From the NCBI GenBank assembly GCA_015178975.1, contig WHVD01000023.1:620001-684000 (forward strand): DNA of 64,000 nt, given 5' to 3'. Numbering within the stretch: position 1 is the first letter of the stretch; each line of letters begins with the position of its first letter. A model generated the notes under the pieces. It had not been told where the DNA came from. It saw only the letters and a program-made list of their open reading frames with translations, and made no database searches. The DNA is from Hysterangium stoloniferum (taxonomy: Eukaryota; Basidiomycota; Agaricomycetes; Hysterangiales; Hysterangiaceae). Made by a program: the position numbers and the translations under genes. Below, one piece after another: positions 1 through 64,000 of this stretch.

Positions 1-1427
1 GGTCTTTAGTGGATTGTCTACTTTATCTTGCCATCTTCACCTGTTCCAATATCTCCTATGCCTTTCAACAACTCTCTCAATATCTTCACTGCTATTCCAT
101 GCCCCACTGGCACACTGCCATTTGTGTTGTTCATTATCTGAAGGGCACTTGAGGACTTGACTTACACCTGGGTGGTGTTATGACTGGAATTCCCACCGGA
201 CTCTGGGCACTAATTATGCACCCGCACCCTATACGCACCAATTGTCAGTTTACCGGAATTCCCATTGGACTCCACATGTCAGACTTGTCCACGCTTCACT
301 TTTGTTACTTCATGTACATATCAGTCACCGGAATACCTGCCGAACTCCATCCTTGTTTATCTCTGACCCCATCCCAAACATCAGTCACTGGACCCTGCTC
401 GGAAAACCCATCATCCCTCTAACTGAGCCTCATTCCCATTATAGTCAAATGACCTGTCACAATTCGGACTCTGCTCCCACTCCATTCCCGTTATGGTTTC
501 ATGACCTGTCACAATTTGGACTCCACTCCATTCCATCCCATTCCTAACACCAAGTTTGGTGTTTACTTATCTCATTTTATGTTTGTTAGTTTCGTTTTCA
601 TTATTACTGGATTTGGTATGTTATTATACAATCCAGTCAGAAAATCAGCTTAGATTTTCCCCAGTAATCTTAGTAAATTTTCTGCTCTAAATTCCTCTTT
701 GAATTACACTGCTCTCACTAGTTGGAGCCCACGGGCTCCGACACATCTATCACTCAACCTCCAACTTATCTATCTCGACTCCCCGACCTCTCAACCCACG
801 AACTCTGCCTGGACTCCCCGGGATTCCTGACCACCTGTTTGAAATTGGACAAGATGATCTCATGAGGGTGCAGCCTATAAGCTGAAGCCAAGTCCTACCA
901 GATTTCCTGTGGATTTCTCTGGAAACCCTCCATGTACACACCCTTAACAGGTGGTACCAATACAATAAACTTACTAGGGAACACCAACTCAGACTGGGCC
1001 AATTGTCTTGACTCTCCTCACAGTTTTAGTGGTTATGCTTTCACACTAGGCTCCAGTGTTTTCTCTTGGACATCAGTATTCAAAGCCACTAAGGAAGGCA
1101 CTTGGCTTTGCATGCTGTTTACAGGCCTCCAGTTCCCTCCCTTGGCCCCTACAACTCTTCTTTGTGACAACAATACCACCATTTCTCTTTCTGAGGACCA
1201 ACTCTTACATTCCCAAGTGAAGCACATTGACATCAAATACAATTTTCTCAGGGTGCATGTGTTAGTGGCAGACTTTACCTTAATCTATGTAGACACCAAG
1301 GATAACCTCACTGATATCTTTACTGGGGCCTTGGACCCCTCAAAATTCTCCTGTCTTTGCCCCTTCCTTTGGCTCATCTCACCCGATTTCCGTGTGAGGA
1401 GTACAAGTTGTCTTCACTAAGGGAGAG
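1..1427 (+). pseudogene. Ty1/copia pol 3' fragment (RT end and RNase H), interrupted
   Basis: Bases 1-175 translate to the end of a copia reverse transcriptase (LLYLAIF, then QQLSQ, then VVHYLKG). Bases 955-1420 continue with the RNase H region: SDWANCLD, CDNN, KHIDIKY and a degraded DNLTDIFT motif. The same region occurs in the longer copia element at 53087-58075, which shares most of these residues. The two pieces are separated by the LTR at 176-949. Removing that LTR and one copy of its 5-bp duplication restores a single reading frame across the join. A purine-rich stretch at 1421-1427 directly before TGTTGAGG is a plausible polypurine tract. The copy is cut by the window edge and is diverged, so it is not functional. 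Confidence 0.85.
176..949 (+). mobile_element. Solo LTR (family L1, about 0.8 kb) with 5-bp target duplication GGTGG
   Basis: The unit begins TGTTATGAC and ends CCCTTAACA. It is flanked by GGTGG at 171-175 and again at 950-954. No internal domain or second LTR adjoins it, so it is a solo LTR left by LTR-LTR recombination. It lies inside a copia RNase H reading frame that rejoins when it is removed. An inverted relative lies at 19923-20741, and a more diverged one probably at about 18000-18632. All three share a segment containing AAGCTGAAGCCAAGTCC. The family type (Gypsy or copia) cannot be decided without an internal domain, and the strand given is only relative to the other copies. Confidence 0.9.
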
Positions 1428-1735
1428 TGTTGAGGATATAATTGAAGACAACAAGCAATCGAGATCAAGCCTAAGTTTAGAACATACAAAGGAGTGGACT
1501 CAATGGCGACTTGTTTTACCTTGATCATATCAGCACATGCCAATTATTTTGGCCCTTTTGTACTGTCTATTGCTCTGGAAGACATATATACCCGTAGCTT
1601 TCAATACTACCCCTCAGTCCGTTATATTGATATCGAGACTGAGGTGGGTTGTTTTAATTAAAACATCACTAATATGTACTTACTGTATACTACTTATACT
1701 TTTAGAGTTACATTTCCAATAGTATTTATTTAACA
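1428..1735 (+). mobile_element. Probable 3' LTR of the copia fragment at 1-1427
   Basis: This stretch starts TGTTGAGGA immediately after a purine-rich tract and ends TTTAACA, matching the TG...CA rule. The sense LTR of the copia element at 53087-58075 also starts TGTTGAGGA. The right boundary is a guess from the terminal dinucleotide, because there is no second LTR in the window to compare with. Confidence 0.45.
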
Positions 1736-2755
1736 TCGTCATCGTGTGCTGGTGGTGGTTTTAATCAGGGGAGAAAAAATTGTTAGATGTTGATGCTACA
1801 TATTGACATATATCGGAAATCCATCCTGTAACGTAAGTCGTTTCCGAATCACCTAATGCGGTCTCGGGCTAATCCCCTATTCTAAGCTACTCCAGATGCT
1901 CCACAAACGTCCAGAAGCATTCTAGACCGGGGGATCTCGTCCGGGAGCCGTATGGATCAAAAACCAATTTACTGATTCACGCCCCATTTTGTCGGCGGGC
2001 ATAAGCTCATTCTCTCATCACTTTTTCTTGTAGGCGCTTAGACACTTCAACGAAATCCTACCCTTCTCATTGGTGGCGCCGTCCTCCATGAACAATCCGT
2101 CATCCTCTCATACCACGGACAACACCAAGGAGGCCACTGTTGACAGATCCTGAGCAAATGATCGAGATTCTCGGACTTACAGTGATCCGTCATATCCACA
2201 AGTGAATCCGCTCTATCCGTAGTCAGGTAATGTGCAACGTCGTAATTGTTAATAATTTAAATTAATTGATAATGTTGTTCCTAAGAACCAATAGCCCAAC
2301 TGTAGCCAGTAGCGCCGCTTGCTTCGGGGCCCTCTCTCCAGGATTTGGCCAAATCAAACTACTTCATGACTGGTGTTCACTAGGCAATAGAGGAAAAGCC
2401 ATAGCACCAAATAAGTTCAAAGAATTGATATTCGAACTTCCGTTACCCTGCCCCCACCGTACCTGCTTGATCCGTTTAACATTGCAACATTCCTTGGATC
2501 GGGGAATGGGTCCATAAAATCGCAGCCCTAAAGTGTAATGTAATTAGTTACTTGGCACTCTGCAAGAGCTAGAGCTGTATGACTATACTGACTGTCACAT
2601 CAGGTCTTTACATCCATTACTGCTCCATTTGCGTACGGTTCTTGTCCGAGTCGTTGTTAACGAACCCGACTCGAAATTTCGAATGACTTCATACGCGAAT
2701 GAGTGTGAACATCTAACAACTGATTGCTTGCCACCCACATGATACATTATGGCTA
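1736..2755. other. No gene recognised
   Basis: Short reading frames only. I saw no recognisable protein motif, RNA gene or clear repeat here. Part may be the 3' flank of the kinase gene that ends at 2756. Confidence 0.5.
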
Positions 2756-4233
2756 TCAAACCCTGTTTAGCCAAAGGTCATCCAGTAGGTCTTTCGCACT
2801 ACTCCTTTCTTCAGGCTTCCACTTCAACATCTTTCTGATAAAATCCAAGAACAACTTCTTTTCTTCCCCTTCAAGCCGTTTTTCTGCCTCTTCCAAATTT
2901 TGCTTGCGAACCTCTGCAGCTCCCCGCCAGTTTCCTGTTCCCAGATGCATCAATAAGACTCTTGTGGATGCGAACAAGAATCGATGGCGCACCATTCTCA
3001 TCGAACCAATTTTGTACGCGGTCCCCTTTTGTCCGCTCAAGAAATTCCTTTGGAGGTGGCCCGAGCAAGGCAATCATGTGCGCTAGATGGTAGATGTTGT
3101 CCTGCTTATCCTCTGGTCCTCCGGTGGTGCGGAACAAGTTTCTGTTCCCAAGCAGGTCCCATATCTGCAAGACATCATTGTTGACCGTTGCCTTGTACAC
3201 TGATACGTACCATCACTCCAACACTCCATATATCCACCTTTTCATCCCAAGGGATGTTGAAAATCACCTCTGGCGCCCGATACTGAAACGGCTGGATATC
3301 GGCCATGTTGTCATAGTCCCTAAACCGTGCCTCGCTAAAGTCACAAAGCACCGGCCGGCCGTAACTATAAATGGGGGGGACGAGTGGCCTCGATGTATAG
3401 ATTCTTCGATCTCCATCGATTTTGCGCGCGCTGGGAGAGGTTAGCTCGTTCTTTTCGAAATTATTCAAATCGTGTTGGGCTGTTTGCTCGTTCATCCCTA
3501 GTAGTATATTGCTCTCCTGGATATCTGTGGGCATGTTTAGATAGGAACCGCAATCGAAAGCATTGATGAATAGAAGGCATAGGTCCGTTCTTGTATTCTT
3601 CTGGACTCACCAGTGTGTATCACATTGGCTTCAGTATGGAGGAAGTCGAGGCTGAGTAAGAGATGCTTGAGTACCAGTTTTACGAAGCTGACGGGTAATG
3701 CCCGCTCAGGAAACATCCTCCTGAATGCCTTGATGGAGATGGCGAGGGGCGGGTGCACGAGACATTGAAATACACCGTTCTTGCTGTCGACCGAAAAATC
3801 GTCAAGCATCTGCCGAACAAGCAATGAGCCAGAATGGCGAGTCTTGATTTTCCTGAGTGTTTTCAAAACCCTGAGCTCGCCCTCGAGCGCTTCGGGCGTG
3901 CCAATCTTCAGCGTAAGGTGTTTGTTGTCACTAGGGGCGTAAGTGAGTTGTGCGAGACTTGTAAATGTAATTGTGGATAGTGACGCACTGTAGATCCCGA
4001 CATAGCCAAGTAGTAGCATACGCGCCATACCCCAACTTTCCCACAACCTGATATTGTGATTTGAATATTTCCCCTATGGCAACCGGGTAAAACTCTTCAG
4101 GTTTGTACCACTGCCACTGTTCCTCCTCAACCAAATGTGAACTTGTAATAACCTCAAAGCCAGTCGTGGGGAACTGCCGCGGCGTTAATGGATTTCGGAC
4201 GAGGCGACGTGCTATACGCAAGAAGACTGACAT
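2756..4233 (-). CDS. SRPK-like Ser/Thr protein kinase, five exons, about 409 aa
   Basis: Model: complement(2756..2934, 2993..3164, 3211..3524, 3611..3930, 3989..4233). The parts total 1230 nt, a multiple of three, and every intron is GT-AG (46-86 bp). The product carries a fungal SRPK-type N-terminus (EEEQWQWYKPEEFYPV), a glycine loop (GKLGYGAYATTW), the LTLKI lysine, a catalytic loop reading HTDIQESNIL, CDFSEA in place of classical DFG, RAPEV and a C-lobe ending near WKPEERSSAKDLL. SRPKs phosphorylate SR-type splicing factors, and small paralogues like this are numerous in mushrooms. HTD replaces HRD, as is common in these paralogues, so activity is likely but unproven. The start chosen is the Met before SVFLRIARRL; an in-frame Met at 4326 would add 31 residues. 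Confidence 0.9.
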
Positions 4234-4326
4234 TGCCGTACACCTGGCGAGGTAGCTGGAAGCCGGCGGAGTTCCACTTCTGAGTACCATTCGATTCCCG
4301 TGTCTAAATATAACCTGAAGTTGCAT

Positions 4327-5416
4327 GAACCCGCAATAATCATGGATAATTAATTAATTATAAGTGACGTATTATTTAGAAACGGAATCACTAATTTATG
4401 TGTGGAAACCGCAAAAATAAGAGGAAATGATACATATACAAAATGTAAGTTTATGGTTTCTAAAGCCATAATAAATGGATTGATTCTATTTTTCACAATG
4501 GTAGATGTAAAATCAGTAGACAATTGACATTTTTTTGACTGATCGAGTGATGGGTTTAGTGCACAATAATAACAGTATCCTGTTTGGCTTTATTGTGGAC
4601 ATGCTCTGTATGTGTAGCACTTATTTTCCTGCTATTAGAATCTAATATACTACCATCTCAGACATCCATGCAATCTTTGGTATGCCAACAAGGCAATAGT
4701 GTCCACGAATATTATGATGTAGGGGCCCAAAGTAATTTCCTGGCAGGACCGACAGTGTCATATCTGGTAATAATGAGCTGGCCATTAAATCTTTCAACTG
4801 TTTGGCATGTGTCGAAACAGACACTTATACTTTCAAGAAGATATTTGGAGGAAGCTCGGTGACAATATATGGGGGGTATCAACCCCTGGTATCGTACATG
4901 CAAATGTTATGATGGCTTATACTACTACACGGACTTGGGGGATATAAGATAAGTCCGTTGAATATTCCCTGAAGACAAGTGCTTCTGGACAAGTCTGGCC
5001 ATAATTCACGGATTCAGTCAATTAGACGCAGCGATTAAGAAATATATCATGAATTTCATTTTAAGATTTTGCGCGATGAAGAAGCCTTGTCTCAACCTCT
5101 TGCAAGGCGAGACTGCACAAGAAGGCAATACGCTATCTTCAAGACTATATTATTAATAACCTGACCATTTGTCAAGACGTTTTCCGCCTATACAAGCAAC
5201 TTCTCTCAGCATACCGTCATGTTTTCTGGTAATGATGCATATAATAAACAGGCTAATTCCGACATTCTAGAATTCTTCTCCCTCTTTGGACGTAACGTTA
5301 ATCTGTCATCGCTCCCTTTTAGCTGTCGAATTGTTATTTACGAGACGAGCCTTTCAAACCCTGCCAGGCACACTGATCCACAACCATGAGGGTCTCATGT
5401 TGGATGCCTTCCGGAC
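4327..5416. other. Intergenic, no gene recognised
   Basis: AT-rich DNA between the kinase and the NTPase genes. A minus-strand frame around 4642-4903 has a protein-like composition, but I do not recognise it and see no supporting splice pattern. Confidence 0.45.
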
Positions 5417-7335
5417 CTAATCTATGTGAGATGGGGAAAGGAGAGATCGAGGAAACTTACTCTCTCGAAGTATTTCCCAATCGAAGCCCCGCAACTTGGG
5501 TTCGATATGAAGTTTGTCCTCTTTCACGATGAAGGATTCACTGGAAAGACTGTCACCGGGGGGACATAAGGCATATTTTTGGATGTATTGATTTAGTAAT
5601 CTATGCGGGGATTCCAGCCCATTGGCCAAGAGTAATTCTACAAAAGGTATAAGGAACCGATATCTTCACCGATCAGGCTCAGCTGGTTACAAAAGACATA
5701 AGACTCACCGACCCAGAAAATATTCCCTGATTCGCTCTTGAAGATACTTGCCCGACTCGGATTCCAGAAAAGAAGGAGGCATGTACTGTCGAAAGGTCGC
5801 GTCCAATTTCAGCGGGTCGTTGGACATCCCGAGGTCTACGAACGTCTCGAATCGCGAAGAAGGTTTTCCCACACTGGAACTTAATAAGGTGTCTTCCACT
5901 TCCCCTAGGGACAACCCTGTCCCTGACACGATAACCTTGACCGACAAACGCAAAAAGACCTCAACTATTTCCTGGAGAACAGATCGGAATATCTTGGGGC
6001 TACTGGATGATATAAAAGGATAGCGATATAGTTGCGCGACGTGCTGTGCCTCGTCCAGTGCCATTATGAATTCTGACGTCGGAAAATGCCTTGAATGAAT
6101 GGTGCAAAGGCCAGAAATCAATTCCCTCAGAACGCCACCCGAGGCAAGATCTAGGCAGTTCTTCATCTGAACAAATGGATGCAGTGTTTGGGGCCCAGGC
6201 AGACGACTTGATAGCTGGAACAGCAACCACATGCGCCGGTGCTCTGGTCGTAAGCTCCCATCACGGTCTATAACGAGCCGGAGAAACGATTCGAACACCA
6301 CTACTCGTGAAGCCAAAACCTTCTGGATCTCTCTTCTGGAAATCTGAATGTTGGAGTTACTTATCTTGTACCGTACTTGTACTTCAAAGGGGTTAAGGTC
6401 ATTCACCCAGTCTTCGTAGCATCCAATATCATCTAGGGCCTCTTCTAAATCTTTGACACCAACACCATTGCTATCCTGAACAGAGACGAAGTAAAATCCC
6501 CAGTACTTTGTGAGGCCTTCCAATATACGGCGGGTTTTGCCAGATCCGGAGGTATTGCAAATGAAACTACAAGTCCATAATGAGAATCACTCAAAAAGAA
6601 ATAAGTATAGCCCAGTACATGTGTTTGCTATTCCCAAATATCTTCTCAGTAACATCGTCATCGCAAGAATGGAGATTGTGATACAGAAGACTTGGGGATT
6701 CGTTCGGATACGCTGGGATTTGAAGCTCTCGGAGAAACTCAAGAATGCTCGGGTCTTTGATGAAGGGCGGAGGATTCCATTTAGGTATTTCAGGATTTTT
6801 CAGGAAATTTTCGATTTGGGGAAGAATAGACTTCATCACCTCGTCGATCTTAGGCTGCAGTGCGCCAATCCCGAGCACCGGTTGGAGCATCTCTAATAGC
6901 AGTGTGAGGGCGATGAGGACAAATGGCGCGAGAGTAATACACTAGAAACTTACCAAGGCTCCGAATCTCTGAAAACGATTCTTTTTGAAAACATTCGCCC
7001 AATAAGTCCAAGAGCTCATCGTTCTCTTCAATACATTTTTGAGCATATTTAACATTTTTTAGGTCGGGCAGGAGAGGTGGTTTAGCCGTTTCAGCAATTT
7101 GAGACAGAAGAGTGACAGCGGAATACACATCGAACTCTTGCAGGCCCGACTGGACAGCCCTGCGGAGTATGGCGATAACAGTATTCTTTAATACCTCACG
7201 ATCTTGCCTCCGCTCGTCCTCAAGAGATGTGCCTCTGCTGGTGATATGAAGAAGTTTATTCGTTGACGATTCCTTAGAAAACTGTGAGGTTGAAGACCGC
7301 TGGGTATGAGGAGGGAGCTGCAATGGATGGGACAT
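5417..7335 (-). CDS. P-loop NTPase, Crinkler (CRN)-type fungal family, four exons, about 586 aa
   Basis: Model: complement(5417..5663, 5709..6566, 6619..6892, 6954..7335). The parts total 1761 nt in one frame, with GT-AG introns of 45, 52 and 61 bp. The first two exons give a Ser-rich, then helical, N-terminus. The second intron joins to a Walker A motif (CNTSGSGKTRRILEGL), followed by WGFYFVSVQDSNG, a Walker B-like ALDEAQ near the middle, and a C-terminal segment with ANGLESPHRLLNQY. This layout resembles the P-loop NTPase module of Crinkler-type proteins, which are abundant in Agaricomycetes and thought to act in conflict or effector-like roles. No nuclease domain is visible after the NTPase, so this may be a short or 3'-truncated member. 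An extra GTAAGT just before the stop leaves the exact C-terminus uncertain. Confidence 0.75.
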
Positions 7336-7604
7336 CGTAGTGGCGAAAAAATCACTGACCGGTCACGTGATAACACCCCAAAGTTCATCCACTTTCTCAT
7401 CGGATCCGTCTCCCTCATCCGGAAGAAAACGAAGAAACGCTCTTTATCATGGTATGCTGCATATGACATCGACGAGGCTAAATATCATAGCACATAATGG
7501 TAGCCTTGTCACACAGCAGGGTTAATACCGGGTTTGATGGATTTAACGCCGTGAAGGATCCGCATATATCCGTTAGGATCTCTGTTATTTTCCACCGTTT
7601 TAAA

Positions 7605-8035
7605 TGTTAGTAATCAAGTCTTCGCATAAACCGAAATCGGAATCAAATCTACAATGACGAATGTATGCGCATATATGCGCATATATTGAGGTGCCGTCAA
7701 GGGGGAAATAACTCCTAATCATGAATTTCTCCTTAATGATGCAATCGACTAGAAACTTCGAGTATCTAAATTTCCCCTATTTACTCTCCTAATATCTCTC
7801 CTAAAACAATTAGAAATTAGATAAAAAGTCGCAATATTTCGCCATATACCTCAGTGGAGTTTACTCACTCACTCACTGAGGTATATGCACAATCATTCAT
7901 TATTATTCTATTACTCATTAAAATGTCTTGTAGCTTCGCAAACAGGTACTATAATACATAGTGGAGTTTACTCACTCACTCACTGAGCTTCGCAAACAGA
8001 CTCTACCCTTTCGAAATCTTGTCTACTACTTAACA
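7605..8035 (+). mobile_element. Solo LTR (431 bp) of the copia family at 41768-46891, duplication TTAAA
   Basis: The unit begins TGTTAGTAATC and ends TACTTAAC-A, with TTAAA at 7600-7604 and 8036-8040. It is the reverse complement of the LTR at 41768-42198, with the same length and only scattered differences. That includes the two copies of the GTGAGTGAGTGAG-containing palindrome-edged motif. It adjoins the truncated end of the P450 relic, so the insertion probably came after or together with loss of that gene. Confidence 0.93.
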
Positions 8036-8040
8036 TTAAA

Positions 8041-8958
8041 TACGCCATGAAATCTGACATGGTAAAATGTTTTTGGTTAATAAATGATGGGGTCAACAAC
8101 TCATACCCTAGATCTCCCATGAAATCGAAGCTGCAAGTACGTGAGTGACAGACACGCCCACAGGGAAGGTCATATATGAGAAATACGACATGTATGCAAC
8201 GAAATCGATCCCGTTTTTCCTTCTTTGCCGATCAGCGGTAATAATTGTGAGACCCATCTAGCAAGTTGTTCCATATACCCATCGAGCGCCTTACTGCCCA
8301 TAGCTCTATCCCACAATTTACGGCGTTCGGAATGCATGGACATGTTAAAGCCCCTGGAGTCTGGGCTCGGAATCTCACTTGGGATATAACCTAATAATCC
8401 CTGTCAGTTCCCCCGTGAGCCGTGAATAACAAAAGTACGCTAGACCGACGATCTTTCTTTCGGAACTTTCTCATTCCAAGAACAGTAGGAATTGCGGATG
8501 GTCCGAACACGATGAGACGATTCGGACCAGTATGGATTGTGTTCCGCACCGCTTGCGTGAATACATCGAATAGACGTGTTGCTTGCCGCTCTATGAGAGA
8601 TAGGCTAAACCACAGTCTCGTTATTTTACAAAGAAGAAGGCCAGGATATTGAGCGAGGGGATGGAAGGGAGAGATTAGATAAGGGATAACCGAAGTAACG
8701 AGACTTGTGATAAAAACACCGTACGAAACCACCACGGCTTTTAAGAGACTACTATACGTATTTTGGAACAGCAATCCCAAATAAATTGAAAGGAGAAAGA
8801 GCGGATATATCATTAGTTGCGAGGACAGTTGCTCTCTCCTATTAAATCAAAATTGGCTATCTGTTGAATAAATGTCACAACGTTAACTTCCCGGAAAGTC
8901 ACTTAGTAATACCCACCAGGCCACTCAAGACGATGCCAACAGTTGCCTCACTTGCCAT
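8041..8958 (-). pseudogene. Cytochrome P450 N-terminal relic
   Basis: The minus strand encodes a hydrophobic membrane-anchor region followed by SPFHPLAQYPGLLLCK, then TGPNRLIVFGPSAIPTVLG. After a likely intron starting near 8425 it continues with SERRKLWDRAMGSKALDGY and, near 8100, a piece reading FDFMGDLGYELL in a shifted frame. These are the landmarks of the N-terminal third of fungal microsomal P450s. A possible first exon starts at 8958. The frame is broken in the 3' part. I find no I-helix, ExxR or heme-binding Cys motif, since the sequence stops at the solo LTR at 7605-8035. It is therefore a truncated, nonfunctional copy. Confidence 0.7.
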
Positions 8959-9349
8959 AGTAGGGGACTGGGGCATCCTAAAACCTTGTAACCAATTGAA
9001 GAGAACCATTAATTCAGGACGGTAGCGAGAATGAGGTCACATCGGGAATTCGACATCTCAAAACGCGATTCAGGCTCCGAACCACTGACGACTGCCATAG
9101 CTTTTCAAATTTATTGTCAGAAGATATTAAAATCTTTTCCATTAAATATAAGACAAATTTACCTATAAGAATCTTAAGGAGAGACACGGAGAAAGGACGG
9201 GATTCCATGATGGCCTCAAAATTATCGTGGTGGGAACCAGAATATCACGCTGCACAGAATGCCCATGTGACAAGTAAAGTTTCTGGGGCATTCTGAATGC
9301 CGGAGTTTGTAGTGTGTACCTGTATACACTGCAGGTGAGGACCAAACAC
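8959..9349. other. No gene recognised
   Basis: Between the P450 relic and the LTR element at 9350. I saw only short reading frames. Confidence 0.4.
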
Positions 9350-9537
9350 TGTTAGAATTCAAGACCCATATTATTGGGGAGTCAAGGATAAGTATAATCG
9401 ACTAGGTAACATAGTAACAAACTCATAGTATTTATACAAGGTGACGTGGCCCTACATCCCTGTGTGTCCACAAGTTCCAGAGACCACCCCTTTGTCATTC
9501 TAAAAATAGACACTGTTGTCCATGATGCTTTCCAACA
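9350..9537 (-). repeat. 3' LTR of the LARD-like element
   Basis: This 188-bp copy matches 12228-12415 with no difference seen. It lies next to the polypurine tract, so it is the 3' LTR in the minus-sense element. Confidence 0.93.
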
Positions 9538-9732
9538 CTCCTCCTCAGCATGGACAACAGTTAAGGTAAGCTCCTCCTCACGCATAGGAGTCTTCCTTTG
9601 GACGAGTCTCCGGAATAAATTTGGGATCAACTTTTTATCCACCTTGTCGGGTCCCTACAGTCGTCAGCCAGACAAACTTGCGGAGTCGAATAAGGTAGGA
9701 CTAAAATTCTCCTCCTCGAATCGCATAGCTTT

Positions 9733-9905
9733 GGTGCGCCGACGGAGGTACAAAATTTGAAGTGAATTTTAGGTCGTATAACGTAGGTCCAAAATAAAGC
9801 TTGGTGCGCCGACGAGAGTACAAAATTTGAAGTGAATTTTGGGTCGTATAACGTAGGTCCAAAATACAGCTTTCTGGGTCGTATAATGTAGGTCCAAAAT
9901 TCTCC
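9733..9905. repeat. Tandem repeat of about 70 bp, two full and one partial unit
   Basis: Units start GGTGCGCCGACG and contain GTCGTATAACGTAGGTCC. The second unit begins near 9802, and a partial third near 9871 carries GTCGTATAATGTAGGTCC. They lie inside the LARD-like element. Confidence 0.8.
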
Positions 9906-10167
9906 TCCTCGGCCCATGTATGTCTTGTATAAGGACCAATGCATTGCTAGACAAGTCATAAAAAATAGTAGATTATTCAGGGTATTCCAGAGTCGGATTT
10001 GGCCTAAAAGAAATCCATAAGGCAAGATGTCGAAGCTTCCTGCCGCCCTATAAATGTGCCGTTAAGCTGGCATAGATTGTTGTTTCCTAATTATGCATAT
10101 GCCTGTCAAAAATAGAAGGATCGAATGTCGAGGAAATGAAATATGAGTTTTATACTCAATAAATTGT

Positions 10168-10430
10168 GCCATAAATTTTGTCGCCGAAATGGCCACACAA
10201 AGGTGGGTGCGGTGGACTTGGAACAAGCGGTTCCATAAAAAATTGAGCTATATTGCCATAAGTTTCGTCACCGGCCAGACAGAGGTGGTCGCAATTAACT
10301 TGGAACAGGCGGTTCCGAAGAATTCAAGTTTAAGCTCTATAAATCTTGCCATAAATTTTGTCCCAGAAATTACCTAGTTCCTATTGAGGAGTGGTTGCGG
10401 TAGACTTTGGAACAGGCGGTTCCAAAAAAA
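10168..10430. repeat. Imperfect repeat of about 90 bp, three units
   Basis: Each unit contains GCCATAAATTTTGTC or a close variant and ends in GGAACAGGCGGTTCC or GGAACAAGCGGTTCC. Units start near 10170, 10256 and 10349, inside the LARD-like element. Confidence 0.75.
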
Positions 10431-10458
10431 TATAGCTGACAGAAAAATGACGGTGAAA

Positions 10459-10664
10459 ATTGTGCTCAGGGGTGATATAAGATGATGGTGCGTATTAGCA
10501 CACTAAAAATTCGCACAGAGGCGATAATGAAGCGACGTTTATTCGTCGTAATGTTTGTAAAATTGTGCTCAGAGGCGATGTAAGATGATGGTGTGTATTG
10601 GCACACTAAAAATTCGCACAGAGGCGATAATAAAACGACGTTTATGCATCGTAATGTTGTGGGC
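10459..10664. repeat. Tandem duplication of about 103 bp
   Basis: Two adjacent units begin ATTGTGCTCAG and share AAAATTCGCACAGAGGCGAT and a CGACGTTTAT segment. They are inside the LARD-like element. Confidence 0.8.
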
Positions 10665-12227
10665 AGTGTTTGAAATGGACGCTGTCGTGATAGCAGACGT
10701 CCTTGCATCGCCAATTGGATAGGCCAGATAAGGTGACAAAGTTGAGCACGTTGAGCGCAGACGCTGTCAAAACATGTGGTGACAATGAGACAATGAAGCG
10801 GACACGACTACGTGCCAGGCTAAGAATAGTAAGTCCATGAACGGCTCAGGCTCCATGGTATGCTGAATAGTTGATTGCTGAGCGTCGTAACCTAAACAAA
10901 GGGGCACCGCTTCTTTCCGTGGTGCGGTGTTTTCTTCTCAACACTCCTCCTCACCACGCTACTCTTCCTGTTGTGTAGTTCACCACCACAGCCATGCAAA
11001 GGGACGGATAAGATAAGTGTCGTGGCCATTATATGATAGGAACCAATGCGATGGAGACTGAGTGGAGTAGATGACACAAAAGGATGGTGGTGTAAGGTAG
11101 CACCAAATAATTTCGCTCAGAGGTGACAGTGAAATGATGAGTTGATGTGGGCGGAATTTGGAATCAATCGACGGAAATTGGTGGCAGGCACGATTAGGAA
11201 CAGTGTCGAGAATGCTGAGCCGATAAGGATGGCCGACGCGACTAGTTGATGTGGGCGGAATTTGGAGTCAACGTCGACGAAAATTGGTGGACAGACGTGA
11301 TTGGATAGTCTAGTCCAGATAAGGTGACAAAATTGAGGATGTCGAGCGCAGACAAGACAATGAAGTGGACCCAATTACGTGCGGGTCAAGAGTTGAAAGG
11401 GATCTCGAAGGGCAGTGGATGTGGCAGATACGATGAGATGTGATTAGGTGTGGAAAGTCGTTGTGATCGCGCGAAGTCAAAAGGGAAGGTGTTTTAAGTG
11501 GTGTCAGATTCGGCCTCACTAAACACAGGGGCGCCGCTTCTTTCCATGGTGCGGTGTTTTCTTCAACACTCCTCCTCACCGCTCTGCTCCTCCTGCCATG
11601 TAGTTTACTACCGGAGACCTAAAAAAAAATACAACCGAATCAATTGGTTGACGCGAGACAGGATATGATCGGTTCGTCGTGAAGGAAAGCTCCTAGCTGT
11701 CTGTCGAATTGATGGTGACGAGTTACGTTATATAAGTTGTCGATTGTAGAACAGGGTGTAAAGTCTTGTGGATGAAATATATCCTAGTTTGTGTAATTAA
11801 TTCAAAGATGTTGCCATATTGGTTGTTCAGTCCTTGAGTAGAGTCATCGTGCATGAGATATCCTCAAAGTAGTCGAGTAATTGTAGCGACGCTCGAGAGG
11901 TATGGATTGGGCAAGACTGCTGTCTCAAAAAAAACTGGTGGGGTACAAGGAGATGACGTTGGAAGAGGATAATGTAGTTGCGTTTAATATTCAAATAGAA
12001 TTATGGTAGATGTGATGGATGTGATGGACGTGTGTTCGAATGATAATAGTCGTGGTGGGCGGGAATGGGTGATCAACACCATGTGTAAGAACTTTGACGA
12101 ATATGCAGCCTGTGCAGAAAGTTGTTTCGACTAGTATGGGAATGTATGATAAGGTCTTGTGGCTTGAAAACACGATTGGACAGTGTTTTGTGACTTGGTT
12201 ATACGGCACGAGCCGGGGCCCATAACC

Positions 12228-12415
12228 TGTTAGAATTCAAGACCCATATTATTGGGGAGTCAAGGATAAGTATAATCGACTAGGTAACATAGTAACAAAC
12301 TCATAGTATTTATACAAGGTGACGTGGCCCTACATCCCTGTGTGTCCACAAGTTCCAGAGACCACCCCTTTGTCATTCTAAAAATAGACACTGTTGTCCA
12401 TGATGCTTTCCAACA
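12228..12415 (-). repeat. 5' LTR of the LARD-like element
   Basis: Matches 9350-9537 by eye with no difference. The primer-binding site at 12215-12227 abuts it, making it the 5' LTR in the minus sense. Confidence 0.93.
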
Positions 12416-12807
12416 AACACATGATCCCTGAACGAAGAGTTATGGGGAAATTTTATAAAACCGTTTTTTCGGCTGAGTTAGTCTTGGATATTGGAGGAAA
12501 TAAGTGAATTGAAGATTAAATCACTTTCTCACTCTTCATTTCTTTCAGGCTAAACAGCTACGTTGAATCAACGAGATGCGTCAAATAACAGAACTTTTTC
12601 CTTTCTTCTTTTATGAAAGACTCCAGGTGTAACGAAGAAATATATGTATTCACAAATCAGGCAGTGGCTATCGCCGTATAAGTGCTACATACATCAGTAT
12701 CAGGCTAATCCAGTTGTTTCAGAAAACATATCATGGCTCTTATTTTTGCGTGATACCGAGAGAAGATTTATATGCCAATTTGGGAGAGTAAATTTCGGTG
12801 CTTGAAA

Positions 12808-12927
12808 TGAAGATATCGTGTGTCTATACTTTGAAGATATCGTGTGTCCATACTTTGAAGATATCGTGTGTCCATACTTTGAAGATATCGTGTGTCCATA
12901 CTTTGAAGATATCGTGTGTCCATACTT
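12808..12927. repeat. 24-bp minisatellite, five copies
   Basis: The unit GAAGATATCGTGTGTCCATA plus CTTT is repeated five times. The first copy has one C-to-T difference. There is no obvious coding frame. Confidence 0.9.
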
Positions 12928-13137
12928 TGTGTAACATTCGTCAGTTTATTTAACTCGCTTCGTTTATAAATATGGATAGATCACTACTGCAGGCTTCTTC
13001 AAAGAAGGTTCGTTGTGTAAGATGTATTATAAACGGCCGTTGGTCACAACGGGCCAACGGTAGTGTCAGATTGTTCATCATTTCCGATAGGAAAGAAGGC
13101 TCATCTGTTAAAAGTGATACCCTAGAATGTAGTTCTC

Positions 13138-13312
13138 AGTCTCGTATATTCGTAGTATAACGGACTCAACAATAGGTACCTAGAATGTAGTTCTAGTCTT
13201 CTGCCTCCGGCCATGTGAGGCATGGTTGATACATGCGAGGTTAGTTAAGGAAATTGTCTGTTTGATAAATAGACAGCTCACCTCAGTCTCGTATATTCGT
13301 AGTATAACGGAC
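13138..13312. repeat. 30-bp direct repeat around a 115-bp segment
   Basis: CAGTCTCGTATATTCGTAGT followed by ATAACGGACT occurs at 13138-13167 and again at 13283-13312. A second pair, CCTAGAATGTAGTTCT, occurs nearby at about 13120 and 13180. This may be the scar of a local duplication. Confidence 0.7.
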
Positions 13313-13737
13313 TGATATCTGACGCCCAATGTATATGTGTGTGACAGTCGATGTGACTGATTAGTGATGAGGGCAAAAGGAATATTCGTTTGCCTGATTT
13401 CGGATTCGATCGTCCCTAATGCATATAGAAGTATATGCGGTGTCTCTCTTCCTCAACATCGTCATACCGAGTAGAGAAGCAATAGTATTGTGCGTATGCG
13501 ATACGATGGTTTACTTGGAAAAGGTTTTCATAACAGTGTCGTTGCCGCCTTTTGTACCGAGCGCATTAAAAGGTTTCAAGGAGTCGCCGCATTGACTCGC
13601 TGAAGGGTCTTTGACAAATTATTCAGAATATATCATATACACGGCTCTTTAGAATATGTGACTAAGGATGTTCGTCTACAAACTCGAAAGCAATCAACTT
13701 ATGTATTGTTAGCAGGCAGGCGGCGGGGAACGTGATA

Positions 13738-14403
13738 TCACCTCTGGAATTCGGCAGAGTGGTAGATGCGAAACCATACCTTTGTGAAGTACAGACCTAT
13801 TGTTTTTTGCTCAGATTGCGGTTGAGCAAATGTTGGAAGGTCGCGCATAATCACAACGCTCAAATATCTATCTATGCGATAATCCATAAAGGGGTCTAGT
13901 GCGTTCAACAGACCCAATGAGGTAGCAGTGTTTTCTTGTCTTGACTTGGAGCATCTAAACGAAGAAAAGTGCCTGGGATCTATCAGGGGGCTTTTCGCGG
14001 CTTTGTAGACCGTCTTGTTGGGCTTTTGTTTGAACGTCATGAAACGGAATGTCCAGCCATTGTGTGTAACACAAGATATCCGTCAAGGAGCTCAGCGGCC
14101 GCAAACATGAGATGGTCAATGCCTTAACGCAGAGGTTCGCGAAGCAAGGCAAAGTCATCCACTGATGAAGGCGAGAAAATGACTGAATGCGATGGTCTCG
14201 AGTGGCGTCAGCGACCTTGCCTTGCATTCCAGTGGCCGAATTGAAACCGAACAGAGTACAACGATCGAAGTAAATCGCGCCATCGAAAATACACGCGATA
14301 TGGCACTTGTGCGCAGGTAAGATGGGCGAGTTACGAAAGGCATCTTAGACAGCCAAAGTAACACCTTCAGTGCCTCCGGGACAGCCTGCCACCTATGTGA
14401 CAA
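13738..14403 (-). other. Unrecognised, possibly decayed coding region
   Basis: Three overlapping minus-strand frames of 82-100 codons cover this stretch in different phases, as expected for an old, frameshifted gene. One reads DATRDHRIQSFSRLHQWM and another GLLNALDPFMDYRIDRYL. I do not recognise a family and found no clean set of introns that joins them. Confidence 0.3.
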
Positions 14404-14523
14404 AGCATAAGCAAGACAATCATATCCACAAGGAACTGAGCAACGTCCTCACGCCCACAGGGCTCGGCATCAATATGCCAACAAATACATCTCATCAGAA
14501 AAAGCCCTGGATCCAAAATCTCA

Positions 14524-14756
14524 AAGGATCCTTGGTGGAGGCTGGGTGTGATATGAACTCCACCAATCACCTATCACATCCTTAACCAAGTTAAAGTCGG
14601 TTAAGGATTTTTTAAGGATCCAAAAGTTCGTTTGATTCTAAACGCTGCCAATCATATATTGGATCCTTAACCGACTTTGACTCGGTTAAGGATCCGACGG
14701 CTGATTGGAGGAGTTTATATCACATTCAGCCTCCACCTTGGATCCGGGACTATTTT
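14524..14756. mobile_element. Small foldback element (about 230 bp)
   Basis: The arms are inverted copies of each other: GGATCC, then TGGTGGAGGCTG, then GTGATATGAACTCC on the left, and the reverse complement on the right. A nested GGTTAAGGAT/ATCCTTAACC pair lies inside, and the loop is near 14620-14655. It shares the TTAAGGATCC motif with the larger foldback at 15231-16130, so the two are probably related MITE-like elements. No clear target duplication was seen. Confidence 0.7.
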
Positions 14757-15230
14757 CGGTGTCTACATGCGAGATCGAAAGTTTTTCAGTAAGGATTTAT
14801 TTGCGTTTGCGGGTGCAGCTTCGCGAGGAGAAATAGACTCTCTTTTGTAAGCCCTGCTTGTCCGTATCCATGGTCATGTCCCTATTATGTGCTATCATTC
14901 AATATATATGTCACTTTCGAGGGGCTCTTGAATCCTCCAGGTCCAAGCTCACCCCGCTCTTCCACAGACTACAAGTTGGCGATGGCTTAATGATTCACGT
15001 AAAGCGTAGTATCATGGGTTATAAAATTCCCATTTGTGTAAAATAATTAATCAAATATTAAATTGCCCCTTGCAGCTCTACATTTAATTTGGGGACAAAA
15101 TTAGGAATGTCTCAAACAATCTTATTGTCCACGGCGGGTGTTTTGACGGTGCATTCTTTAACCGCAAGCATAATAATAGATCTGGACCATAATTTACATA
15201 CAATAGGGAAAATAAGAACCCCACCACTAG

Positions 15231-16130
15231 CACCGGGAAAACCCCTCTCTCCAAAAGATTTTAGGATCCGTAGTAGAGCCTTGTCTTATATAAACTCCAA
15301 TAGTCTCTATTGTATCCTTATAAGATTTAAAATTGGTTAAGGATCCAAAAGGTAGGTGGAGGGTGATCAGGTGTACACAGGATCTTTTAAGCACCAACCA
15401 TATCATTAAATATAAACTCTTTCAATTTTGTATAGTCCAGTAGGATTATGTATCCCTTTATATTTCCTGTGACTTGTCAGAGGATGATCCAATTAAAAAT
15501 CCACAAAACTCCTGGATGTGGTTGCAGGATTTAACATCACATTGAACATGTGCATAACCAATCAATTTAAAATCCTATTCACATCCCTGAATTTGATGGA
15601 ATTACAAAATGATATAGAATCTGTTAGATGGTCCACAATTGAGTTAAACTCTCCTTTGTTCCAACTGCCTGGAAAATATGTGTAAACTCCCTTTGTTCTC
15701 TACAAAGGAGAGTTTAACTCAATTGTGGACCATTTAACAGATTCTAAATCATTTTGTAATTCCATCAAATTCAGGGATGTGAATGGGATTTTAAATTGAT
15801 TGATTATGCACATGTTCTATGTGATGTTAAATCCTGCAACCACATCTGGGAGTTTTGTGGATTTTTAATTGGATCATCCTCTGACAAGTCACAGGAAAGA
15901 TAAAGGGATACAGAATCCCACTGGACTATACAAAATTGGAAGAGTTTATATTTAATGATATGGTTGATGCTTAAAAGATCCTATGTACACCTGATCACCA
16001 TCCACCTACCTTTTGGATCCTTAACGAATTTTAAATCTTATAAGGATCCAATAGAGATTATTGGAGTTTATATAAGATAAGGCTCTACTACGGATCCTAA
16101 AATCTTTTGGAGAGAGGGGTTTTCCTGGTG
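15231..16130. mobile_element. Large foldback element, about 430-bp arms and 42-bp loop
   Basis: The left arm (15231-15659) begins CACCGGGAAAACCCCTCTC, and the right arm (15702-16130) ends with its near-perfect reverse complement. The arms stay alignable throughout and differ at scattered bases and small indels. The 42-bp centre is 15660-15701. A TAG triplet occurs on both sides, which could be a 3-bp duplication or chance. There is no coding capacity. It would form a very long hairpin as RNA or single-stranded DNA. It could be a non-autonomous foldback or MITE, or a source of small RNAs. Confidence 0.85.
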
Positions 16131-17999
16131 TAGATCTCTTGTCGCTGCATCCTCATCAATATCCTTTTATTCTGATGAATATGCGGATCCTCGAAATTAC
16201 GATCATTTGGTATGGCTAGGGGGTTTCAATCGCCATCCCATATTGGGTCGAGCTGAGGAGCAGACATTCCTTTAATTGCACCGTCTATCGATATCCATTG
16301 AACCACTGTGATGATACACTTATAAAGTTTAAGAAAATGATGTCAAGGACCAGGAGCACATCCTATAAACCTGACGTACGGTCCGAATTCTACTTTAGAA
16401 TTATATCGTTGGTGGGGTGGAGAGATGGAGTCGTTTTTCGATCCAGTGACTACTTCCAACAGCGAAGTCATTTTGTCGCCTATCACCCCCTGGTGCTTTG
16501 GTCGCCGTCAGGTGCAGGAAGACATGGTGGCATTGTAGAAGAGAACAACTTCCACTGCCAAGTGTGTAATGGAGTAAGTGAGGCAGCTAGATATGGAGAG
16601 GGGGTAAAAGACACATAACTCGCAAGTGAGGATTTATCGTAGAAAATCTGGCTGGAAGAGGATGGCCACAAAGCGCAAAAACTGTGTGACACTATTAGTG
16701 GCCAATAATATAGACCGTCATAACCTTGTCTTTCAGGAACTTTCGGAGGAAGTTGGCGGCTGCTACGGTGTTTCTGTTAGGTAATCGAGCCTTGAAGAAT
16801 GCGCAAACGGAAAAATGAGACAGTGTATGTCTCAAAATGACATAATTAACTTCGGTTTGAATCTCCTCTTAAAATGTATTGTTATATACGTGTAGTATAG
16901 TAAGGTGGAACTCTCAGCGAATCGCATATTGCTGAGAGTAAGTACTTAGGTGTTATCGTTTACAAAAACAAACAAACTCATATGTATTTGTAGCTTAAAG
17001 TTGCTATTAGGTAACGTATATACAGCGAATCGCATATTGCTGAGACTTAAAGTTGCTATTAGTTTCGAAGTCAAGAATGAAGAGATTGCGGCATGAGAAA
17101 TGAAAGAACGTGAGATACTGGATTATTTGCCCATAGTATTCACCTGATACTATCACCATAGATTGACAGAGTGAGTAGAATAGCTCGGGAGCGACGCTTC
17201 TAACTTGGAAGTAATGCTTGTTGAGCGCCTTGGAGGACCCTACCTTGACCAAATATTTCGCTTTCTTCATGTCAGGGATAGCTAAAAAATCTTTGCTTCC
17301 TAAAGACACTTTGCACGTTAAATTTACATTTTAAATCGCACCTAGGCCAAGGCAATATTCCCTAACTGAATGTTCTGTAGTAGGTTTATATCGTTAATAT
17401 CAGTATCCTTGCGTAAAAATAATAATAACTTCGAAAGAGCAATAACTATGTATCTGACTACGCAACAATTATAACGATATTTCTTGACACTAAAACGTTT
17501 GCTTACCTAACAGGACACGTCCCGATACCCTTGATTGTACGAGGACATGGGTGATGCTGCATCCGACATCAGATTAACAAATCAACTGCTTTATACCTCT
17601 ACATGAAGCAGCCCTCTCCTGCCATCCCACCCTATTTGACGATGCAGAATATGAAAGATGGCTATCGTCCGCCCCAGATTCGACAGTTGTCATTCGGTCG
17701 CTAAGTGATTCTGGTCTGCAAATATCGCCTTGCGGATATATCTTCTCCCCTTGGCCAAAAACATAACTTTTTGGGTACATGGACATTGTCACGGATGCCA
17801 CTACTGAATGCTCGGTCTTCAAGCCACGCAAATGAGAGCCTCAAAGCGGCTGTCCCTATTGGGAACTTACACAGACCACAGTAGAGTAATAGAATATATG
17901 TTTTGGCTTATTACATGAGTGAACTACTGGAGAGATTATATATCTTCAGGAAAGCATGTTTTTGAAGGGATTGGTAAAGAGAATTGATGGTTTGGGTTA
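16131..17999. other. No gene recognised; short direct repeats
   Basis: GCGAATCGCATATTGCTGAG occurs near 16917 and 17023, and CTTAAAGTTGCTATTAG near 16992 and 17045. A 100-codon minus-strand frame at 17007-17309 and a 106-codon plus-strand frame at 16298-16618 have no recognisable motif. Confidence 0.45.
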
Positions 18000-18632
18000 A
18001 GGACAAACTGTGCTGGTTATGTTTTGATATGTTCCTTTATTATGATGATCCATCTCGTTTCTATGTCTCACATGCCATATATACTTGTAACCATTTCGTT
18101 TTATCGTAATCCCCATCTCAGCTAATCTCAGCTTCTGATCCCCTCGCAACCCCCCTGTTTCCTAGTCACTACTATTTGTCACCTTTGGACATTTCCACTC
18201 TTACCTTAGTTAGTAACTCTAGATGCTGATAACTAGTATTTAAGCACCACTGTAAAGTAGCTACAATCCAATCAGAATATTGACTTAGATACCCTCTAAT
18301 CTCCGACTCTGCTATCTATTCACAACTTAGATCACTTTTAATTAACCTTCATAGTCTCACTCTAAGTGTCCTACCTCTGCCTCTGTCCATGCTTGCACAC
18401 CTTCAGTTTCCAACCCTCGGTCTCTGACCCTCTGACCCAACCCTCAACTATCCTCAGTCTTCTGATCAGTAACTTATTGTGAGTAACTTACTACAGGATT
18501 AGTTTCCACCCACCTGAAATTTAAGGACACCCGATGGTAACTTGCGAGGGCACAGCACATAAGCTGAAGCCAAGTCCTTCCATTTGGCCCCCATCGGTTT
18601 TCCGACTGAGTCAGTTTTCTGCTCTTAACAGT
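18000..18632 (+). mobile_element. Diverged LTR remnant related to the solo LTRs at 176 and 19923
   Basis: It shares with those solo LTRs an ACAATCCAATCAGAA-like segment and a GAGGGCACAGCACATAAGC/GAAGCCAAGTCC block. It ends in CTCTTAACA at the equivalent point. The left boundary is not clear and no target duplication was seen, so this is an old or truncated copy. A G-rich run at 19197-19207 (AAAAGGGGGGG) downstream could be a polypurine tract, which would make 18633-19196 leftover internal sequence. That part is inference. Confidence 0.5.
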
Positions 18633-19215
18633 ATATTCTGATTTCTACTCGCAAACCCATCCTTATGTCTTTTTAAAAGAACTACCAGAGCCAGCCCAAA
18701 TCCGACACTTATAACAGAAGATTAAGACTACAACTCGTCACTTATGTATTTACCTTATCTGATATTATGTTTTATTATCCACATTCATTTGTTCACAGCT
18801 CCACACTGGCCTTCAGGCAACCCATGGCCCTTCTGGGCCAGCTAAACAACCCTTTTGTCTGACTTCAGATCCTGAACTTTCAGAACTCCTGGAACCTTCA
18901 GAACCCTCAGACCCTCCGGATTTCAACTCTTTTGTCAAGTTTCTGTTTACCATGGTTGTTTTATCCAGGCTTTTAGCAATTCTTGGCCTTTTGCGCCATT
19001 TTCAACATTTTAGCATCCTTGGTCCTTCGGCACCAATCTTTGACTCAATTTTTAGATTTTCGGAATGTCCGACATTTCCGGACTCCGAAATACGTTGAGT
19101 TTTGCTTTTTCTTGCCGATTTTTTGACCATCCAGCCCACCTGGCCCTTATCTGGTTACCTCACAATTATGGTGTAGATGTTGGGATGTCTACATTAAAAG
19201 GGGGGGTAACACCTA

Positions 19216-19545
19216 TCCTGTTATTATTCTAGTCTCTACAATTTTGGATTCACTTCATAATTCCTAGTCCACCCTATGTCTCTTCTTGCCTTTCTAGCTT
19301 TTCCACAGCATGCTTTGACTCTCAGTCCACTGAGACCATCGATTAATCGACCCGCTACAGTACCAAAACTGCGCACACTATGTTTTCTTCTTCTCGCGAA
19401 TGCGGGCGGATGAGAACGGGGAGATAATATCACTTTAAGTGTTATAGCACTCACATGTCAAATAAATATGTATAATGCTCATAGAAAGTCGAAGGAAATT
19501 TTCAACTTCCTTTATGATGAATTTTCAGTGAACTGACAGACAAAA
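19216..19545. other. No gene recognised
   Basis: Only short frames of about 70 codons, without recognisable motifs. Confidence 0.4.
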
Positions 19546-19547
19546 TC

Positions 19548-19716
19548 CTTAGGGTACTGCTGATACCCAAAGTAGATTTTTTATTATATATAGCTACGGT
19601 GTTAAATATTATATGTGCCTTCTGATATCCTATTGAAAGTATAGTAGGGACTATATCAAAAAACACTTTCACTCGGAAACTATGCGTTACATAACGTCTG
19701 ACGAAATTGTTTGCCA
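19548..19716. repeat. Dispersed repeat of about 165 bp, copy 1
   Basis: GTACTGCTGATACCCAAAGT through ACAAATTGTTTGCCATTCAA-type sequence. The second copy at 30982-31142 differs by small indels. No terminal inverted repeats and no coding capacity were seen. Here it lies just upstream of the VPS15 copy, and at 30982 it abuts the broken end of a GH89 fragment. Confidence 0.75.
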
Positions 19717-19922
19717 TTCAATTGGTAAAGTTTTATTTATTTAATCAAGTTTTCTACCTCTTTCTAACTCGTGTCTTTTAGAAACAACGTCCAACATCAT
19801 ATATGCTACTACACATGCTACTATTGTCGTCCTCGACCTTCGCACTATGCGAATATTACAGACCATGGAGAATCTTCGGCATCATGGACCAATTGGTACC
19901 CTCTGCGTTGATAAGTGGAAAG

Positions 19923-20741
19923 TGTTAGGATACACACTCAGGCCGGGTTTCCGGAGAAACCTGCGGGATATCCGGTAGGACTTGGCTTCAGCTTATAGGC
20001 TGCGCCCTCGCTAGATCGTATTGTCCAATTTCAGACAGGCGGACGGGAATCCCGGGGAGTCCGGGCAGGGGTTCGTGGGTTGTGAGTTGTAGGTCGTGAG
20101 TCGTGAGTCGTGAATCGAGATAGTCGAGAGAGATAGATGCGCCGGAGCCCGTGGGCTCCGACTAGTGCGAGCGGTCTGATAAGAGTAGGGTTTAGAGAGG
20201 AAAATGTATTAGATTACTGGGGGGAATCTAAGCTAATTTTCTGACTGGATTGTATGTACAACATCTGCCAGTTTATATAGACCGTGGAATGCATGACATA
20301 CCGAATCCAGTAATAATGAGACGAAACGAGCAAAACATAAAACGGGAATAGTAAACACCAAATTGGTGTTAGGAACGGGACGGAACGGAGCGGAGTCCGA
20401 ATCGTGACAAAGCATAACCCATAACGGGAAATGGAGCGGGAGCGGAGTCCTAAATCGTGACAGGTCATTTGACTAAAACGGGAACGGGGCTCGATTAGAG
20501 CGGTGACGGGATTCTAAGCAGGTTCCGGTGACTGATGCGTGGGACCAAGACGGACATAGACAGAGACGGGGTCCGGGGGAAGTCCGGTGACTGATATGAG
20601 TCTTAATGAGGTCGAACGTAACGAGTCTTGACGTAACGGAGTCCGGGCGGGAAATCCTATAAACAGACGATTGGTGCTTGTAGCGCGTGGGGGCATACGA
20701 GTTAGTGCCCGGAGTCCGGCGGGATTTGTCCGGTCGTAACA
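19923..20741 (-). mobile_element. Solo LTR (819 bp, family L1, inverted) in the VPS15 copy, duplication GAAAG
   Basis: It begins TGTTAGGATAC and ends GTCGTAACA. GAAAG flanks it at 19918-19922 and 20742-20746. It is the inverted counterpart of the solo LTR at 176-949. The VPS15 frame reads ...VDKWK before it and AWIVVAS after it, joining exactly when it is excised with one duplication. Confidence 0.93.
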
Positions 20742-21478
20742 GAAAGCATGGATTGTGGTTGCATCCATCACCGGAGTTCTCACGTTATGGGACATACGTT
20801 TTGGCTTGCTTATCAAGAGCTGGAAGACTCGCGTCGCGTCGCCTGGAAAACCCCTTCAAATACATAACTGCATCATTTACCCAACGAAAGGTCGTGGCTG
20901 GTGGGTAATGGTTGCTCCCAGGGTACGACCGTCCCCTCAATTGGAGGGAATGGTATTGAGTCATGGGACATCGAACAACAAGCTTAGTTGAGACATATGA
21001 AACTCGGGAATCTTCCCCTGACACATCGACATCGATGTTGCAGATCGGGGCTGCTCCCTCGGTCATCTCCGGAATAGAGGCTGAAAAGATTCCCACGGCT
21101 GCTATTGCAGTCCTTGTGCGCTCCCGCACTGCGCTCTCATCCCCCGATGGTGCGACTCCGTCTGCTAGCGAGACAGATTCATCGCGATAGACTGCGTGGA
21201 CACAGCCTGGTATATGAACAATGGTTGGGTTTATGGATTTTTCAGGCCTTGCAGGTTCCACCCGATCCGATGTGGGTATTGAACACATTGGGGAAGGTGG
21301 GGGAAGTGTATTAAAAACAAGGGGAGGCGGTTTCATCGTGACAGGCTCGGAAGATAGAAAACTGCGGCTGTGGGATTTGGGTAGTAGAGAGTATTTGCAA
21401 CTAATATATATTAGCTAAACTGAATTGTTCCTAAGTAATAGAAGAAGTGGAGCGTGACTAATGACACCATCGGTTCCG

Positions 21479-21721
21479 TATGGCAAGCCAGAGTGATCAG
21501 CCTCAATTTTGAACTGCCGTATCGGCAAATAGTAGGACCTCGTATACCCCCCGGCTATATAGCCACAAGATAAACAAGCCATGAGCGCAAATAGCAAGCA
21601 ATGCATCACAAAGCGGAAATGTACAAGGTGTAGCACAGAAACATTGTATATACTTTTGAAAATTGATTATGTTAACAGGATTCTCATAGAATTTAACTAA
21701 ATACTAAGAAGGTAGACTAGA
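21479..21721 (+). repeat. Left TIR (243 bp)
   Basis: Inverted copy of 26960-27202. It starts TATGGCAAGCC and ends GTAGACTAGA. Mismatches seen include GAGTGATC versus GAGCGATC near the tip and AAGAAGG versus AAGCAGG near the inner end. Confidence 0.93.
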
Positions 21722-22639
21722 CAATCCAGCGTCCATAACACAAGTCATGATTTTGGTGAATTCCGTGAGTACCGTCTTATGGTCATTACAACGGTATTTC
21801 ATACTTGATATATGCGAAGATGCCACCTCACCGGACATATTTCCTTCATTTTCAAGAACTCCTAGCTCGCCATCCGAAAGAGGAGAGACTGATATACTTG
21901 CAGACACCTTGCGACCTTCACCTTTGTCGTCTGACCAGAATGTGCATCCACCCGTGAATGGTAATTCAACAGTTACAAGTCTCTCTACTCTTTGGGGTGA
22001 AATGTATGGTGAAACACCAAGCTTTGACCGAGGCCTCACAGCAGGGATGCCTGATCTGTGAGACGCCGATCCTGAACAAAGATGATCCTGGCACCCTTAT
22101 TGTACACCCACTTATAATAGTAACAGTAGAAACACTGGAGAGACATTCAGCCAGCTCGTCTGCAGACGAGCAGCACAAGTGGATGCGCAAAGGGCAAGGT
22201 CACCATCACCAGACACGGTACTTCAAGCTGCATATCAATTCCCGTGATCCTATGTCGATGAACCAGATGTAGCCAGATGTACAGTATACCAAAGTCTTAG
22301 ACTGTTTGGAGGAGTTGCAAAATGAAAAGGTGTGCCCACTACATTACTGATTATTCTGATGGTAAATTTCTCACAAATCCAGTGTAGATCATAGTTCAGG
22401 AGCCATCAAGAAAGATGAAAATATCCTATATCACTGAAAACAAGCATAGAAATGACAGTTATGAAAACTTGTTTGATTCTGAGTTGATGACTCCAACCCT
22501 TCCAAGTTCTATGAGCCCAGTAAAATATATTAATGCAGCCACAAAGGATGTGGAAGCTCCCCCAAGAAAGTGACAACTTTCGGTATGATGACTAATGTAT
22601 TCCATCCAATATGACTCAAAACAATTCTAATCAAAGTAA

Positions 22640-23878
22640 AATAGCAGGGATCTGACATCCAATCTCCACCACACATCCGGCCATGCACTATTATCCAATC
22701 CCAGATTGGCTTTGCAGCTACAAGTACCAGTCCCTTAGTACAGTTGTCTGCACAACTTTCTCATGGCAAATCAATCTCACCGACTACTGATGATATGCGG
22801 CATGCACTTCAAGCCCAGACAGCTCCCTCAAAGAAAATTGTTAAATCTATTTGTGTGTATATGTCTTAATACTTAATTTACCTGCCATAATTATGACTGA
22901 CATCCCAATTGTAGTTAATACCAAGGCATTCAAGTGCACCTTCTATCCAACAGGGGATGCTGACTTTTTAAGTCTTATCAGTTGTGCAAACCCATTTGAT
23001 GCAGTCAAGGATTGTTCTGGCCCTACAATATTGACATTGATGTATGACCGGGTTGCAAAACCTAAATATGGTGCATTTAAGCAAGCATCATTTGGGCATT
23101 TGGACTGCCCAGCACTCGGAAAATCTAACTCTGTTATTGTTAAACAGTGTTGGTATACCTGTACAGCTACAGGGGCCCGTCTTACCTACGATAATCACAC
23201 TCAAGTCACAAAGCTCAGCAGCGAAATTAATTGCCTGCGTTGGGCATCAGCTTTAATGGGTCTTGTATATGACCACATCAACAGTTATCAAAAAACGAAT
23301 GGTCCAACACCACTTGCAATTCCCCACATGTGTTTTGTCAAAAGTGCACTTGCTATAGCTGAAGATAGTCACGATGCATTTTTACTTGAAGAGGTTATTG
23401 ACGACACTGCTGATGGGGCCTTTGTCAAGTATATTGGAAATGGATCTGCCAAGCCATATAATTTTCTCGAAGGAGATGATATTCACAGAGGTGAATTCCT
23501 CAGCTTCTCTCAACATCTGCAATACCTGAAGACAGATGGACTTGCTTTTGTAAGTGATTTTCAAGGTATGTCACTATATCATACTGATGTGATATATTCT
23601 TCTAATGTGTTTTTTTCGAGGTGGACATCACTTATTGACCGATCCTCAACTTATAACATCACCGTAAGTTTATGAAATCTCCTTTGGATTAAACTGAATT
23701 TAGATTGTACAGTGATCTGGGTTCCATATTTTCAGATGGAAACCTCAATTCAGCTTACATCTCCTTCACTTCTGATCATACCTGCAACAAATTTTGCGAA
23801 CTGTTTGGACTGGCAGGATTTTCCGACTCGCTGACTTCTGTTGTTCACATCCAGAAAGATAGAAACATTTATGGATAG
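22640..23878 (+). CDS. Alpha-kinase (MHCK/EF2K-type) carried by the TIR element
   Basis: Reliable exons are 22915..23565, 23621..23663 and 23704..23878. An upstream exon ends at 22852, and the gene's 5' end is not resolved. The spliced frame has the family's landmarks: FKQASFGHL, the lysine in VIVKQCW, LLEEVIDD, AFVKYIGNGS, EFLSFSQHLQYLKT, a catalytic SDFQGG, LLTDPQ, SDGN and the zinc-module tail SDHTCNKFCELFGL. All key residues appear present, so the domain may be active. Introns are 40-62 bp and GT-AG. Alpha-kinases phosphorylate Ser/Thr and are unrelated in sequence to ordinary kinases; the family is expanded in mushrooms. Its place inside a complete transposable unit suggests it is element cargo or part of the mobility machinery. 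The region 21722-22640 has frames with a CLICETPIL piece that could belong to an N-terminal zinc ribbon, but I could not join it. Confidence 0.85.
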
Positions 23879-23926
23879 AAAAGTGACATGTTATTCTGAA
23901 TGAAGCTATTATGACAATTATATCAT

Positions 23927-25658
23927 TTAAAATGTGTTATCCTCATCTACCTCATCCTCTGACTCATCATCAGTAAAGTCTGCATACTCAGGAGATGGTC
24001 CCGTACTATTTATCAATGCGGAACCATTCGAGCCACCAATATAACTGGCATTCATACCAAGGTCAAGTGGTTGACCCAGTCGGAAAGCCTCCATGTTCGG
24101 CAAAAGAGGCATGTTGTCCGGTTCTTGTCCATATGTCATGTTGTGATGGGTAATAATGTCTGTAAGCTGTTCTTTGGGCCCTTCATGCAAACGTTCCAAA
24201 AGAGTACGAAAAATGTTCCAAAATGTCTCGATGGAAACCTCTGGTTGACCAATTGCAGAAGAGAGGTTGCTGAGATGTTCATGGAATATCTGTGGAACTA
24301 ATTCAAAGACGGGATGGTCTGGAGGAGCATACCGTGCTTCCATCTCATCAAACAACTCAGGAGGAACAGGTATCTTGAAATCAATGGCACTGAAGTGCGA
24401 TGGATTGGCACGTATCAATGCAGGGATGCCATGTGGTAAGAGCTTATGTCGAGAAGCACGAGGAGCTGACTTGTTCTTGAGACTAACCCAACGGTCAACT
24501 TCAGTCTGCAGCCAGGGGATTGCAATCCATCGAAAAAGAAGACTAATGTGTGGAGGTTAGAGAGGCCCGACATGTTTAATATACTTAATGTACTTACTTT
24601 TCTAGAACATCATTCACATCATACCAACCACTGTTCACACCATATTCTAAGATATCCTCAAAACCTGGAGAGAAGTCCCTTCGGAAGATTGACCATTTGA
24701 TTTCAGAAAGAATGTTATTGTGCCCTGTTGCAAAGCGATGCTGAAGAGTACCCAAAAGGTTTGGATCGAGACGGTGCCGAATTGATGTGTGTGCATTTGC
24801 AACACCATAGTTTTCTGTTCCTCGGTCACTTTGAGTTATGATTGGAACCCCTATTGAGTCACATATGAAATATTCCCAGTCCCAACTATAGAGTACATAC
24901 CTCCAATTCGCCGACAGGTGTCCAAGTAGTATTTCGCAATAAGCCTTGGATTCTTGTTTGTCCACCAGACTTTAAGCCAATTGATTTCACCGGAAAATGC
25001 TTCTATTCCAGCATGCAGCCACAGACCAAATCGTCCCCATTTGTCATGCTGATCTTGAGGCCACACATCATTGATGCCTGCTGTCCAAAGACGGTGTCTG
25101 TGAAATCCACGACGACGGCGTTGTTTGACCTCATCAGGTTCTACTATCCTGAGCAGCTGACTGATCGTTTGACTGGACCCATTTGAGAAAAAGCATATTC
25201 TGCAGCTACAAAATTGACCTACCGAGATGCACGTATGTCATGTTCTATTCGAAGTGACTTACAAATACCCTCAATCCCACGTAGAGGAAAGCACTTTCGA
25301 ATTTCATATATTTTGTTGTAAATGGTTTCTGGAGTATGATTTTGTTGACGGGTCGAGAGCATGCCCCACTGTTTTCGTAGTCTTCGAATAGTGATAACAC
25401 TGTAAGAATGAAGCCAGTGATAATATTTCGATGACATCAAAGGTCCAATATACCTCAATCCATAATTGTTAGTGTCATAGTGTTCCTTGAGCAGTTCAGC
25501 GATCTTTACATCTGACAAACCGAGTTCATAATACTGCCGGAGAGGTTCCTGTATACTCTCATCCGGTGCTGAAAATACATAAGATCAGATGGGATGAAAA
25601 TGTTGATAAGGATACAACAACTCTCACGACGTGGCTTATGTTGGTTTTTTTGAGGCAT
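23927..25658 (-). CDS. Retroviral-type (rve-like) integrase/transposase, six exons, 487 aa
   Basis: Model: complement(23927..24542, 24598..24850, 24901..25172, 25223..25399, 25454..25568, 25628..25658). The total is 1464 nt in one uninterrupted frame, and all introns are GT-AG of 50-59 bp. The N-terminal part has a helix-turn-helix-like region (LKEHYDTNNYG, then TIRRLRKQWGML). The catalytic core reads NDVWPQDQHDKWGRFG, AGIEAFSGEI, ITQSDRGTEN and ILSEIKW. That offers two Asp and a Glu 40 residues after the second Asp. The C-terminus is Asp/Glu-rich. The protein resembles the integrase-core family common in Agaricomycetes and is likely the element's transposase. I assign the catalytic triad by motif position only. 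Confidence 0.88.
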
Positions 25659-26959
25659 CAAGATACCAAGTGAAGGGCGTCAAAACATGTGACTTAGCTG
25701 TCAACACGAACCACGACTCTGCTTTTGCAATAGTGTGTTCTCCCATTATGTGTTCACTGCACATATCCTGGCTGTCTTGCTCCTGCTCACTTGTTCTCAT
25801 TACTTCCAGTGGCTATTCATGGTCTCTCTATGATAGCAAGAGTCTCCTAATGCAATCTCTAAATCTACTTTCTCTCCAAACTAACTGCTTTACTATCGCC
25901 AACCACTCAGTTTATTTCACAAATTAGGCCTTATGCACACTTATAAATCTTCCTGATCATGGTCCAAGACACAGAATTCCCTTTGTGATCTCGACGTGTA
26001 CATTGCTACCTCTGAAGTTCAACCCTCCATTCAGAATGATAGGCCATTCTCTGCTCCTCAACCGTCAAGCAAGCTCTCCTCTCTCCTATTCGCAAGCTCG
26101 CACCAGATACCATCGAGCAGATCTTTGGGCTATGCAACAGTGGTGAAATAGTCCCTGGCCAATATTAAGTCATCGCCGCCGCACCGATCCTACCCAGTCA
26201 AATCCACAGAAAACGGCGTCACGTCGCTTTGACAACACCCCAGTTATGCCAACATCACACCTGAGCGCACCACTGAGCCGACACACCCAAAGTAAACCCT
26301 TTCATTATCATACCAGAGTGGCTCAGGTGCTCTGACGTACTTCCCATTGACATCTATCTTGGTGAGGGCTTGGACAAGTCTGCAATGCGCCTAAGAACAC
26401 TATTACCTTCCATACATAGATAGTTCTATTGGGCAATCAGTTCCATTGCTGCCATCCTTTACATGTTACAGATTCATTCCCCAGTGTCCTCATGGCCATC
26501 TTTCCCACTGGCCGACGCAGAGATGCCTCACGCGACTTTCGTGTCATTCCCACTACCTCTTCCATTACACCCACTCGTCCTCGGTCAGATCACCACTCCC
26601 AATCTCAAAAGCATCAACGTTTATCATCCATCAACCTTCCCCAATTCATTATGTATGAACTATTCATGACTGTGCCCTCACACATGTTCTCGACCATTAC
26701 GGAGCAAAGCAGGAGCAGGACCACCGCAAGATATGAAATGCATGCTTGGTCTCGTGATTCTGTGACGAGACTGTTTTCGGTCTGAGTGTAGAAGGCCTGA
26801 TTTGGGATTTGACGATGAAGGCATAAGAGAAGGCACTCAAGAACAATTCCACAAAGTGAACTTTTATTAACAAGCCAGCAGATGCCCACCCAATCCCAGA
26901 AGTGCTTATATCTTCCCATTATATCACCGCCTCATTCTCGTCTCCCATCCACCCTCGTA
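25659..26959. other. Interior of the TIR element without a recognised gene
   Basis: Plus-strand frames near 26429-26785 and 25631-25927 have no recognisable motif. This probably includes the promoter and 5' flank of the integrase gene. Confidence 0.5.
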
Positions 26960-27202
26960 TCTAGTCTACCTGCTTAGTATTTAGTTAAATTCTATGAGAA
27001 TCCTGTTAACATAATCAATTTTCAAAAGTATATACAATGTTTCTGTGCTACACCTTGTACCTTTCCGCTTTGTGATGCATTGCTTGCTATTTGCGCTCAT
27101 GGCTTGTTTATCTTGTGGCTATATAGCCGGGGGGTATACGAGGTCCTACTATTTGCCGATACGGCAGTTCAAAATTGAGGCTGATCGCTCCGGCTTGCCA
27201 TA
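26960..27202 (-). repeat. Right TIR (243 bp)
   Basis: Inverted copy of 21479-21721. It ends GGCTTGCCATA, followed by the GTTCCG duplication at 27203-27208. Confidence 0.93.
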
Positions 27203-27426
27203 GTTCCGAGACTATTACTCATGTCGACACCAGTCGCCCTGGCAGCCAGAATCAGCGGACAGCTTCAAGGACGAATCTCATCATCGACCACCAGCAGCAT
27301 CTGTTGAAGGCTCACCAAGACTGTATAACAGCCCTTGCGTGTATCGATTCACCCTTCCGCGGCGGTATCGTCAGCGGTGACAGGTCAGGTGTTGTGAAGG
27401 TGTGGCGCGTAGAGGAAGCCCAGTGA

Positions 27427-29256
27427 CAGAAAAATTCTTTGTATCTATTAGCGGTTTTTGCCGCAGGTCATGTATCCATTTCGCTTTTCAATTTTTTTTT
27501 GTCACATCGACTGGCACTTTGTTCCGTTTGATGCGCAACCACATCAGATTCAAGGGAATCTATGTAGAGATATATTGTGCGGGGAAACAGGGCGGAATGC
27601 ATTCGCTACTCTTTATTAAATCGAAATTGAGTTATAGATTAGCGAGGAGCGCCGGCCGCCCGGCGAACATGTGTTAGCCCGGAAGCATCCTTCTTCTATA
27701 CGTATTGGGCTATCTTGGCCTGTCGGTCGTATTATTGGACAAGGTAACAAAGCACCCCTCAGTAGAACTAACAAGGATATGCATATGGACTTTAAGGAAG
27801 AGGGACTGTGTGGTATGCAGCTTTTGCCATGTTGGTGTGATGAGACGCGTGGCCGTAGGGATGGGTTTCTTGACTCTCAGCCTAAACCACGTGGGTTTCT
27901 ACTCCGACTTCAGTTCAAAACGCAGTGCCTCCTAATTTGGGTTGTTCTTAATATAGGTCAGTTAATTGTTTTACCGGCGGATTTCTTGTGTTTGCGGTCG
28001 GAGCGCGAATATTAGTACGGCAACTCAACCTCCTGCGTATAAAGCCCTGCCTGGTGCCACCACTCTCTTCACCGTCCTACCCCTCTTCTCAACCCCCCCT
28101 TCCCCCCCAACGTCACATCAACGCAAACTCTAGCTTACTTGTTGCCTCATTGTCCTCTCTCAAGCCCCTTTGAAGCGTTATATCAAGCCCCTCCAGGTCA
28201 TCAAGCGTTATATCAACCCCCTCAAGGTCATCAAGCGTTATATCAGTTCAAGCCCAATACTGTTACTTTTTCTTGGCTGAGTTGCCCCCACGGTCGCTGT
28301 CTGCTATGAGAATCACTGAGTTTTTTGATGCATTCACTGATGGTATTGTTTGTAGCGTTATTGTCCTTTCAGAACCGACTTTTTCAAGCGTTTACTTACT
28401 TTGCTTTCGCTTCTTGAGTTTCTTGACTTGGCTCTCTGGCTTGATCAGCAATTCTGGGGGTAGGGCGGTAGCGGTAGCGGTAGCCCCCTGATGAGAGCTT
28501 TCGTCGGCTCGAAACCGTTACAATCTGTATTCCCTAGCCACCCTCTACCTTAGCTGACAAATTTCATATCTTTCATTCTCTCAATCCCTTATTCTCACCA
28601 ACAGGGCTGGGTTGCTGGCTCCCGACCCCTGCGGGGGTTGGGTGACTGTGAGCCCCATAAGTGTCTCGTTTATGTCATAGTATTATAAATACTATAGATT
28701 GCTTTGCTTTTTTTTCTATGTTTTCGCCGTTTTATAATATATATAACTTATAACCTATAATTATAATTATTTAAATATGATAAAAAAATTTCAATCATTA
28801 AAAGCATTGCGAAGCAGTAAAGTAAAAGTTGAAGCTTGAGGGATGTCACGCTCTACCGGCTGAGCCGCGAAGGAGTTTCGTGATGCTAATGTATGATGGA
28901 TTGGTAAAGTCGGGTGGGAATGAGACGGCGTTACGTGTCAGGTGGGCAGAGGGATCGAAAGTCACAAATTTGTTGCCCTTAACAGTGAATTCTCCGCATC
29001 TAAGGAATGCAGCAAAAGCAAGCTTTACGCCAGCATCGATGTTGGGAGCATCCAGGGAAGACCCTGGATTGGAGTAAAAGACTAGGCGTTGGAGAATGGG
29101 AGGGTGATGGGTGCGACAGGGTGACGGGCTCGTTCACCGAAATAACGCTTGATACCCCGGATGACCCGCTGGACAAGAGGGGCCTCGACAGCGTGAAAGG
29201 GGAGGTCACAATCGACATGGAGGGATTTAACATGCCCAAGGTAGGACTTGATTGTT
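27427..29256. other. No gene recognised; short tandem and promoter-like repeats
   Basis: GCGTTATATCAA-containing units of about 27 bp occur three times at 28169-28250. At 28018-28060 a segment with ACTCAACCTCC and GTATAAAGCCCTGCCT looks like a TATA-containing promoter; a close copy lies at 30375-30410 next to the inverted-repeat element. No long frame has a recognisable product. Confidence 0.5.
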
Positions 29257-30359
29257 TACAGGCGTGTGCCCTCAGTTCCACTTCCATTCCCAGACTGTAT
29301 TCATTGGATGGATTTAATTATAGTGATTAGCCTCCATCGATCCATGCCCGCGGATTTTGCGTACTATTTTTATTGGAGGTAAAAAATAGTATATATTGAG
29401 CAGGTACCATTGCGAAAATCCTGAATTTCACCTACATGTAAAATAAATACGAGCATTTAAATATTCAGGCTATATTCATTGAATCGACAGCTCACGTGAT
29501 GTACCTTTTTTTTTTTTTTTGTTATATTTGTATCCCGCTTCAAGCAACAATGGCTAACTGCGGCTAGGGGGTGGAAAGGCCCCCAGCAAAACTATGCTAC
29601 GGTGGTAAGAAGTTCCGAGTGAGCTTTGTGTCTATGATGGATTTTAGAGGGCTCGAGTCAGGGTGGGACGGTGAAAGTCGGCGTACGGAGTCGGATGTAG
29701 CTAGAAGGAGAAAAAGAAAAAGAAGACCAGGAAAGGGATATGTACATCGTCCATGACGTTCGGGGACGATCTGTTGCGGAGGGATCGTGGGAGAGGTGTG
29801 GGGCGAGCGGGGGAGTCGGCGGAGCCAGGTGACTCTAAGGGCGTTCGTAAGGGCGTGGTGCAAAGGCAGAGGTTTGGCAGATAAATTTTGCAACTGCTCT
29901 GAGCCCAGACTTTGTACCCAGCAGAAAGGCCAGAAAGACCGCGTGAGACCTTTCGTAGGGGCCCACGCCAGTCTTCGTAAAGGGGGCAACTCGTTAAGAT
30001 GTGGTCGCGCGTTTGGAGGGGTCCATATCCATAGGGGCATGCAGTGGGCAGGTTGGGGAGGAAGCGGTTGTAGTATTCCCCAAAGAAGCCGTGCCCAAAG
30101 ATTGCTTGAATGAGGCGAGTGTGCTGTGCACTCACGTGATGTACCTACGACTGAGCAACCAGATGACACTGTCTCATGCCCTCACTTGTTTAAGCAACTA
30201 TGGTCTTGTTTAAGCACTCAATATATACTATTTTTCACCTCCAATAACAATAGTACGCAAAATCCGCGGGCGTGGATCGATGGAGGCTAATCACTATAAT
30301 TAAATCCATCCAATGAATACAGTCTGGGAATGAAGTGGAACTGAGGGCACACGCCTGTA
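29257..30359. mobile_element. Inverted-repeat element (about 1.1 kb, arms of about 144 bp) enclosing a LINE fragment
   Basis: The left arm is 29257-29400 and the right arm 30217-30359. They start and end with TACAGGCGTGTGCCC and its reverse complement and share GCGGATTTTGCGTACTAT. No target duplication longer than 2 bp is apparent. TCACGTGATGTACCT also occurs twice in direct orientation just inside the arms (about 29492 and 30133). The enclosed DNA includes a LINE C-terminal fragment on the minus strand. This may be a MITE-like element that acquired, or was entered by, a LINE. Confidence 0.65.
29701..30135 (-). pseudogene. Non-LTR retrotransposon (LINE) C-terminal fragment
   Basis: The minus-strand frame reads HTRLIQAIFGHGFFGEYYNR, then LQTRDHILTSCPLYEDWRG. 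This matches the pattern of the Cys/His-rich tail after the reverse transcriptase and RNase H of fungal LINEs and related genes. Upstream reverse-transcriptase motifs are missing and the frame becomes low-complexity at its end, so it is a fragment. Confidence 0.65.
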
Positions 30360-30680
30360 TTCGGTTGGAGCGGTGCGACAACTCAACCTCCTATGTATAA
30401 AGCCCTGCCTTGTTCGACCACTCTCTCCACCACCACCCCCCCAACGCCACATCAACACAAACTCTAGCACACCGAGACATGTATCTGTCAACGAGCTACT
30501 GCGATACTTGGTCTATCGTACATAGATTATTTATGCAGGAGTATGTGACCAAAAGAAATTATTGCCGGAGCTCTAGACCGTGAAGATTTGTGTGCGTAGG
30601 ATTCCGTTTGACGTGTTATTTCCCCAGTAAGCTATATCAACGATATAATATTGAATAGTGTACTCTTTCCGTAATTTAAT

Positions 30681-30985
30681 TTATGCATAATCCGCCAATA
30701 CCTTCTCAACTGTCTTCCAAGTATCTCCCCGCGCCACCCAAGTCTCACCATTGCGTTGCCCCCATATTTGACTATCCCACTGTTTTCCAAATGCCAGCAA
30801 CTGCGCGTTGATCACTTGCGAGTCGAATGACCGTGCCGTCTGCGTTGTATTCTTCAAATATGTTGTAAACATTGTCCACCTTGGGAGGTAGTACGTTCCC
30901 ACAATACCAGCCGATTGCTTCGATGCATAATCGTTGATCTCCCCGTCAGGTCCCCAAAGTGTGATTTGATTACGAGCGTACTGCT
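30681..30985 (-). pseudogene. Alpha-N-acetylglucosaminidase (GH89) 3' fragment
   Basis: The minus strand encodes ARNQITLWGPDGEINDYASK, a GTYYLPRW segment and a C-terminus with FGKQWDSQIW and GDTWKTVEKVLADYA before a stop at 30681. This matches the end of GH89 alpha-N-acetylglucosaminidases (human NAGLU family), which remove terminal GlcNAc. It begins abruptly at 30985 where the dispersed 165-bp repeat starts. About 95 bp of it also forms the broken 3' end of the GH89 piece at 47640-47731, so the window contains complementary parts of the gene family, 16 kb apart and inverted. Confidence 0.8.
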
Positions 30986-31142
30986 GATACCCAAAGTAGA
31001 TTTTTTATTATGTACTGTATTAAATATTATATATGTGCCTTCTGATATCCTATTGAAAGTATAGTAGGGACTATATCAAAAAACACTTTCACTCGGAAAC
31101 TATGCGTTACATAAGGTCTGACAAATTGTTTGCCATTCAATT
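30982..31142. repeat. Dispersed repeat of about 165 bp, copy 2
   Basis: Near-identical to 19548-19716 in the same orientation, with small indels in the AT-rich part. It adjoins the truncated edge of the GH89 fragment. Confidence 0.75.
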
Positions 31143-31812
31143 TGTTCTGTCCTGCCAGGCATAGATTTGTCGTCTACGTCTATATTTTACATGACCGCAA
31201 CCATCAAAGGGAATAGCTATCAAACTCAACATGAAGGTAGTAAGATCCCACAAGTCACATTGATAGAGATCACCACCCCAGGATTGGATAATACCCCATT
31301 TTTTTGTTTTTTTTAAAAAAAAACAATGACCCGGAGGGGAAATATAACAGCGACCCTCTAAGGTGTTGCTATGTATGATTGTAATAATATCATATTAGTA
31401 AAACGGGGTTAAAGAAATATGTTGCCCTTTTATTCTGGGAGGCTCCACGCTGGTCCACAACTTCGGGGGGGGACATCTAGGGTCGGTTTGCTGGTGTGGT
31501 CCATGTCTCACATGAATTTGCAATAAATTCAAGTATTTTCTACATTATAATTGGTGCGCCGGCAAACCTTTTTGGAGGTGAAGTGGCAATCCAGGGATTT
31601 TTGTCAGGCCGAAGCATACATAATCTGGGCAAAAAATGTGAGCCTTGGAAGCTTGATCAAGTTCAAAATTTGCTATGCTAGATCTAATCCGGGGAAGAAA
31701 TGGTTAAATCACACCATTTATTTCTGGATCAAAGGTTCCAAAATGAGTGATATTGAGATCATACTTCGGGCCCACGTTTTGAAGTGCAGTGGTAGCCGGG
31801 TATCAATTCTCG
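31143..31812. other. No gene recognised
   Basis: Includes a poly-T/poly-A stretch near 31300-31325. It is probably the 3' flank of the DUF6534-type gene. Confidence 0.45.
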
Positions 31813-33753
31813 CTAAATGCCGTTGTACACTTGTGCCTTGCCAATGTCTGTCACTGACTCCTCTCTCGATGTTTCGACTTCCTTCGTGATAGTAACGCCA
31901 TATGGCACCTGTTGTGACTTCCCGAAAGCAACCCTGTTCGATCGTGGTAGTCCCAGTTCATATGACGCGACAGCGCTCTAGAGAGAGGGGAAATACGTTG
32001 GCGAGAAATGCACAACAAGATAAAAACTCCTCACCTGCCGAGTGCGCAACGCAGTCCCTCCTTGAGTCGACGTCTGTACCTACGTTAAGCTATACTTCGA
32101 TGCCAGATTGGGACATCTACTTACCTGCCCCCCACGCGATAGTTCATGATCGTCGCCGTCGCCAAATAGCACGTTGGGAGGCATAGTTGGATTTGATAAC
32201 GAGGTGTTCCATCCGGCCCGTGCATTTAGCGACGACAGTAGGACGTTTGTGTACAGTTTCGACAGCGGGAGATCCCAGATAAAATTGCTGTTTGGGGAGG
32301 ATTAATCAGTAACTATCGCGGGTGAAGAAGGCATTCGATTGTACACAGTGGTATGCTAAGAAGACGCTTGTTGAGATTTTATCGCGCGGAAATGACATTG
32401 CGGACGTACTGGTAGCGCAAAGAAACATACGACATCCAAAATTGCAAATAGAGCTGTGATTAATCCTGTCTGTACTGTCAAACGAATGATCTGGTGGTGA
32501 CATGATTGACGTCGGCTTTCCCCAGGTGGAGTGGAATATACCTTTCTAATAGCACTATCAGTGCCAGTGTACCCTGTTCTCCTGCGTGACTACAAAACAA
32601 GTAGACGGTCACGCGCCAATTGTCTTCAAGGCAGCCAAAGACATACCAGAGACACGGTAAGTGAAATGGTGATGAGAACATCTACAACCCCCGTGGCGCC
32701 GAGCCACACGAGCGCGGGCCAATGCAACTCAGTTATCCTGGCATATACTCGCACAACCGCAACGGTGTGTGTCAACCAGACAGCACCCCCTAAACATAGC
32801 AGCGATAGGCCTCGATTGACCGCAAATTGGATGGAATACTACCTACCAAGAGATATAATAGAGAAAACGCAGATAATCAAGGCCAGCAGGCTAGATTGAC
32901 TGATCAGACGAATCCGCCATGCAATGAACATTTGAACAGGCGTTGAAATGGCAACCTGTAAATGCTCGATAAGTAATGATATTAAGTTGCAATATCATTT
33001 CAAGGCGCACCGTCACTACAGGTTCTATCGCGAAAGTTAGATTAAAACGTCAGGATCATAAGGGCAACGTACCAGCGTAGAGGCCTTTGGCGCCCGCTTC
33101 ATTCGCCATATCCCAAAAACAGACAAGTGTCACTCACCCAATGGGAGAAATGTCGTCGCTGCTGGTGTTGCTACAACAGCATGATTCTAGTCTAGTGACA
33201 CTAACAGAGGCTCTGCTTGGGCTTACCATATTCTAGGACCAACGGCTGGTAGATCATTGCAATATTAAAACCCGTGTTGACTGTTTCCACCACGAGGAGA
33301 TACATAATCTAGAAGCCTTGAAAAAACCTGCCGGATCCGAGGGACCAGAACTCACAAAGCGCCGAATCCATGTTGCATCGCTGCATGAAATTAAAGAACC
33401 GCAGAGAAAACGGCTCTCAATAATACGTACTTCTTGTATGATTGAAAGTAGATGAACATCTATTGATGTCGACTTTAATTGACGGAATAGGATTGCCAGG
33501 AATATTTCTGAGAGACAAACCTGGACGAGCATGATCTAGTGCCATGTCCATGAGTCGGCAATTCTGATTGAGATGATTCATTACATACCCCATATAATAT
33601 ATTATTTGCGTAGGTGCCTAGTGCCATGTTGTAGGCGACATGTAACGATGACCACGGTGCTCACCTATTAACATAGGACCAAACCTACATTCCAGAGTCA
33701 ATATCCATGGAACAAATAACAATAATTACTTACACCAATTGTACTGACGACAT
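31813..33753 (-). CDS. DUF6534-type seven-transmembrane protein, 16 exons, about 328 aa
   Basis: Model: complement(31813..31977, 32125..32287, 32345..32355, 32410..32490, 32542..32589, 32647..32789, 32847..32955, 33011..33024, 33138..33170, 33227..33308, 33356..33380, 33431..33459, 33521..33535, 33589..33617, 33665..33684, 33734..33753). The parts total 987 nt with no stop until 31813, and all introns start GT and end AG. The spliced product has the order expected for this fungal family: QLVFGPMLIGTYANNILYG, QMFIYFQSYK, VETVNTGFNIAMIYQPLVLE, VAISTPVQMFIAWRIRLIS, RRRTG, IIRLTVQTGLITALFAILDV and WDLPLSKLYTNVLLSSLNAR, with a polar tail. Seven hydrophobic segments indicate an integral membrane protein of unknown function. 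Several exons are tiny (11, 14, 15, 20 and 20 nt), so automated annotation would probably miss or break this gene. Confidence 0.85.
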
Positions 33754-33898
33754 GAGGGTTCTATCTAAAATAAATCCGAAAGTTAGATGAAACTATTGCT
33801 CTACGATGCTGGTTAGAAATTGTGGAAGTCAACGCCGGGGGTCTGTGGGGACAAGGGAACAGCCAGCGCTCGGAGGTAGCGTATGACGCTTGACTGTG

Positions 33899-34324
33899 CT
33901 ATGTCAAGAAAGAGAAGAACACTCGAGCCACATGTCGGGTAGCCGTTTTGATATAAGTGCATCGGAACGGGCAGAGTTTCCAGATTGGACCGAGTCTCAC
34001 AATACCGCCGAAAGTTCTTCTGGCGATCAAATAATCAGTAGCCAAGTCGAGTAATAGGAAGACAGCCATGAGACATGAAGAGTATATTAATATGTAAAAC
34101 ATGGTAACCTCTCGATTCTGATACATATGTACCCACACGAAAATCAACTCGAAGAAGAGCGACACAAAATCCATTGACCCGATCCAGGCCACATGGTTCG
34201 ATCGCAGATCCCACGTGGAGCTGTAGCCGATCTTTTCTTTTCTATGCTGCAGCAGGGTGGGCGGCTCCTGAAGAAAAACATAGGACATATGCATAGAATA
34301 TTCACTTGGGGAAATGTTAAGCAC
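33899..34324 (-). other. Unrecognised open frame with hydrophobic segments (141 codons)
   Basis: An uninterrupted minus-strand frame with two or three hydrophobic stretches (DFVSLFFELIFVWV and LIYSSCLMAVFLLLDLA). It lies upstream of the DUF6534-type gene on the same strand and may be part of another intron-rich membrane-protein gene. I could not assign a family or join it to other exons. Confidence 0.3.
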
Positions 34325-35440
34325 TGGATTCTCACCGGGCTTGGTGATCCGCGTTGCAAGTACCTTTATTCGTCACCGGCTACCACACACCTTTGCGCTC
34401 TTGGCAAAGATTTGATGATTACTCACTGCCTCACTTCCAATATACAAGTAATTTCTTTAATGTCGTGTAGTCACCCTTGTCGTACTTGCCCCGAGAGTGT
34501 AGAGCAGGCACTGATCGGCTCCTGACTCAGGCGAACAGTGTGACGTACCTTGTCCGGGCTCGTCAGGTGACCAAATCAAAAATGTCTGGTCTCGATCTGA
34601 TCCGGACCCGCGGCGGCCGTGCAGTCCACATAATCATCAACAACTTCCACAAATGCATTATTTTGCAGTTAAATCAGAATCTTATTTTATTACAACAATC
34701 ACAATCACAATCACCGCCAAGCAGAGAAAAAACTGTTTACTTTGACTTGCAAAAAAAATTTCTTACTATTCTATGTTGATACAGAGTAAAAGTGGGGGGG
34801 TTCACCCTAGCAGATCGGAGCCCACAGTGAAGCAACGGTGATAGGATGCGGGGAACAAGGGACACACCCTGCAGGGGTGCAAGGGTTCCCAGACAAGCAT
34901 TCCGGCGACGCGACAATAATAACGTGATAACCAAACAAGATGACTTAGCCATGGTTGTCATGAGTCAAATATGACCAAAACACGGAATCCGCGGTGGTGT
35001 TTTTGAAAAAAGCCCAGTGGGAATTCCATTTATATATATGCTAGAACGTACTTTATTCCGATCACCCCTTGCCCGCATTCTCAAGCCACCCGTCAAGGTA
35101 TAATAAGACAAACACCGGCCGAGCTTCACATCCCCCCGCAGAACCTCCTGCGTGTGCCATCCCACCGTCACCGCCACAGCGAAAACTTTGCCTCTTCATC
35201 CCCTCGTCCCTGTCGCTTCGACCTGGAAATGATTCTAAATATATCATCTTGTACACAGCCACGCTGGTGATAGGCTTCAAAGCCGTAGAAACCCCTGATC
35301 AAATATTTACTCTTCTCAAGGATGTCCACGATCATCAGTCACAGCTGTGCCGCTCGTGCCGAATGACCCAAGAAACGCCCACATCTGCGTCCGCCGCGAA
35401 AATCAATACCCAACCCTCAGCGTTGCAACGGTGGTTCTTA
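34325..35440. other. No gene recognised
   Basis: A 125-codon plus-strand frame at 35069-35446 is Pro/Ser-rich with a hydrophobic middle; no family was recognised. Confidence 0.4.
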
Positions 35441-35457
35441 GTGTGAGTATAACAAAT

Positions 35458-35605
35458 ATACTCAGTCGACACGTAAGGGTGATTCGACTATATTTGTTAC
35501 CTATAACAAATATACTATGACATGCTTTTGTTAATTTATTGTGACTATAATCAAGAAGATGATAATGTACCTCAGTCGACACGTAAGGGTGATTCAACTG
35601 AGGTA
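35458..35605. repeat. Paired CTCAGTCGAC...motif with AT-rich spacer
   Basis: CTCAGTCGACACGTAAGGGT plus GATTCGACT occurs at about 35460-35488. A second copy with palindromic edges (CCTCAGT...ACTGAGG) occurs at about 35571-35603. The spacer is about 83 bp, AT-rich, and contains TATATTTGTTA/TAACAAATATA inverted repeats. The layout resembles the paired CCTCAGTG...CACTGAGG motif in the LTRs at 7605 and 41768, although the motif cores differ. Confidence 0.6.
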
Positions 35606-35643
35606 TGGGTGTGTAACTTTTTGTTAAAAGTGTAGATAATGAA

Positions 35644-35715
35644 TGGCCAGACTGGGGATTGAACCCAGGGCTTCTGCATATATAGCAGGGGTGTTAACCA
35701 TTACACCACCTGACC
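35644..35715 (-). tRNA. tRNA-like sequence in the left TRIM LTR (72 nt)
   Basis: It folds as a full cloverleaf. The acceptor stem is GGTCAGG/TCTGGCC (with G-U pairs), the D-stem GTGT/ACAC, the T-arm CTGGG-TTCAATC-CCCAG and the discriminator A. The A-box (GTGTAATGG) and B-box (GGTTCAATCCC) are well formed. The anticodon stem has one mismatch and the loop is TATATAT, so position 33 is A rather than the near-universal U. It therefore probably no longer decodes, although Pol III transcription looks possible. The D-arm most resembles Gln-type tRNAs. Confidence 0.7.
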
Positions 35716-35926
35716 CTGGGAAGCACTGCTAGCATTACTCAAACTAACACACTCCCTTAATGCTAGCACTCAACTATACTATAAGCAGATATAGGTCCTC
35801 TCTGGCTCTTTTGTCCAGACTTGTCCACTATACCACACACAAATATAGCTGTTCACTCTACACACAGGAACCATGCCCTATAGCACACAGCGGGGCCCAT
35901 AACCTGTTAAAAGTGTAGATAATGAA

Positions 35927-35998
35927 TGGCCAGACTGGGGATTGAACCCAGGGCTTCTGCATATATAGCAGGGGTGTTAACCATTACACCACCTGACC
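35927..35998 (-). tRNA. tRNA-like sequence in the right TRIM LTR (72 nt)
   Basis: Same sequence as 35644-35715, in the second LTR. The same cloverleaf and the same atypical anticodon loop apply. Confidence 0.7.
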
Positions 35999-36198
35999 CT
36001 GGGAAGCACTGCTAGCATTACTCAAACTAACACTTTTGTAGTTAAATACTCTTCGGTACGGCTGAGATGGTAATACGTGTTCTAAGGTACGGTATGGCTG
36101 GGTACTGTCATATAAGCTTGATACGGGATGGGACGGTGATGTTTAGTGCATTGTGTAAGTTTAGACTTAAGCTTGGGCGCACGAGTCTATTTCAACAG

Positions 36199-37986
36199 TG
36201 AGGGAGGCTCGGGGGTGGATTAGAGGACGATATGGGTCGTATGTGGATGGCGCGATTATTAACCACGTGAGTCAGGTCGTGGATGAGAGGAAATAAAGGC
36301 CCAATATTGACATTGGAAGACTTGCAGATTTTGAAGAATTTTGCACCAGAGTTAGGGCCACACGACGCCTTGACTGGTGGCCAGTTTTTCGCGGTCATGA
36401 GAGTTGTTTGCCATGCACAATATGGTGCTGCTGTAGACGATTCACTGGTATTTGTCCAAGGTAAGTTCAGTTAGGAATCAATATTCGTTACGGGGTGGCA
36501 GTCAAGCTTATCGGCGAACTTTGCAGCGAATCCAGAGCCATTTTCGCCTGCTTCAGATTCTAAAAAAGCTTCTATCAAGTCTGACGTAGCTCTAACCAGA
36601 CGTAGTTCCCAACCCACCGCCCGTCCATCTCGAAAGGCAGCCAACAGCGCCACACCTCCAACACCAACCCTTTCACCCCGCAGCACTCCACCCAGCACCA
36701 GCTCAAACTCCTTCACCCGCGCCCAGTCCCAGTCCCAGTCCCAGTCCGAACCCCGTAAACCTCCCACAGAACCACCACCCGCATCTTCAAACCGCCCTTC
36801 CGCATCTCACTTCGAAAACCCCCGCCGCCTTCCCTTTCATCCGCTCGCTCGTTCTCGTCATGCCACTCACCACCAACATGCAACGCCACCCCTTCCACCA
36901 CGTAAACCGGCGCTCTCGCACCCACCCTGTCATGGATCTCTCGCGAGATTGCCTGTAGGCGTAAGCTCGTCGTCAAAGTCTTCTTCTACCTATACCCCAC
37001 TGCTCCCGCCACCCCCTGCACCACCTAAACCACCAAAGGCGACTTCGAGATGTTGATTAAGTAGTGTTTGCAAGCTGCCAACGGCGCGCAGAGCGTCAAG
37101 GAGGGTTTGGACCCGTTGAGTAAGGAGAGGAGGGCGGAAGTGATTAGGAAGAGGGGTACGGGGAGCTCTGACGACGTTGCAGCTGCGCCTATTGGGATCC
37201 GGTCTTCGTCATCGTCTTCCATCTCATCCAATGAGCGGACGCCGACTCCACCAGCTGGTATGGTCCACCCGCCTCGCCATTAACGGTGACTCGCGGCGCC
37301 TTTTCCCAACATCACATCCTACCACTGCACCCCTTCCTAATCCGCATCGTAGCAAATCCCTGCCTTTCCCCGTTGCCATACACAGATACGCACGCACTCC
37401 CAACCACCATCACCATCTCAATGCCCGTCATCGCATCACCAAACGCAGCCGCAGCCGCAGCCGCAATCACCGCCTCTCCTCCTCCCCGACGACGCCGTCC
37501 GGAAAGCGTCCAAGTCACCCGTTCCCCTTTGCAGACATTACAGACCAAGATCATCATCATGGTCGGAGCCGAGTACGCGGCGGGGGGGGGTGGAATTCGA
37601 TTAACGAGCTTGATGCGAGGCTGGGGGCGAGTTCGAATCCGGGTCCGAATCTGACTGGGCCTGGGCCAAGCATGATAGATGCGCTACAGTGCGCCTTTGC
37701 GGCGCTCCGTCCCGGTGCTGGCTTTGAGAGTGTACGCGTGCGGGCGGAGGGGAGGGTGTTGCCTGTATTCGAAGATGGCGAAGGGGATGATGATGGACCA
37801 GATGTGGACTCTAACCCTGACCTACAGGCGGGTGGGACTTCTTCTCTTGTTCCTGGTATAGGGAGTCAGGGACAGCACATAAAACCGGCACCAACGGTAT
37901 GCTGGAGAATAGGGAGTATTCTGACGGATAAGGAGGCAGCGGTGGATGGCGCAGGGAAAAAGATGAAACCTGGGACGACCGGGTAA
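36199..37986 (+). pseudogene. EH-domain (EF-hand-type) protein, degraded copy
   Basis: The frame reads REARGWIRGRYGSYVDGAII, then TLEDLQILKNFAPELG and DALTGGQFFAVMRVVCHAQ, a basidiomycete EH/EF-hand module found in endocytosis- and silencing-related proteins. A long Ser/Pro-rich linker follows (36520-37050, with LPPRKPALSHPP). Then come QAANGAQSVKEGLDPLSKER and a polar tail ending at 37984-37986. Stops near 36296, 37055 and 37282, and frame changes between these blocks, do not fit obvious introns. I therefore call it a pseudogene. Unrecognised introns could rescue part of it. Confidence 0.55.
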
Positions 37987-38012
37987 TGGGCGGGTGAGCT
38001 TTGCGTGATGGA

Positions 38013-38210
38013 TAGATTGTATTATAATGCGGTGCTGGTGGAGAAGGGTGTGGTGGGAGAGGTATCTACCTGATGGAGGGGATTCAGCTTTAGCCCCTGG
38101 ATGGCCAATTAATAAGAAAAATGCCATTTTGTAAGATGATAATATGTGAGGTATATTGCCAGCTGCATCTGGGTGAGCTGATGATATATGTATCCTCCGC
38201 CCTTTAGCGT
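38013..38210. repeat. Direct repeat flanking the phosphatase gene, left copy
   Basis: Shares GCGGTGC-GTGGA, GGATTCAG, GCCATTTTGTAAGATGATAA and TATATTGCC in order with 39714-39960. The two copies lie on either side of the histidine-phosphatase gene. The copies are diverged and carry indels. Confidence 0.65.
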
Positions 38211-38341
38211 TGTTTCAGAAATGTCATTGGAGGGGAGGGGCATTGCTGTCTGTTCGCTTACCGAAAACGTACGTAAATCAACCTCACTCAGGTGCCATTG
38301 TGGACCCATTCGGGGCTTCCTCTTTCTGACACCATACAACA

Positions 38342-39372
38342 ATGGCTGACGGAGAAGCTCTACTCTCCATTTCTTCAGAGACAGGTCTTGATCAGTCAGA
38401 TACTCAACAAGGAACATCCAATCCCTCCCAAGTTGAAGTGTTTCCACATGAATCGAAGACCCAGTCCAATTCTGAGCAAAAAGGGACAAGGTATAAATAC
38501 GCCGTAATCTCCTTCATCCGTCATGCACAAGTGAGGACTGTGTTTTCCTCTTTTTTTCCTACCCCACTTATCTCCATTTAATAGAGCGAGTCAAATGTGA
38601 ACCCGCGCCTGGACGGTGGAATGGGAGATAAATTGACACCAAAAGGCAAAAATCAGGCAAAAGAACTTGGCCAAGAATGGGCCAACACCCGCATCGATGC
38701 TATTTGGTCCTCTGACATGGAAAGAGCAAAGGCGACCGCGCAGGCCATTGTAGATTTTCATTCTAGCACGCTGGAATTGAAGCAGGATAGCTTTCTTAGA
38801 GAACGAAATCATGGACCAGAAGTCGCACAGCATATGCAAAGGGGTGATTTTCACGGAGCACAAAAGTTGCGTAGTGGCGGTTACTCACCTACCAGTGAGG
38901 ATGGGCGGTCCTATTATCCACCTGGCGGAGAATCTGCGGATAGTGTTGTTTACCGGGGAGTCTTGATGCTAAAGTTGGCGATCCTTGCACACGGCCGTTA
39001 TCTTCTCTCACCTCCCACAGAGTTGCTTGATAAAGGCCCTCGTAACCGTCAGCTCGCTGACCAACTTCCTGATGGTGTCCCCCATATCGTCTTTGTCAGC
39101 CACAATATGTTTCTTGTAGAGCTGTATGAAGCACTACTGTCTTGGGAGGCAGCAAAGCATCACTATCTGTGGGTTGATTACTACAATACACAATGGTATT
39201 GGTTGTGCTTCTTAAACCGTTTTGTGTTGTTAACACATATGTCCACAGGTCGCGTTTCATCGTTGGCATGGGAGACCACCCTTTGGAGAACCCACAGGGA
39301 TACTATCAAAAGACTTTCGATTTAGATTTGATCGTTAACTGTCTTCAACCCGTCTATCGCCGCATCGACTAG
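38342..39372 (+). CDS. Histidine phosphatase superfamily (phosphoglycerate-mutase-like) protein, three exons, about 307 aa
   Basis: Model: join(38342..38530, 38585..39195, 39249..39372), 924 nt in one frame, with GT-AG introns of 54 and 53 bp. The product has the catalytic RHA signature (ISFIRHAQSESNVNPRLDGG), WSSDMERAKATA, LRERNHGPE, PPGGESADS and a second histidine motif (IVFVSHNMFLVELYE). This is the layout of branch-1 histidine phosphatases (PGM/PMU1-like), which use a phosphohistidine intermediate to hydrolyse small phosphate esters. The substrate cannot be told from sequence. The N-terminal 50 residues are polar and probably disordered. Both catalytic histidines are present and no disabling change was seen, so this is one of the few intact host genes here. 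Confidence 0.92.
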
Positions 39373-39704
39373 AATGTATACTGGTGGTGAGGGTTGTGCT
39401 TGGAATAATGACATGAGATAACCGCAGTACAACATTTTGACCACTTACTTTTTCCTAATGTGTCATGTCCGTAAAATGGGAAATTCAATGCGTCAGGTTT
39501 TAAGCTTGAGCTGAAACTATTAGACACTATACTATTTATTAAATTCCCGCGATTCATATCGTTCCTTTCAAGACCACAGGTCTACATATGATGGCTACTG
39601 ACTGATTGGGAAGTTAACAGTATTACTTGAAGGAGGGACAATTTCGATTCCAACGTCTTCTAAGATAAACTCTGACAATCCAGATATTCTACTGTACTGG
39701 GTGG

Positions 39705-39960
39705 GTGAGTGATCGATTGTACCATTATGCGGTGCCAGTGGAAATGTGTGGTGTGAGAGGTGTCTACCTGGGGGGGGATTCAGTTATCGCCCCTGCATGG
39801 CTAATCAATTGCTGTGACAGGAAGGATGCACATACCGTGGGAGGGGAAGGGCAAACCGGAAGGAAAATACCATTTTGTAGGATGATAAGTAAGATGGGAA
39901 CTATATTGCCACCTACGTCTGCATGAACTTATGACATATAGTGTATCATGTACCCCCCTC
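39705..39960. repeat. Direct repeat flanking the phosphatase gene, right copy
   Basis: Right-hand counterpart of 38013-38210, longer by an internal segment of about 50 bp near 39815-39865. Confidence 0.65.
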
Positions 39961-41710
39961 GAAAATAGTACACGTCCATCTATAGCTTCCTCTAGGTCAC
40001 ACCTTTTGAAAAGTTGGCGTTAATAAGCCTCACTCAATGGATAACAGACAGGACGATGTTGGTATCTTTTAAACGGTGGAATGGTAAGGTGAATGAAGAC
40101 AGAGAATGTATGGTAGTCTGCTATGCTGGTGGAGTAGCTTCCAGAGATATCGAAAACTTAGGTAGATACATTGGTAACCAACTGGACGTTAAATGTTGTA
40201 GTGGTCAATTAGGGGAGATGAGTGATCGAGGAGTGAAGTCATGCGGTAACCCGGCCCCGTCACGCGTAGCTTCCCAGACATCTTTAGTAGGGCTTCGGTT
40301 TGTTTCCTCGACCACCTTGCGGGCGGCCATTCGTCGTGGTTCTGCCATATCCGACCTAACGCATCAGGCATTGTGTCCCCCGCCCACGCCGGCGGGCAAT
40401 TTTGTTGATTAAGGTCTCCTCATCGTCCGTCATGATGATGTCAGGTCGGATACCCTCATGGTTAGGGAGGGGAAGAATCATTATGGATGAAGGGTTTGAA
40501 AAGGGGTGGCATGGAATCTAGGGGGTTGTTGGTTAGGCGCAGAGTGTACTCGGATATTTCTCTGGGAAGTCGATGACAACTGCGTAACGTCAAAATCGCA
40601 AACAGAAAGTGAATAAATGCAAAGCTAAGTTTCATGCCTCGATTCAAGAGGGGTTTGTCCGTCATTCGCGCGGGAAGGGCTTGGATTCTTAAGGTACGCC
40701 ATCGTTTTTACCGCAATAGACCATGGAAATTTAGGAAGTTTTGATGTGTGCACCCATGCCATACCAATGAACATGGGGGCAAGGAGCTTCCTTAAAAGCA
40801 ATGCGATTTATCCTTGTACGCATTACGGAAGAGAAACCGAATTTGTCGCATTTGAGTATATTCGGAAGTCCTGTTAGTGTAGCAATTCCTAAGCAAAAAC
40901 GACAAAAATGTGACTCACGTTCCAAAATGGGCTGAGATCTGGGAGTAAGCAATTCGAATTTCCATATCAGCTGAAGAAAAGGAATTAGAAAATCAAAACT
41001 ACGAATATATCGTTTCTCGGCCTTGGGAAAGGACCCGACCTTAGAGGAGGCGTCCTAATAAACCATTTAATAAATCTTTTACTACCTGTCTTTGACTACC
41101 TTTTAAAGTATCTTTTAATTTTGATAGTGCATTAAAGATGTCAGGGGAGGAGGGAAGAGCCTAGGAGGAGGCAAAAAAGGAGGAATGACAAGATATGATG
41201 GAGCATAAAGCTTTTGGACCGCCTGAAGAACCACCGCCGGGGACGCGCGTTTTGAAGACCAATGGTATGTCGAGGAACGTACAAGAACGGTGAACTGGTA
41301 AAAAGAAAGTGCGGATCGTTGTTATGGGATGGGATATAGTCAGATTGCCGGATTACACTCTAATGAAACGTACGCACCTGTGGGACTCATTTCGAATTCT
41401 ATTAGCTTTTCACAGCTCTACAAGCAATGCTGGGTCAGCAATTGCTCGACGAGGTTGTGGAAGTAGACATTGTCGCAGCACTAAACAGAATCCAATATGG
41501 GATCTCGGTACCAGTGGCCTATAGCGTTGTTACCCGCTGTTGGATTTTGTCAGCTTCAAGTCTTTTTGGCTACTGTAGTGTCAAAAGGACTTTCTATCAG
41601 AGATTTTAAGGTGATAAATTGGCCACTACGACTGGAATTAGCCCTATTTTAGGCTTTCTTTTCACGAATATATTTAAAACTCCCTCATATTTCTATTTTC
41701 TTGACGTCAC
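39961..41710. other. No gene recognised
   Basis: Minus-strand frames around 40189-40665 have a protein-like composition (DEWPPARWSRKQTEALLKM), but I cannot assign a family. The region may hold another decayed gene. Confidence 0.4.
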
Positions 41711-41767
41711 ATTTTATAACAGGCAGCGCACATCGTCGTACTTTGGGAGGTTGGGTTTGGTGTGCCT

Positions 41768-42198
41768 TGTTAATTAGTAGACAAGATTTTGAAAGGGTAG
41801 AGTCTGTTTATGAAGCTCAGTGAGTGAGTGAGTAAACTCCACTATGTATTATAGTACCTGTTTATGAAGCTACAAGACATTTTAATGAGTAATAGAATAA
41901 TAATGAATGATTATGCATATACCTCAGTGAGTGAGTGAGTAAACTCCACTGAGGTATATGGCGAAATATTGCGACTTTTTATCTAATTTCTAATTATTTT
42001 AGGAGAGATATTAGGAGAGTAAATAGGGGAAATTTAGATACTCGACGTTTCTAGTTGATTGCATCATTAAGGAGAAATTCACAATTAGGAGTTCCTCCCC
42101 TCCTAACGGCACCTCAATATATGCGCATATATGCGCATACATTCGTCATTGTAGATTTGATTCCGATTTCGGTTTATATGAAGACTTGATTACTAACA
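41768..42198 (-). repeat. 3' LTR of copia element A (431 bp)
   Basis: It carries both copies of the CAGTGAGTGAG-containing motif, like the solo LTR at 7605-8035. It is therefore probably the ancestral length. Confidence 0.93.
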
Positions 42199-45100
42199 CT
42201 TCCCCTCAAGTCGAGTATTGATAAGACTGAGTTTTGATGTAAAATAGATGAGTTTTGGGCGAGGTAAAGCTTTGGTGAATATGTCTGCTGTCATATCTTC
42301 GGTAGGACAATATGCGAGTGTAACTGTGCCATTTTCCACAATTTCGTATATGAATTTGTATCGTATATCGATGTGCTTTGTTCGTCCTTGAAATCTGTTA
42401 TTCTTCGATATGATAATAGCGGCTTGATTGTCGCAATGGAGTGTGATTGATTTTGTGAATGGATGAAAGACTTCGTTCATGAATTTGTGAATCCAGCATG
42501 CCTCTTTGATAGCATATGTGGCTGCGATGAATTCGGCCTCGGTGCTAGATAAAGTCACGAGTCTTTGTTTGTTTGAACTCCAAGAGAATGCTCCACCATT
42601 TAATAGAAAACAGTAACCTGACATCGAATGTCGATCCGGTTGTTGTCCCCAATCCACATCTGTATATCCCATTATTCCACTCTCATTCCTTCCTAATGTT
42701 AATTTGAAATCTCGTGTTCCCTTCAAATATTTCAGTACTCTCTTTGTTGCTTCCCAATGTACTCGTCCCGGATTCTCCATAAATTGAGATAAAATAGATA
42801 CTGCGAAAGCAATATCTGGTCTTGTACCCATTGCGGCCCACATTAATGAACCAATGGCTTCACGATAAGGAATGTTCTTCATATTTTCACGTTCTTTTGG
42901 TGTGGTCGGACATTGTTCTTTTGATAATAATGGTTTGGGGTCCATAGGCAGTGTGATTGGAACTGCATCTTGTAAATTGAAACGTTTGATGATTAAGTCG
43001 ATATATGCGGTTTGCCCAAATGAGATTGTATGCACTTTTATGTCGTATTTGACCTCTATATTTAGTAACCAATGTAATTCACCCATATCCTTCATTTTGA
43101 AATGTGATTTGAATGGCTCTTTTGTTTGAATTATTCCTTCGTTTGTATTTGCAGTGATGGTGAGATCGTCCACGGCTACTGCAATGATGATAATATTGTG
43201 TTCCACTCATTTGTAGAATACAGCTGGATCGGACAGTGAGCAAGTAAATCCCATTTGATTCATCACCTTGCTGAGTAGTTTGTACCATTCTCTGCCTGAT
43301 TGCTTTAAACCGTATAGAGCCTTTTTCAATTTGAGTACTTTCGATGGTGGACCTTGAGGAAATCCCGGTGGTTGGTGCATATATACCGTTTCCGTAAGCT
43401 TTGCATTTAAGTATGCATTGTTAACATCCATTTACTCTATAGGCCAACTGTTCTGGGCTGCTGTGCCTGTGATAAGCCTCAGTGAAGCCAAACGAACAAT
43501 TGGAGAAAACATCTCTTCATAGTCCGTCCCGAATACTTGTGTAAAGCCTTGAGCTACAAGTCGTGCCTTGTATGTGGTAATGTTTCCATTTGCATCGTGT
43601 TTTATTCTTAACGTCCATTTAGAACTGACTATATTGACTTCTTCGGGTTTATTGACGAGTTCCCAGGTGTTTAAATCGTGCAAGGCCTTCAACTCCTTTA
43701 AAAATGCCAGCTTCCACAATGGCCAATCATTTCCTCTCATAGCCTCTTCCACTGTAGCTGGAACACCTTCTTGAATATTTGCAACCATCCCTATTGTTTC
43801 CAATCTCTCGCTGTCCATCTTGTCTGTAAACTCCATCCATTCCAATGGGCTATATGCGTCTGTATACAAAATGTTTTTATCGACCATGATTGGTGGCTCA
43901 CTCGGACTGTCTTCCCATAAAATTGAGTCTTCTTCAAAACCGTTTTCATCTTCTAATATAACACATGTAGCTTTTCCGAATTCTTCTGGTACTTGTAGTC
44001 TTGGAGAAAATTCGATCTGACTAGAACCTGCGGTACCTTCCCCTTGTCTAAGACGGCGCATATAATCAGATGGAAATCTGGTTCTTGAACTTCATCTCAA
44101 TTGCTCTTGAGGTAAGGATTCTGTAGTTTCTGGTAGCTCTGGAATGCTAACTTGAGGCGATTCGGGCAATGGTACGTCTGTGGGCATTTGAGGAAGTATT
44201 TTGTATGTTTTGGGCTCTAGATCCCTTCCTGATATGAGTATAGGAGCCCCAGCTTGTTTGGGGAATGCCACATTTCGTTCTACAGTTACGGTGCATTTTT
44301 CTGGCCAATATATGCGGTGTCCTTCACTGTTAAAACTGTACCTGACCCAGTGGCCTTCTTTTGCCTTGGGTCCTAGTTTACCTCCCTCTGGTTCTATCCT
44401 CACATATACAATCTCTCCCCATTCCGGTAAGTCACTTAGATTTGGCTTCTTGTTATGAACTAGCTCGTATGGTGTTTTTCCATCGAGAGCTGATGTCACT
44501 GTTCTATTCTTTAGATATACTGCATGTTGTATGCACTCGCCCCATAAGAACTTGGGCAGATTCGCAACGATGAGCATCGATCGAGTGTGTTCGACTAATG
44601 TTCGATTTAGTCTTTCTGCGACACCATTCTGTTGGGGAGTATCGTGAACAGTTAATTGCTGGAGAGTTCCTCGTGAAGATAGATAGTCTTTAAACTCATT
44701 GGATGTATATTTGCCTCCATTGTCTGATTGTAGCTTCTTAATTGTAGTGTCTCTTTGTTGATTTAAGAATGCCTTGTATGCCTTGTACTTTTGGAATGCT
44801 TCGCCCTTCATTTTCATTAGGTAGGTTCTTGTTTCCCTTGTGAAATCATCAGTAAATGATATATACCATCTACAACCTCCGATGGTTTGAACTTCGGATG
44901 GCCCCCACACATCGGTGTGTATCTTCTGGCCTTGAAGTTTGGCTCGTTCTGATTTCTGGACTTTTGGGATTGGCTCCTGACTGATTTTCCCTTTGATGCA
45001 GGCTTTGCAAAACTCGATAGGCTTCGAGTGATCTAATGTAATTCCTTCGATTGTCCCATTTTCGACCATTTGCTTCGCAGGAGCTGGTGCTATGTGTCCC

Positions 45101-46563
45101 ATACGTGTATGCAGCTCATTTATCGTCATTGTAGTGCAGGCGTCATCTTGTAGATTATTGGTTTTGTGGATAATATAGCTTCTTTGATAAAGACCATTGG
45201 TTTGATCGATTTAACCGCATATACCTCCCTCCAGATTTCGAAGGGTGCATTTTCCATCGCCGAATGTGCATGAGAATCCCTTTTTATCGCAGCATGCGAT
45301 TGACACTAAAGTAAAAGCTAATTTGGGTGAGTATAACACATTTTGTAATGTGATATTAGTGGGCTTGCTGCCATTTTGCACTTGTATGCACATATTGCCA
45401 ATTCCTGTGGCTAAGAACTCTGTCTTATCTGCGGCACGAATTTTCCGAGGTGGATCTATTGTTTTGAAGCTTGAGAATAAGCTTAGATATGGGGACATAT
45501 GAGAATTGGCCCCAGAGTCCCATACTTCGACGATTTTTGTACCATTATTGCTAGTTTCGTCATTTGTTAAAATCCCCATGTTTAGTGAGCTAGCGAATGC
45601 ATATGACTCTTCGTTTGCGATGTTTGCATTCCTGTTATTGCCTGTATTGTACCCCCTTTGGTTTGTGCTATTGCGCCTTGAATTTCCGCACATATATCTT
45701 GGTCCTTGCCCCTCCTTACCACCACCTTTAGCCCAACAATCGGCTATGACATGCCCGATCTGTCTGCAATTCGGATTGAAGCATGTCAGATTTTGATTTT
45801 GAGTTGTGGTGTTTCTCGAGTTCCAGGGGTTATTACTAGGACCTGTACTTCGTCGCTGGCCCTTAGTATTGACTAGGAGGGCTTGATTGTTGTTATTAGT
45901 TGAGTTTGGGGCTTTCTTTGATTTTCTACGCTCATATTCGGCTTTGATCATTGTTATTAGACTTGTTGGAGTTAAAACAGTTCCAGTGGCTGTTGCAGAA
46001 GTCGTTACTGCGTTCATCATGACGTCGTAAGAGTCCGGGAGTGAACTCAACATGATATTGAAGAAATCGGTATCTTCTACCTTCATTCCCATGCCTGCTA
46101 ATCGCTGATGCATTTCGAGCAGGGTGTCAAGGTGGGAATGCACATCTTCCCCTTCTTTGCACTTTAGAGTGTGCATTCTGCGCTGCAAATCAACTTGAGC
46201 CATTTTTGGCTTCGACTCGAATTCCTGGCAAATGGCCTGCCATACTTCTCTTGCTGTGCCGAGTCTTTGAAGACTGAGCATAAGAGAAGGGCCAACAGAT
46301 AGGAAGATCTGAGCTTTGACTCGTCCTTCACATGCAAGGTAATGATCCAAACGTTCCTCTTGCTTGTCCCTAAGGTCTAACTGATCATTTGTTAATACAG
46401 TTCCTGCAACATATACTGTAGGATCTGGGGGGCGCTGTGCACTTCCATTGATGTGTTTCAACAGTGCACCTGATTCCAATATGGATAATATTTGGCTTTT
46501 CCAAGCAATCCAATTTTCGCCATTATCGGCGAGTTTCTCGAGTGTGACTATAGTGGGGCCCAT
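42193..46563 (-). pseudogene. Copia element A gag-pol, four in-frame stops
   Basis: From 46563 the minus frame gives gag with a zinc knuckle (CFNPNCRQIGHVIADC) and a protease DSGA motif. After a stop near 45210 come the GAG-pre-integrase and integrase core (HTDVWGPSE, SDNGGKYTSNEF, NGVAERLNRT). After a TGA near 44094 come RT motifs, and after a TAA near 43434 DVNNAYLN and KALYGLKQSGREW. A final TGA near 43207 precedes the VDDLTIT and RNase H region (DVDWGQQPDRHSMSGYCF, HCDNQAA). At least three of the stops fit single transitions (CGA to TGA, CAA to TAA, TGG to TGA). No frameshift was needed, so few mutations separate this copy from an active one. Confidence 0.9.
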
Positions 46564-46567
46564 AACC
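46555..46567 (-). other. Primer-binding site containing the gag start codon (copia A)
   Basis: The sequence after the 5' LTR is GGTTATGGGCCCC in sense. Its complement matches the anticodon-arm sequence expected for initiator tRNA-Met (CAT anticodon within GGGCCCATAACC). The ATG in this site, at 46563-46561, is in frame with gag (MGPTIVTLEKLADNGENW). Confidence 0.75.
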
Positions 46568-46891
46568 TGTTAATTAGTAGACAAGATTTTGAAAAGGTAG
46601 AGTCTGTTTATGAAGCTCAGTGAGTGAGTGAGTAAACTCCACTGAGGTATATGGTGAAATATTGCGACTTTTTATCGAATTTCTAATTATTTTAGGAGAG
46701 ATATTAGGAGAGTAAATAGGGGAAATTTAGATACTCGAAGTTTCTAGTTGATTGCATCATTAAGGAGAAATTTGCAATTAGGAGTTCCTCCCCTCCTAAC
46801 GGCACCTCAATATATGCGCATATATGCGCATACATTCGTCATTGTAGATTTGATTCCGATTTCGGTTTATACGAAGACTTGATTACTAACA
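46568..46891 (-). repeat. 5' LTR of copia element A (324 bp)
   Basis: Has a single copy of the CAGTGAGTGAG motif. The 107 bp between the two copies in the other LTR is absent, as expected for deletion between direct repeats. Confidence 0.93.
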
Positions 46892-47740
46892 TGCCTTGCA
46901 TGACTATGGAGGAAACTAAGGATTTGAACGTTACTTGAAGAATGTGACGGTAGCGCCGATAGAGGCCCTCAATTCTCCGAATAGTTTGATGAGCAGCTTT
47001 GGTCTTACCATGGAGGGGCAGGAAGGAAATGAAATCATCTACAACATCTTTTTTGACCAAGCTTGGTCTTCTTCACCCCTTAACATCTCCAGTTATGTGT
47101 CGTCTTGGGTAGGCCGCCGTTACCGTATTTCAAAGTACCAGTTACCGTCCAATGAGCCTGGTCCATCCTATCCAATACGGTGTACAATAACACAGACCCT
47201 AACACCCAGGTGACCGTCAAGAGTATTTTGGAGCTTGCTCCGCGTTGACTGGACTTACCAACCATACTGGCCATCATCCCACAAGGTTATTCTACGATAC
47301 CAATAGTAGTATTGTTGCTCCCTTGAAACTTATGGCTGAAGCGAGCAAAAAACACCCAGCGTTAACTTGAAAAAGGATTTCGGAGTTCTGACGTCGTTGA
47401 TCTCGGGCGACAATTGTTGGCCAATCGTTTTCTCGAGGCATATCAAAACCTTCTTGCTGTTTATAGCTCCACCCCCGATGCAGTCTCGGCAGCTAGCCAA
47501 CCTCTCTTTACCATTCTTTGCGATCTCGACACCCTCCTTTGGACGAATGATAATTTCCTCCTGAGCCACTGGATCAAAGCCACACGTAGCTGGGCCGCAA
47601 GCAGCCATGACCCCCAGTATGCTGACTACTTAGAATACAATGCTCGTAATCAAATCACACTTTGGGGACCTGACGGGGAGATCAACGATTATGCATCGAA
47701 GCAATCGGCTGGTATTGTGGGAACGTACTGATTTTAGAAG

Positions 47741-48242
47741 ATGACAAAGGTTTTCATTGGTGTGATCCTACCAATGAAGGTCACTGTCACCATTGTGGTT
47801 GCCCAGGTCATGTTGCTGCATTTTGTGTCTACAACATGCCCCCCAGAAGTCAGGGAATGGGTCATAAGTGGTCCTCCAAAGCCACCATATGTTGTTTCCT
47901 CCTCTACCAACACTGCTAATCAAACAGAACAAGTCTTATCTTCCACCATTGTTAATAAATATTCATACAGGTCTTCACCACCCTCATCTCCTTCTTCTAG
48001 TCCCCCTGGATTTATTCTTAGGATTTGAGTATTTTGTCTGGTGGGAGTTATTACTTAGATATGTGTCTCATCAGGTGGGAGTGTTAGATTTAGTGACTCA
48101 GCACAGTAGCTACAAGTTGTGTACCATTGTGGGTCTATAGTGTACACTGCTGAAATTTGCATTCACTCGTTCATGTCTGTGTCTGTGTCTGAGCTCTCAC
48201 ATTTCTTGTGTTTCACATCCACCTCCCTTCTTCATTCTAACA
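47741..48242 (+). mobile_element. Truncated LTR element: gag zinc-knuckle fragment and 3' LTR
   Basis: A frame near 47780-47830 encodes a CCHC zinc knuckle (CHHCGCPGHVAAFC). It is followed by a Ser/Pro-rich piece, a GGTGGGAG purine stretch and an LTR-like unit (48082-48242) that starts TGTTAGATTTAG and ends TTCTAACA. The 5' part is missing. The left edge abuts the broken end of the GH89 pseudogene, so this insertion may have caused or accompanied that break. Confidence 0.6.
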
Positions 48243-48395
48243 AGGAAAAGGGTGGTTTCATTACCAATTCCAACATTATCTCCAACTGAACCAGACCCAG
48301 TGGCCACAACATTTAGGATGAATTATTGGATGTTTTTTCAACCCCCATTTAGCATTTCTGAAGTCTGTCACTTGCTTATTACTTACTTTATATAG

Positions 48396-48775
48396 CATGA
48401 ACCTGATGATCCCTGCTCCCTCTGATGAGATCCCATATGGACCTACCTTACCCACACCTACTGCTTCAAAGAGGACCAAGCCCAAGAAGGGAAAAACCAT
48501 GGAACCATCAAAGGTAATTACAGCATGGTACAATTTTTCCATTGTGTTTGCCTCTGTGGTCTGATAAAAGAAAATAGTAATCTTAATGCACTCAATTGCC
48601 TCAAAGGGCACCCTGGTATGACAGCAGCTGAGTTCAAGAAGGTTTTCAATAACCTTAACAAGGAGACACGAAAGGTATGTCAATCGCATTTCAAATTTAT
48701 GAATTTTATGAAAGTATGTTATCTTCTAGAAGTATGATGTGCTTGCTAAGTGTGAAGAGTGGTGGAAGTTCTAAC
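48396..48775 (+). other. Possible small spliced gene fragment, unrecognised
   Basis: Pieces with splice-like edges read SKRTKPKKGKTMEPSK, then CLKGHPGMTAAEFKKVFNNL and KYDVLAKCEEWWKF before a stop. The first two pieces do not join cleanly in phase. Function unknown; it could be part of an old transposon. Confidence 0.3.
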
Positions 48776-49495
48776 CATTCTATATATGAAGAATATTGAC
48801 CGTTTAGGTACAACATGACAATGTATTGACTATCTAAGTCTAATACAGACCAAACACATATTGACTGTTTAGTTCAATACGGTTGAGTGAATTAGTTATC
48901 TAAAGTAGAATAGAGAGCTAAAATGAATAAAGGAGAATCGACTGTAAAGTACGATTCAGCCTGACTGCTTGAGTGTTGAAGAGAATAACAAGAGAGTGAA
49001 ATAACAGAGTAGTGTGGATGTAGTCTGCGCAGATTGAGATAATGGTTTGAGTTTCGACTAGTATAGTTTGAAGCTCTGATTGTGCTAGTAGTTAAAGCCT
49101 GTCTGTGATGGTTGAGATGATACCCCAATCACAACTTACAGGAAACTACAGTGAGGGACAAAACCCTTCCAATGATTTCTAGTTGTGCAAAGATTCTTGA
49201 ATAACTCAAGAACCACTGTAGCTACAGAGCTAAGATTTGGGGAATGGTTAGGTCTATATGTTGTCTATTTACCCTTAAAGTATTACATAAGCATCAGTAT
49301 TTCCCACACTATAAATAAAATACTAATTAAACTGGTTTGGAAGGGTTTTGTCCCTGTCACATGATTAATATATAACCATATTGTTTATATGCAAATAAGT
49401 GCAAATAAAAATCATCTGACCTGTCAAAATTATATATATATACATCTGTTTACTTTCCAATCCAAAAACATCCCCATAGCTCAACATTCTACACC

Positions 49496-50511
49496 ATGAA
49501 GGCTCTTACTCCTCCTCAGCTTAGCCATATTTTCACTTTTCTCAATAAGGGAAAGTCTGCTCCTCAGATCTCTGAAATCACTGGCCAGGATCTGTCCACT
49601 ATATCCAGAATTCATTTTACCCATTGCTCATCACTTGCCAACTCATCTGGTGGCTGTTTATGCAAGCTTTCCTCCTCAGATATTCATTATTCTATTCAAC
49701 AAATCACTTCTCAAAAGGCTGAAAATGCCACTGAGGTCACCAAACCATTCAAGATATGACTGGAGAGTCTATTTCAGTTAGAACTGTTCATAGGGAATTC
49801 AAGAAGGCTGAAATGAGGGCTATGGTGAAGAGAAAAAGGCCTTTCCTCAATAAGGGGTATAGGAAGGCAAGGATAGACTTTACTCTGGCACACAAGGACT
49901 GGACTGTGGATGATTGGAAGAGGGTTGTTTGGTCAGATGAGACAAAAATCAATTGTTTGGGGTTATATGGGAGGAATTAGATGTGGAAAAGGGCAGGAGA
50001 GGGGCTCAGTGGTAGGCTGGTCAAGGGCACAGTCAGGTTTGGGGGAGGAAATCTGATGTTGTGGAGCTGTATGTTGTGGGAAGGCCCAGGATATTCCACC
50101 AAGATTAATGGGAGAATGGATGCTGACCTTTATGGTAGCATTTTGGAAGATGAACTTCAAGCAACTGTGGAGTATTATAGCAAGAACACAGAAGATGTGG
50201 TCTTTCAGCAGGACAATGATACCAAACACAAGAGCACAAAGGCCATTAATTGGTTCAAAGACAATGGATTTATGGTCATGGTATGGCCACCTCAGTTTGC
50301 TGACCTTAACCCAATTGAACACCTCTGGTATTACCCCAAAAGGAGGTTGGGAGAGTATGAAGTGGCACCCAAGAGTATTCATGAGTTGTGGGAGAGGGTT
50401 CAGACAGAGTGGGAGAATATCCCTGCCTCTACTTGTCAGAACTTGATAGAGTGTATTCATAGAAGGGTTGAGGCTGTTTTGAAGGCCAAGAGAGGCTATA
50501 CCAAGTACTAG
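49496..50511 (+). pseudogene. Tc1-type DD34E transposase, broken
   Basis: It aligns along its length with the intact transposase at 50936-51952. It has an N-terminal helix-turn-helix, WSDETKI, FQQDNDTKHK and LNPIEHLW. A frameshift near 49750-49760 and a TAG at 49978-49980 interrupt it. The catalytic acidic residues are still present. Confidence 0.9.
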
Positions 50512-50935
50512 ATTGTTTGATTTGTGTTCTTTTTATACCAGGGACAAAACCCTTCCAATGTGATTTTATTAGTGTTTTGTTTATAGTGTGGGAAATACTA
50601 ATGCTTATGTCATAATATTTTAAGAGCATATAGATAACATATAGACCTAACCAACCCCCAAATTTTAGGTCTGTATCTACAGTCGTTCTTGAGTTACAGT
50701 GACTCACAAAACCTTTCCAATGTTTGGAGTTTGCATATTGGCAAACTGCTACCAGGGGAGAAAAAATAGTAAAAAGTATCAAAAATTCACACTAGATAGC
50801 TAAACATGTATAGAATCATGGCCTAGACTATTATTACATAATATGTATTTTTGGGCATGCTAAAAATAGTTTAGTTAGGCCTGCTCATTGGAAAGGTTTT
50901 GTGTCTGATGATTATGATGCAATGTATGCTATATT

Positions 50936-51952
50936 TTAATACTTGGTATACCCTCCCTTGGCCTTTATGACTGCCTCAACCCTCCTTGGCATGCTTTCAA
51001 TTAACTTCTGACACTCAGAAGCTGGTATATCTTCCCACTCCTTCTCTATCCTCTCCCACAACTCCAGAATCCCACTTGGTGCATTGGCATACTGTCCCAG
51101 CTTTCTCTTCAAGTAATCCCATAGATGCTCAATTGGATTGAGGTCTGGGGATTGGGCAGGCCATGGTAGGACAGTCATTTTATTATTTTCAAACCATTCC
51201 TTTGCCTTTTTGCAGGTATGTTTTGGATCATTATCCTGCTGAAAGATGATTTTAGCAGGGTCCAACTGGTAATACCTGATGCTGTTTTGGAGGTCTTCAT
51301 CCAAGATGCTTCTGTAAAGTTCCCCATCCATTCTACCCTCAATCCTGGTGGCATATCCCACACCCTCCCACATGAAGCACCCCCAAACCATGACTGATCC
51401 TCCACCAAACTTCACTGTCCCTTGAACAAGCCTCTCATTCAGGCCTTCCCCAGTCTTTTTCCATGCCCATTTCCTCCCATCTGAGCCAAGGTGATTTATT
51501 TTAGTCTCATCAGACCACACAACCCTCCTCCAGTTATCTAAAGTCCAGTGCTGGTGGGCCAAAGCAAAGTCAAGCCTCTCCTTCATATGTCTCTTGGACA
51601 AAAGTGGCTTCTTCTTCTTCACAACTGCTTTCATCCCTGCTTTCTTCAAGCTCCTCCAAACTGTCTCAGCTGAAATAGGCTTGTTGGTGATGGTCTGAAG
51701 TTTCTGGGCTATGTCTACTGCAGTTTCAGCCTTTCCAGATGTGATTAGATGGACTGCATGATGGATGTTGGTAGCAGAGAGCTTCTTGGGACGACCTCCA
51801 GTTGATTTGGGAAGGGTAGGAAGGTGCTTAGAGCAAAGTCTGGAGATAGTACCAATGCCAAAACCAGTGATTGAGGCAATGGATGGAGTGGAGTAGCCAG
51901 CTTCAAGTAGAGAGATAATATATTGTTGTTGAGCAGGAGAGAGGGAGTGCAT
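50936..51952 (-). CDS. Tc1-type DD34E transposase, intact, 338 aa
   Basis: An uninterrupted frame of typical Tc1 length. The N-terminal half has paired helix-turn-helix regions (LSPAQQQYIISLLEAG and GGRPKKLSATNI, a GRPR-like linker). The catalytic domain has WSDETKINHLG, FQQDNDPKHT and LNPIEHLWDYLK, with 34 residues between the second Asp and the Glu. The glycine-rich FGGGSVMVWGC box is present. Tc1 transposases cut and paste at TA. With one tip 240 bp beyond its stop codon and another 190 bp before its start, it may still be able to mobilise itself or relatives. No disabling change was seen. Confidence 0.95.
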   Translation of the reverse strand: MHSLSPAQQQYIISLLEAGYSTPSIASITGFGIGTISRLCSKHLPTLPKSTGGRPKKLSATNIHHAVHLITSGKAETAVDIAQKLQTITNKPISAETVWRSLKKAGMKAVVKKKKPLLSKRHMKERLDFALAHQHWTLDNWRRVVWSDETKINHLGSDGRKWAWKKTGEGLNERLVQGTVKFGGGSVMVWGCFMWEGVGYATRIEGRMDGELYRSILDEDLQNSIRYYQLDPAKIIFQQDNDPKHTCKKAKEWFENNKMTVLPWPAQSPDLNPIEHLWDYLKRKLGQYANAPSGILELWERIEKEWEDIPASECQKLIESMPRRVEAVIKAKGGYTKY

Positions 51953-53086
51953 GATGGATTGCTGGCAATGTGAAGAGACAGTAATATCAAAATTGACTAT
52001 AGATCAACAAGTCATGTGACCATATTGAATAGAATCAACAAAGACATGTGATTTCACCAGTTTATATAGTATATATTGTATCAAATGTATTCAAGGATCT
52101 TTGCACAACTAAAAATCATTGGAAGGGTTTTGTCCCTCACTGTAACTGGGTGTCTGGGTAAGTTGTGGTTGCAGGAAAAAAAGTGTCTGAGTTCTAACTA
52201 CTGGTGCTAGAATACATAAGTCTGGCGCATATGCACCTGCAAGAGTCAATGTACCAAATGCATAGGTCATCGGACTAATTATATGCGTATAATAAAATAG
52301 AGAAAAAATAGAAAAAATAATGGAAATATAGTATGAGCTTGTCCAGACTATATTTCTGGAGTACATACAGTGATTTGGCAGTCCTTTTCACACCCCTGGT
52401 CCTTTTCACACCTAGCCTTTACTCCTTCAATCCTCATCCAAACACTTAATCACTTTGTAGTCACACATATAGACATGATATCAATCTTGAAAATAATTCT
52501 CATAATTTTCGGGAGAGTGGGTGAAGCATGGGAGTGTCATATATAGCAAAAAAGCAGAATTTGAAAAGTTCATCCTTTTTATCTCCTTTAATTGGACACA
52601 TTCCTGCATACAACTCATTTTGTTAAAAATTGGCCTGAATGTGTACATATATATAGCAGAATCTAGTGAAGAAATGAAGGGAATCGGGCAAAAACTGAGG
52701 GAGGAAAAAATCAGAAGATGATTGATGCCAACAGAGCATGACAGTACACAGCATCCTGCCAGACTGGCAATCAGTCTTCCTGCTTCTTGGGCCCCTCTTG
52801 CCTCTTTTGACTGGTCAAAATGGTCAGGCGTGCACTTTCTGAACAGGTAAAATGTCAGGCACGTCATAGAGCTGAAAATTTGAAATATCAGGAAGCCCTT
52901 GATGAGTACAGGCACGAGCAGGAAAAACCTGTAAAACAGCAACGCGGTCTTTGACCCATTGCTGCAACACATGACATCTACTACAGGACCCTGGGTAATC
53001 TAGCAAATGGGAAAATGACAATGAGTGCATTTAATGCATCAAAGCGCAAATTATCCTATCCAGAAGAGTGCATTCTCATTGATTTT

Positions 53087-53263
53087 TGTTAAAAAATAGC
53101 CCCTATTATCATTGTTACTGTGGTCTGTTTACATGTTGTTAGTTCCTATAACTCCGCCCTAACCGAACTACATATTGTATATACATGAAATAAATAATCA
53201 CTAAGTATGTGTCACGTGATAAAAGAACAAAGGGAATATGTGCGGTGTCTTTGTTCCTCAACA
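53087..53263 (-). repeat. 3' LTR of copia element B
   Basis: 177 bp; differs from 57899-58075 at about two positions (near the ninth base and at ACATGTTG versus ACACGTTG). Confidence 0.95.
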
Positions 53264-53339
53264 CTCCTCCTCACCGCAGTACTCCTCCTGTCATTTGCAC
53301 CTATTTTAAACCTAAGAAGCCTCAGAGACGTATAAATTG

Positions 53340-56300
53340 TGGGCTTTCCAATGCTTTAGTGAATGTCTGCTAGATTATCTTTAGTATGAATGTATTTGAG
53401 TTTTAGCTCCTTAGACTCTGAGCGTTCTCGTATAAAATGGTATTTGATATCAATGTGCTTGACTCGATCGTGTAGTAGTGGATCCTCTGAGAGACAAATG
53501 GCAGCATTGTTGTCACAATGAATTGTTGTCACAATGAATTGTTGTCACAATGAATTGTTGTTGGATTCTTGAAAGGTAGGTTGATGCCCTGGAAGACAGA
53601 TCGTAGCCAGGAATTTTCTTTGGCTGCAGAAAAGGCAGCAATATATTCAGCTTCACAATATGAGGCAGCAACAGTCTTTTGTTTGCGAGCATTCCAGGAT
53701 ATGACACCAGAGCCAAGAGAGAATGCAAACCCCCCCACACGTCTACGCGTGTCAAGACAGTTAGCCCAATCAGAGTCACTGTAGCCCACCAGTTTTAAAT
53801 CATCAGAGCCCCCAAGGTGAAGTTGCAGGGCATGAGTCCCCTTAAGATACCGGACAACACGGATGGCAGCATTCCAGTGTTCATAGGAATAACAATCAAG
53901 GAACTGTGATAATTGTTGGACAGTGTAGGAGATATCAGGGCGAGTTGAGATGGCAAGGTATAGGAGGGAGCCAACAAGGGAGTGGTATGGAAGCCTGGAA
54001 AGGTTGTCCTGGTCATCTGCAGGAAGGGAAGACCTAATGACACGCCTTAGTTTGAGGCCAGGAACCATAGGGATAGAAAGTGGAGTGGCATCAGTTTGGC
54101 CAAATTGAGAAACAAGACGATCAATGAGAGCAGTCTGGGATTTAACAGTATGATTCAGCTGGTCCCATTCAACTGCTATGCCAACAACAAAGCAGACTGT
54201 CCCAAGATCAGAAATGGTCCAGACCTCTTTCATTTGCTGTTTAAACCTGTCATTTTCAGCTTTGGAAGATGCAATGGATAGAAAATCATCAACATGGACT
54301 GCAGTAATGACAGTTCCTAGTGGTGTATGACGGTAGTATATGCAAGATTCACTGGAGAGCTGAGTAAATCCCCAGCTCAACATTTTTTCATGCATTGTAC
54401 GATTCCAGATACGACCTGCCTGCTTCATGCCATACAAACCACGGACAATTTTCCATACCCATGACTCTTTTCCTGGCTCCTCAAAACCTTCTGGTTGGAA
54501 CATATACTGGACCTCATCATCTGGGAGCAGACCATACAAGAAGGCAGTTTTAACATCAATTTGCTGTGCATCCCATCCAAAGTGGGCTGCTATGTGTAGA
54601 AGAAGGCGCCAGGATTCCATTCGAGCAGTAGGTGAGGTAGTTTTATCATAATCATGCCCATAGACTTGTTCAAAACCCTTGAAAACAAGCCTGGTTTTTC
54701 GACGGATCACCTCCCCCATGGCATCCCGTTTGACACGGAATACTGCTTTTCCTTTATGGATTTTAGTACCAGTGGGGATTTCAGAACTTGGTACTAATTC
54801 ATACACCCCCATGTCCTGTAAGGACTGAAGTTCTTCCTGGTAACTAATATGCCAGGCTTCTCCATGGGGAGAACTACGAGCCTCTTCCCATGTGAGGGGG
54901 TCTGCCTCATATGGTGCAGATCCATCACATGTAGGAATATTTGAGATTGCAGCCAGGATATCAGCATCAACAGTATCAACTGGTGGGAGGGGATTGTTAT
55001 GTAGCTGTAGAAGGTCAAGACGGCGTTGCTCCCGTTGTGCACGAACATGTGCTGCACTTGCAATTGAGTCTTGAACAGCTGTTTCAAGCCGAGAGGGAAG
55101 GTCAGGAATGTGTGTGGCAAGGCGAGAAGAATGGCGAGTGTCATCCCCTGTTGGGAGAAGAACTGGATCAGCAACAATAGGCACAGTGGTTATAGGAGTA
55201 GCATCAGACTGTGTTGGTGCAAGAGGCAAAATTGGTTGAGGTGTAGTGATAATGGGATCAGGATCATCAATAGGGGATGGTAAAGTGGTCACAGGCAAAG
55301 TGGGATTAGGTGCAGGTAGTGGATGCTTGGGGGTGTTGGAGGGAGGGAAGCGAGGATGGCCTTCATGACTTTCAAGGAATTTAACATGGTAGGAGACATA
55401 GATCTGGTTAGATTTGCGGTCATAACATTGATAAGCTTTCATATTGGGCTCATATCCAAGAAGGATGCATTCTATAGAGCACTCATAAATTTTGGGATTA
55501 TGTTTACTAAGAATGAGGACAAAGGCACGGCATCCAGCCTCCCGCAAGTAAGAGAGATCTGGAGTGCAGCCATGCCAGAGTTCCCAAGGAGTCTTACCAT
55601 GCAGTTGGTGTGTTGTAGTTTTTGCATGTACACGTGCAGCAGTTAGGTAGAACTCCTCCCAAAACTGGGGAGGCAGACCTGCATATATCCGCATAGTACG
55701 GGCCTTGCCCATCAGTGTCCAGTGCAGACATTCAACACAACCTATATGTGCAGAGGTATAAGGTGCAGTAAATTGGTGCATAGTACCTCGAGATTCCAAC
55801 CACTGCCTCATTTGATTAGTTTTCAATTCCCCATTGTCTGTCCTATAAGTACCAATTTTCCGACCAGTCTCTACTTCACAGGCAAGCTCCCAAGTCTGCA
55901 ATGCAGAGAAAGCATCACTCTTGCTTTTGAGAGGAATGGACCAGGGGTGGCTTGAATAATCATCAACAATGTTCATTATATACAATGATCCTGTGCGGTA
56001 TGCCACATCATTAGGGCCTGCCAGATCCACCCAGACTTTCTCTAAATGCCTTGTGGCTTTATGCCCATCCCCCTGTGCTCGGACCTTTGGTACAGAATTT
56101 TTGGTCTGTTTTCCAAGAATGCAAAAGTCACATTTTGGAGGATGTTGGTGAATGGATGTTGGCATACCTTTGATAATACCATTGTTGATCATATCTGTGA
56201 TAGACTGGTAATTGGTATGACCTAGGCGTCGATGCCAAGTAGCTAGGTCTGGAGCCCCATGGGTGAAAAGAGCATGTACCACCATGGCAGATTGGATTGA

Positions 56301-57803
56301 TAGTGAGTACAGGTTCTTGTGTGACAATAGGGATCCAGATGCAATGGTTGCACCAGAGGAGTTTGTGAGCCAGCATGAAGACTCACTAAAGTGTGCAATA
56401 ACCTTTGAGTCTCTAGTGATGTACCGGACAGAGACAAGCCGAACAGATGCAGTGGGAATATAGAGAACATCATGAAGAACTATATGGGCCCCCCTGCCAA
56501 TGCGGAGGTGGACATCCCCTATGCCAATGGCTGTGACTGACGACCCTCCAAGGCCCTTAACAGAACATGGGTGGATAGGCTGCAAGGACTTGAAATCATT
56601 GCGGTCAGGTGTGATATGAACACTTGCGCCCGTGTCCAACCAAAAAGGATGTGTGTCACAGGAGAGGGGTGTGGCAGTGGTCTGAGATAGAGGGCGAATG
56701 GTAGATGCAGTGAGAGCGGTCATGTCCACTGGTTGTGTTTGTGTTGTCCAATTGACCGTCACATGTAGGTCATCTTCCAGGGCGATCCAGCCAGCGTATT
56801 CTATTGTATCAGATAGGGAGATAGGGGTAAAGGGGTTCGCGATCGCCACACCGGTGAATGCTGGGTTGGATGGAAGGGGTGTGTCCATGTACGCAGTGAA
56901 GACCTGTCCATCTGCTCCTTTAATACTGACGGGGAATTTCCCTGCAGGTGAGGAGGTGGTACCCCCAGACTTCTTACTGTCTTGGTCCTTGTGCCTGGCT
57001 GCCTTGGATTCCTCAATTGTTTTGCCAGCCATCCCCCCCCAAGGTGAGACACAGTAAGTGACAATGTGGCCCGGTTTCTTGCAGTTGCTGCAGGAGACCA
57101 CATTGCGCTTTGATGGGAGAGCCTGGGAGGCAAGGGCAATGGCATCAGAGGAAGCAGCACGCTTGGTGTCCGACTCAAGGATACGCTGTTCATTTTCGAG
57201 AAGGGTGAGAATGCGGGAGGATGGATATGGGGTGGAGGTGGAGGACTCCGATAAGTCTCGAGTGATGATAGAATGCAGGTGAGGAAAGTCGGTGAGCGAG
57301 TTGAGTAGTGCAATACACTTGAATAAATCCTCGGTAAGCTGTCCCATCTCGAATGCACGAGAGATAGCTTTACATATTTGAGATGCAGTGGTGGATAAAG
57401 AGGTGGATTTGGAGCATTGGAGTGTAAGAGCCTCCTGGATCAGTTGGACCTGACGAATTGGGCCTTCATTACGATGACGAATCAAGAGTGCGTCCCAGCA
57501 GGACTGAGCACCTTGTAAAGGCTCAGCGAAGTCCCACTCAGTCCTCGAAAGAGTTGGGAGGATCAGCGCATGAGCAAGAGTGTCGTTGGAATGCCAATTG
57601 TGGACGGCGATAGGGTCGGAAGGATCGGGGGAAAGGGCGGTACCAAGGGCATAAGAAAGGAGACCAGTAATGGTGAGATAATGTTTCGCGTTACGATACC
57701 ACTCGGTGTAATTGCCCTCGGCTTTGTCGAGCTTGGTTTCTGTGTAAGTGATAGATGTTCACAGGAGAGGGACTGATGGGACATAAGAAGCCGACGACAT
57801 TGC
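53340..57803 (-). pseudogene. Copia element B gag-pol; 1318-codon open frame with broken ends
   Basis: An uninterrupted frame spans 57485-53529. In order it holds the gag C-terminus with zinc knuckle (CSNCKKPGHIVTYC), the protease (FWLDTGASVH), the GAG-pre-integrase (WHRRLGHTNY), the integrase core (VWVDLAGPND, YRTDNGELK, CVECLHW), RT (AFLYGLLPD, AVHVDDFLSIAS) and RNase H to HCDNN. The gag start at about 57803 is separated from it by a stop and a frameshift near 57620-57760. At the 3' end a 16-bp unit is present three times (53511-53558), adding 32 bp and shifting the frame at the RNase H HCDNN motif. A second frame change occurs in DNLADI near 53385. The copy is therefore defective at both ends although LTR similarity is high. 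Confidence 0.9.
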
Positions 57804-57898
57804 GGGCAGTGATTAGGTGGGGATGCCAGGAAGAAAAGTGGCGAAATGGAAAAAAAATGGATGTAGTAGAGGGACTTTAATGCAATAGGCCCATAACC

Positions 57899-58075
57899 TG
57901 TTAAAAAGTAGCCCCTATTATCATTGTTACTGTGGTCTGTTTACACGTTGTTAGTTCCTATAACTCCGCCCTAACCGAACTACATATTGTATATACATGA
58001 AATAAATAATCACTAAGTATGTGTCACGTGATAAAAGAACAAAGGGAATATGTGCGGTGTCTTTGTTCCTCAACA
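57899..58075 (-). repeat. 5' LTR of copia element B
   Basis: 177 bp; adjoins the primer-site core at 57888-57898. Confidence 0.95.
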
Positions 58076-60305
58076 ATTTTATCATTGCATCTGCTGATCG
58101 CAGCATCCCTCTTACTCCACACAACATCACACTTCATGCAAACGTGATCATAGCAGGGTGGGTTGAGCCAGGAGAACCTGTTGGAGAGTCTTGGGTTGGC
58201 AGGTTTCTGGACAGATATCATGATGAGCTTCAGACTCATTGGTCGAAGCCCTTGGCTACAGAGAGGGCACGTTCACTGAATGAAGAATCAGTCACAGAGT
58301 GGTTTAAATTGGTTGAAGAGCTGATTGTGAAGAGGGGCATCAAGAAGGAAAATATCTATGGAATGGACAAGAGCGGCTTCCCACCGTCAAACCAAGGCAC
58401 TCAGCGTGTAGTTGGACGGCGGGGTACAAAAACCCAGCACAAGGTTGGGAGTGCTAATCGCGAGAATGTAACTGCCATTGTGACTATCTGTGCGGATGGA
58501 ACTGCCCTCAAGCCAACCATCATCTTCAAAGGGCATAATTTCTTGAAGAAGTGGGGGGAGAATAACATGTCTGGAGCTTTGTGAGTACCTTCAAACATGC
58601 TAATTGTAGTGAACACTAATCTTCCACAGGCTCTGCGTGTCTGAGAATGGGTGGACTGATGGAAGTTTAGCATATGAGTGGATCACAAAGGATTTCGATC
58701 CCCAGACATGTGAGAAAGCTGCTGGCAAAACACGTGTCTTGTTAATGGACAGCCATAGCTCGCATTACACGGCTGACCTCCTGGAGTATTGTATGGCAAA
58801 CAACATTGAGGTGCTCAGATACCCACCTCACTGTACACATGCTTTGCAGGGGCTTGACGTCGTATGCTTCGTGAAAATGAAGGTGGCCTGGAAAAATCAA
58901 ATTGATGAGTTCAAGACCTTTCACCAATGAGGTGTTGGTAAGGAAGTCTTCTGCCAAGTCTTCGGAGAAGCATTCCTCAAAGCATTTACCCCTGAGACTA
59001 TCACGGCAGCATTCAAGGCCACAGGAATCCAACCATTCAATCTGAATGTCATCCAACCCACTCAGATGAAGCCGAGTGAGAATACCTCCACACAGGCTTC
59101 ATTCCCACAACCACAAACCAGCCCCACACATGCTGTGATGGTCACCTTCCATCATTACAGCTTCACGACACAGGGGACCCAACCAGACTCACCCCCCACA
59201 GCTGGACCTTCAAATTTCCCCAGTTCCCTCTCTGATCCAATCCCAATGGCTGTTGATACAAATCCCCCACACCGTCCAAATGCCGTGATCCTGCATCAAA
59301 TCCTGACCTGGCAACACCACGTAAGTGGATGTGGCTGCTTGGGGTTGGCCTTGCAAACACTTCATCAGGATCATTCCTAGTCACAAAAGCACATGTAACA
59401 CACCTTGAGATGAAACGAGCCATCCACCCACCTGTCCTAGAATGTGTCCCTGGCAAAATAGCGACTCCCGACTGGTCACTTCTTGACAAACATGCACTGC
59501 TTTCGAAGTTCACATGTAGTGCCCTCGAGTCACGATGCAAAGCCCTAGAAAGAAATTTGCTTTTAGCTCAGCAGCGGCTTGAGGCACAGGAAATGATTAT
59601 GGAAGGGAAGAATGCTTAACTTGTCATCCAGAACATAGGAATGGAGAGAATGAATCATACTTTGCATGAAAAGGAGAAGGGAAAGAAGTCAGACCGTACA
59701 ATCTTGTTTCCAGGAGGAAAGGGGAGGCATCTGACTGATGTTGAGCTCATCAAGCAGAAGCGGGAGCTTGAGGACACGAAAGCACAGGAGGAAGCAGAGA
59801 AGGAGAGGAAGAGGGTGGCAAAGGAGGACCGATGAGTTGAAAAGGCAAACCTTGAAGAGTGCTGGAAGGCAATGCTTGAGGAGTATGAGCACACAATCAC
59901 TGAGTGGACAACAGGATGTCAGACTCTGCGAGCAGCTGGGGTAAAGGTGAAGGACTTACCAAAGAAGCCAAAACGGCCCACTAAGCCTAAATTGACAGAG
60001 CTGGGGGACAACGATGAGGGGCAGGACGATGTAGATGACGACGGCTCGTAGAGATAACCATCGATAAACACAGCGTGTCACACATGTCACATTCTGTGAA
60101 TGAAGTGAATTTCGTGACAAATGCATTGTTGACAGAATTCAACATCGATGAAGTGGTTCCTCTTCATTTACCTTTACCAGTGCATGTAAATACACTTATA
60201 GGACCCCATAGAACAAGATGTATTACTCAGATGTACTAAAAATTGATTGTGGAAGGTATGAGTCGTGAATCATAAAAGGGTGTGAAAAGGACTGCCAGAA
60301 CACTG

Positions 60306-61470
60306 TATATTTTGCCATAGCTCTCACAGTGCCCCCCAGGTCGAAGAGCTATGTCAAAGAAGGTGTCAAAGGATGCTTGGAACTCCTCCCCATGGATCCT
60401 GCAAAGAACCTCTGAGGTGCAGGATAGCATTTGTAATGTATTAGCCTTATTTTAATACTATTTTCCAAAAAAGGAGTCCAGTGCTCTATCAAAATGTGCA
60501 AATACTCAATTCACTGCAAGGTAAAAAAATTTGAGTATTTGATATTAATCAGTGGCAGCCTAAATAGACTTAGAACCCCTGAAGTCAAGAGTTTACTTGA
60601 ATATATGCACCCTACTTTGCAAAGAAGGTTTTGAGAGCTGCTTATGTAAGCTTGTTCTTTTTCTGTGAAAACAACCACTAAAATATGAATAACAATTTAC
60701 TGATTCCAAAACTAGATTCAACTTCGATTCTAGCTAGTTTATATATTTTTTATACTATTTATCAAACAGTAAAAATATTTATAAACAGGTCAAAGGATTA
60801 GATATAGAATAAAACACTATCTGGCTAATATATGCTTTATTTACACTAACCTACAGGGTCTACTGTGATACTAACTTATCAGGATCTTAATGTAGTCTTA
60901 AGGATTCTGCAAGAATATTCTCAGTATTTATTTATGCCAAAAACTGGGTAGAAATTAGAAATGTATTCCTAATCTCAACAATGATAATCAACAACTCAAC
61001 TAGAGGTGGATAAGATAGCCAGCTACTCAACTAAGAGGTGGCAAAGGGAACAGTTGATATGTTTATTTATTTATTATTGATTGATAACCAACAGCTCAAC
61101 TAGAGGTGGTTAAGGGATTCTGAGTTAGCTTAGTTCAGCAGCTCAACTAGAGGTGACTAAGTGTTTGTATATATTTGTCCAACAGCCCAATCAGGGGTGG
61201 AATATAACTGCTGCTGCAGTGGCACACTGATGTGGCTGGTTAAGATGGTTAAATTGAGTTATATTTCATGGCTAGAGCAGAGCTCCTTATATATATTGAG
61301 ATCTGAGACATTTAGAGACATACTGTATTGAACTTTATTTCTATCCTATTTTAGCTATTTTACTTGGAATGTTTTAGACATTTCCGCCATTCTCTATTGT
61401 AGCATATATGATGATGATGATCATCATCATCCATCATATAAAGTAAAGTTGTATGGTGGGTGGTGGGCGT
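60306..61470. other. No gene recognised; degenerate CAACTAGAGGTGG repeats and a palindrome
   Basis: Variants of AACAGCTCAACTAGAGGTGG occur near 60989, 61024, 61088, 61138 and 61180 with uneven spacing. GATGATGATGATCATCATCATC near 61407-61430 is a perfect palindrome. No coding motif was seen. Confidence 0.55.
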
Positions 61471-61620
61471 TTTTAGGCACCGAAGGTGCCCCAATGCGTG
61501 AGGGCGCGGAGCGCCCGAGCTTCTTCCCCATCAGGGTCGAAAAATCCCCATGGGGGTGCGTGTGAGTGTGTGACTAAGCTGAGGGCGCGATAGCACCCAA
61601 AGTCTCTTATTAGTCAGCAT
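61471..61620. other. GC-rich hairpin cluster
   Basis: Three short hairpins: GGCACC-GAA-GGTGCC, GGGCGC-GGA-GCGCCC and GGGCGC-GAT-AGCACCC, within 120 bp in otherwise AT-rich DNA. Such hairpins occur near ends of some rolling-circle transposons. Without a Rep/helicase frame in the window this is only a suggestion. Confidence 0.4.
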
Positions 61621-62203
61621 GGGGGCTTTTTTGCACACGCGGGAGTATTTAATGATGCTGCGGGAGTATTTGTGCCACTGCAGGAGCTTTTCCGTGACAT
61701 TTGTGACATACCCGGAACTATTTTGCGACGCGTGGGAACATTTTCGGCCATAGCCGCGGGAAGCCCGGAAGCCCGCTGTAAAGCCTTGAGGCTGCCATAC
61801 TTTCTCCCTTCCCCTCTCCCTCCCCCGGCTTTGTCCTCTTTAAATTGTGAGGGGATCCTCTCTGGAATATTTCTCAAGGTATCTGGGCCCATATCAAGGT
61901 GTGTTGAGGGCTCTATTTAATTGTATTAAATTTCGCTTTTTTAATAATTAAATATATTATTCTGCAGTTAGAGTCTGGCTATCCACTGGCCCTGGACCCC
62001 CCATATTGAGCATTTATCATCTCTGAACCCTTCTTCAACTCCTCAGGCAATATAAAAGGTGTGGTGAGCTTCTACCAATTATTATTTAATTTTCGCTTTT
62101 TTTAATGATTAAATAATTTATTTGCAGTCAAATTACCCTTTCCCGGGTGTTCTTCTCATTCATAATTTTGAAATACACAGTCTGAAGACTATCCTATAAT
62201 ATC

Positions 62204-62680
62204 AGGTATGTTTTGGGCTTTCTCATGCTGTTGTAATATATTTATGCATTATTTTACCCATTTTTGGGTTATTTTAGATCTATTTGTCTGAATTTCCTTT
62301 CCATAGGACTCTCCACTGCTTTTTGAGTCTTCTCTGTGATTATAAGTCGAGTATTGAAGGTGATTCCTGTCCCTGTAATTAATCTTACCTTTTTTTGCTC
62401 AAATATTATTCTTACAGTGAAATTGACCATCTATTCTGGGCCATTTTGCCTTGATTGCTGTTTCTATTGTTACTGGAAGATATAACATATCTCCAGGTTT
62501 GTATTGGTACCTTCCCTCATGCTATTAAAAAATATTTATGCATTATATTTCGTGTTTTTAGGCTATTTTAGACCCATTTGTCTGCATTTCTTTTCTGCCA
62601 CTCTCTACTGTGTTTGTGACCACTCCATATAAGTATAAGTGGAGTATTGAAAGTGAGTCCTTTCCCTGTAATTTTCTTTG
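62204..62680. repeat. Duplicated segment of about 180 bp
   Basis: The stretches at about 62220-62385 and 62515-62680 share CTCATGCT, TTATGCATTA, GGTTATTTTAGA/GGCTATTTTAGA, CATTTGTCTG and GAGTATTGAA in the same order. They lie upstream of the repetitive reading frame and might be part of its 5' region or introns. Confidence 0.65.
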
Positions 62681-62783
62681 GCTTATTTTAGTCTAATTCA
62701 CCACAACTTTCTGCCCCTCCTTTCTTCCCCCTCTCTTGCAGGGTTTCTCTCTCTGCTGCTACTGCTGTGATTGCTATATTAGT

Positions 62784-64000
62784 ATGGATCGAACACCTGA
62801 GTGTAATCGGGAGGAGGAGCGAAGGCAGCATAGGGCACAATTGCAAATGACATCTCCATCTGATCGTCATCAACGTTTAGCTGTGAATTCTAATATATTA
62901 CTCCCTCCTCGGCCATTTGGAGATCTCCCTGTTGGTAGAGGTCAACCTGATAATCCATTTTTGGTTTCTCAGCCAGGTGGCTCTACTGCAGGTGGCTCTG
63001 CTGCAAGTGGCTCTGCTGCAAGTGGCTCTGCTGCAAGTGGCTCTGCTGCAAGTGGCTCTGCTGCAGGTGGCTCTGCTGCAGGTGGCTCTGCTGCAGGTGG
63101 CTCTGCTGCAGGTGGCTCTGCTGCAGGTGGCTCTGCTGCAGGTGGCTCTGCTGCAGGTGGCTCTGCTGCAGGTGGCTCTGCTGCAGGTGGCTCTGCTGCA
63201 GGTGGCTCTGCTGCAGGTGGCTCTGCTGCAGGTGGCTCTGCTGCAGGTGGCTCTGCTGCAGGTGGCTCTGCTGCAGGTGGCTCTGCTGCAGGTGGCTCGG
63301 ATATAGTTGGCTCTGATGCAGTGGCTCTTTTGCGTAGGCAGTATGAAGATTTGCCACCATTACAACCTCTTAGGCAGGGTCGTGGACGGAGAAATACAGC
63401 TGCTCAATTGCAACGACCAATTTTGCAGTTAGCACCACATATCCAGCAGGGTCATCAACCAGCAAATGCACCTGTTCAGCCACAGGCACCAGGTCATGTA
63501 TGAGGCAATGTAGCTGCTCAATTGCAGCAACCAATTTTGCAGTTAGCACCACATATTCAGCAAGGTCATCAACCAGCAAATGCACCTGTTCAGCCACAGG
63601 CACCAGGTCATGTACGAGGCAATGTAGCTGCTCAACTTCAGCAACCACTTTATATACAACAGGGTGCACCTGCAGATGAAGCTGTCCAGCCTGCAGTTGG
63701 CTCTGCTGGAGTAGCTGCTCTGTATGCTCAGTATGCTGCTTTACCACAGTTAGACCAACCTGCTCAACTGCAGCCACAAATTTTACAGTCAGCACCACAT
63801 CCACAGCATGGTCATCAACCAGGAAATGTAGCTGCACCACTACAGTATCACCATCCACAGCAACAACAACCACCTATTTTGCAGTGGCAACCACCACAGC
63901 ATTTCCATCCACCTGGACATCCAGCTCCACAACAACAACAACCTATATTGCAGTGGGCACCACCACAGCTTCACCATCCACCTGGAAATCCAGCTCCACA
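62784..64000 (+). CDS. Repetitive Gly/Ser/Ala- then Gln/Pro-rich protein, partial; one in-frame stop
   Basis: The frame starts MDRTPECNREEERRQHRA. After about 60 residues it enters about 21 units of a pentapeptide (GGSAA, early ones SGSAA), encoded by a 15-bp minisatellite at 62975-63297. It then becomes Gln/Pro/His-rich. A 111-bp unit (AAQLQQPILQLAPHIQQGHQ and following) is duplicated. The first copy ends in TGA at 63501-63503 where the second has CGA, so a single transition may be the only interruption. The frame then stays open to the window edge. Gln-rich N-termini of this sort precede Helitron-type proteins in some fungi, but no diagnostic domain is visible, so the function is unknown. 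Confidence 0.5.
62975..63297. repeat. 15-bp coding minisatellite (GGTGGCTCTGCTGCA), about 21 units
   Basis: Units are nearly identical. The third to sixth units have AGT in place of GGT, and the first has ACT for GCT. The period is a multiple of three, so length changes keep the frame. Confidence 0.95.

What the first reader, a model, noticed from the sequence alone, without database searches (positions are those of the whole stretch)
21479..27202. A self-contained TIR element pairing an rve-like integrase with an alpha-kinase
The boundaries are firm: 243-bp TIRs, a 6-bp duplication (GTTCCG), and a host VPS15 frame that heals on removal. Inside are only two recognisable genes, both apparently intact: a 487-aa integrase (six exons) and an alpha-kinase with all its landmark motifs. 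A 6-bp duplication with long TIRs and a retroviral-type integrase recalls Polintons, but none of the Polinton replication or capsid genes is present. A protein kinase as constant cargo would be unusual; it might act on host chromatin, the integrase or cell-cycle state. The convergent layout with 48 bp between the stop codons suggests the pair moves as a unit.
Basis: partly seen in the sequence, partly recalled or inferred. Interest (0 to 1): 0.88.

Follow-up and report, generated by a model that had tools for sequence, protein, structure and literature searches.

The report
IS3EU jumping gene carrying alpha-kinase
A 5.7-kb jumping DNA element in a truffle-like mushroom carries two recognisable genes, its own transposase and a protein kinase; the pair is already in print for other fungi, but here the kinase looks like a lasting, selected part of the element rather than a stray passenger.

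Summary
In detail: 243-bp terminal repeats (4 mismatches), exact 6-bp duplication GTTCCG, an intact six-exon integrase and an alpha-kinase tail to tail; sister copies of the flanking sequence show the uninterrupted site. The genome is Hysterangium stoloniferum. The element is not Polinton-like: its ends (TATGG..CCATA), duplication and transposase best fit the superfamily IS3EU, and a 2025 paper states that all TET-carrying IS3EU families have an alpha-kinase opposite the transposase. The pair is thus in print, in one passage. New here: 4 of 4 integrase loci of this family have the kinase beside them; a second family (integrase 24% identical, different ends) has the same layout in 13 of 17 copies with at least 70% of the integrase, plus two with kinase stubs; and the kinase is under purifying selection (dN/dS 0.27-0.39 in family 1, integrase 0.33-0.39; 0.19 for C68-C486 in family 2, integrase 0.09). 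All four Pfam alpha-kinase hits found in the genome lie in these elements. The kinase behaves as a second core gene; its target is unknown. Linkage in other mushrooms could not be tested, nor could the transposase be compared with named IS3EU sequences.

The parts
21473..21478 (.). target site duplication, left copy GTTCCG
21479..21721 (+). left terminal inverted repeat, begins TATGG
   Evidence: own-genome matches
22648..22852 (+). probable upstream kinase exon with the motif ALQAQTAPS shared with some relatives; borders uncertain
22914..23565 (+). alpha-kinase main exon (N-lobe to SDFQ); first base uncertain by one
23621..23663 (+). alpha-kinase exon with LTDPQ
23713..23878 (+). alpha-kinase last exon (SDGNL, HTCNKFC), ends in stop
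23927..24542 (-). integrase/transposase exon 6 with stop
   Evidence: P0001
24598..24850 (-). integrase exon 5 (second D and E)
24901..25172 (-). integrase exon 4 (first D, WPQDQHDKW)
25223..25399 (-). integrase exon 3
25454..25568 (-). integrase exon 2
25628..25658 (-). integrase exon 1 with start
26960..27202 (-). right terminal inverted repeat, ends CCATA
27203..27208 (.). target site duplication, right copy GTTCCG

Best explanation
It is an autonomous DNA transposon of the IS3EU superfamily. Shown: the TIRs, the target duplication, an intact DDE transposase with a predicted retroviral-integrase fold, and an alpha-kinase with its catalytic motifs. Inferred from the family: the transposase binds the TIRs and inserts the ends at positions staggered by 5-6 bp, which yields the duplication. 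The alpha-kinase is the element's second core gene. It has been kept by purifying selection through much divergence, so it serves the element's own life cycle, most likely by phosphorylating a nuclear target: host chromatin or silencing factors (my first choice, about 45%), or the transposase or its host partners (about 35%). The target and the direction of the effect are inference only.
Against: Two of the 17 family-2 places lack any kinase trace (C539, C121), 19 of the 21 shorter integrase places have none, and 5 of 22 kinase places have no integrase beside them. Copies of one family share ancestry, so these counts are not independent events. Four integrase-like fragments (C441, C17, C129, C312) show no kinase to family-1-type queries, though the same queries also missed the family-2 kinases, so this says little. 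Three of four family-1 copies have stop codons and C40's kinase lacks its core; in family 2 the kinase alignments of C486, C180 and C486b hold 1, 2 and 1 stops. The D of DPQ is D in 10 of 16 rows with a letter; many of those predicted proteins seem to run into introns there. TSDs are 5 bp in several copies, absent at C113 and unclear at one C180 copy. No sequence of a named Repbase IS3EU was available. The window's own transposase hit neither HTH_21 nor the IS481/IS3 profiles. The IS3EU-type element Styx has no kinase among its listed genes (PMC10853768), so the kinase does not define the superfamily. No experiment shows kinase activity.
Confidence: 0.85

Rival explanations
1. The kinase is a chance passenger: a host gene caught once in an ancestral copy and carried along without use.
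For: Some copies lack it or keep only a stub; family-1 sister copies are decaying; short copies without the kinase have multiplied too.
Against: dN/dS well below 1 in both families; same tail-to-tail layout in two families whose integrases are 24% identical; the pair is in print for other IS3EU families.
Confidence: 0.06
2. A degenerate Polinton/Maverick that lost its replication and capsid genes.
For: 6-bp TSD, long TIRs and a retroviral-type integrase fold.
Against: Termini TATGG..CCATA fit IS3EU; relatives match HTH_21 and weakly IS3/IS481 profiles; no other Pfam gene in the ORFs tested.
Confidence: 0.02
3. The kinase gives the host a benefit and the element is kept for that reason.
For: The kinase is conserved; alpha-kinases are expanded in rusts (passages of PMC4469406).
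Against: Decayed copies and short derivatives look like ordinary transposon turnover.
Confidence: 0.05
4. The two families each acquired a different alpha-kinase independently, so the shared layout is convergence.
For: Family-1 and family-2 kinases show no significant BLASTP match (E 0.20), while the integrases do (E 3e-11).
Against: Both match the same Pfam family and have the same relative order and orientation; kinases may simply diverge faster, as family 2 suggests.
Confidence: 0.25

Closest known systems
TET+ IS3EU families of rust fungi and Tuber indicum (PMC12730594)
   Same: In rusts: 6-bp TSD, TIRs over 30 bp ending TAYGG..CCRTA; in all TET+ IS3EU families: transposase and alpha-kinase genes in opposite orientations (sections 13 and 25 read)
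   Different: They carry a TET/JBP dioxygenase gene between the two; here 48 bp separate the stop codons
Styx element of Zymoseptoria, IS3EU-type (PMC10853768)
   Same: DDE transposase assigned to IS3EU, 6-bp TSD, TIRs (passages and part of section 13 read)
   Different: Its other three ORFs are GATA, CCHC and DUF3577 proteins; no kinase is listed
Polinton/Maverick (features recalled)
   Same: 6-bp TSD, long TIRs, integrase of the same fold
   Different: None of its polymerase, protease, ATPase or capsid genes matched in the ORFs tested; 5.7 kb; ends fit IS3EU
Alpha-kinases eEF2K, myosin heavy chain kinase A, TRP-channel kinase
   Different: Encoded by a transposon; the N-terminal part is unresolved, so accessory domains were not compared

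Membership tests
IS3EU | termini TA..TA; in rust TET+ families TAYGG..CCRTA | tested here: met
   TATGG..CCATA in the window and C53; TACGG..CCGTA in C486, with variants of it at other family-2 ends; definitions
IS3EU | TSD usually 6 bp | tested here: met
   Window exact 6 bp; C53 exact 5 bp; C113 derivative none. Of five family-2 copies with both ends read, C532, C486 and one C180 copy show exact 5 bp, C68 6 bp with one mismatch, the other C180 copy is unclear (none at one candidate end, 5 bp at another)
IS3EU | DDE transposase related to IS3/IS481, without the retroviral HHCC finger | tested here: inconclusive
   HTH_21: P0037 above cut-off, P0045 below; weak, sub-cut-off hits to IS481 or IS3 profiles in 5 of 8 proteins, none for the window's own; HHCC not examined
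IS3EU | transposase clusters with Repbase IS3EU/GingerRoot | not testable with these tools
   Repbase sequences and the papers' supplements were not available
alpha-kinase-bearing IS3EU | alpha-kinase in opposite orientation to the transposase | tested here: met
   4 of 4 family-1 loci and 13 of 17 family-2 places
TET+ IS3EU | TET/JBP gene between transposase and kinase | tested here: not met
   48 bp between the stop codons
Polinton/Maverick | DNA polymerase B, protease, packaging ATPase and capsid genes (recalled) | tested here: not met
   5,724-bp element; only rva_4 and Alpha_kinase passed the Pfam cut-off among the element's translations tested
Alpha-kinase (PF02816) | Pfam cut-off and catalytic motifs (motifs recalled) | tested here: met
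   55 bits against cut-off 21.3; K, H, D, Q in 20 of 20 rows; DPQ, GNL and HTCNKFC present in the window copy and aligned with eEF2K

The most novel reading that the evidence does not exclude
The alpha-kinase is a core, selected gene of kinase-bearing fungal IS3EU transposons, and the expansions of alpha-kinases in rust and mushroom genomes are largely transposon cargo; the kinase is a transposon-encoded regulator of chromatin silencing or of the transposase, a class of self-help gene comparable to the TET/JBP enzymes in the same superfamily.
Probability: 0.5. Interest if true: 0.72.

Novelty: new member of a known kind. Interest (0 to 1): 0.5.

Why it matters
DNA transposons that encode a protein kinase under selection are rare as far as I know (recalled, not searched). 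If the kinase serves the element, it points to phosphorylation as a step by which a transposon handles silencing or controls its transposase, and it could explain why alpha-kinase counts differ so much among basidiomycetes (highly expanded in rusts, absent in Microbotryomycetes: passages of PMC4469406). The question can be tested directly in a culturable mushroom with a related element.

Tried and rejected
Polinton/Maverick and Ginger were considered and set aside on termini, relatives and gene content. IMG/VR scans with integrase and kinase alignments gave no relatives. PF24764 as a genome query rang nowhere, controls included, and is uninformative. The kinase searches found 58 and 156 relatives, the latter with 120 listed; among those listed one bears a fungus's name (P0178, Tricholoma matsutake) and the others no organism, so neighbourhood in other species could not be read. 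I only glanced over contig lengths of integrase and kinase hits for shared contigs and noticed none; this was not a systematic comparison. A profile of kinase alignment A3 against PDB sequences gave nothing; the integrase profile gave two acyl carrier protein hits at E 0.17-0.19, taken as chance. The fold list for the integrase shows no IS3 or Polinton protein, which excludes nothing. The kinase model (relative P0143) is poor from residue 213 on, so its C-lobe rests on sequence.

Full report
What is there. The element spans 21479-27202 (5,724 bp). Its arms are 243 nt, 98% complementary, with 4 mismatches, and it is flanked by GTTCCG on both sides. The integrase gene model has six exons and 487 residues and equals a deposited protein of Hysterangium stoloniferum on a contig of the same length as C146. 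The kinase is on the other strand; its last three exons (22914-23565, 23621-23663, 23713-23878) match positions 3-185 of the 185-position Pfam alpha-kinase profile at E 1.5e-14. The stop codons are 48 bp apart. Upstream kinase exons probably exist, since the motif ALQAQTAPS is shared with several metagenomic relatives, but their borders stay open.

Empty site. Its best solved matches are other WD40 proteins; a VPS15 chain (PIK3R4) matches lower down (E 4.7e-5) across the junction. The joined flanks have 79 matches in the genome (a lower bound): 32 are a small repeat in the intron, 47 are WD40-type pieces, 2 of them the window itself, the rest 79-95% identical where over 100 nt; 19 outside the window run through the junction. 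Of three read, two (L061, L063) align through it with one GTTCCG and no element; the third (L062) aligned only beyond it. These are paralogous empty sites, not an allele.

The family in this genome. The left TIR has 14 matches, the window's two arms included. The integrase query gave 26 exon matches: four loci of the same family (C146, C53, C37, C40), four short relatives (C441, C17, C129, C312) and two distant ones (C514, C486). All four same-family loci have the kinase beside the integrase, tail to tail. C53 has both genes between two TIRs, in a span of 13,342 bp with extra DNA that I take for later insertions. C37 has one TIR found, and its kinase is split from the integrase by extra DNA; C40 has one end's TIR in two pieces about 5 kb apart and a kinase without its core. 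A fifth kinase (C24) has no integrase in the 9.9 kb read. The window copy has no stop in either gene; C53, C37 and C40 have 8, 5 and 3 stops in the integrase alignment and 1 each in the kinase.

A second family. The Pfam alpha-kinase profile gave four genome hits at E <= 0.001: the window, C180, C68 and C486. The three others lie in a different element of about 5 kb with ends of the kind TACGGTGTCCCAACTGT, whose integrase is 24% identical to the window's over 235 columns and falls just below the Pfam rva_4 cut-off (22.6 against 26 bits). So 4 of 4 such hits lie in these two families; the search reads exon by exon and may miss other alpha-kinases. DNA searches with this family's integrase and kinase regions gave 50 and 29 matches (lower bounds), which I grouped into 38 and 22 places. 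Of 17 integrase places covering at least 70% of the query, 13 have a kinase covering at least 66% of its query at -2 to 114 bp in the same layout, 2 (C535, C514) keep a kinase stub at 90-97 bp, 2 (C539, C121) have none. Of the 21 shorter places, 2 have a kinase and 19 do not; ten cover much the same 46-48% of the query and look like one deletion derivative. Five of 22 kinase places have no integrase beside them. Two C68 copies are nearly identical and may be one duplication, and all copies of a family share ancestry, so the counts are not independent.

Selection. dN/dS (Nei-Gojobori, codons from tblastn alignments, stops left out) for the window against C53, C37, C40: integrase 0.33, 0.39, 0.37; kinase 0.29, 0.39, 0.27. 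Among the three decayed copies it is 0.59-0.80 for the integrase and 0.52-0.73 for the kinase, as expected after death; the window kinase against the C24 relic gives 0.57. In family 2, C68 against C486: integrase 0.089 at dS 0.80, kinase 0.19 at dS 0.67; C68 against C180: 0.27 and 0.32; C180 against C486b about 0.77 for both genes at very low divergence. The kinase alignments of C68, C486, C180 and C486b hold 0, 1, 2 and 1 stops; the integrases of these four none, that of C514 four. The kinase is constrained, though its ratio is about twice that of the transposase in the C68-C486 pair.

What is in print. PMC12730594 (abstract, passages, sections 13, 25, 26, 34 read) describes the rust TET+ IS3EU elements by 6-bp TSDs and ends TAYGG..CCRTA and says that all TET+ IS3EU families have the TET gene between transposase and alpha-kinase genes, which lie in opposite orientations. 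PMC10045372 (passages) gives TA..TA termini and usually 6-bp TSDs for IS3EU. PMC10853768 (passages and part of section 13) describes Styx, an IS3EU-type element whose listed ORFs include no kinase. PMC4469406 (passages) says that the alpha-kinase family is highly expanded in rusts and absent in Microbotryomycetes; PMC5295586 (one passage) lists it in a table of protein domains. Searches for alpha-kinase with integrase/transposon/fungi, Agaricomycetes, DNA transposon, basidiomycete, transposase, mobile element, and for IS3EU alone and with kinase (listings) showed me no other paper on the pair in this library; Repbase reports and most subscription papers are not covered.

Judgement. This best fits a member of a named superfamily with an unusual second gene. 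The pair is not new, but its constancy across two diverged families and its purifying selection are evidence, new as far as these searches reach, that the kinase is no passenger. I favour a role against host silencing by analogy with the TET enzymes of the same superfamily; a role on the transposase is nearly as likely. Neither was tested.

Noticed in passing
window 21179-21478 and 27203-27430; G000 C246, C191, C64, C112, C200, C30 and others: The WD40 (VPS15-like) sequence around the insertion is repeated: 45 matches outside the window, 79-95% identical where over 100 nt. The cause of this amplification is unknown.
   Followed up: partly
window about 21382-21434: About 50 bp of the intron left of the element has 32 matches in the genome, many in closely spaced inverted pairs, as if it were one arm of a small palindromic MITE-like repeat.
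   Followed up: no
G000 C1, C68:76530, C124 (two), C157, C222, C410, C509, C512, C517: Ten family-2 copies that keep much the same 46-48% of the integrase query without kinase look like one deletion derivative that multiplied.
   Followed up: no
L017 (C518, contig 20296-21089 and 21385-22178): Inverted repeat of 794 bp with 100% identity near a TIR fragment: a very recent insertion or an assembly artefact.
   Followed up: no
L039-L042 (C441, C17, C129, C312): Four loci with short integrase-like exons 53-60% like this family and no kinase found with family-1-type queries; possibly another IS3EU family or relics.
   Followed up: partly
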